Part shown: positions 1 to 34,289 of the stretch, piece by piece
Layout of the letters: each line of letters starts with the position of its first letter
Position numbering within the stretch: position 1 is the stretch's first letter
Origin: Nitrospira sp.
GTDB lineage: Bacteria > Nitrospirota > Nitrospiria > Nitrospirales > Nitrospiraceae
Direction of reading: 5' to 3'
Assembly (NCBI GenBank): GCA_005116965.1
Contig: SWDG01000006.1
Location: forward strand, 357,574-391,862
Length of the DNA stretch: 34,289 nt
Made by a program: the position numbers and the translations under genes
Notes under the pieces: generated by a model
Told to the model about the DNA's origin: nothing
Databases searched by the model: none
What the model saw: the letters and a program-made list of their open reading frames with translations, nothing else

Positions 1-137
1 ACCAGACACATCGTGTCTTAGGACTCGCTGAGGGGGAGATGTTGATTCCGTATTCATCGATGACCGGGGATGGGCGGGATCGGGTGTGGGGAGCCATCCG
101 CGATGTGGCCGGCAGTCTTCGCACGGATCTCGCATGA
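1..137 (+). CDS. C-terminal end of EngB/YihA-like ribosome-biogenesis GTPase (partial)
   Basis: Reading frame 3 is open from the window edge to a TGA at 135-137 and gives 44 residues. The peptide contains 'EMLIPYSSMTGDGRDRVW', which matches the G5 region ('SxxTGxGrdxLw') and last helix of EngB/YihA/YsxC GTPases, which assist assembly of the large ribosomal subunit. Only the tail is present, so the GTP-binding motifs cannot be checked, and another TRAFAC GTPase with a similar end is possible. The stop lies 11 bases before the repeat element at 149. Confidence 0.5.
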   Translation, partial: QTHRVLGLAEGEMLIPYSSMTGDGRDRVWGAIRDVAGSLRTDLA

Positions 138-148
138 TCTCGGTTCAG

Positions 149-342
149 CAGGATGCTGAAAAAGTCTGTCAACGTCGTTCTCGCATCGCTCGCCTCGCAA
201 CGTCGGCGAAGCGGGCTCAGAGGCTCAACGTACCGAAGTGTACGCCTCACCTCTTTGCTCGCTGCGGCCTTGTTCGCGGAACGGCGCGTCTTGACGCGCC
301 GGGGCTGGGTGGGTGAGAAGGCTGGTCTTTTTGAGCATCCTG
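149..342. repeat. MITE-like repeat, copy 1 (194 bp, terminal inverted repeats)
   Basis: The element begins CAGGATGCTGAAAAAG and ends CTTTTTGAGCATCCTG. These are inverted copies of each other with one mismatch in 16. The interior has further short inverted segments (gcctc.../...gaggc). A related element with the same ends lies at 32794-32979. It carries no plausible protein and sits between the end of the EngB-like gene and the end of surA. Size, terminal inverted repeats and multiple copies fit a miniature mobile element or a REP/BIME-type palindromic repeat. No target-site duplication was certain. Confidence 0.75.
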
Positions 343-379
343 TAGTTGTCTGGGTATTCCTGCCGAATGGAAACTGCGG

Positions 380-1242
380 CTATCGGTGGGCTGTGCTCGT
401 CTCGTGCTGGAACTTGATCTCGATGTAGGCCTTGTTCTTGAGTTCCACCAGCCAAGACTGATACATGTCCTCGCTCTTCCGCTGATAGACCAGCTCCTGA
501 ACTTCTCGCCGAACTTCCTCGAATTGGCGAAACTGTTTCGGCTTTCTGTCATCCATACGGATAATCTGGATTCCCTCAGGGCTCTCGATGATATCAGAGA
601 TCCCTCCAGGCACTAAGTGAGCGACGGCCTGTTCGATGGTCGGAATGAGTTCCCCATGACGGACTAATCCGAGTCGTCCACCCTGCAAGGCGTTGGCGCC
701 GTCGGAGTAGCGCATGGCGACAGCTTCAGCTCGGAGTCTCCGACGGTAATGTTGCCACGAATATGCTGGTCAATGACTCGCATGAGGAGGAGCTGGTCAC
801 GAACGGTCTGTAGGTCACTCGGATTGGTGATGTTGAGGGGGCTGCCTTGTCGCTTCATCTGTTCAAGGGCTTGCTTTACTTCCAGATCGGACACTTGAAT
901 CTTTTGAGCCTTGGCTTCCTGCAGTTGCAAGCGCCGCTCGATGAGCTTCGTCAAGGCCATGTATTCCGCTGTTTTCAGCCGCTGAGCGAGATCGCTTCCC
1001 TGGTGCTCGCGAGAAAGCCGTTCTTGCTCCGTTTCAAATTCACGCTTCATATCTGACAACATGATCAATTCAGAATTGACGATCGCGACGATGCGATCTT
1101 GTAGCCGGGCCTCGGAAAAGGCCGGGGGCCATATCGAGATCATCAACAGGGCGAGTGGGAATACGAGTGAAACCCACCAGTCTGAATCGACCGGTATCTG
1201 TCTCATGATGCGTTCATCTCGGGGTAGAGAGCTCTGATGCAT
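380..1242 (-). pseudogene. surA: SurA-type peptidyl-prolyl isomerase, broken by internal deletion/frameshift
   Basis: SurA is a periplasmic chaperone with parvulin (PPIase) domains that helps outer-membrane proteins fold. The 5' part (1242 down to about 730) encodes a signal peptide (a better start may be the ATG at 1206), then a SurA N-terminal domain with 'RIVAIVNSELIMLSDM', ending at 'GNITVGDSELK'. In another frame (715 down to 380) the protein resumes inside the parvulin domain with 'AMRYSDGANALQGGRLG', and ends with 'FRQFEEVRREVQELVYQRK' and a normal C-terminus. Roughly 60 residues of linker and first half of the parvulin fold are missing, and the junction near 720-735 is out of frame. 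It is last in the rfaE2-mfd-parvulin-surA run. A sequencing or assembly error is possible, but a missing ~200 bp is more than a simple base-call slip. Confidence 0.75.
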
Positions 1243-1284
1243 GATTCTACACGAAGCGGTGTGTTCGTGGAAATCGAGTGGACG

Positions 1285-2181
1285 TTAACGTTTCCCGGTG
1301 TCCTCGGTGATATAGCGGGAGGCTTCAGCGAAGCGAACTGCGGCATTGGCCCGAATGTCGGCGATGACTTCTTCGAATTGTTTGCGGCGCTTATCGGCCA
1401 GTAATTCTTGCCGAAGCCGTTCCTGCTTCGCTAAATCGGCTTGAATAACGGCCTCATCAAGCGGGGTCAGCACGACCAGGTAATAGCCATGGTCGCTCTT
1501 AATCGGCGCACTGACGATCCCAAGTTTGAGGGTGTGAATGATAGCATCGACCTCGGGGAGGACCAGACCTTTCCGGTAGGGCCCGAGCTCGCCGCCCTTC
1601 GATTTCGTCTTTTCGTCGAGCGAGTAGCGCTGCGCAAACTTGGCAAAATTACCGCCTCGATTCACCTGTGCTTCCAGGTCTTTGGCGGCATATACATTGG
1701 GGAGGAGCATGACCGAGACATTGGCCTTCAAGGGATCCAAAAGCTGGTTGGCGTGCTTTTCATAATAGGCGTCGAGTTCGGCCTGGGTGAGCTCGACCTT
1801 GGATTGGAGCTTGTCTTTCAGCAGCTCGTCGAGAATCAACTGTTCTTTATACCGCTGTGTTTTGTCTCGAATAAGATCGTCTTGATCAAGACCCCGGCGG
1901 CGAGCTTCCTGCATCAACAGCTCTCGGGTGATAAGTTCATCCAGGAACCGTTGCTTACCCCCCTCTTTCTCGTAGCGGGAGCGTGTGGCCTTGGAGAGCT
2001 CGCCCCAGCGTAGATCGAATTCGGTTTGGGTGATGGCTCGTCCATTCACCAGGGCAACGACCGGTTCTTCCTGTCGCTCGGCACACCCCGACATCACCGG
2101 CCCCAAACCGGCTAGGAGGCTGACAAGCAGCCCAGAGAGACAATACGTTCTACTGAATATTAGCAACCGGAAGGGCATCAT
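1285..2181 (-). CDS. Parvulin-type peptidyl-prolyl isomerase lipoprotein (PrsA/SurA-like)
   Basis: The 298-residue protein begins with a signal peptide ending in the lipobox 'VMSGC', so it should be a lipid-anchored envelope protein. A SurA-N-like segment follows ('VVALVNGRAITQTEFDLRW'), then a helical stretch and a parvulin-like domain with 'AQRYSLDEKTKSKGGELGPY' and 'IKSDHGYYLVVL'. The C-terminus is a long charged helix. The frame is open further upstream inside mfd, but the ATG at 2181 gives the canonical signal peptide and a 25-bp gap after mfd. No strong Shine-Dalgarno is visible, so translation may be coupled to mfd. With surA damaged just downstream, this may be the only working parvulin of the operon. 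Confidence 0.85.
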   Translation of the reverse strand: MMPFRLLIFSRTYCLSGLLVSLLAGLGPVMSGCAERQEEPVVALVNGRAITQTEFDLRWGELSKATRSRYEKEGGKQRFLDELITRELLMQEARRRGLDQDDLIRDKTQRYKEQLILDELLKDKLQSKVELTQAELDAYYEKHANQLLDPLKANVSVMLLPNVYAAKDLEAQVNRGGNFAKFAQRYSLDEKTKSKGGELGPYRKGLVLPEVDAIIHTLKLGIVSAPIKSDHGYYLVVLTPLDEAVIQADLAKQERLRQELLADKRRKQFEEVIADIRANAAVRFAEASRYITEDTGKR

Positions 2182-2206
2182 AAGTCGAGGTGCACGTGGA
2201 TTTCGA

Positions 2207-5200
2207 TTACGAGACAATCGCATCCCTTTGGATGGTCTTGGTATCACAGAGATCGAGGCTTTGCAAGATTGCGTTGAGTTCCGAAAAAAGCGAGGGCCAG
2301 TCGCTCTGACGCATCTGGATCTCAAAAGCGATGGGGCTCAGGAGCTTCAGCCGCTTCTTTAGCTGGTCCATCAAGCGGTGGACGGAGCTCTCAGGGATAA
2401 CGGCCTTCGGGTGAAACACAACTTTGGTTGTCTGGTCGTGCACCTCGATCGAGGCCAGGCGAAGGCGTTTGGCGTGGGTCCGGAGTTGCATGACTTCAAG
2501 CAGCCGTTCGACTGGTTCCGGAGGGGGACCATAACGGTCCTGAATTTCCCCATGCAGCAGGGCCAGCTCGCCGATTTGACCACAAGCCGTCAGCCGTTTA
2601 TAGAGGGACAGGCGGTGGTGAGGATCGGTGACATAGTGCTCAGGAATAAACGCTGAAACCGGGAACTGCAGGGTTGGGTCAGGGTCCTCCTCGATCACAT
2701 GCCCCTTCAACCGCTGAACAGCCTGCTCTACCATTTGCATGTAGAGGTCCAACCCAATCGCGGCGATATGCCCCGACTGCTGCTTGCCCAGAAGATTGCC
2801 GGCCCCTCGGATCTCCATGTCTGCCGCAGCGATGCGGAATCCGGATCCGAGTTCCGTGAACTGTTGAATCGCGATCAATCGCTTCTGGGCGTCGCCGGTC
2901 AGTGTCCCTTCATCGGGAATGAGGAAGTAGGCGTAGGCTTGCTCGCCACCCCGCCCGACTCGTCCGCGTAACTGGTACAACTGTGCGAGGCCGAACAGAT
3001 CAGCTCGATTGACGATAATGGTGTTGGCGTTGGGGACATCGAGTCCGGACTGGATGATGGCCGACGCGATCAGGACATCCGCCTCGTGCTTCACGAATTT
3101 CAGCATCACCGCTTCCAGCGGCCTCGCATCCATCTGGCCGTGGGCCATAACCATTCGGGCTTCGGGAACCAATTGGTGCAGCCATGCTCCGATTCGCTCC
3201 ATGGTTTCGACCCGATTGTGGACAAAATAGATCTGTCCTCCACGCCCGAGTTCCCGCAAGATCGCGTCTCGTACGGCCTTGTCGCTGAACCGGACCACCT
3301 CCGTCTTAATCGCCAATCGTCCGGCCGGCGGGGTATCGATGATCGAGAGATCTCGCACGCTCGACATTGCCATTTGGAGGGTGCGAGGAATGGGGGTGGC
3401 GGTGAGCGTCAGCACGTCGATCTGAGTGCGAAGTTGCTTCAGCCGCTCTTTATGTTTGACGCCGAACCATTGCTCTTCGTCGATGATCACGAGGCCGAGT
3501 TGCCGGAACACCACGTCTTTCTGCAGCAGACGGTGAGTGCCGATCACGACATCGACGGTTCCCGCGCCGACATCCTTCAGGGTCGCCTTCGTCTCCTTGG
3601 ACGACTGAAACCGTGAGAGCAGCGCGACGCGCATTGGAAAGGGCGCGAATCGTTCTGAAAAGTTCTCATAGTGTTGATGGGCCAGGAGCGTCGTCGGGAC
3701 CAGCACTGCCACTTGTCGGTCATGTTCCACAGCCTTGAAGGCCGCGCGCATGGCGACTTCGGTCTTTCCGTAACCGACGTCTCCGCAGACCAGCCGATCC
3801 ATGGGCTTGGTCGACTCCATGTCTCGGCCGATGTCCCCGATGGCCCTGAGCTGATCCGCTGTTTCCTCGTACTCAAAGGCGGCTTCGAATTCGTGGTACA
3901 GGGTCGTGGTCGTGCCATACGCATTCCGTTTCACCAGTTCGCGGCTTGCGTAAAGATCGATCAATTCTTGGGCCATTTCCTCGATGTTTTTCTTCACCCG
4001 CGCCGTGGTCTTGGCCCAACTGGTGCCACCCAGGCGATCCAGTCGAGGGATATGGCCTTCGGCCCCGCCGTACCGTTGCACCTGGTTCAATCGGTCGAGC
4101 GGAACATAGAGGGTATCTCCACCGGAGAACTCGAGGATCAGGAAATCGCTCTCGAAATCTTGGACCGACAGGCGCTTGAGCCCTCGATATTTGGCGATGC
4201 CGTGCTGAACATGGACGACGTAGTCGCCCACGTTCAGATCCTCCAGTGAAGAGAGGAAGGTTGCGGTTCTGCTTTTCGGTTGTGGTTTATGGCGGGCGCC
4301 CTTCGCGAAGAGCTCTTCTTCCGTCAGCAGCGCGAGCCGAAGGTCTCCGGAGAGAAACCCCGCCGACAGATCGCCGTGCAGCACATAAAACGGGAGCTTT
4401 CCGGTCCTCTGGCTCGACCAGGCAGACGGGTTCCATGGGTCAGCAGGTAAATCGTGCTCTCGGAGTAAGGCGAGTAAGCGATCGACCTGCCCGCGGCTTC
4501 GCGCGACCAAGACGACCCGGTGTTCGCTCCGGAGTCCTTCTAGCAGGTTGAGAGTCTGGCTGAAGGCGGTGCCCCTGATTCCGAGTCCAATGCTGCCTGG
4601 CGCTTGGGCGGAAAACGAAAACGTTTGATTCCAGGTCGAGTCCGGCGCCGCTAGAGGCTCAAGAGCCAACATGGGCCAGGCCGCGATCCGCTGTTGGATG
4701 CCCTCCCAGGTGAGAAAGAGTCGTTCGGGCGAGGGATATGGCTGTGCCGCATCCCGGTCGACATGGCGGAGATATCCGTCGTCGATCTTCTCCCAGGCCG
4801 TCTCACAGGCCTTCTTCAGCGCCTCTGGTTGATCGAGCGCGAGGAACGGAGCGGTGGTGAGATAGTCGAACAATGTGTCCATGGAATCGTACAAGTCAGG
4901 GCTTCGCCACTCAGCATCCGCTTCGATGGGTACGATTGCTTCCGGGGCCTGTGGAGGTCGAACGAACTCCCGCGCAGGCAACACCCAGCCCTCGTTCAAT
5001 TTTGTGATGGAGGTCTGGGTTGAGGGGTCGAACAGGCGAATGGATTCGACATGATCCCCGAGAAACTCCACACGGACTGGATTCGCGTACGCGGTCGAGA
5101 AGACATCAATGATGCCGCCACGGACGCTGAATTCCCCTGGAATTTCAACGACCGACACGCGTCGGTATCCCAGGCGAAGGAGGTTGGTGACCAACGACTC

Positions 5201-5653
5201 CCGTTCGAAGGCCGCCGCTGTTTGGAAGTGAAAGATCGCCTGCTCGAATGTCGAGTGCGGAATCACACGATGCATGGCAGCGGCGACGGAGGTGACGAGG
5301 ATGGTGGGCGGGTTGATGAGCAGGCGATGAAGGGTCGTCATCCGGTGTGCAATCAACCCGACATGCGGCGCCGTTGCTTCATAGGGAAGCGTTTCCCATT
5401 CCGGGAACCAGGCGAGGTCCTCGACCGGACGACCCATCAGTCCATAGAAGAAGCACAAGTCATTGAACATTCGTTCGGCGGACTCGTCGCTCGCGGTCAC
5501 AACGACCCATGGGCTGCCGCGATGGAGTAGCGCCAGGGCGCAGGCCGATGTCGGTCCGTGCGCTCCGAGAAGGCAGACACGTGCTTTCTCGTGGTCGAGT
5601 GCCGAACGAAGCGGGGCAAGCCAGGCTGTGGGTTGGACGGTGGCTTCAGACAC
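2207..5653 (-). CDS. mfd: Transcription-repair coupling factor Mfd
   Basis: This is a 1148-residue, full-length Mfd, a DNA translocase that removes stalled RNA polymerase from lesions and recruits UvrA. The N-terminal UvrB-like module is present. A CarD-like RNA-polymerase-interaction domain follows at about residue 475 ('NVGDYVVHVQHGIAKYRGL'). The RecG-like motor has Walker A 'GDVGYGKTEVAMRA' near residue 625, a DEEQ Walker B ('VIIDEEQWFGVKH') near 725, motif III 'TATPIPRTLQMAM', and motif VI 'QLYQLRGRVGRGGEQAY' near 895. A C-terminal TRCF domain completes it. The start codon lies 3 bases after the rfaE2 stop, so the two are almost certainly co-transcribed. I see no disruption. Confidence 0.98.
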   Translation of the reverse strand: MSEATVQPTAWLAPLRSALDHEKARVCLLGAHGPTSACALALLHRGSPWVVVTASDESAERMFNDLCFFYGLMGRPVEDLAWFPEWETLPYEATAPHVGLIAHRMTTLHRLLINPPTILVTSVAAAMHRVIPHSTFEQAIFHFQTAAAFERESLVTNLLRLGYRRVSVVEIPGEFSVRGGIIDVFSTAYANPVRVEFLGDHVESIRLFDPSTQTSITKLNEGWVLPAREFVRPPQAPEAIVPIEADAEWRSPDLYDSMDTLFDYLTTAPFLALDQPEALKKACETAWEKIDDGYLRHVDRDAAQPYPSPERLFLTWEGIQQRIAAWPMLALEPLAAPDSTWNQTFSFSAQAPGSIGLGIRGTAFSQTLNLLEGLRSEHRVVLVARSRGQVDRLLALLREHDLPADPWNPSAWSSQRTGKLPFYVLHGDLSAGFLSGDLRLALLTEEELFAKGARHKPQPKSRTATFLSSLEDLNVGDYVVHVQHGIAKYRGLKRLSVQDFESDFLILEFSGGDTLYVPLDRLNQVQRYGGAEGHIPRLDRLGGTSWAKTTARVKKNIEEMAQELIDLYASRELVKRNAYGTTTTLYHEFEAAFEYEETADQLRAIGDIGRDMESTKPMDRLVCGDVGYGKTEVAMRAAFKAVEHDRQVAVLVPTTLLAHQHYENFSERFAPFPMRVALLSRFQSSKETKATLKDVGAGTVDVVIGTHRLLQKDVVFRQLGLVIIDEEQWFGVKHKERLKQLRTQIDVLTLTATPIPRTLQMAMSSVRDLSIIDTPPAGRLAIKTEVVRFSDKAVRDAILRELGRGGQIYFVHNRVETMERIGAWLHQLVPEARMVMAHGQMDARPLEAVMLKFVKHEADVLIASAIIQSGLDVPNANTIIVNRADLFGLAQLYQLRGRVGRGGEQAYAYFLIPDEGTLTGDAQKRLIAIQQFTELGSGFRIAAADMEIRGAGNLLGKQQSGHIAAIGLDLYMQMVEQAVQRLKGHVIEEDPDPTLQFPVSAFIPEHYVTDPHHRLSLYKRLTACGQIGELALLHGEIQDRYGPPPEPVERLLEVMQLRTHAKRLRLASIEVHDQTTKVVFHPKAVIPESSVHRLMDQLKKRLKLLSPIAFEIQMRQSDWPSLFSELNAILQSLDLCDTKTIQRDAIVS

Positions 5654-5656
5654 GTA

Positions 5657-6139
5657 TCACGTCGCGGTTGACCGTATGCGTTGAAGGAGACCGGTGGTGG
5701 AGAGACCGGGAACCAGCGGGATCGTCTTGACGACACCTCCACGAGCTTCAACCAATTCGCGGCCGATGATTTGGTCAATCATCCAATCCCCTCCCTTGAC
5801 CAGGACATCTGGTTGGACGGCGGCGATGAGCTGGCGAGGGTCAGGTTCGTCAAAAATGACTACGAAATCCACGCACCCTAAGGCTGCCAGCACCTCAGCC
5901 CGTTGTGCTTCCGACACGATCGGTCGGTCGGGTGCCTTGTCCAGCGTACGAACCGAGACATCACTGTTGACCCCGACGACCAGGACATCGCCCAGTGCTT
6001 TGGCCGCCTGCAGATACCGGGTATGTCCGATGTGCATCAGATCGAAACAGCCGTTTGTGAACACGATCCGTTTCCTCTTTGCCCGTTCACCGGAAAGCAC
6101 GGAAAAGAGTTGGTCGCGTGGTAACACTTTTGCGATCAT
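5657..6139 (-). CDS. rfaE2: D-glycero-beta-D-manno-heptose 1-phosphate adenylyltransferase (RfaE domain II)
   Basis: This 160-residue protein has the nucleotidyltransferase signature 'TNGCFDLMHIGHTRYL' (residues 28-43, the HxGH motif) and the conserved 'LVKGGDW' (113-119). It matches the stand-alone adenylyltransferase half of HldE/RfaE, which makes ADP-heptose for the LPS inner core. The kinase half is not fused and not in the window. gmhA, another step of the same pathway, lies about 5 kb away in a separate operon. A -10-like TATGAT ends only 6 bases before the ATG, suggesting a leaderless message. It is first gene of the rfaE2-mfd-parvulin-surA unit. Confidence 0.95.
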   Translation of the reverse strand: MIAKVLPRDQLFSVLSGERAKRKRIVFTNGCFDLMHIGHTRYLQAAKALGDVLVVGVNSDVSVRTLDKAPDRPIVSEAQRAEVLAALGCVDFVVIFDEPDPRQLIAAVQPDVLVKGGDWMIDQIIGRELVEARGGVVKTIPLVPGLSTTGLLQRIRSTAT

Positions 6140-6145
6140 GGCCCC

Positions 6146-6151
6146 ATCATA
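6146..6151 (-). promoter_or_regulatory. Candidate -10 box for the rfaE2 operon
   Basis: On the minus strand TATGAT stands 6 bases upstream of the rfaE2 ATG. No good -35 is seen at 16-18 bp. If used, the transcript would start at or next to the start codon, as also expected for gmhA and the CARF gene. Confidence 0.35.
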
Positions 6152-6264
6152 CCGTGCAGATCGTGCTGTCGGCTACATGGAAAGAGGGCTAGTCAACGTC
6201 TGTCGTCTTGGTTCCTGGCACTATTCCGTGACGCGCAGGGTGTTTCAGCAGGCTCTCAAGTCAT

Positions 6265-6295
6265 CACATAACGGACCGATACAGCACATAACGGA
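6265..6295 (+). promoter_or_regulatory. Two 11-bp direct repeats, 20-bp period (operator-like)
   Basis: CACATAACGGA occurs at 6265-6275 and again, exactly, at 6285-6295. The centre spacing is 20 bp, about two helical turns, so a dimeric regulator could bind both on one face. The pair lies 59 bp upstream of the histidine-kinase start and in the gap shared with the divergent rfaE2 operon. No regulator can be named from the sequence. Confidence 0.5.
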
Positions 6296-6353
6296 TGCAA
6301 AGGCCTGGCAAGAGCCTGGCCTGGGGCTATGGGTGTGCCAGGAGCGTGTGACG

Positions 6354-9300
6354 ATGGATGAGGTCAGGACGTTCTGGATCATTGCAGCGGCCAATGTTCT
6401 GCTGGTCGCACCCTTGATCTTTTTTCTTATACGGACATCCTGGCGAGCGCGGACCGGTCGGGTTCTCGCGGAGGCCGAAAGAATCCGATTCCAGGAAAAT
6501 GAGCAGCGACTCCGGAGTATGTTGGAAGCTGAACCCCATGGGATATTGGTCATCGGGCTCAACTACCGGGTGCTTCAACTCAATCCTGCGGGCTGTCTCC
6601 TCTTCGATGCGGGATTTTCAGAAGAGATAGTGGGGACAGATCTTCGAACGTATATCCAGACGAACGATTGTCTACAGATCGAAGAAATGCATAGGGCGGC
6701 GAAGGAAGGCCGGGAAACCTGTGGAAAAGGGAGGCTCATTGGACTATCGGGGCAGGTCCGGTGGGTTGAGGTCACGTTTGTCCCACTTCCAGCCAGTGAC
6801 GGCACGGTGCATGCGGTCCTCAGCGTCGTCCGGGATGTAACAGAGCAACGGAGCGCCGATCGTCGGCAAGCTCTCCAGCACGCTGTAGCCAAAGTGCTCG
6901 CAGGTGCCTCTACGGTCGAGCAAGCGGTCCCCGACCTCCTCCAGGCCCTTGTCGTGAATCTCGATTGGCATGTCGGTCTGTTCTGGCGGGTGCAAGACGA
7001 CCGGCAAACCATTATCTGCACACAGGACTGGGTGGTTGATACCACGATGGTGCAGGAGTTCATGAGAAGAAGGCGGCAGGAGGTCTACGCAGCCGGGGCT
7101 GATCTGCCGGGGCACTGTTGGGCCCGTGGGGAGCCGCTGTGGGTAGAGGACATTGCAAGAGACCCTCTCTTGACGCGTGGGCCTGTGGAAGCGACGGGAA
7201 TGTTGCACGCGGCCTGTGCGTTTCCTATCTGGTTGAGGGCTCACGTCTATGGCGTCATCGAGCTCTTCAGCAGCGAGCCTCAGGCCAAGGATTGGGATTT
7301 ACTGAGAGCTTTGGGCACGGTCGGAAGACAGATCGGCCTGTTCGTCGAACGAACGGAAGTGGAAGCGGCACTACATGAGAACGAAGCCCGCACTAGCTTG
7401 ATTATTGATACGGCTCTCGACGCTGTGATGACGATGGATCATACGGGCCGGATTACCGAGTGGAATGCCCAGGCTGAGCAGGTATTTGGCTGGTCTGCAC
7501 ATGAGGTGATCGGGCGTGATATTGCCGACACGATCTTTCCACCGTCCCAATGCCTCATCTATCGCGCGTATGTTCAGCGGCTTCTTGAACCCCAGGACTC
7601 GCTCCTCTCAAACAGGTTGGTCGAAATGATCGGTCTCCGGCGCGACGGCTGTGAATTTCCAGTGGAAATCGCCATGACACCGTTAGCCGTCGAGGGCTCC
7701 GTCATCTTCAGCGCATTTATCCGAGATATCACGAGTCGGAAAGAAGCCGAGCAAGCACTGAAGGGCTATGCCCAACAGTTGGAGCATATCAATCAGCAGC
7801 TGGATGTCGCCTTGAGGGAGGCCAAAGCCGCCACTGAGGCCAAGTCGTCGTTCCTGGCGACCATGAGTCACGAAATCCGGACACCGATGAATGGTGTAAT
7901 CGGGATGACCGGTCTCTTGCTGGAGACCACATTGACGGAGGAACAACGTGAATATGCGGAGACGGTTCACAGTTGTGGAGACCATCTCCTCACGATCATC
8001 AACGATATTCTCGATTTTTCAAAGATTGAAGCAGGGAAATTGGATTTAGAGATGATTGAGTTCGATCTTCGGCTCACGCTCGACGAGTCGTTGGACCTCG
8101 TCGCAGAACGTGCGTCGTCCAAAGGACTGAATGTGGCGTGTCTCTTCCACGCCGATGTGCCGCGCCATTTGCTTGGTGATCCAGGGCGCCTCCGGCAGGT
8201 GGTGATGAACTTGATGGCGAATGCCATTAAGTTTACCGAACGCGGGGATGTGGTGGTGGAAGTGACGGTTGAGGCTCAGTCGAAGGGCGACGCAATGATT
8301 CGCGTTGCGGTCACGGACACGGGGATCGGGATCTCAGAGGAAGCGTGTGAGCGACTCTTTCAGTCGTTTACCCAAGCCGATGGGGCCACAACGAGGAAAT
8401 ATGGTGGGACCGGACTCGGGCTTGCGATTTGCAAACGTCTTGTCGAGATGATGGGCGGAACGATTGGGGTGATGAGCCGGGTTGGAGAGGGGAGCTGCTT
8501 CTGGTTTACGGTGAATCTTCGTAAACAGGCTGATGGCTCTGGAAGTGCCGATGCCGATGCCGCTGTGTTGGCAGGTCTCCGCATCTTAATCGTGGATGAG
8601 AAGGCCATCAATCGAAGGATGTTGGAGCAGATGACAAAGAAATGGGGGATGCAACCGACACTGGTTCAGAGCGGCTCCGAGGCGTTGGAGGTCCTAAGCG
8701 GTGGGCCTATGCAACCGCAGTTCGACCTTGCCCTGTTGGATGTCGATATGAGTCCGACGGATGGGATCGAGTTGGCACGTGCGATCAAGGGACGACCTGA
8801 AGGAGGCGAGACCAAACTCGTCCTGCTCACGTCGTTCGGTCGGCGGGGAGATGCAAAGACAGCCAAAGAAGCGGGGTTAGCAGCCTACCTGACCAAGCCG
8901 ATTCGTGAGCGACAGTTGCATGATTGTCTTGTCGCAGTCCTCATGCAGCCCCCCGTTAGTTCAGGTCTGTCGGGCACGAGCGACGCACCCCCACTCATCA
9001 CTCGGCACACCCTTGCAGAAACCAAGGCCAAGGTGGATCTCCGTATTCTCCTGGCCGAGGATAACATCATTAATCAAAAAGTAGCCGTTCGCCTCTTCCA
9101 GCGGTTGGGGTATCGAATCGATGTCGTGGCCAACGGGCGTGAGGCCGTCGAAGCAGTATCGCGCATGCGCTATGACGTGGTGTTCATGGATTGCCAGATG
9201 CCGGACATGGATGGCTTCGAAGCGACGAGCCTCATTCGGGAACATGAGGCGGCGGGAACTGTTTCAAGTTGCAAGTTTCAGGTTTCAGACCCAAGACCTG

Positions 9301-9536
9301 AACCTTCCGGCCTTCAACCAGAAACTCGAAACCCGAAACTTGAAACTTCCTGTCGTGTGCTGATTATTGCCATGACGGCAAACGCCATGCAGGGAGACCG
9401 TGAACAGTGTCTGGCTGCGGGGATGGACGACTATCTGTCAAAACCTATTTCGGTGGACGCGCTGGCTGGTGTTCTGAGCCGGGTGAGTCAGGAACAGGGA
9501 CGGTCCAGTCCAGAGAGAAGTCAAGAAGCCGCATAG
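6354..9536 (+). CDS. Hybrid sensor histidine kinase (TM-PAS-GAF-PAS-HisKA-HATPase-REC-REC)
   Basis: The frame is open from 5694, but the upstream part overlaps rfaE2. The ATG at 6354, with AGGAG 9 bases before it, gives a 1060-residue protein. One membrane helix (6-26) is followed by PAS (about 52-165), GAF (about 172-335) and PAS (about 340-465) domains. The HisKA H-box is 'FLATMSHEIRTPMNG' with the phospho-accepting His506. The ATPase has 'NLMANAIKFTERG', 'DTGIGI' and 'GGTGLGLAI'. Receiver 1 has Asp796 and 'LTKP' but a DE instead of DD acidic pair. Receiver 2 has 'AEDN', Asp946 and 'LSKP', and is interrupted by about 30 extra residues (969-1000) encoded by a palindromic repeat. No Hpt domain and no neighbouring response regulator are present, so the output is unknown. 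Confidence 0.95.
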   Translation: MDEVRTFWIIAAANVLLVAPLIFFLIRTSWRARTGRVLAEAERIRFQENEQRLRSMLEAEPHGILVIGLNYRVLQLNPAGCLLFDAGFSEEIVGTDLRTYIQTNDCLQIEEMHRAAKEGRETCGKGRLIGLSGQVRWVEVTFVPLPASDGTVHAVLSVVRDVTEQRSADRRQALQHAVAKVLAGASTVEQAVPDLLQALVVNLDWHVGLFWRVQDDRQTIICTQDWVVDTTMVQEFMRRRRQEVYAAGADLPGHCWARGEPLWVEDIARDPLLTRGPVEATGMLHAACAFPIWLRAHVYGVIELFSSEPQAKDWDLLRALGTVGRQIGLFVERTEVEAALHENEARTSLIIDTALDAVMTMDHTGRITEWNAQAEQVFGWSAHEVIGRDIADTIFPPSQCLIYRAYVQRLLEPQDSLLSNRLVEMIGLRRDGCEFPVEIAMTPLAVEGSVIFSAFIRDITSRKEAEQALKGYAQQLEHINQQLDVALREAKAATEAKSSFLATMSHEIRTPMNGVIGMTGLLLETTLTEEQREYAETVHSCGDHLLTIINDILDFSKIEAGKLDLEMIEFDLRLTLDESLDLVAERASSKGLNVACLFHADVPRHLLGDPGRLRQVVMNLMANAIKFTERGDVVVEVTVEAQSKGDAMIRVAVTDTGIGISEEACERLFQSFTQADGATTRKYGGTGLGLAICKRLVEMMGGTIGVMSRVGEGSCFWFTVNLRKQADGSGSADADAAVLAGLRILIVDEKAINRRMLEQMTKKWGMQPTLVQSGSEALEVLSGGPMQPQFDLALLDVDMSPTDGIELARAIKGRPEGGETKLVLLTSFGRRGDAKTAKEAGLAAYLTKPIRERQLHDCLVAVLMQPPVSSGLSGTSDAPPLITRHTLAETKAKVDLRILLAEDNIINQKVAVRLFQRLGYRIDVVANGREAVEAVSRMRYDVVFMDCQMPDMDGFEATSLIREHEAAGTVSSCKFQVSDPRPEPSGLQPETRNPKLETSCRVLIIAMTANAMQGDREQCLAAGMDDYLSKPISVDALAGVLSRVSQEQGRSSPERSQEAA
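9255..9350 (+). repeat. Palindromic repeat inserted in frame in the kinase's second receiver domain
   Basis: The left arm (about 9255-9286, ...GTTTCAAGTTGCAAGTTTC...) and right arm (9321-9350, ...CCCGAAACTTGAAACTTCC) are imperfect inverted copies, both built of a GTTTC/AAGTT unit. The ~96-bp length keeps the frame. It encodes a low-complexity stretch between helix 3 and strand 4 of the receiver fold, where related receivers go straight into the 'IIAMTANAM' strand. This resembles palindromic elements that insert into bacterial genes and are tolerated in surface loops. Confidence 0.7.
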
Positions 9537-9568
9537 CCTGCATTTCCCCATCAGAGCCCTTTCTCCCA

Positions 9569-10264
9569 TTACCTCAACTCAAGCGTCAATTGCTCCGGCG
9601 CTCCGGCACGCTTAGTCGATCCGGCTGACCGGGGTGATGGGCCCGAGGCATGAGTCGGGTGGGGCGTGGGATGATCCTTGATCAGTTGAGTCGGTGACAC
9701 GAGTTCCTGCAAGGCGCCGTGACAGGATCCACAGTGATGGCGCTTTGGCTGGATCGTTCTTCGGTGCCGTTGATACAGTCGCCCGCAGTCTTGGCATCGC
9801 CAGGCGAATTTCGCTAAGGCGATGACTTCCTTCTCCAGTGTGTGGTACGTCGTCACGGCGACGGTCCCTGTTCGATTCATCTCCGCCATCTTCCGCAAAA
9901 ACTCCAGGCCATGATCAGGCCGACGTTTCAATACATCGAATTGCCATTGATGAATCATTTCATGAGCCAAGGTGTTGAGCAGCTCCTGCTCCGCGTAGGG
10001 TGTCCGTGCGATGAGCTGTTCAAAGAGCGGGAGAGACAGGCGAATTTCTCGACGACTGTGGGTCAGGGTGAGGGGGGAAAAGGACCTTGGCCCTTCGCGA
10101 CAAGCAAACATACCAACCGAGGAGGTCAGGCGCTGACTCCAGACGATCTCGATCGGCCTAAGTGAACCGGCAAAGTACTGTGTGTTCAAGTGCTGCCAAC
10201 GAGCCTGTAGCCATTCTGAAGAAAGGAGTACCGAAAGGCTTGGGGCGGGCGAGGATGGGCTCAT
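9569..10264 (-). CDS. SprT-like zinc metalloprotease family protein
   Basis: This 231-residue protein has the SprT/Spartan layout. The metalloprotease motif 'LAHEMIHQWQ' (His101, Glu102, His105) is followed by a third ligand candidate, His118, in 'DHGLEFL'. A C-terminal zinc ribbon has Cys157/Cys160 and Cys178/Cys181 ('WRCQDCG', 'HHCGSCHG'). The last 40 residues are rich in proline, serine and threonine and look disordered. Eukaryotic Spartan cleaves DNA-protein crosslinks; most bacterial members are uncharacterised. The ATGA at 10261-10264 overlaps the stop of the upstream gene, so the two are translationally coupled. It converges on the histidine kinase with 32 bp between them. Confidence 0.85.
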   Translation of the reverse strand: MSPSSPAPSLSVLLSSEWLQARWQHLNTQYFAGSLRPIEIVWSQRLTSSVGMFACREGPRSFSPLTLTHSRREIRLSLPLFEQLIARTPYAEQELLNTLAHEMIHQWQFDVLKRRPDHGLEFLRKMAEMNRTGTVAVTTYHTLEKEVIALAKFAWRCQDCGRLYQRHRRTIQPKRHHCGSCHGALQELVSPTQLIKDHPTPHPTHASGPSPRSAGSTKRAGAPEQLTLELR

Positions 10265-11250
10265 CCTAATTCCTCCAGCACGGCCGCCGCGAGCAACGGC
10301 AGCATGATCTCGTGGTGACCGGTCAAGGAATAACCCTGGCCGCCCTTTTGCGTGGGGCGCCGCACGACGTTGGTCTGTGGTCGGTAATGGGAGAGAAAGT
10401 CCATATTCACGGTCGTAATATTGGCGATCGGATGGCCGAGATTTCTCCCTAATGACAGTGTTTTTAGAAAGACCTCTGGCAGAATCACCGCCGAGCCGAC
10501 GTTCAGGTAGACGCCCCCTTCCATCCCAGCGACGACAGCGGTGAGACGCCTGAAGTCCAGGAGCGACGTGGCTCCGATGGCTGCGCCGTCCGCCGAAGGG
10601 TGCATGTGGATAATGTCGGTTCCGACCGCGACATGCACGGTCACCGGAATGCCGAGTGTCGCTCCTGTGGCGAGAATACTGACGGCTCGATTCGGGAATT
10701 GATCGGCTGTATGGTTCATGTAGCGTCCGATGGCTTCACCCAGCCCTTGACCGTCCTTCGCGCCGCGCGTGATGGCGTCATTCAGAATCCGGCCCGTTTC
10801 TTCCGCCATGCCGAACCGGCCGTTGTCGATCTCGGCATCGACTTCTTCGGAGGTATGGCCCATGAGGGCCAATTCGAAGTCATGAATAATTCCTGCCCCG
10901 TTCATGGCTACTGCCGTGATGATACCTCGTTCCATCAAGTCCGTGATGATCGGGGACAGCCCCACCTTGATGACATGGGCGCCGATCCCGAGGATGACGG
11001 GGCGACGCCTTCGATGCGCCTTCACGATGGCCTGGGTGACGGCCCGCAATGTTGTGACCGCGAGGATGTTCGGGAGGCGGGACGAGAAGGTCGAGAACGT
11101 CCCCCCGCGTTTCCACGGCGCGGCCAAGTCTGAAAGCCGAACCTTGCTGTGTCGCTTTTTGAGCGGATAGGTCTTGAGGTCAGACGCATTGATCGGAGGG
11201 ATCAAGGCGGGAGGCCGAGTCGAGGGTGTCCGATCAGGACGCTTTCCCAA
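10261..11250 (-). CDS. Conserved protein resembling the bacterial deoxyhypusine-synthase-like family
   Basis: This 329-residue protein starts with TTG at 11250 (GAGG 8 bases upstream), overlapping the gmhA stop by 17 bp. The core is glycine-rich and Rossmann-like: 'ILGIGAHVIKVGLSPIITDL', 'AVAMNGAGIIHDFELALMG', 'FGMAEETGRILNDAI', 'VHVAVGTDIIHMHPSADGA', 'EGGVYLNVGSAVILPEVFLK' and 'TGHHEIMLPLLAAAV'. I recognise this as a conserved bacterial family, usually left hypothetical or labelled deoxyhypusine-synthase-like. Bacteria lack the eIF5A substrate, so the real reaction is not known to me. Its place between gmhA and sprT is the only functional hint. The family call is moderately sure; the chemistry is not. 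Confidence 0.7.
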   Translation of the reverse strand: MGKRPDRTPSTRPPALIPPINASDLKTYPLKKRHSKVRLSDLAAPWKRGGTFSTFSSRLPNILAVTTLRAVTQAIVKAHRRRRPVILGIGAHVIKVGLSPIITDLMERGIITAVAMNGAGIIHDFELALMGHTSEEVDAEIDNGRFGMAEETGRILNDAITRGAKDGQGLGEAIGRYMNHTADQFPNRAVSILATGATLGIPVTVHVAVGTDIIHMHPSADGAAIGATSLLDFRRLTAVVAGMEGGVYLNVGSAVILPEVFLKTLSLGRNLGHPIANITTVNMDFLSHYRPQTNVVRRPTQKGGQGYSLTGHHEIMLPLLAAAVLEELG

Positions 11251-11812
11251 GGAGATGATCCTCTACCAATTCGCACAAGACGTGGCCGAGCGTGATGTGA
11301 CTTTCCTGAATTCGAGACGTGACCGTAGACGGGACGATGAAAGGATAATCAACCAACGCGGCCAGCTTTCCGCCGTTAGCTCCCGTCCAGGCAATCGTGG
11401 TTAAGCCACCGTCGCGGGCTGCCGCGATACCTTTCAGCACGTTTGGAGAATTTCCGCTGGTGCTGATGCCAATCGCAATGTCCCCTTTTCGGCCATGCGC
11501 GCGCACCTGGCGGGCGAAGAGTTCTTCGTACCCATAGTCATTCGCGATGCAGGTAATGGCGGCAATGTCCGTCGCCAAGGCAATTGCGGGCAACGGCACC
11601 CGGTCGCGCTGGTATCGTCCGACAAACTCCGCTGCAATATGTGCGGCATCGGTCGAGCTCCCGCCGTTACCAAACAGGAGGACTTTGTTCCCGTTCTGGA
11701 ACGCATTCGCGATGAGTGTCGCGACCTGCACGATACGATCGGCATGCTCGTGCGCAAATTGCTGTTTGACTCTGGCACTGTCCGCAAAAGCTGTCAAAAC
11801 AATTGCTTGCAT
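11234..11812 (-). CDS. gmhA: Phosphoheptose isomerase GmhA
   Basis: This 192-residue SIS-domain protein converts sedoheptulose 7-phosphate to D-glycero-D-manno-heptose 7-phosphate, the first step to the LPS heptose precursor. It has the phosphate-binding loop 'LFGNGGSSTDAAHIAAEF' (46-63), the second loop 'ISTSGNSPNV' (116-125), and the C-terminal 'RIQESHITLGHVLCELVE' helix with the catalytic Glu and His. Length is normal for the family. The ATG follows a consensus promoter by only 7 bases, so the message is probably leaderless. It heads the operon gmhA - DHS-like - sprT-like. Confidence 0.96.
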   Translation of the reverse strand: MQAIVLTAFADSARVKQQFAHEHADRIVQVATLIANAFQNGNKVLLFGNGGSSTDAAHIAAEFVGRYQRDRVPLPAIALATDIAAITCIANDYGYEELFARQVRAHGRKGDIAIGISTSGNSPNVLKGIAAARDGGLTTIAWTGANGGKLAALVDYPFIVPSTVTSRIQESHITLGHVLCELVEDHLLGKAS

Positions 11813-11819
11813 GCTCGCG

Positions 11820-11848
11820 ATTCTAGGGAAGGGTGCCTAGGCTGTCAA
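11820..11848 (-). promoter_or_regulatory. Consensus sigma70-type promoter of gmhA
   Basis: On the minus strand TTGACA (11848-11843) is followed by exactly 17 bp and TAGAAT (11825-11820). Only 7 bases separate the -10 from the gmhA ATG, which places the predicted start of transcription on or within two bases of the start codon. Confidence 0.8.
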
Positions 11849-11883
11849 GGATCAGCACCATTTCCATGTTCTGCCGCATCAAA

Positions 11884-11912
11884 TTGAACGTGCGCGAGTG
11901 CGATGGTATAGT
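11884..11912 (+). promoter_or_regulatory. Extended -10 promoter of the CARF-domain gene
   Basis: TTGAAC (11884-11889), a 17-bp spacer and TATAGT (11907-11912), preceded by the extended -10 dinucleotide TG at 11904-11905. The ATG at 11922 comes 9 bases after the -10, so the transcript is predicted to be leaderless. This also settles the start against the upstream GTG at 11898. Confidence 0.75.
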
Positions 11913-11921
11913 CGTCCGGCC

Positions 11922-13178
11922 ATGACACAAGACCAGCCCATCAAGACACTCGTGGTTGCATTGGTCGATGATGCGGCAGCGGCGGTCTATTCAATCAACA
12001 GGCTCAATCCGGAGGCCCTGTGTTTCGTGTTGCCTGAAGGAAGCAAGGCTTTGGTGGAATCGGACATACAGCCGAAGATCCAACAGATGCCGAGGCGGTG
12101 GGATTGGATCGTGATGGCAGACGCGACGGAGTTCCCATCTATCTATCAGACAATTGCACGGTCGTTACCGGATCTCTTGCGGACATGGGAGATACAGCCG
12201 GGCGAGCTAGTCGTGGATCTGAGTGGAGCAACCCCGGCGATGGCGGGTGCGCTCACCTTGGTAGCGCTCCCATGGACTTCTCGGGTGGTTGAGCTGGCTC
12301 GGGCACGCGAAGGGCAGGAGGGTGATCGGATCGAGTTGGGCCCCAAGACGCTCATCTGGACTCAGAGCAATCCATGGGACGAGCAAGCGACCGTGTCACG
12401 TCGGGAAGGGTGCGAGTTGTTTAACCGGGGTCTCTTTCACTCCGCCGCCAAGCTCTTCCATGGCGTAGAACTGCGAGTGAGTGGCGGGCACAAGCCACTC
12501 TATCGCGCCTTCACCGATTTGGCCGAGGGCTATGAGTTCTGGGAACGGTTTCAGTACCGGCAAGCCTGGGACAAGTTGAGGACTGCGACGAAAGCTCTGG
12601 AGATGGCTTCGCTGTGGGGCGGACCGACCGGATTGAAAGCGATCCTGCCTCATCTGAAGGCCAACGCGAGTTTCCTTGAGAAGCTGGTGCTGGACCCTGC
12701 CGAGGTCAAAGAATACCTCGCGCTGGACCTATTGGCGTATGTGGGAAGGCATCTCCATGTTGGCCATGACCCCGAAGGGGCGATGACAGCGCTGGTTCGT
12801 GCGCTGGAGGCGTTCGCGCAAGTCCGGCTGTATAAGTCGTACAAGATCAAGAGTTGGGATGTGTCGCCGGGACAGCTTCCGCAAGCGCTTCAAGAGACCT
12901 GCCGCACGTGTTATCTCGAAGACATTGACGGCAAATACAAGCTGCCGCTTCAAGCGCAGTTTCGTGTGTTGGCCGGACTGGGCGATCAACTGGGCCAAGC
13001 CTTTCTCAAGGAATGGCAGAAGATGAAACCGTTGCTGGACGCCGCGAACCATGCGGTGTTGGGACACGGCTTCGAGCCGATCAAGGCTGAGCGAGTGCAG
13101 CAGTTGTACGATGTCGTGCTTCGATTGACGGGTGTTGCTGAATCATCACTGCCGAAGTTTCCTGTCTTGAACCTCTAA
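11922..13178 (+). CDS. CARF-domain CRISPR-associated protein, TIGR02710/Csm6-like
   Basis: The 418-residue protein begins with a Rossmann-like CARF region. It has strand 'IKTLVVALVDD', then 'WDWIVMADATE', and the ligand loop 'VVDLSGATPAMAGALTLVAL' (98-115), equivalent to the 'DxTgGTKxM' of CARF sensors that bind cyclic oligoadenylates. A helical region with 'LFNRGLFHSAAKLF' follows, and a C-terminal HEPN-like part ends in 'DAANHAVLGHGFEP' (373-386). Active members of the family have an R-N-x-x-x-x-x-H-G type motif there; here the arginine position is Ala375 while Asn376 and His382 remain. Such proteins normally act as accessory RNases of type III CRISPR systems, but no cas gene or array is in this window. 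An orphan sensor or an inactivated RNase are both possible. Confidence 0.8.
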   Translation: MTQDQPIKTLVVALVDDAAAAVYSINRLNPEALCFVLPEGSKALVESDIQPKIQQMPRRWDWIVMADATEFPSIYQTIARSLPDLLRTWEIQPGELVVDLSGATPAMAGALTLVALPWTSRVVELARAREGQEGDRIELGPKTLIWTQSNPWDEQATVSRREGCELFNRGLFHSAAKLFHGVELRVSGGHKPLYRAFTDLAEGYEFWERFQYRQAWDKLRTATKALEMASLWGGPTGLKAILPHLKANASFLEKLVLDPAEVKEYLALDLLAYVGRHLHVGHDPEGAMTALVRALEAFAQVRLYKSYKIKSWDVSPGQLPQALQETCRTCYLEDIDGKYKLPLQAQFRVLAGLGDQLGQAFLKEWQKMKPLLDAANHAVLGHGFEPIKAERVQQLYDVVLRLTGVAESSLPKFPVLNL

Positions 13179-13267
13179 GTGAAACGAAATGATCGATGTG
13201 GTTCTTTCCCTGACTGGTGACACCGCTAATTCATGAGTTTCCTACCTTGAAAAGCGAGGAATTGCAC

Positions 13268-13822
13268 TTAGTCTTTACCAACCCAACAAGGCAGTGGTTC
13301 TTCGCTATTGGCTGCAAAGTCACGCGCTTCGTCGTCCCGCTCACGAATACACTCCCGAACAAGTGCCACAGCCTCTGCATCGGTCATTACTGAGATTTCA
13401 AGCTGCGCTAGTTCTTCACTCTTACGGAGGATACCTCTATCCGCGGTGATCAAGGGATAAGGGCGATGCTGCCATGCGGCAAGGACAATTTCCACATCGT
13501 TTCCTTCATTTTGTGAGTGGCAGCCATCAGGGAAAAGAATCTCAGAAATCCGAGGACGCATTTCTCTTGCAACATGGTTATGAGTATAGCTGATGGTGAA
13601 AACTGTGCTCGAAGCTTTCCGAGAGCGCTCGGCATTATGTCCCTCTTTTGCCTCACCATGAGCAACGTCGGGCATAAGGAGTCCAATTACCCCATCCTTA
13701 CGCCACTGGTCTAGCTGGTTCATATAGGGTAACGCGCGGCGTGCGTTGATACGGTTCGTATCGATCAGGAAATATAAGTCCGTTTCACGGCTTGGCATGT
13801 GAGGATTCAATTCTCGTCCCAT
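13268..13822 (-). CDS. PIN-domain-like protein (putative nuclease)
   Basis: This 184-residue protein has a PIN-like arrangement of acidic residues. 'LYFLIDTNRINARRAL' near the N-terminus carries the first Asp. 'DVAHGEAKEGH' comes next, then 'GNDVEIVLAAWQHRPYPLITADRGILR' in two parts supplies the central Asp and the 'TADRG' motif typical of PIN RNases. GGAGAG 6 bases before the ATG supports this start. No intact antitoxin gene is adjacent. Directly upstream is only a short open stretch ending 'IWKACLRRIGE', whose stop touches the start region. The strand is opposite to the CARF gene, with which it converges. It is a lone PIN protein, or a toxin whose partner has decayed. Confidence 0.6.
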   Translation of the reverse strand: MGRELNPHMPSRETDLYFLIDTNRINARRALPYMNQLDQWRKDGVIGLLMPDVAHGEAKEGHNAERSRKASSTVFTISYTHNHVAREMRPRISEILFPDGCHSQNEGNDVEIVLAAWQHRPYPLITADRGILRKSEELAQLEISVMTDAEAVALVRECIRERDDEARDFAANSEEPLPCWVGKD

Positions 13823-14125
13823 TTTACTCTCCGATCCTTCGCAAACACGCCTTCCAGATTTTAGACTTGTCTAGGGATCAAGCTGATTAGCTGGTAGTGA
13901 GTTGGTTTGATCTTTGCTCACATAAGAAACCAACTACCCAACCCGAGATTAGGTTGAATGACCCTGACCTTCCTCAGTGAAGGGCAAATTGTCGTGATGG
14001 CAATGGAGAAGGGAGTAGATGCAGGAAAGAGTCAATCAAGCCTGAAGTTGCCTCTATATAATTCTGAGAGAGAAGCATGGCGGAAGCCGATGACTTGTTC
14101 TTGGTCTTGAGCACAGGCAACCTCA
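13823..14125. other. Gene-poor interval between Sel1 and PIN genes
   Basis: No convincing gene. On the minus strand 13825-13875 can encode the tail '...SKIWKACLRRIGE' before a TAA, possibly the end of a lost gene. An imperfect hairpin has arms AGTTGGTTT (13900-13908) and AAACCAACT (13927-13935) with no U-tract. A 48-codon plus-strand frame from 13958 has no recognisable features. Confidence 0.4.
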
Positions 14126-15049
14126 TCATCTACCCGTTTTCAACTTTGCGTAATTGTCACAGCCCAACTGGTTTTCGAGGTCGCACGCCTTTCCATAATA
14201 CTTGAGTGCTTCAGTGTCGTCCTGTCGGACACCTTTTCCTAGGTGATAGGCTAGCCCGAGAGATGCACAGCCTATTGCATTCTCGCCGTCACAGGCTTTC
14301 CTAAACAAGGCTACGGCTTGGAAGGTATCCTGTGTGACCCCGATCCCGTCGAAATACCTCAAGCCGAGATTGGAGCAACCTAGCCACTCCTTGCCGTCAC
14401 AGGCTTTCCTGAATAGGGCGATGGCTTGCCCGGCGTCTTGTGGAACCTCAGTACCCGTCACATACATCGCGCCGAGAGTGGTGCAGCTCCGCATAAATCC
14501 CCCCTCACAGGCTTTTCGATAGAATGCGGCGGCTTGCCCGGCGTCTTGTAGGACATCAATACCCTGCTGATACATCACGCCGAGACCCCAGCAACCCAAC
14601 GCCTCCCCGCCGTCACAAGCTTGCCCATACAACTTGAGAGCCTGACCGTTGTCTTGTGGGACCATTGTGCCCCGGCTATACACTGCGGCGAGATTGTAGC
14701 AACCTCGTGGCTCTCCACCATCACAGGCTTTTCGGTAGAATGTTATGGCTTGAAGGGTGTCTTGTCGGACCCCAGTACCCTCCTCATACATCACGCCAAG
14801 GTTGTAGCAGCCTTGCGCAAATCTGCCATCACAAGCTTTCCTGTAGAAGAGCGCGGCTTGCCCGGTGTCCTGTTTGACGTTGGTCCCCTTAGCATACATC
14901 CATCCAAGGGTTCCACATGACGGTGCATCCCCTTCCTCACACGCTGCTCTAAACTGTTGCGGGTTGTCGGCTGCTTCAGAAGGGTTCATCCCTGCTGAGA
15001 CCAGCACAGCGACGACCACGAGAGCATGAAGAAGCGAGTGAAGATTCAT
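14126..15049 (-). CDS. Secreted Sel1-like (Hcp-type) repeat protein
   Basis: The frame opens at 15223, but the ATG at 15049 has GGAG 8 bases upstream and gives a 307-residue protein with a clean signal peptide ending near 'NPSEAA'. The rest is seven tandem 36-residue Sel1-like units of the form 'GCxxLGxMYxxGxGVxQDxxQAxxFYRKACDGG', plus a capping half-unit. Each junction carries a C-x7-C pair (for example 'CDGRFAQGC', 'CDGGEPRGC', 'CDLENQLGC'), eight pairs in all. This is the disulphide-stabilised pattern of Helicobacter Hcp proteins and fits a periplasmic or secreted protein. Sel1 repeats bind other proteins; the partner is unknown. Both neighbours are unrelated and it appears monocistronic. 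Confidence 0.85.
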   Translation of the reverse strand: MNLHSLLHALVVVAVLVSAGMNPSEAADNPQQFRAACEEGDAPSCGTLGWMYAKGTNVKQDTGQAALFYRKACDGRFAQGCYNLGVMYEEGTGVRQDTLQAITFYRKACDGGEPRGCYNLAAVYSRGTMVPQDNGQALKLYGQACDGGEALGCWGLGVMYQQGIDVLQDAGQAAAFYRKACEGGFMRSCTTLGAMYVTGTEVPQDAGQAIALFRKACDGKEWLGCSNLGLRYFDGIGVTQDTFQAVALFRKACDGENAIGCASLGLAYHLGKGVRQDDTEALKYYGKACDLENQLGCDNYAKLKTGR

Positions 15050-15189
15050 GGAGGGATCTCCAATGAAGAAGGAAGAGAGGCGATAGAGAGATATCTTGTC
15101 AATTGCCGGATACAGGGTCTCTCTGGAACGATCAGTTGGACCGTCTTCCCCTCTGCGATCGGATAGTATCTGCAACCGGCATCCGCTCG

Positions 15190-15447
15190 CTATTTGTTGC
15201 GACCGAGTTCTCTCGTGAGCCACTCTAATTCATGCAAACGATTTGGTTTGGGACCGTCCCCTGATAAGTCGTGGTCACGAAGCTGCTCATAACTGATAAA
15301 GCGCGGTGTTCCACTCTTATATTCTGAAGTTGACACTTGATCTGGCTTCCTTGGTTCAATAAATGCCTTTCGTTTATTGTCCCATTCCCATCCTGCCTCG
15401 TCGAATAGTTGCAGAGCTTGGGGGTCTATGTCATTGGGGATAGCCAT
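15190..15447 (-). CDS. Small hypothetical protein (85 residues)
   Basis: The ATG at 15447 has AGGAG 6 bases upstream, better than the earlier in-frame start at 15483. The product is soluble, with no signal peptide or membrane segment, rich in charged residues and prolines ('AIPNDIDPQALQLFDEAG', 'WEWDNKRKAFIEPRKP', 'LHELEWLTRELGRNK'). I recognise no family. It lies 140 bp upstream of the Sel1 gene on the same strand and just downstream of a degenerate coding remnant. Confidence 0.6.
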   Translation of the reverse strand: MAIPNDIDPQALQLFDEAGWEWDNKRKAFIEPRKPDQVSTSEYKSGTPRFISYEQLRDHDLSGDGPKPNRLHELEWLTRELGRNK

Positions 15448-15509
15448 TTTCACTCCTAATTTGACGCGCAGAAAGCCTGGCAATCATCGTGGGAACTTTA
15501 CCATTTAAT

Positions 15510-15720
15510 CTATGACTGCCGCAAAAATGCCTTCCAGAACGACTTGCGAGCGTTATGAGCGAAGGAAGACCCCCTACTCAGCACCTCTTGAAGTTTTGTG
15601 TCTGGCCTTGACCTGCCTCTTGAGGTGCTTCTCGTAATGCGATGGGATAATTTTTGCCGAGGTCCCGCAGTTCATGCCAAGGAGGAATATCAATCCTCAA
15701 GCGGGCTTTGGTACAATCCC
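15510..15720 (-). pseudogene. Degenerate coding remnant, frame broken
   Basis: Three minus-strand frames successively give protein-like text. 'ARLRIDIPPWHELRDLGKN' with 'YPIALREA' is read near 15710-15640, 'KIIPSHYEKHLKRQVKARHK' near 15660-15590, and 'NARKSFWKAFLRQS' ends at a TAG at 15510. No frame is open throughout and no start is evident. I read this as a decayed small gene, family unknown. Its tail resembles the 'SKIWKACLRRIGE' tail just upstream of the PIN gene. An 8-bp inverted pair AGCACCTC/GAGGTGCT (15580-15587, 15622-15629) lies within it. Confidence 0.3.
15709..15717 (+). promoter_or_regulatory. Extended -10 element upstream of ybgC
   Basis: TGGTACAAT (TG, one base, TACAAT) lies 37 bp before the ybgC start. 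No -35 is seen at normal distance, which an extended -10 does not need. Predicted leader is about 30 nt and would contain the start-codon hairpin. Confidence 0.45.
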
Positions 15721-15746
15721 GCGTCTTTCATGAAGCATTTGTGATG

Positions 15747-15770
15747 CATCGGGTATGAAAGAACCCGATG
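15747..15770 (+). promoter_or_regulatory. Hairpin with the ybgC start codon in its loop
   Basis: CATCGGGT (15747-15754) and ACCCGATG (15763-15770) pair perfectly over 8 bp. The loop ATGAAAGA begins with the ybgC start codon. No Shine-Dalgarno is visible upstream. The structure could limit or present the start codon; it could also mean that a later start is the real one. Confidence 0.5.
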
Positions 15771-16231
15771 GATCATTCCAAAGTCACTTTAAATCACAGC
15801 CCTGTCCAGGCAACGCATTGGAAATAAAGATCTACTACGAAGATACCGACTGCGGCGGGGTCGTATACTACGCCAACTATCTCAAATATTTTGAGCGGGC
15901 GCGGACCCACTATCTTGAAGATCGCGGACTATCGGTGGCGGGGCTTATGGCCCAAGGAACGGTGTTTGTCGTCGTGCATGCGGAGGTGCATTATCGGTCG
16001 CCTGCCCGCTATGGCGAAACGTTGGTGATCGAGACGGTCGTTCCCGAGATGACGGCTGCGTCGATTACTTTTGCCCACGTGGTCAAGGACAAAGTCAGTG
16101 GGCGTGTCGTGGCCGAAGGGTCGGCCAGACTGGCGGCGACGGACGGCAACGGCAAGGTGAAGCGCCTGGACAAGGCAACCGTCGCTGCGATACAGTCGGA
16201 GTCGCATTCTGCGGAGAGACGTCATCCGTAA
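15755..16231 (+). CDS. ybgC: YbgC-family acyl-CoA thioesterase (hotdog fold)
   Basis: This 158-residue protein has the hotdog thioesterase signature 'YYEDTDCGGVVYYANYLKYF' (27-46), where the Asp of 'EDTD' is the catalytic residue. The fold continues with 'VVVHAEVHYRSPARYGETL' and 'GRVVAEGSARLAATD'. YbgC proteins hydrolyse acyl-CoA or acyl-ACP and often sit with tol-pal genes in envelope maintenance; no tol-pal genes are visible here. The N-terminal 22 residues precede the usual family start, so a downstream TTG ('ALEIKIYYED', near 15815) is an alternative start if the hairpin-borne ATG is not used. Confidence 0.9.
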   Translation: MKEPDGSFQSHFKSQPCPGNALEIKIYYEDTDCGGVVYYANYLKYFERARTHYLEDRGLSVAGLMAQGTVFVVVHAEVHYRSPARYGETLVIETVVPEMTAASITFAHVVKDKVSGRVVAEGSARLAATDGNGKVKRLDKATVAAIQSESHSAERRHP

Positions 16232-16429
16232 TGTGCAGCGCGTGGAGCCGCGCGGTCGTTCGTTGCTTTCCGCAAGGGATAAACGACGGTTCACGAATTG
16301 CGACCAGTCCGGCAAGCGTCCAATAACCAGCGCGGCGCCTGGATCTAGCGGCTGCTCTCAGCCGGCGCGTTGTCGCCATGCCTAATTTGTGAGAGCGGCC
16401 ATCGCAACAAGATGAAAGGAGTGTCCCTT

Positions 16430-17023
16430 ATGAGCCAGCAGATTTCCGGATATACGTACGGCACCTCGGCGGTCGCGAAGTCGCCGGTGAGCCTTGCCGA
16501 TTTCCAATTGATGCAGAAGAGCGCGTTGTTCGGCGAGGAGGACGTGAAGTATTTACGTCTCTCGCACGATGTGGTGAAGGACCAGGTGGAAGCCATTTTG
16601 GACGTGTGGTACGGCTTCGTCGGATCCCAGCCGCATCTGCTCCAATCGTTCCTCGGTAAAAGTGACGGCAAACCGCTCGGCGACTACTTGGGTGGGGTGC
16701 GGAAGCGGTTCGGCCAGTGGATTCTCGACACGGCCCGTGCGGAATACGATCAGAAGTGGCTCGATTATCAACATGAGATCGGCCTGCGTCATCATCGCAC
16801 GAAGAAGAACCAGACGGACGGCGCGGCGGCGTCAGCGGCGATCGTGCCGTTTCGCGATCTCTTCGCGCTCATTTTCCCAGTGACTGTTACATTGAAGCCC
16901 TTTCTCGCGAAAAAGGGCCACTCGGCCGAGGACGTTGAGAAGATGTACGCGGCATGGGTCAAGTCCTGCCTGCTCCAGATCACGCTCTGGAGTCACCCCT
17001 ACGTCAAAGCCGGCGATTTCTAA
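16430..17023 (+). CDS. Protoglobin (single-domain haem protein)
   Basis: The ATG at 16430 has AAGGAG 8 bases upstream and yields 197 residues, the size of Methanosarcina protoglobin (about 195). The signature 'WLDYQHEIGLRHHRTKKNQT' (110-129) contains the proximal haem ligand, His121 by position. The later helices are also typical: 'FRDLFALIFPVTVTLKPFLA' and 'MYAAWVKSCLLQITLW'. Protoglobins bind O2, CO and NO. Here no sensor output domain is attached, so a role in gas binding or NO/O2 handling is inferred only. It is monocistronic and ends in a strong terminator. Confidence 0.9.
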   Translation: MSQQISGYTYGTSAVAKSPVSLADFQLMQKSALFGEEDVKYLRLSHDVVKDQVEAILDVWYGFVGSQPHLLQSFLGKSDGKPLGDYLGGVRKRFGQWILDTARAEYDQKWLDYQHEIGLRHHRTKKNQTDGAAASAAIVPFRDLFALIFPVTVTLKPFLAKKGHSAEDVEKMYAAWVKSCLLQITLWSHPYVKAGDF

Positions 17024-17042
17024 TCGGGCATTGAGTCGAATT

Positions 17043-17107
17043 CGGGGACATTCTCATCGAGACCGGGGCTGCGCTCGGTGCGATCTGGAATGTCCCCGTT
17101 TTCTTTT
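17043..17107 (+). terminator. Rho-independent terminator after the protoglobin gene
   Basis: CGGGGACATTC (17043-17053) pairs perfectly over 11 bp with GAATGTCCCCG (17088-17098) and is followed by TTTTCTTTT. The loop is 34 nt with its own GC-rich segment. It starts 20 bp after the stop codon. Confidence 0.85.
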
Positions 17108-17242
17108 CCACGGCCATGCGCAGCACGATATTCTCCTGCTGTCGATCGCAGGGCTAGCTTGCTGCGGGGATCTTCATTGGAAGGAGTCTTCAGGAACTCC
17201 TCCCGTCATCGAACAGGAGGAGACAGGGTCAGCTTCACCCTG

Positions 17243-18970
17243 TCAACGATGGGTCACTGTTTGAGTGGAGAAGCCCTGGAGTTTCTTACCGACCTGCGCC
17301 TTCGTGTCACCCACAGTGCCACCTGACTCTGACCACTGCGTAATCACGATTTCTATTCGTCGGTTCTTACTCCGGTTTTTTTCCGTGTCATTGGCCGCGA
17401 TCGGTTTGCTATCGGCGTACCCCATGGCTTTGACTCGGTCAGCCTCAAGCCCTCCGTTGATCAATATTTGAATGGCATGTTCGGCCCTGGTCCGGGAGAG
17501 TTCGATATTATCTCGAAAGCCCTTCCGAGGGTCGATCCGGAGCGGCGCGTTGTCGGTATGGCCGGCAACCTCAATGTTCTGGTAGCGAAATCCGTGCAGG
17601 ACGGCTCCGATCCGCTCGAGCAACGAAGTGCCTCCGAGGGTAACCGCAGCATCACCGGTGGGGAACAATTCGGTGGTTGCAAACGCGAGGGTCAATTTAT
17701 TGCCTCGCTGCCTCAACGTCGCACTGCCCTTCTTGAGTTCGGGCTGTAAGAGGCTCGCGAGACTCTCGCTCATCTTCCCGAGGTCGCTACTTGATAAGGA
17801 TTCTGTGTCATCTGCAACCGCAGGCGTAGATGGCAGCAGGTTCGTCACGGATAGGTTTTGATCGAGCGATTGCAGCGGAATCGTGCTTTTGTCGGCACCG
17901 CTGTCCTCTTGAGCAGGAGCTGGCTCGGCTGGTTTGGACGCATTGCGTTCGAGGTCCGCCAGCAATTGTTTCGTGCGTGCGAGTTCCGTGTCTCTTGCCA
18001 TGAGTTGAGGATTGAGATCCGCCAGCTTTTGCGTGACCTGTTTGAGGTCGTCCTTGAGCTGCGCGAGTTCTTGCTCTTTCCGCGCTGTCTGCTGTTCAAC
18101 TTCGGTCGCACGGCGTTTGGTCTGGGCCAGTTCCTGTTCTTTTCCCGCCATCTGTAGTTCGACTTCAGTTAGGCGGCGCTTGGCCTGCGCCAGATCTTGC
18201 TCTTTCCCCGATGCCGTCAGTTGTTCTGTTTCGGCTGGGCGGCGTCTGGCCTGCGCCAGGTCCTGCTCTTTCCGCGCTGTCTGTTGTTCGGCTTCGGTGA
18301 CGCGACGTTTCGCTTGCGCCAGTTCTTGCTCCTTCCCTGCCATCTGTTGTTCGGCTTCGGCAATTCGGCGTTTAGTCTGCGTCAGTTCCTGTTCTTTCCC
18401 TGCTATCTGTTGTTCGGCGTCGGCTGCACGGCGTTTGGTCTGTGCCAGTTCCTGTTCTTTCCCCGCCGTCTGTTGTTCAAGTTCGGCGACACGACGTTTC
18501 GCCTGCGCCAGTTCCTGCTCTTTCTTTGCGGTCTGTTGTTCGGCGTCGGCTGCGCGGCGTTTGGCCTGCGTCAATTCTTGCCCTTTCCCCGTGGTCAGCT
18601 GTTGTTCAACTTCGGCGACGCGACGTTTGGCCTGGGTGAGATCCTCAGCTTGTGACGCAAGATCCTCTCGAAGCTTCTTGGAATTCTCGTAGGCGTCGGA
18701 TCGCAGGGCTGTGATCTCACTATCTTTGGCATGGAGTTGGATAACCAACTCACCGATCCGCCGTTTTGCATTCTCCAGATTGCCGGCAGCGAGTTGTCGC
18801 TCGAGCTCGTCGATTTTTTGCTTGGCTTGCTGGAGATGGGTTCTCGTTACGCTCAATTCGTCTTGTGGCGACTGGCCGTCTGCATCTCTGGCGGCCATAG
18901 AAACCGGCACAACTCCGCATAACATGGTGAGGAGTGTAAGCGTGAAGGCGGATAAGTTTTTGATGATCAT
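17243..18970 (-). CDS. OmpA-C/MotB-like peptidoglycan-binding protein with long coiled coil
   Basis: The 575-residue protein begins with a signal peptide (to about residue 27, 'VVPVSMAA'). A continuous coiled coil spans about 36-345 and includes nine tandem 21-residue units of the form 'GKEQELAQTKRRAADAEQQ'. A low-complexity linker follows, then a C-terminal OmpA/MotB domain with 'EVAGHTDNAPL', 'NIELSRTRAEHAIQIL' and 'NRSKNRRIEIVI', the residues that bind diaminopimelate in peptidoglycan. There is no beta-barrel or transmembrane anchor, so it is probably a periplasmic strut bound to the wall through its C-terminus. Unit 7 is 22 residues and carries a helix-unfriendly proline, which would break the heptad phase. 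It ends against a 7-bp hairpin (17223-17243). Confidence 0.88.
   Translation of the reverse strand: MIIKNLSAFTLTLLTMLCGVVPVSMAARDADGQSPQDELSVTRTHLQQAKQKIDELERQLAAGNLENAKRRIGELVIQLHAKDSEITALRSDAYENSKKLREDLASQAEDLTQAKRRVAEVEQQLTTGKGQELTQAKRRAADAEQQTAKKEQELAQAKRRVAELEQQTAGKEQELAQTKRRAADAEQQIAGKEQELTQTKRRIAEAEQQMAGKEQELAQAKRRVTEAEQQTARKEQDLAQARRRPAETEQLTASGKEQDLAQAKRRLTEVELQMAGKEQELAQTKRRATEVEQQTARKEQELAQLKDDLKQVTQKLADLNPQLMARDTELARTKQLLADLERNASKPAEPAPAQEDSGADKSTIPLQSLDQNLSVTNLLPSTPAVADDTESLSSSDLGKMSESLASLLQPELKKGSATLRQRGNKLTLAFATTELFPTGDAAVTLGGTSLLERIGAVLHGFRYQNIEVAGHTDNAPLRIDPRKGFRDNIELSRTRAEHAIQILINGGLEADRVKAMGYADSKPIAANDTEKNRSKNRRIEIVITQWSESGGTVGDTKAQVGKKLQGFSTQTVTHR
18083..18652 (-). repeat. 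Nine in-frame 63-bp tandem repeats (21-residue coiled-coil units)
   Basis: Residues 107-296 of the OmpA-C protein consist of nine units beginning G/R/K-K-E-Q-E/D-L, each three heptads long (unit 7 has one extra residue). At DNA level the units are similar but not identical, with recurrent blocks such as cgtttggcctg and cagttcctg, so this is a coding minisatellite able to gain or lose copies. Confidence 0.85.
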
Positions 18971-19306
18971 GTCTCACCCACAAGCTGCAAAGGTGCAGTG
19001 ACTATAAATAAAGTTGCGCTCCATCAATGGATTTCAACACACTCATGTGTCTATGAAATCCACTCACGAGGCACAGGCGGAAGCGCCTGTGTTGAACCCT
19101 CAATCGATGTTGGCGCTTCCCCTCTTCGTACATGAAAAAAGAAAGAAGGTAGCTAATCCTATCGCCTTCCTGATTCACTTTACAACGGGGCAGTACAGCT
19201 GTTCACGAGTGTGGTGCCAGTTCGTCCATCGTCTGCTGGCTGGCGCCACATCGACAGGCGAGATCGGACACAGCGGCGAACTCTGTGAGACGAGTCGCTG
19301 CCGGCA
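18971..19306. other. Upstream region of the OmpA-C gene with two strong hairpins
   Basis: Hairpin 1 (19028-19062) has arms TGGATTTCA and TGAAATCCA around ACACA-CTCA-TGTGT, nearly continuous. Hairpin 2 (19072-19091) is CACAGGCG-GAAG-CGCCTGTG, perfect. A -10-like TATAGT lies on the minus strand at 19006-19001, 30 bp before the gene. The hairpins sit at and upstream of the -35 position, so they may be operator palindromes, a small RNA, or terminators for the minus-strand lipoprotein gene (19307), though U-tracts are missing. No other gene is seen here. Confidence 0.45.
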
Positions 19307-19633
19307 TTACTCGATTGGGTAGAGCGGATCTTTGCTTGTAGGCCGTTTCACTCGTTCGATGACACTTCCCGCGCACCAATACGCTTCCTGATTCAAGAAT
19401 GGGAAAATAAGCATGAGCCAGCTTGCTTCCACTTGCACGTCGTCGGGTATCAATCGCGCGCTTCTCTCGCGCGCAGTCAGCTTCAGATTGAGCAGACAGC
19501 CTTCTTTGGTGTACCCGCTCGCGGTTACCCTTGCGGATCGATCCAACCCTCCTGCCGACTTATCGGCGTGGGAAGCGCACCCCGCTAAAAACATTGAAGC
19601 GACGACAGTGAGCGTTGCGCAAAAGCGTTTCAT
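19307..19633 (-). CDS. Small putative lipoprotein
   Basis: The ATG at 19633 with GAGGTG just upstream is preferred to the GTG two codons earlier. The 108-residue product starts with a signal peptide and lipobox 'MFLAGCASHA', so it should be a lipid-anchored envelope protein. The remainder ('YTKEGCLLNLKLTARERSAR', 'DDVQVEASWLML', 'EAYWCAGSVIERV') shows two further cysteines that might form a disulphide. I recognise no family. It lies upstream of the OmpA-C gene on the same strand, 336 bp away. Confidence 0.6.
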   Translation of the reverse strand: MKRFCATLTVVASMFLAGCASHADKSAGGLDRSARVTASGYTKEGCLLNLKLTARERSARLIPDDVQVEASWLMLIFPFLNQEAYWCAGSVIERVKRPTSKDPLYPIE

Positions 19634-20271
19634 TGCCACCTCAAGAAATATTTAAACACCGACTCGATTGGGGAATTCAACGGACCTCACGGAACGAGGC
19701 GCCGGTTGCTTGCATGGGAGCACATACTCGCCGCTCCCAAAGTTTGCGCTCGAAGACTAGGGAACTCGGCAGATTGTCGGAGAAATATAAGAAGGGTGTC
19801 AAGAAACGGCTAGAGAGGTATGAATTTGAAGGAGATTCGTCTTTCATCGCACGGACCGTGAGAGGTAAGAACGATGTCCCACATTTTGGTCCCCACCTTC
19901 TGTGGATAAACTTGTGAGTAAGTCCGTTTCTTGGTCAGGCTATGCATAAATGACGGGGCTATTTATCAAACTGCCTACTTTTTGGGCGTCTGGACTGTGT
20001 CGGAAGACCTACTGCTAATAGTGGCTCCTATCATGTTTCTCGATGTTTACACGCATTCCTAGCCTTGTGTCCGCGGCATCCAACAACAAGCCTCTACCGG
20101 AGGCATTGATCCGACCAGCAGAGATGTCGTTATCCACAGCCATGAGGATTGCCTGTGGATCATAGATGAATTGCTGTGACTAGAGCGCTCTTTCTGATCT
20201 GTCAAGAGGCAGTCTGAACAGAACGCCGTCTCGTCGGGGAAGAAGGTAGAGCCAAATGGCTGGGAGCCGCA
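19634..20271. other. 638-bp gene-free stretch with DnaA-box cluster
   Basis: No frame here looks like a gene; a 100-codon plus-strand frame ending at 19917 overlaps the lipoprotein start and has no features. What stands out are the DnaA-box matches: TGTGGATAA at 19901-19909 (perfect, minus strand), TTATCCACA at 20130-20138 (perfect, plus strand) and TGTGGATCA at 20154-20162 (one mismatch). An AT-rich patch (aatatttaaac) is near 19648. No dnaA, dnaN or rep gene is in the window. Confidence 0.45.
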
Positions 20272-20448
20272 CTACTTTTTTCGATACACATTGAGCCCGA
20301 TCTTCTCTTGTCGATCCGGAATCGTCACGTTCCCTTCCGTCGAAGCAATGATGATGGTCTTGCCTGTTGAAGAGGGACCGAACTCCTTTGAGAGGTCTAC
20401 TCTGATCGTCAACACAGACCCTTCGACGCTCATCTCAACGTTTTTCAT
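20272..20448 (-). CDS. 58-residue conserved small protein
   Basis: Minus-strand ATG at 20448, with AAAGGG 8-9 bases upstream, opens a 58-codon frame ending in TAG at 20272. The product is 'MKNVEMSVEGSVLTIRVDLS' onward, with 'KEFGPSSTGKTIIIASTEGN' and the tail 'KIGLNVYRKK'. I recognise this pattern (short strands, FGPSxxGKT, LNVY-K end) as a small conserved hypothetical protein of many bacteria and archaea. Function is unknown. 'GPSSTGKT' resembles a P-loop by chance only, since no NTPase fold fits in 58 residues. It has no signal peptide. Confidence 0.8.
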   Translation of the reverse strand: MKNVEMSVEGSVLTIRVDLSKEFGPSSTGKTIIIASTEGNVTIPDRQEKIGLNVYRKK

Positions 20449-20615
20449 GATCGTACCCTTTCAGTTGCACAAGTGATGGTTCGTTGGCTCTCAGCGACGA
20501 TCCCCCATGACCCATTCACGGGGGTGACTTCTGGCTGTGCCAAGGCCGAGCCCAGGATCAGGTTCTGCATGTGGCTCGATTTGAGAATGGACCGCTTCCT
20601 CACAGGATTAGGGGG

Positions 20616-21077
20616 CTAGCGAGCCAAGGTAGTGCCAGAGAGCTGCTTGGCGATATTAGGTAAATGTTTTTGGGCATCGGCACCTTGAAAACTGAAGGTC
20701 AGCACAAAACCCGAACACTGGGTATACCCGGTGCCGCCAGGGCCTTTGCTGTTTCGAAAGTCACCGATGACCATATCCCCTCCCGTACACACCGGGAATG
20801 CCGTTTTCTTGAACGCCGGATTCTGCAAGGACATGTCGATGATCTGTTTGATCTCCATCACGGTTTCGCTTTGTTGGTCGATGTGCACGTACATCGACAG
20901 CACTTGACCGCTGGGCCATTGCCACGCGCAGCCCTCACCCGTTCCCATCCTGGATTGGACGGCAGATAACGAGGGAGATGTCAGCAGGCTACAGACTTGA
21001 GCAGCCATAGGGCTCCCTGCCTGGACGGGGGACGAGACAAGTACTCCAACGATCGCAATGAGATATTTCAGTTTCAC
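20616..21077 (-). CDS. Secreted hypothetical protein (153 residues)
   Basis: A GTG start at 21077 opens a protein with a classical signal peptide cleaved near 'SSPVQA'. The mature part has four cysteines ('AQVCSLL', 'GEGCAWQW', 'FPVCTGGD', 'YTQCSGF'), which could form two disulphides, and a mixed alpha/beta look. The spacing 'CSLLT...GEGCAWQW' is seen in several DUF3558-like or inhibitor-like exported proteins, but I would not assign a family. Downstream on the same strand is the 58-residue gene. Confidence 0.65.
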   Translation of the reverse strand: MKLKYLIAIVGVLVSSPVQAGSPMAAQVCSLLTSPSLSAVQSRMGTGEGCAWQWPSGQVLSMYVHIDQQSETVMEIKQIIDMSLQNPAFKKTAFPVCTGGDMVIGDFRNSKGPGGTGYTQCSGFVLTFSFQGADAQKHLPNIAKQLSGTTLAR

Positions 21078-21262
21078 TCTGTGTGGCCTTTAAGAATAGC
21101 GCTTGCGACAGGGAGAGAGTACCTGCCTCCGCTGCTCAGCCTGTTACACCGACGGTCGTGCCCCTTGACGATATGGAACGAACGGGTTGGCAAATTGTAG
21201 CCCTTGCCCATTGGGCATTCAATGGCTTTTGCATCGGTATGCCGCGCATCGGTTTGTCATTG

Positions 21263-21280
21263 CGCTATTCGCTAATAGCG
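21263..21280 (-). terminator. Possible terminator hairpin after the lipoprotein gene
   Basis: CGCTATT-CGCT-AATAGCG forms a 7-bp stem, extendable by TTGT/ACAA across a bulge. It lies 22 bp after the minus-strand lipoprotein stop (21302). There is no U-tract, so function as a terminator is uncertain. Confidence 0.35.
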
Positions 21281-21301
21281 ACAACGCGTGATGTCTGGCA
21301 G

Positions 21302-21937
21302 CTATTTGTGTGGAATTAGCTCGATGGTCTTCGTTTGGCGTGTATTACTGCGAGTGTCTGTCACGCTGAGGATGACCTCGTGCGGTTGTGATCCCCATTT
21401 TTCAAACGTGATATGGACGGTCGAACGTGTTTCGATCTGGGGCACGACCAAGCGTTGCCCAGAATGGACATCGTAGGCCTTGACCCTTCGATAGCCGCTG
21501 GCAGGCAGGTAGTCATACGCGAGTATTCGACTATCGACTGACCAGTGAAATGCCAGTACGTCTCCTTCAGTTAGAACGTCAAGCTCTTGCGCCACCACAG
21601 TGGTCAGATTCAGGAGGCCAACCAGCGTGTGATGTCCCGCAGTAGAAAATGCCGCATACTGCCTATTCGGTGACACGCGAACCACATCGAATCGTTGCGG
21701 GTGGAAATAGAGACCTGGGGCAATGGTCGACTCAATTGGTAAGTGCTGAACGGTAAATCGAGAGGGTGAAGACTGATCGGCTGAGGTCAAGAGAAGGGCT
21801 TCACGATCAGGAGCCAGGTCCACGGACGGGTAGGGCGATAGGGTCTGTGCACCGCAGGCCAGTACGAAGGCGCCGACGAACAGAATTCCTAGCGTGGAAC
21901 CACCACGACGGCCACAAACACCCACGGGGCCATCCAC
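21302..21937 (-). CDS. Putative lipoprotein with WD40/TolB-like propeller repeats
   Basis: The frame is open from 22015, but that would overlap the amidase gene by 77 bp. A GTG at 21937, one base past the amidase stop, gives 211 residues with signal peptide and lipobox 'VGAFVLACGAQ'. The mature part has short beta-strand motifs ending in serine/aspartate turns: 'VSPNRQYAAFST', 'WSVDSRILAYDYL' and 'GYRRVKAYDVHSGQRLV'. This is the pattern of TolB/WD40-type propeller blades, although too few blades are present for a full propeller. Tight spacing implies co-transcription with the amidase and PLD-like genes. Confidence 0.6.
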   Translation of the reverse strand: MDGPVGVCGRRGGSTLGILFVGAFVLACGAQTLSPYPSVDLAPDREALLLTSADQSSPSRFTVQHLPIESTIAPGLYFHPQRFDVVRVSPNRQYAAFSTAGHHTLVGLLNLTTVVAQELDVLTEGDVLAFHWSVDSRILAYDYLPASGYRRVKAYDVHSGQRLVVPQIETRSTVHITFEKWGSQPHEVILSVTDTRSNTRQTKTIELIPHK

Positions 21938-21938
21938 C

Positions 21939-22679
21939 TCAGAGGCCGGGGATCGGTCGTTCTGTCGCGCCGGCCCAGAAGTAGTTGCCATCGGACCTTT
22001 TATACCAGTGGGCATTGCCGTTGACGGTCAAGCCATTGCTCGTCCAGCCTTGATACTCCAGCCTCTTTCCGCTTTTGACCGTGCGCACCACCTCTGCTGT
22101 AGTGGTGGGGGCTTGCTTTCGAATGTTAAGGTCGACGCGAGTCTTCACGCTACCTAGTTTTTTAACGAAATTGAATGTGGCCGGATCGATTTGGATGCCA
22201 TTGGCCATGTCGATGAGCTTGTCGAGGTCTACTTCAGAACCTGGGCATGTCTTATCGGAGCGGATCTCTCGATGTCCGATGATGTGATCACGGTCACAAG
22301 GGATGGACCATCGTCGGCAAATCTCATCGATCAACCGGGCGCTGGCTTCATATAGCGCATCTGACCAAGGGGTATCCTCTCGTCCTTCATGTTCGATACC
22401 GATCGTATACCAGTTCGGATTGATATCGGGTTTCAACAATCGCCACGTTGGGGCCACGATGCGGCCTGCGTGCCAAGCCGTATCGCTTTCGCCCACGTAC
22501 TGATGAATTTCCCCCTGTTTGCCGATTCCATAGTGGGCGGAGACCCCTGATTCTTCGCTCTTGAACCAAGCGTCGGTGCCCTTGAGCGTGCCTTCCATAA
22601 TGTGGATCACAATCACCTCAGGCCTAAATCCCTCCCGCCCCTTGTCTTTATTTGGACTGCCAATCCATTGAATAGCCAT
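21939..22679 (-). CDS. N-acetylmuramoyl-L-alanine amidase (Amidase_2) with SH3b domain
   Basis: The 246-residue enzyme should cut the amide bond between muramic acid and the stem peptide. Catalytic domain (about 3-155): zinc ligands His26 ('VIVIHIMEG'), His136 ('IIGHREI') and Cys145 ('KTCPG'), with 'SAHYGIGKQGEIHQYV' and 'YTIGIEHEG' typical of the AmpD/T7-lysozyme group. A bacterial SH3 domain (about 178-240, 'LNIRKQAPTTTAEVVRTV', 'DGNYFWAGATE') probably binds the wall. AGGAGG 6 bases before the ATG marks the start. There is no signal peptide, as in phage endolysins, so export or release needs another route. It lies between a PLD-like gene and a lipoprotein gene in one direction. Confidence 0.93.
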   Translation of the reverse strand: MAIQWIGSPNKDKGREGFRPEVIVIHIMEGTLKGTDAWFKSEESGVSAHYGIGKQGEIHQYVGESDTAWHAGRIVAPTWRLLKPDINPNWYTIGIEHEGREDTPWSDALYEASARLIDEICRRWSIPCDRDHIIGHREIRSDKTCPGSEVDLDKLIDMANGIQIDPATFNFVKKLGSVKTRVDLNIRKQAPTTTAEVVRTVKSGKRLEYQGWTSNGLTVNGNAHWYKRSDGNYFWAGATERPIPGL

Positions 22680-22739
22680 TAGGATCCTCCTGAACTGTTA
22701 CGCACTTCGCCAAATACCTGAGAAGGCGACGCACTCGAA

Positions 22740-24431
22740 TTAGCTTGGGTTCTTGCTCCCAACGAAATAACGCCGTTTGATATCTTGTTCTGATCCTTTC
22801 TTGAAATGGGTCGGCACCCACTTGCTCCAGTCCTCATGTAGGTCCTGGGGCTTCCAAGTATTGATTGCCGCTGAACCGAATTGCTCGATGTGGCGCTTAA
22901 TTGATTCGCGAAACCGATGGTGTGCAAACACGCGCATGAATTCACCAAAGTAGATGTCCGCCACACGCCTATCGCCACGGATCAGCACCATATTTTCGTC
23001 GTTGGTGTTCACACTAGCCTCGCTGAAATTGGCGGAGCCGGTCAGGGTGATAGGTGTCGTGCCTAGTGGGTCTATGAGCATGAACTTGGTGTGTATCCAG
23101 TTCACATTGACACCGATGCCGCGCCTCTCTTGGTGCCAGCCATCGATCCAGTCCACGAAAATGTTGTTGCCCAACGCCATGCCGATATTCGGGAAATGCC
23201 GAATGCGTTCAATGTCGGCGATGGCCGCGGCGCGTGAAGACGTATTGCCTCCGTTGACGTATTTGTCCAACATGGCGAATCGTAGCACGCCATCGTTCTT
23301 GTCAAACACTGGGCGAAAGTCTTTAACAATTCCGAACGGAAAGGTCATGAATAAAGGTTTGGGGTCATTGGCCAACTCGATCCACCAGTCAAATACACCG
23401 CGACCTCGGTGCGGGGAGAAGATCGGTGTCAGCGCGTCGGACTCATCGGTTGGAGGCAAGACATTGTCGGTTTCCGCCCAGCCCTTAATGCTTTCAGCAG
23501 CGGGGTCACCTTTGAGTTGATTCCAATAGGCGAAAAACCGTTTGGCCAAGGTGCCATCGTGGAAAACGTGTCCGACATTGAGTTGGCCATACAGCGCATT
23601 GCGGCTGATATTGGTCGAACCGGTCCAGACAGAAACGGGTTTGCCGTTCTTGCTGAGTACGATGAATTTGTTGTGCATTAATTTCGCATTGACGCGTGGG
23701 AAACAAATGCTTTTGATCTGGGCATCAGCAATTGCTTGTGTGTTGGCATTGCCGGTGTCGTCATCCGATCCATGATAAATGATCGCGACATCCGCGCCTG
23801 CCTGCTTAGCCGCTTTGAATGCCGCCAACACGTCCGGCCATGGCTGTTGTTCAGGCAAGTGCAGCTCATAGATGGCGGCCCGCAAGCTATATGTGTTGTC
23901 CTTTGCCTTGGCAATGAAATCCAACAGTGCGGGAACCAGGTCGCGTCCTAGCCACGTATAGGCGGGCTCGCCGGCATCATCGAGAGTCTGGTTTGGGAAG
24001 CGCTTGGCAAAGGCTTGTGATGCGATGGCCCCTCGATTGAAGTGTACCTCATGCTTGACGCCGGCCAATGGCTCGGTGCCGATGGTGATGGTGGTCGCTG
24101 CTTTTTCCACGAGTGCAGTGGGCCTGTTGTACATGGGGATGATGCGGTAGCGATATCTGTATCCTGGTTTGGCTGTGTAGTCTGCCCACTGAAAGGCCTG
24201 AAAGGGATGCGCATGACTGCTGGCATCTTCAAATCCAGTAGAAGGGCGGATGCTGGGAAAAGTCTTATTCCCCCTGAGCCATATTGTTTCGTCTTCAGTG
24301 AGGTCGGTGCGCTGGATGGCAAAGCCCAGCAGCCCCTTCGCGTCCGACTCTTTCATGTCGAAGGCAAGAAAGATGACGTGCGTCCCGCTGATGGCCCTGA
24401 CGTTGACGAGTCCCGAGGCTGTTTTACGCAT
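22740..24431 (-). CDS. Phospholipase D-like protein with N-terminal FN3-like region
   Basis: This 563-residue protein has GGGGGAG 7 bases before the ATG. The N-terminal ~110 residues look like a fibronectin-type III fold ('GTHVIFLAFDMKES', 'GYRYRYRIIPMYN'). Two HKD half-sites follow: 'HNKFIVLS...GSTNIS' near residue 251 and 'HTKFMLID...GSANFS' near 446. The first lacks the usual Asp (Ser instead); the second is complete. The PLD superfamily includes phospholipases, nucleases and toxins, and the substrate cannot be read off here. No signal peptide or membrane segment is visible. The gene precedes the amidase by 60 bp, with the 130-residue and DUF2278 genes upstream, all with strong ribosome-binding sites. 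Confidence 0.85.
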   Translation of the reverse strand: MRKTASGLVNVRAISGTHVIFLAFDMKESDAKGLLGFAIQRTDLTEDETIWLRGNKTFPSIRPSTGFEDASSHAHPFQAFQWADYTAKPGYRYRYRIIPMYNRPTALVEKAATTITIGTEPLAGVKHEVHFNRGAIASQAFAKRFPNQTLDDAGEPAYTWLGRDLVPALLDFIAKAKDNTYSLRAAIYELHLPEQQPWPDVLAAFKAAKQAGADVAIIYHGSDDDTGNANTQAIADAQIKSICFPRVNAKLMHNKFIVLSKNGKPVSVWTGSTNISRNALYGQLNVGHVFHDGTLAKRFFAYWNQLKGDPAAESIKGWAETDNVLPPTDESDALTPIFSPHRGRGVFDWWIELANDPKPLFMTFPFGIVKDFRPVFDKNDGVLRFAMLDKYVNGGNTSSRAAAIADIERIRHFPNIGMALGNNIFVDWIDGWHQERRGIGVNVNWIHTKFMLIDPLGTTPITLTGSANFSEASVNTNDENMVLIRGDRRVADIYFGEFMRVFAHHRFRESIKRHIEQFGSAAINTWKPQDLHEDWSKWVPTHFKKGSEQDIKRRYFVGSKNPS

Positions 24432-24655
24432 GATGCTCCCCCCTCGCTGGAAGAATAAAACCGCTAAAGTAGTCTATGGCTCCCCAGGATTGCCGATATG
24501 GTGCCAGGTAAGCCCGGTTGAGATCCTGGGCAATATGTGAACCGCTCTACTATGGCAGGTTGCCATGCCCTGGTGGGCACTAAACTCCATGGCCGATTGT
24601 GCGACACTCTTTCCTACCCAATCTTCATGATGAGACCGGTTCGAGCAGCTCATGA

Positions 24656-25048
24656 TCAAGACACAATAAATTGCGCGGTTCCTCTCAGATAAACCGCAGA
24701 GTAGAGTTGTTGCGGCCCTGGTGGTGGGCCCGCAATCGTCGTGGGGGCCGTCGTGGTAATTCCGAGGACCTTAATCCGTGTCCCGCTCGATTGAGTCATC
24801 ACCGTCACAATGGGCACAATCAGGGAGAACGTCACGGTGCGCAAATCCGAAATGGTTTCCAGCGTAACCGTGACCACTTCCCCAAGGGCCGTGTCCTCGA
24901 CACGAATTTCGTCACCTCGGAAGGAAAGGCTAAACTGATCATCTCGATAACTGAGGATTGGACCTCCTAAAATATTCGTCGTTGAATACGTGACGTGAAT
25001 AGTCTTGCTGCTGAGCTCGAATAAGTTGGCGCGGGTAAAGCCTTCCAT
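24656..25048 (-). CDS. Hypothetical beta-rich protein (130 residues)
   Basis: The frame extends up to 25351, but the ATG at 25048, with GGAGG 8 bases upstream, is the likely start. The protein is nearly all predicted beta strand: 'SSKTIHVTYSTTNILG', 'DDQFSLSFRGDEIRVED', 'GEVVTVTLETISDLRTVTFS', 'IVPIVTVMTQ'. A proline-rich turn 'AGPPPGPQQLYSAVYLRG' precedes the end. It has no signal peptide, cysteines or recognisable catalytic motif. It could be a structural or binding subunit for the enzymes on either side. I do not recognise a family. Confidence 0.65.
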   Translation of the reverse strand: MEGFTRANLFELSSKTIHVTYSTTNILGGPILSYRDDQFSLSFRGDEIRVEDTALGEVVTVTLETISDLRTVTFSLIVPIVTVMTQSSGTRIKVLGITTTAPTTIAGPPPGPQQLYSAVYLRGTAQFIVS

Positions 25049-25140
25049 GATCATACCCTCCGTCGAAGAATGGTTTGTGTGTGTGCTCTCTCGGCTAGTC
25101 ACTGTGTGGACCTCCTGTTGAGAAAGCACATCGCTGTCTC

Positions 25141-26163
25141 CTAAAACACAATCGTCCAGCCTTCTTTTTGTGCCTGCTGGGTCGTATACGAAACACCGTC
25201 CACCTTTAAGCCCTTGTTGTTCAGCAGGGTAATGATTCCACCCTTGTTCCCCAATTGAACGTTCTGTGGCAAGGCGACCACAAGCGTGGCACCAGCGCCA
25301 ATAACTCCAGAGAGCGTGTGGGTCTTCTTGAGCCGATCGGCGACTTTCCACCCGGCTAGATCAATCGATTCAGGCGATGCATTAAGCAACGTAACGGTTT
25401 CCTGTTCCGGTGCGGGACCGACGGGATTCACCAGCGCGCCGACAATTCCGACGAGATGATCTGGTTCCGTCGGACTGGGCTGCGGTCCAGGCCCAGGGTT
25501 CGGCACGTCGGGACTCGCATGACCGGTGCGATCATCCGTGTGCCAGGCTTGGGATTGAAACGCCAGGAAGACCCCGACCCATTGACGGGAACCTGGAAAG
25601 GCAAACAGCAAGCCTCCATCCTGCCAAACGCCGTCGTCACTCTTAAAACGTGGAGTATTCCCCTGATTCATGTGAATGTCGTGAATGCCGTTGCCTGGGG
25701 TGAAGCCGAATATTTTGTCGGGTACACCTTCCTCCGGTCCCCAGCGTTCCCCAAACGCATAGATCAACGCATCCGGTTCAGCAATCGCGCGAGCCACATA
25801 GTGCTCAATCTGGTCACTCAAATCATTGTTCGGACCAGGGAGATTTGGTGGCAGGAGCCGCATGTCGAGACGATCGAACAGATTGCCACGAATGAAATCG
25901 AGTGCCTGCCCTCCGGGTTGACTCCGTAACGGTGTGAATCCAATGGGGAACTCCGGTAGAGGCGCTGTGATTGAGTGCTGGAAATCGTCATCGACCAAGA
26001 ACAGTAGTTCGGATGGGCTGAGTTGGGATTTCACATTCACCGCAATCCGGTACTGGACGTCACCCGCCGCCATATGAATCTGGAAATGGGGAGAACTGGC
26101 TTCGGTTTCTCGCTTGCCCCCGATAGCTTTGCCTTTGAGCACTCCGTATTGTTTTAACGGCAT
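25141..26163 (-). CDS. DUF2278 (YukJ-like) protein with C-terminal lamin-tail domain
   Basis: The 340-residue protein begins 'MPLKQYGVLKGKAIGGKRE', the standard start of DUF2278 proteins, and has the family motif 'DALIYAFGERWGPE' and 'GIHDIHMNQGN' in the middle. After a proline-rich linker ('PNPGPGPQPSPTEPDH'), residues about 238-340 form a lamin-tail domain ('VTLLNASPESIDLAGWKVAD', 'VGAGAT'-type turn, 'GGIITLLNNKGLKVDGVSY'). Lamin-tail domains are often on extracellular nucleases and surface proteins, yet no signal peptide is visible here. GGAGG lies 6 bases before the ATG. It is first in the minus-strand run leading to the PLD-like and amidase genes. The biochemical role of DUF2278 is unknown. 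Confidence 0.85.
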   Translation of the reverse strand: MPLKQYGVLKGKAIGGKRETEASSPHFQIHMAAGDVQYRIAVNVKSQLSPSELLFLVDDDFQHSITAPLPEFPIGFTPLRSQPGGQALDFIRGNLFDRLDMRLLPPNLPGPNNDLSDQIEHYVARAIAEPDALIYAFGERWGPEEGVPDKIFGFTPGNGIHDIHMNQGNTPRFKSDDGVWQDGGLLFAFPGSRQWVGVFLAFQSQAWHTDDRTGHASPDVPNPGPGPQPSPTEPDHLVGIVGALVNPVGPAPEQETVTLLNASPESIDLAGWKVADRLKKTHTLSGVIGAGATLVVALPQNVQLGNKGGIITLLNNKGLKVDGVSYTTQQAQKEGWTIVF

Positions 26164-26495
26164 GTGAGACCTCCACTGCTGTGTTGATGATCAATCGCTG
26201 AATCTACCTGGTACAGATCGCCATACACGGCAATTGCTATGCAATGAGCGGACCTCAACGGATAAGTCTTTCCATTCAGTGGATTGAGGGAGTTTCGCGG
26301 ATTTCTGGTTACGAGCGTTCGTATCCAGATTGATACGAATAGAATCGAAAGCGATACAGTGGTAACGGGGAGCGGAAAACGCTGATGGTCTGTACATCGA
26401 TGTGCGGGATTATGTGTTGATGACCTGAGGCGAGTGTAGACTTCGGGAAAGACTCTCGGTGCCTCGCCTTCCGATCAAGCATGAGGCTACTCGCA
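26164..26495. other. Upstream region of the DUF2278 gene with an 8-bp hairpin/operator
   Basis: No gene seen. TTCGTATC (26318-26325), CAGATT, GATACGAA (26332-26339) form a perfect 8-bp inverted repeat about 155 bp upstream of the DUF2278 start. It could be an operator or a hairpin. The rest separates the accessory run from integrase remnant A. Confidence 0.4.
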
Positions 26496-26636
26496 TTATA
26501 CACAGAACAAGATGTGACCCCAATCCATGCGACGGACGGGGCTATCAGAAGGCGGGCATAACCGATCAGCCGGGCTTGCCACGCCGCCTCTTCCTCGGTT
26601 GAGCACATGGGTGTAGATCATCATAGTGCTGGGAGC
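26496..26636 (-). pseudogene. Integron-type tyrosine integrase, 3' remnant (copy A)
   Basis: Minus-strand frame from about 26636 reads 'STMMIYTHVLNRGRGG' then 'VASPADRL', the C-terminal end of IntI-family integrases (typical 'TTMIYTHVLNRGxxGVrSPaDRL'), with the catalytic tyrosine kept. The usual end after 'DRL' is lost and the frame runs on to a TAA at 26496. Nothing of the integrase upstream of this tail is present. The segment 26532-26627 is repeated at 28167-28259. Confidence 0.7.
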
Positions 26637-26729
26637 ATGAAAGGGTGTTAGGCATGACCATTGATATCCAGATAGGTGAAAGCCAATACGCAGCGTCCTC
26701 TTCTACGAAGCTCATTCCACTCGAAATAG

Positions 26730-27287
26730 TTAGCTCTGATTCGTCGCCCGGAATTCTCTTTGCGCTTCAAGTTTTTTACTCAATTCTGAACGGAGCCCCA
26801 GCACTTTGTGCAACAGCCCTAGCCAAAACGCGCTTCCTAAACTCACAAGGATCCAGGTGACAAAGATTCCAGAGGTCAATTCAGCTCTCTTGCACTGCTC
26901 AAAGAATAGAATAGGTTTGTCGAGCACTGGAATTTTACAGTCCAATTCCTTTGGCGTATTTTCGCCAAACAACCCCTTAACCTCACCAAGCTCCATCATG
27001 TCATTCGCAGCCTTTTTCAGTGCTTGACCACTTTGTTCGCACGTGTTCTTAACATCCGAGCTAGTCTTACCATCTCGACATTTCAGAAACTCGTCATACG
27101 CCTTTTGAAACGCTGGGAGGTTGGTTTCGGCTATCCCAGCCAGTTGCGCGCTAAGGACTTGGTCCTTGTTTAACCGATCAAATAACTTAATCGAATCCAC
27201 TGGCCAATAGATCAAGAGTAAGGGCAAGGTGATCAGGATGCCCAGCATTTTCCCAGCGCCACTGACATCCTCTGATACGCGATCCAT
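26730..27287 (-). CDS. Two-TM membrane protein of unknown function
   Basis: The 185-residue product has a membrane helix near the N-terminus ('MLGILITLPLLLIYWPV'), an ~100-residue soluble helical domain with three or four cysteines ('FLKCRDGKTSSDVKNTCEQS', 'ELDCKIPV', 'FFEQCKR'), a second helix ('SGIFVTWILVSLGSAFWLGL') and a short basic tail. The middle is probably extracytoplasmic. The first start (27287) overlaps the AbiGi-like gene by 101 bp and an alternative ATG at 27248 by 62 bp, which is unusual and suggests tight coupling or a past frameshift. I recognise no family. As neighbour of an abortive-infection-like gene it might be a membrane partner or effector; this is inference. Confidence 0.65.
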   Translation of the reverse strand: MDRVSEDVSGAGKMLGILITLPLLLIYWPVDSIKLFDRLNKDQVLSAQLAGIAETNLPAFQKAYDEFLKCRDGKTSSDVKNTCEQSGQALKKAANDMMELGEVKGLFGENTPKELDCKIPVLDKPILFFEQCKRAELTSGIFVTWILVSLGSAFWLGLLHKVLGLRSELSKKLEAQREFRATNQS

Positions 27288-27948
27288 CTAACCACGCCAA
27301 GTCGAAAAGCACCGGCCGGCCATGACTTTGAATTCGTGAAAAACGCGGAAACTGTTCGGAGGGGCAAAAGACGAACATGAGATTTTTGTAGTTAAACCGG
27401 AGGTCGCGTGCAATTCGCCATTCGCGTTCATGAGTTGCATCGAAGCTTTCGTGGATGATGTTTACGAATGGGTGCAATTGGGCCGGGATAAAGTTGAATA
27501 TGCGTCTGGGATATCTCTCTCCAGGACAAAGGATTTTTTCCTTGAGCAGAGATTCTTGTATGTTCAAGCAAGGATTGGCTCCTTCTCCGAACAGATAGTC
27601 TCGGTCAAAGGCGACGCCATAATTCGCGCTGAACACGTCTCTGTGGGCTTTCAGCCCGGCAAGTGTGCTTTCCGTGAAGCACACCGCAAGATTATTTTGG
27701 GTGCCGTTGAAGGTCCCGGTAGCTGGATTGTAGATTTTCGAGGCAGCGGTCCCATACCACGAGGTTTGTGAGGCCATTAGCTTTGGATTTGCTGACCTGG
27801 CCGCCAGGTCTAGTATCGATTCCAAGATTTGGCGTGCTTCACGGCCGGATCGCCCGTCATTTTGTCGCACCAAATGAGTCAGTAAGAACGAACAATCCGA
27901 ACTCAGTCTTGCAAGGTCACGGGCCATTTCTGCGGTGGTCTTCGGCAC
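27187..27948 (-). CDS. AbiGi-like putative abortive-infection protein
   Basis: The 253-residue protein starts with GTG at 27948 (AGGA 7 bases upstream). Its core pattern is 'NLAVCFTESTLAGLKAHRDV', 'NYGVAFDRDYLF', then 'THEREWRIARDLRFNYKNL' and 'LMFVFCPSEQFPRF'. The run 'CFTE..(P/S)L..L..H', 'YG(I/V)xF', 'E(R/W)EWR' is what I associate with AbiGi and related DUF2971-type families of phage-resistance and unknown proteins. The catalytic function, if any, is not known. It lies, with the overlapping membrane-protein gene, between two integrase remnants, a typical setting for an acquired defence gene. Confidence 0.55.
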   Translation of the reverse strand: MPKTTAEMARDLARLSSDCSFLLTHLVRQNDGRSGREARQILESILDLAARSANPKLMASQTSWYGTAASKIYNPATGTFNGTQNNLAVCFTESTLAGLKAHRDVFSANYGVAFDRDYLFGEGANPCLNIQESLLKEKILCPGERYPRRIFNFIPAQLHPFVNIIHESFDATHEREWRIARDLRFNYKNLMFVFCPSEQFPRFSRIQSHGRPVLFDLAWLDGSRIRGCQWRWENAGHPDHLALTLDLLASGFD

Positions 27949-28005
27949 AGAGGTTCCTATGAACGCTAACCCATTAAGTGAACCGCTGAGGGTTACGCGA
28001 TGAGC

Positions 28006-28194
28006 TCAGGGTAGATCCCATTCCATCTCCGACACTTCTCTGCTGAAAATATCCGCAATATCTGTTGCTTGCCAGTCTTTGTCAAGGTGCCACGTGTCGG
28101 GATAGAGGGTGAAACCTGGCGGTACATCCAGATACTGTCTCGCGGGATATGCAACTCCAGCCCTCCACGGACGGGGCTGGTCGGAGACGCTCAA
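28006..28194 (-). CDS. Possible small protein (62 residues), doubtful
   Basis: The frame starts at a TTG that overlaps the stop of integrase remnant B and ends at 28006. The tail 'DKDWQATDIADIFSREVSEM' looks protein-like, helical and acidic, but no ribosome-binding site or family is evident. It may be the remainder of a gene fused to, or replaced by, the integrase end. Confidence 0.25.
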   Translation of the reverse strand: MSVSDQPRPWRAGVAYPARQYLDVPPGFTLYPDTWHLDKDWQATDIADIFSREVSEMEWDLP

Positions 28195-28357
28195 AACCGA
28201 TCAGCCGGGCCTGCCACGCCGCTTCCCCCTCGGTTGAGCATATGAGTGTCGATCATCGTGGCGCTAACACTTTTGTCCCGAGGCGTTCCTGGATCATCCG
28301 AATATCATAGCGGTCCTCAAGCAAATGGGTGGCAAACGAATGCCGGAAAGTGTGGAG
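28191..28357 (-). pseudogene. Integron-type tyrosine integrase, 3' remnant (copy B), frameshifted
   Basis: Minus strand from 28357 reads '[20 protein letters not shown]' then '[10 protein letters not shown]', the box II HxxR region of IntI/XerC-type recombinases, directly preceded by a TAA in frame. A frameshift near 28260 leads to '[20 protein letters not shown]' ending RF-stop at 28191. The catalytic Tyr of 'MIYTH' is Asp here. The gene is thus dead: truncated, frameshifted and missing the nucleophile. The last ~93 bp repeat at 26532-26627. Confidence 0.8.
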
Positions 28358-28388
28358 CCCTTAGAAAGCTTGTGCTTTGGTCTTTGGG

Positions 28389-28733
28389 TCACGTTCTGAG
28401 GGGGCTTGACCGCAGATTGCTTTTCGACTGCGTGATAGGTTCTGTCTTTGCCTGTCGACTAGAACGTGTTGTTGGGTGCGATGTTTGTGACTGGAGTGGA
28501 AAACATATGACGGATTCGACAGCGAGATCAATCGCGAGATCTGGCCAATGTAGGCAGCTGGGTGTGCGCTGCTCCACATTCATGAGCTTCCGCACGGAGG
28601 CGTCTTGAAACCAAGGGAACTCTTTGAAGGAAATAAAGATCTCCTGGTCTCTGGTCGCCAGCCAGATTCCGTGCTTGGAGATGTTCAGGACTTCAATTTT
28701 TGAAACATCTTTGCCTTGGGTGCTGAATTCCAT
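28389..28733 (-). CDS. DUF2442 protein with abnormal C-terminus
   Basis: The first ~77 residues match DUF2442: 'ISKHGIWLATRDQEIFISFK', 'EFPWFQDASVRKLMNVE', 'HWPDLAIDLAVESV'. The family normally ends 10-15 residues later; here the frame runs on through an unrelated basic stretch ('TSHPTTRSSRQAKTEPITQS') to 28389, toward integrase remnant B. The gene therefore looks cut near 28505 by the DNA that brought the integrase. GGGAG 7 bases before the ATG supports the start. DUF2442 genes often pair with DUF4160 genes in antitoxin-like modules; no DUF4160 is adjacent. Confidence 0.75.
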   Translation of the reverse strand: MEFSTQGKDVSKIEVLNISKHGIWLATRDQEIFISFKEFPWFQDASVRKLMNVEQRTPSCLHWPDLAIDLAVESVICFPLQSQTSHPTTRSSRQAKTEPITQSKSNLRSSPLRT

Positions 28734-28805
28734 CTGACTGCTCCCGTATGAGCGGGCTCGTTCTTTCCGTGAATGATTAGAGCGCTGAACAACGCAGCTA
28801 TCAGT

Positions 28806-29399
28806 CTATCCTGCTTTTGAAAAGCCTTCATTCCGAAGAATCTCCGCCAGATTCTGTTCATTCACATATACATCGGCCAGAAGACGATTGTAGACATCTC
28901 GACCGTGTGGCTCGATGCGAATCGAGCCACCGCGAAGGAGTTGTTCTAGCCGTTGCTTGGCTGCAGGTCCTTGTAGCTCGCTCATTTCGGGCGTGTCGAT
29001 TCCGCGAAGTCTGATCCGCTCGCCTCCGACTCGAATCGTATCACCGTCGACTACGCGCACTTGTAATGTGCTCAACACCTTCATCTCGTGCCGCGACCGA
29101 GCGCGAAGCGTAGAAAGTCGAGTCTGTTTATGTGTGGAGCCAAGTTTGTAGCGTCCTTTGGGATATCGCTGGGGTCGGCTGTCCGGCGGACGCCGAGGCC
29201 GACGCTGCTTGTAGGTGGGGAGGCGATCTGAGTCTTGTTCCTGATTCGGTGACGGATACCAGCAGAGGTCACATTGCGATTGTAGAGTCGAACCAAGATC
29301 GGACTTTGGTAAACGATCAGCATGGGCATTGGGTTCGAAGGGTATGAGAACCCCCCAGCTAATGAGTAACCAAGTCGCAATGGGCACATGCAGTTTCAT
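28806..29399 (-). CDS. Exported SNase-like (thermonuclease-fold) nuclease
   Basis: The 197-residue protein has a signal peptide (to about 'EPNAHA'), a basic, arginine- and proline-rich linker, and a C-terminal staphylococcal-nuclease-like domain: 'VRVVDGDTIRVGGERIRLRG' , 'IDTPEMSELQGPAAKQRLEQ' and 'GRDVYNRLLADVYVN'. The conserved Asp, Arg and Glu of the Ca2+-dependent nuclease site can be placed in these motifs. The domain is at the short end and finishes soon after the last strand ('AEILRNEGFSKAG'). It should act outside the cytoplasm, perhaps on extracellular DNA or RNA. A TATATA lies 8 bases before the ATG, hinting again at a short or absent leader. Confidence 0.88.
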   Translation of the reverse strand: MKLHVPIATWLLISWGVLIPFEPNAHADRLPKSDLGSTLQSQCDLCWYPSPNQEQDSDRLPTYKQRRPRRPPDSRPQRYPKGRYKLGSTHKQTRLSTLRARSRHEMKVLSTLQVRVVDGDTIRVGGERIRLRGIDTPEMSELQGPAAKQRLEQLLRGGSIRIEPHGRDVYNRLLADVYVNEQNLAEILRNEGFSKAG

Positions 29400-29441
29400 G
29401 GAATGTGTATATATGCAGGTGTTGCGCCAGGCTCTGATCGA

Positions 29442-29471
29442 TTGACAATGTTCAAAACCGCATGCTGCAAT
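29442..29471 (+). promoter_or_regulatory. Candidate promoter of the 77-residue gene
   Basis: TTGACA (29442-29447) and TGCAAT (29466-29471) with an 18-bp spacer. The gene starts 58 bp further on. The -10 matches at four of six positions. Confidence 0.4.
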
Positions 29472-29529
29472 GGGTTCGCATTTTTACAAGATACGAATGA
29501 CGCTTCACGATTCACGGAGGTTGAATGTC

Positions 29530-29763
29530 ATGGATATGATGGGACGGGTGGGGCTGGTTGAAATTCCTATATTGATCGCCCCGGATCAAAAGGCTTGGAT
29601 GGATCGCATGATTAAGGAAGGGAAAATCGCCATCCCGCCTGGCGGCACGTTGGAAAAAGGGTCGCTCTATTCGATGTTTATTCGCATGCTGCTGCATAAC
29701 GCGATGGAGGAACAGAAGCGGCAGGAGGCATTAGAGGCCGAAGACGAGGATGATGATGAGTAG
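29530..29763 (+). CDS. Small conserved-looking acidic-tailed protein (77 residues)
   Basis: The ATG at 29530 has GGAGG 9 bases upstream, better than the frame's first ATG at 29470. The product begins 'MDMMGRVGLVEIPILIAP', continues with 'QKAWMDRMIKEGKIAIPPGG' and a helix, and ends in an acidic tail 'EALEAEDEDDDE'. It has no membrane segment or signal peptide. I do not recognise the family. It converges with hemL, 129 bp away, without a clear terminator; two weak inverted pairs (tatctaaatagata, gtatcctggaagatac) lie between them. Confidence 0.65.
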   Translation: MDMMGRVGLVEIPILIAPDQKAWMDRMIKEGKIAIPPGGTLEKGSLYSMFIRMLLHNAMEEQKRQEALEAEDEDDDE

Positions 29764-29892
29764 AGGGGACTCAGATTAGGCCTCAAAGGGAAGAGCTCTC
29801 AGGTGTCAGTGCCCTGTATCTAAATAGATAACGAGTGTATCCTGGAAGATACGAATGACCAATCTGACTGGACGTCTTGGGCAGACGTTCAG

Positions 29893-31176
29893 TTAGAGTT
29901 TCTTGAAGGCGTTGTGTGCAGCGCGGAGGGTCTTCTCGATGTCCTGTGTGCTGTGGGCGGTGGAGAGAAAGGCAGCCTCGAACTGAGAAGGCGCGAGATA
30001 GACACCCTGCTCCAGCATGTGGTGAAAAAACTGGCCGTAACGCTTCGTGTCGGACTGTTTTGCCGTATTCCAATCCACCACAGGGCCTGGGGTAAAGAAG
30101 GTCGTCAACATCGACCCGATTCGGGTCTGTGTCACGGGAATTCCGGCCTTTTTCGCGGCCTCACCGATACCTTTGGCGAGAGCTGCTGATCGCTCCTCTA
30201 GTTTCTTGTAAACCCCCTTCACTCGCAACTGCTTGAGGGTTGCCAGTCCAGCGGAGACTGCCAGTGGATTCCCAGAGAGAGTTCCGGCTTGATAGACCGG
30301 CCCGACGGGCGCGATCAAATCCATGATCTCCTTCCGACCGCCATAGGCACCAACCGGCAATCCACCGCCGATAATTTTCCCCAGTACGGTTAGATCGGGC
30401 GTGATGCCATAGAGTGCCTGCGCGCCTCCATAACGTACTCGGAATCCTGAGATGACTTCGTCAAAAATCAGCAAGATGTTGTGGTCAGCGGTCAGCTGAC
30501 GCAGCGCCGCGAGGAAGTCTGGAGCAGGAGGAACGACGCCCATATTCCCGGCAATCGGCTCGACAATGATACAGGCCAGCTGATCACGGTTGGCCTTGAT
30601 CAGTTGCTGGACCGTACGGATATCATTATAGGGAGCGGTGAGCGTGTGTTTGGCAAAGTCATCCGGCACGCCCGGTGAATCCGGAATCCCCAATGTCGCC
30701 AGCCCTGACCCAGCTTTGGCCAATAGATAGTCCCCGTGACCGTGGTAGCACCCCTCGAATTTCATGACCTTGGTCCGCTTGGTGAATCCTCGTGCCACTC
30801 GGATCGCACTCATGACGGCTTCGGTCCCGGAGCTGACCAGCCGGATCTTTTCCATGGAGGGGAAGGCGCTGCGGATTTCTCTGGCCAGCGACACTTCCGA
30901 CTCGGTCGGGGCTCCGTAGCTGGTGCCTCGCCCGGCTGCGCTCTTGATCGCGCTGATTACCGATGAATGGGCATGCCCTAAAATCATCGGCCCCCACGAA
31001 AGCACGTAGTCGATATAGACGTTGCGGTCTACATCGTAGAGCCGTGATCCCTTGGCGCGTGCGATGAAGCGCGGTTGCCCGCCGACCGAGCGGAAGGCTC
31101 GAACGGGGCTATTGACGCCACCGGGAATGAGTTGCTGGGCTTCAGTGAAGAGCTTGGTAGACCGGGATGTTTTCAT
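29893..31176 (-). CDS. hemL: Glutamate-1-semialdehyde 2,1-aminomutase
   Basis: HemL converts glutamate-1-semialdehyde to 5-aminolevulinate, the entry to haem and sirohaem synthesis by the C5 route. The frame is open to 31266, but the ATG at 31176 gives 427 residues, the usual length, and the standard start '[20 protein letters not shown]'. Class-III aminotransferase motifs are present: '[19 protein letters not shown]', '[19 protein letters not shown]' and the PLP-lysine segment '[16 protein letters not shown]'. No strong Shine-Dalgarno is seen. A small hairpin (CACCCT/AGGGTG, about 31186-31205) precedes the start. It appears monocistronic. Confidence 0.97.
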
Positions 31177-31430
31177 AATGGCGGCGCACCCTATCATGCA
31201 GGGTGAGAGCCGGTCAAGAAACCCATCATTGGGCGATCTGTTCGGAGGAGCGCTGTGAGCGGTCAAAAAATGTCGTAAGAGATACCGTATCTATCGATAC
31301 AGATACAGCAACAGACTCTGAGAATTGAATGGAAGTTCAGGTTCTCGCTTGTTTTCGTCCTGGTTTCCGTTTTGGGGTGACGGCGCGATTCTTGCTGGAA
31401 TATTCGGTTAGTCAGAAAAGCGAGACGAAT

Positions 31431-31706
31431 ATGCAAGTCATCTGCTCATGGTGCCGCGGGGAAGGTCGGGTCGGATTCGTCGGAGAAAAGGCTCCCCTTG
31501 GAGACCGCCGAGAGACCCATAGTATCTGCCTTGAGCATCTGCAGGTGGTGCGAGCTCGATGGACCGCCTGTCAACGGAGCACAGGTCTCCCTGGCGCATC
31601 CATCGACATGCCGAAGGAGCATCCTTTCCATATTCGCCGGGCAGTGCGATCGGTCGTGCGGTTATGTGTTGGGTTAAGGGGCTTAGCTCAAAAGACTCGC
31701 GGGTAG
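31431..31706 (+). CDS. Small CxxC/CxxxH protein, possible zinc-binding
   Basis: The ATG at 31431 begins 'MQVICSWCRGEGRVGFVGEK', followed by 'APLGDRRETHSICLEHL'. The cysteines of C-x2-C and the later C-x2-H ('ICLEH') make a plausible zinc site, as in small proteins with 'CxWCrxEG...ETHgiCxxH' that are common near regulators in this kind of genome. The C-terminal half is basic and without a clear fold. The upstream extension to 31329 is unlikely to be translated. A palindromic GTATCT-ATCGATAC-AGATAC region (31289-31308) lies upstream and may be a regulatory site. Confidence 0.6.
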   Translation: MQVICSWCRGEGRVGFVGEKAPLGDRRETHSICLEHLQVVRARWTACQRSTGLPGASIDMPKEHPFHIRRAVRSVVRLCVGLRGLAQKTRG

Positions 31707-31751
31707 TTTCTTCTCACCGGTGTGGTCTACCCCAGCTCGTCGTCGAACGTG

Positions 31752-32300
31752 TTACTTTTTAGACGGCTTCGGCGCACGTTTGAGGCTGGGTTTCGTCTTG
31801 GGTGTTGCTGACTCGGTAGGGGAGAACTCTTTCACGTGCCAGTGTGTCCGTTTCGATTTGTTCTGTTCCGTCACCGCCAAACACACATGGAATGGGGCGC
31901 GCCGACCTTCAGCCGTTTGTCCCTTGCTCCAGGCTTCGCCAGCGTCGCTGAGGATTTCCAGTAGTGTTTCGTACTCTTCTTCATCCTCGGGAAGCACAGC
32001 GTCGGCATCGTGAATGAGCAAGACATACCCTTTAGCGGGAAGCCATTCGAAATCGGCCAGACACTCCTCCAATGCGTCCCAGTTGTGTCCAAAGTAATCC
32101 GGGAAATCCAGTGCTCGTGCAAACTCACCGAAGAGAGTTGATGGAGTTCGGCATTTCTTTCCCTGGATGGTACGCACGGCAAAGCCTGGCGGTGTTTTCA
32201 CCAGGGCCGAGGCTGAGGCCCCTCGAGGGACGACGAGAAGAGCCGACCAGGGAGGTGCGGCATTGCAAAGATGAGTGTGTAAGGTAGGGGTTCCCGCCAT
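31752..32300 (-). CDS. Barstar-family RNase inhibitor
   Basis: This 182-residue protein has no signal peptide. The barstar fold is seen at about 44-130: 'GKKCRTPSTLFGEFARALDF', 'DYFGHNWDALEECLADFEWL' and 'GYVLLIHDADAVL'. The N-W-D-A-L and acidic helix are what barstar uses to plug the RNase active site. An N-terminal ~40 residues and a lysine/proline-rich C-terminal tail are extra compared with the 90-residue classical barstar. It starts 27 bp after the stop of a barnase-type RNase gene, so it is very likely the cognate immunity protein. Confidence 0.9.
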   Translation of the reverse strand: MAGTPTLHTHLCNAAPPWSALLVVPRGASASALVKTPPGFAVRTIQGKKCRTPSTLFGEFARALDFPDYFGHNWDALEECLADFEWLPAKGYVLLIHDADAVLPEDEEEYETLLEILSDAGEAWSKGQTAEGRRAPFHVCLAVTEQNKSKRTHWHVKEFSPTESATPKTKPSLKRAPKPSKK

Positions 32301-32327
32301 AGATCGCTCTGTCGGTTTGGACGTTCG

Positions 32328-32759
32328 TCAGTTCAGAGGAACAAAGGTTCGGTAGTGATCTCCGGTGTAATAGGCTTTCCCGGTTCGCCGTTCGATGACG
32401 ATGCGTTCGGCATCGCGACCGCGGCCTCGTCTCTTCGGATTCACATCATACTCCCGATAGGAGCCTCGTGGAAGACGTCGTTCTCGATTTTGGAAGTCAC
32501 GCCCTCCGACGTAGCCTGGCAGCGGTATCCCGTCTCGCTTCTTGAGCTGTGTGAGCAGATCATAGACCTTCTGAGCCGGTGCGGTGAGCGAGGACGGGTG
32601 CTCGATGTGACTCGGCGCGCTGAGGATGGGGTTCGTATTCAGAAGTTCGTCGTTGAGGTCGGCAGTGACGATTGAGACCGAGGACACCAGATTGATCGCG
32701 CACAGCAGGCTGAGAAGAAGACCGATGAGCCGCACTTGTCTCCATCGAGGGGTGAACAC
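32328..32759 (-). CDS. Secreted barnase-type ribonuclease
   Basis: The protein starts with GTG (AAGGA about 11 bases upstream) and is 143 residues with a signal peptide or N-terminal anchor (residues 9-33). The RNase domain (about 62-143) matches barnase closely: 'LPGYVGGRDFQNRERRLPRG', 'YREYDVNPKR' with catalytic Glu103, 'DAERIVIERR' with Arg119, and 'AYYTGDHYRTF' with catalytic His135. All three key residues are intact. Export plus a cytosolic inhibitor encoded directly downstream is the classical barnase-barstar arrangement. A role in competition or nutrient scavenging is inferred. Confidence 0.92.
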   Translation of the reverse strand: MFTPRWRQVRLIGLLLSLLCAINLVSSVSIVTADLNDELLNTNPILSAPSHIEHPSSLTAPAQKVYDLLTQLKKRDGIPLPGYVGGRDFQNRERRLPRGSYREYDVNPKRRGRGRDAERIVIERRTGKAYYTGDHYRTFVPLN

Positions 32760-32793
32760 AGGCGCTTCTTCCTTGGCAAGATGTTGACCTAAA

Positions 32794-32979
32794 CAGGATG
32801 CGGAAAAAGTCCGCCAGCGGCGTTCTCACATCGCTCAGAGCCTCCACGTACGGAAGGCGAAGGCAAAGTACCTATCCGCTCGCATGTGATCGAAGCGAGC
32901 GGTTCAAGCGAAGCTTGGTATGTACCTCTTCGCCTCTTCGCTCGCTGGGCCTTGCTGAACGGCCGTTTTGCGCATCCTG
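32794..32979. repeat. MITE-like repeat, copy 2 (186 bp)
   Basis: Ends CAGGATGCGGAAAAAGTCCG and CGGCCGTTTTGCGCATCCTG are inverted copies of each other with a few mismatches. They match the ends of copy 1 (149-342). Interior blocks are shared too ('gttctc.catcgctc', 'acctct.cgc.tcttcgctcgctg'). The two copies are diverged, so the family is not recently active here. It fills most of the gap between the RNase gene and the next plus-strand unit. Confidence 0.75.
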
Positions 32980-33067
32980 CTAAGGGGGAACCGTAGCATT
33001 CTTTTTTCAAGAAGGTCAAACAAGGCAAGAGCGATCATCTCGTTACCTGGATGTCTCTCGTCCCGTT

Positions 33068-33076
33068 TGCTAGAAT
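33068..33076 (+). promoter_or_regulatory. Extended -10 element for the last two genes
   Basis: TGCTAGAAT (TG, one base, TAGAAT), about 105 bp before the exported-protein start. No -35 at standard spacing. It has the same TGnTAnAAT form as those before ybgC and the CARF gene. Confidence 0.4.
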
Positions 33077-33180
33077 GAAGCGGCGGAAGTGTACCTCTCA
33101 AGAAAGAGGGATGTGATATATGTTCTTGGGGCATCGTGTGAAACCTGTCCGCTGTGTGTGAGAGCCATCCGGTTAGACGC

Positions 33181-33744
33181 GTGTATTCTTTACCCAAGCG
33201 CCTCATCCACTCCCTGATTGCTCTGGCCATCCTCGCTTTGGCCGTCCCTTCGAACGCACAACTGAGCCCGAGCGGTTCGATGCGGCGGTCTCCCGTAGAA
33301 GTTGTGAAGCGGTATGTGCTCTTGGACCAGAAGGGGGCTCGTTTAGACGCGCCGTCCTTTGACACCGTGATCCCCTATATCGATTGGAAAGAAGAGCCGG
33401 CATGGAGTCGTGTCGTCATCATCCAGGACACAATCGTCCCGGAGGACTATCGAAAATGGGAGATTCTCAACAATCTGGAAGTGATCATTCCGGTCACCTT
33501 TCACGTGCGCGGGGCGGTCTACCTGGAAACCGCCATCTTCGTTCCTGAGGACACGACGGAAGAGGTTCGTTTTCACGTGAAGGTGGTGGGGAATTACTGG
33601 CGCATCATCGCGCCGGTCATCCCTCCTCACGTCGGACTAAAACGGATGGTGAATTTCGCGCGAGAGGCGGAGGCCCATGAACAGGATACAACACAGCGGA
33701 TCGTGCTCGCTGCCCTCATTGACTCATTGCGAAAGGCGAAGTAA
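33181..33744 (+). CDS. Exported hypothetical protein
   Basis: The frame begins at a GTG at 33154; a second GTG at 33181 gives a more canonical signal peptide ('LPKRLIHSLIALAILALAVP', cleavage near 'SNA') and 187 residues. The mature part is mostly beta: 'VEVVKRYVLLDQKGARLDAP', 'DWKEEPAWSRVVIIQDT', 'LEVIIPVTFHVRGAVYLETA', 'EVRFHVKVVGNYWRIIAPVI'. It resembles NTF2-like or lipocalin-like periplasmic proteins in layout, but I assign no family. Its stop overlaps the HAD-gene ATG by one base (TAATG), so the two are coupled. Confidence 0.7.
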   Translation: MYSLPKRLIHSLIALAILALAVPSNAQLSPSGSMRRSPVEVVKRYVLLDQKGARLDAPSFDTVIPYIDWKEEPAWSRVVIIQDTIVPEDYRKWEILNNLEVIIPVTFHVRGAVYLETAIFVPEDTTEEVRFHVKVVGNYWRIIAPVIPPHVGLKRMVNFAREAEAHEQDTTQRIVLAALIDSLRKAK

Positions 33745-34289
33745 TGGCTAAGACCCCTGTGGATTTGATGATTTTCGATTTGGACGGTACACTGATCGAG
33801 TCGAAGTGGGATATTGCGCAATCCGTCAACTTGACCCTTGCTGAGCTGGGATTACCTGAACGCCCCATTGAGGAAATTTTCGGTTTTGTCGGCGATGGCG
33901 TCAAACGGTTGCTGCGTCTGGCAGTCGGGGAGGGCAATCAGACCAGATTCGAAGAAGCGCTCAAAGTCTTTCGAGGCCATTATCTCGAACATTGTCTGGA
34001 TCGGACCAGCTTCTATCCAGGTATTGAGCCGATGCTGCAACATTTTTCCCACAAAGACAAAGTGATTGCGACCAACAAGTCGATCGAATACACCCGTGTG
34101 ATCCTGAATGGATTAGGTCCGCAGCATTTCATGTACATGATCGGTGGGGACAACGGGTTTGGGCTCAAACCGGAACCAGGGATGTTATTGCACATCATGG
34201 AAAAAGTAGGCGCGCCGAAAGAGCGGACGATCCTTGTCGGGGACAGCACGAATGATATCAACGGAGGACATAACGCCGGCATTCGTGTT
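33744..34289 (+). CDS. HAD-superfamily phosphatase, phosphoglycolate phosphatase-like (partial)
   Basis: Open from ATG at 33744 to the window edge (182 codons, incomplete). HAD motifs in order: I 'IFDLDGTLIES' with the nucleophile and acid Asp residues (residues 11 and 13), II 'VIATNKS' (Thr/Ser), III 'GLKPEPGML' (Lys) and IV 'ILVGDSTNDINGGHNAG' (Asp pair). The helical cap follows motif I, as in Gph-type enzymes that remove phosphate from 2-phosphoglycolate, a product of DNA 3'-end repair and oxygenase activity. Other small phosphate esters are possible substrates. It is coupled to the exported-protein gene by a TAATG overlap. Confidence 0.85.
   Translation, partial: MAKTPVDLMIFDLDGTLIESKWDIAQSVNLTLAELGLPERPIEEIFGFVGDGVKRLLRLAVGEGNQTRFEEALKVFRGHYLEHCLDRTSFYPGIEPMLQHFSHKDKVIATNKSIEYTRVILNGLGPQHFMYMIGGDNGFGLKPEPGMLLHIMEKVGAPKERTILVGDSTNDINGGHNAGIRV

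Follow-up and report, generated by a model that had tools for sequence, protein, structure and literature searches.

The closest described protein is Csm6 of Thermus thermophilus (TtCsm6; TTHB152; PDB 5fsh, 8jbb, 8jbc, and 8jh1), a cA4-activated RNase that is also a ring nuclease. Its RNase activity is abolished by each of the substitutions R415A, N416A, and H422A, and K137A wholly removes cA4 binding and abolishes RNase activity (PMC10897365). Within Nitrospirota, type III loci (L077-L088) encode TIGR02710/PF09670 proteins of TIGR02710-type architecture that keep the DxTxGTK and RN-x5-HG motifs, several of them within ~5–20 kb of Cas10. Cyclic-oligoadenylate (cOA) immunity is read from the presence of CARF-HEPN proteins, and automatic annotation labels the Nitrospirales gene described below CRISPR-associated in genomes without CRISPR. 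HEPN-T Parep1/8 and similar families have lost the catalytic Arg and kept the His, and it has been suggested that HEPN domains without activity bind nucleic acids (PMC3710099).

The window analyzed here is 34,289 nucleotides of a Nitrospira sp. genome (GCA_005116965.1, contig SWDG01000006.1, positions 357,574 to 391,862). It encodes a 418-aa CARF-6H-HEPN protein (11922–13178, forward strand, ATG at 11922) that belongs to an order-wide orthologue family. The protein resembles TtCsm6 in its domain order, CARF-6H(HTH)-HEPN, in its overall fold, and in the Glu that partners the catalytic Arg (E332, retained as E296 by alignment). Unlike TtCsm6, it has Ala in place of R415, Pro in place of K137, an altered motif I, and a variable position at N416, and most Nitrospirales carriers lack a type III system. 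The proteins of the Nitrospirota type III loci are homologous to it over their full length at 23–29% identity and, unlike the Nitrospirales family, keep both motifs. The HEPN-T Parep1/8-type proteins share the pattern of lost Arg and kept His, but belong to other HEPN families and have no CARF domain. No description of the Nitrospirales family was found in a literature search that excluded the 2020 CARF superfamily classification, which may list the cluster.

Results

Descent and fold place the protein in the Csm6/TIGR02710 group. Its TIGR02710 score is 113.2 bits (curated cut-off 83.9), and it reaches 67 bits against PF09670 (Csm6 HEPN; cut-off 27; residues 265–403), and 50 bits against PF22205 (Csm6 6H; cut-off 27.6; residues 159–251). 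PADLOC model PDLC01812 (CARF1--CARF_HEPN) covers all 418 positions at 819.5 bits and represents the same family, catalogued as a candidate defence protein; its model entry is silent on the lost motifs described below. The 6H domain spans residues 149–258 (12366–12695, forward; PF22205) and the HEPN domain residues 259–403 (12696–13130, forward; PF09670). A phmmer search of the PDB with the single sequence returned chance matches only, and a profile search was required to reach TtCsm6. An AlphaFold2 model (mean pLDDT 84.9, pTM 0.66) has the CARF-6H-HEPN fold and lies nearest TtCsm6, its best PDB match (Z 21.9, 378 residues aligned, rmsd 6.9, 22% identity); Foldseek also led to TtCsm6 (E 1e-13).

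The position of the HEPN R-x4-6-H motif reads A375-N-H-A-V-L-G-H-G383 (13044–13070, forward). Codon 375, starting at 13044, encodes Ala, and Asn376 and His382 are present. In a profile alignment to TtCsm6, with residue numbers counted off the printed alignment, residue 375 corresponds to the catalytic R415, N376 to N416, H382 to H422, and P105 to K137. Orthologues were drawn from named Nitrospira and Nitrospirales genomes and from further genomes of the phylum. Among 110 distinct intact Nitrospirales orthologues, residue 375 is Ala in 105, Ser in 2, Val in 2, and Thr in 1, and none has the Arg of the catalytic motif. A sequence-only reading of this DNA had reported Ala at the HEPN Arg position with the Asn and His remaining; this was exact, and the change is fixed across the clade rather than a chance or private mutation. 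An apparent Arg at this position in orthologue L101 came from an antisense frame; read correctly, the gene encodes DAANQAVLGHG and GATP. Every intact-motif relative with coverage of the column has Arg there (17 sequences, or 15 in a reduced set), a small comparison group with few members at matched divergence. HEPN RNase activity would have been lost in the clade, a conclusion that is well supported because the Arg is absent clade-wide and R415A kills the RNase of TtCsm6.

Another suggestion of the sequence-only reading was that the family has an active site of another kind. Such a protein would be an active nuclease with a rebuilt site, in which K369, D373, H382, K388, and R391 stand in for the Arg. 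Several observations are consistent with this. K369, D373, and R391 are near-invariant in the clade, G381 is conserved as well, and H382 is kept in 105 of the 110 orthologues. The motif region is also among the most constrained parts of the protein, with dN/dS of ~0.02–0.08 for residues 360–395 in four of five pairs and 0 in the fifth. On the other hand, K369 and R391 are also present in Arg-bearing relatives and are not new substitutes. Five members of f2, a second family within Nitrospirales, have Q, Y, or N in place of H382, and N376 is kept in only 75/110, with H, S, D, and others elsewhere. Several f2 members combine D at 376 with Q, Y, or N at 382. Gained basic positions were screened as those basic in ≥90% of the clade and <30% of relatives. 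The screen yielded positions 27, 59, 121, 180, 218, 310, and 328, and found no compensating Arg or Lys gained by the clade in the HEPN motif region; K310 and R328, in the HEPN half, lie outside the motif by sequence. A rebuilt nuclease is improbable.

A second loss, missed by the sequence-only reading, was found in the CARF domain. The motif I position, residues 15–17 (11964–11972, forward), reads V-D-D, where intact relatives have mostly G-G-S or G-G-T; G15 occurs in just 3 of the 110 orthologues. The motif II position, residues 99–106 (12216–12239, forward), reads DLSGATPA, where relatives have DYTGGTK, and P105 falls at the position of TtCsm6 K137. Residue 105 is Pro in 86 orthologues, Ala in 16, and Lys in none, and it is Lys in all intact-motif relatives covering the site (again 17, or 15 in the reduced set). 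Neither CARF signature motif survives: GGTK has become GATP, and G-[GT]-[ST] is missing from motif I. The lysine and motif I needed for cOA binding by Csm6 are lacking, as are the ring nuclease motifs (I, G-[ST]-[ST]; II, T-x-G-x-K), with positions 15–17 and 103/105 changed clade-wide. Because the lysine equivalent to K137 is absent in all 110, the CARF domain probably no longer binds a ligand, or at any rate not the known one, cA4. The proposal that the protein is a sensor that has lost RNase activity and kept ligand binding holds for its first half, given 0/110 Arg and the effect of R415A. Its second half fares poorly: both CARF motifs are gone, K137A loses cA4 binding, most hosts have no Cas10, and the CARF domain is the least conserved.

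The altered CARF pocket could instead bind another nucleotide or a small molecule and signal through a partner, with no RNA cleavage. The CARF fold is kept, the model matching the CARF domains of Can2, Card1, and Cam1 at Z ~13–15, and D99 and T104 are retained. The domain also carries clade-specific invariants, namely R27, C34, E46, and W60-D61-W62. Against a new-ligand sensor, no cyclase partner gene adjoins, and conservation within the clade is lowest in CARF, opposite to what the intact family shows. Binding of a new ligand in the altered cleft is unlikely; it is the strongest rival explanation, and a rebuilt nuclease site is less likely still.

Comparison of the window gene with each of twelve orthologues gives dN/dS values of 0.04–0.11, although dS is near saturation in the more distant pairs and their values are rough. 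With the five closest orthologues, dN/dS is ~0.06–0.07 for HEPN vs 0.10–0.18 for CARF, and is lowest in the HEPN half (~0.06 for the HEPN domain). Among pairs at 35–50% overall identity, domain identity in the Nitrospirales clade is 0.39 for CARF, 0.55 for 6H, and 0.53 for HEPN (683 pairs), and in the intact group 0.41, 0.32, and 0.40 (15 pairs); the pairs are not independent of one another. Constraint has moved from the CARF sensor, which in the intact group matches or exceeds 6H in conservation, toward 6H and HEPN. In the clade, CARF ranks lowest of the three domains and 6H is among the most conserved parts. A decaying remnant, or pseudogene in progress, is suggested by a few broken copies with frameshifts or stops (L019 near 9096, L042, G009, G024, and G095), some of which may be MAG assembly errors. 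The dN/dS of 0.04–0.11 across most of the order shows no relaxed selection, however; full-length frames occur in nearly all genomes, and 85 positions are ≥97% conserved across the 110 sequences. For the clade overall, decay is refuted, and it is scarcely credible as an explanation of the gene.

Of 98 Nitrospirales genomes listed in the phylum sample, 95 have an orthologue; the gene is rare outside the order. In the genus sample, 74/79 genomes have a match and 72/79 have the orthologue proper; G047 and G049 match solely through a 27% identical paralogue and were excluded from the latter count. Among the better genus genomes, 48/49 match. G293 and G324 have gmhA without the CARF-HEPN gene. No relatives were found in viral contigs.

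The gene occupies a conserved chromosomal place. A divergent gmhA-like gene for a SIS-domain protein (11234–11812, reverse; PF13580), conserved order-wide, lies upstream in 47/50 testable loci, and a gene for a deoxyhypusine-synthase-like protein (10261–11250, reverse; weak PF01916) is a neighbour in the same proportion, 47/50. A 4HBT/YbgC-type thioesterase gene (15755–16231, forward; PF13279) is usually directly downstream; in 43/47 testable loci it shares the strand of the CARF-HEPN gene and is no more than 4 kb away, often 0–120 bases. In the window, an insert of ~2.5 kb parts the CARF-HEPN gene from the thioesterase gene. The insert holds three reverse-strand genes (13268–15483): a 184-aa PIN-like ORF, a gene with Sel1 repeats, and an ORF of 97 aa. 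The 184-aa ORF has no Pfam match and a weak similarity to PADLOC PDC-M11A. The ~2.5-kb block was inserted in the lineage of the window. In many relatives, a pair of NfeD and band-7 (stomatin-like) genes lies between gmhA and the CARF gene (for example L005 6457–7850, reverse); this pair is absent from the window. This synteny is evidence of shared descent, not of a common task with the neighbours.

In a maximum-likelihood tree, the Nitrospirales orthologues form one clade (100/100) on a long stem of 1.01 changes per column. The tree contains the misread L101 row as a very long branch outside this clade, and that row was ignored. The sister group (99/99) is f19 (L057-L062), a small family of another Nitrospirota lineage that keeps all motifs. 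It is ~34–40% identical to the Nitrospirales family. Unlike that family, f19 retains the CARF motifs and DSRN-x5-AHG, and most of its carriers, four of five, have a clear Cas10. The f19 genes at L057 4977–6227 and L058 6567–7817 are flanked by NAD kinase and rho and are not part of a cas locus, a housekeeping context like that of the Nitrospirales gene. The neighbours in L057 and L058 are NAD kinase, rho, prfA, and murA, although these genomes have Cas10. The relationship between f19 and the Nitrospirales family may reflect vertical descent or transfer.

The sequence-only reading had noted that the window contains no CRISPR array, and this was borne out. The only short-spaced repeats found in the window are in-frame coding repeats in OmpA-domain and Sel1 genes; ten copies of a 63–66 base in-frame repeat lie at 18021–18659, in the gene of an OmpA-domain protein with long coiled-coil-like repeats. 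That reading had also proposed a search of the rest of the genome for type III cas10, and none was found: the 99.2% complete genome has no match to Cas10, Cas1, or RAMP, and no second PF09670 gene. The NCBIfam TIGR02710 "equivalog" model labels the protein CRISPR-associated in this genome all the same.

A clear Cas10, defined as 65 bits or more, is present in 6/98 Nitrospirales genomes (G045, G192, G299, G238, G257, and G314), and 89 of the 95 carriers in the phylum sample have none. The Nitrospirales family thus lacks the type III association of Csm6 RNases. Weak PF22335 matches of 25–30 bits (G052, G064, G210, G250, and G268) are probably GGDEF-type domains and were not counted as Cas10. Several Cas10-bearing genomes also hold a separate TIGR02710-type paralogue with intact motifs, located within ~5–20 kb of Cas10 in G299, G192, and G049. 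In G045 and G046 (loci L077 and L080), the altered orthologue, an intact CARF-HEPN paralogue, and Cas10 occur together. The intact immune form and the altered form can coexist in one genome.

These genomes bear on whether the protein serves type III immunity in trans, as a regulator, a cOA sponge, or a dominant-negative partner of an intact Csm6. The CRISPR-associated name of TIGR02710 and the few carriers with both Cas10 and an intact paralogue fit such a role. Yet the great majority of carriers have no clear Cas10, the genome studied here has no Cas10 match, and the cOA-binding Lys is missing in 110/110. The role is largely refuted by distribution and is very improbable.

Discussion

The gene is probably a domesticated Csm6-type CARF-HEPN protein that is doubly inactive. 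The lack of Cas10 in most carriers, the losses and their fixation, purifying selection, synteny, and the coexisting intact CRISPR-linked paralogues support this reading. On the branch to Nitrospirales, the cOA-binding residues of CARF motifs I and II and the HEPN catalytic Arg would have been lost, and strong selection would afterwards have retained the gene at one place as a core, CRISPR-independent gene. The product would be a pseudo-nuclease, with no cOA binding of the known kind and no RNA cleavage through HEPN-type chemistry. A better name is Csm6-derived pseudo-nuclease, not Csm6, since the protein lacks the catalytic Arg, the cOA-binding Lys, and the association with Cas10. Two observations count against domestication with both activities lost. 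H382 and N376 are kept in 105/110 and 75/110 orthologues, more than full active-site loss predicts. The CARF fold and the clade-specific invariants are also kept, so that another ligand is possible.

The domesticated protein may act through its 6H-HEPN half, most probably as a homodimer like that of Csm6, and bind RNA or a partner protein. RNA binding is a tentative suggestion for this function, and protein scaffolding an equally tentative one. The thioesterase encoded downstream is a candidate partner on synteny alone. A fuller history has somewhat less than even odds: a single exaptation close to the base of Nitrospirales would have made a type III effector into a housekeeping protein, essential or nearly so, that took on a new ligand or partner and shed both chemistries.

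The family would clearly exemplify the change of a CRISPR effector into a core protein of the cell, within an ecologically important group that includes nitrifiers. It would caution against inferring function from a family name, and it offers a natural experiment on the capabilities of a Csm6 scaffold stripped of its chemistry.
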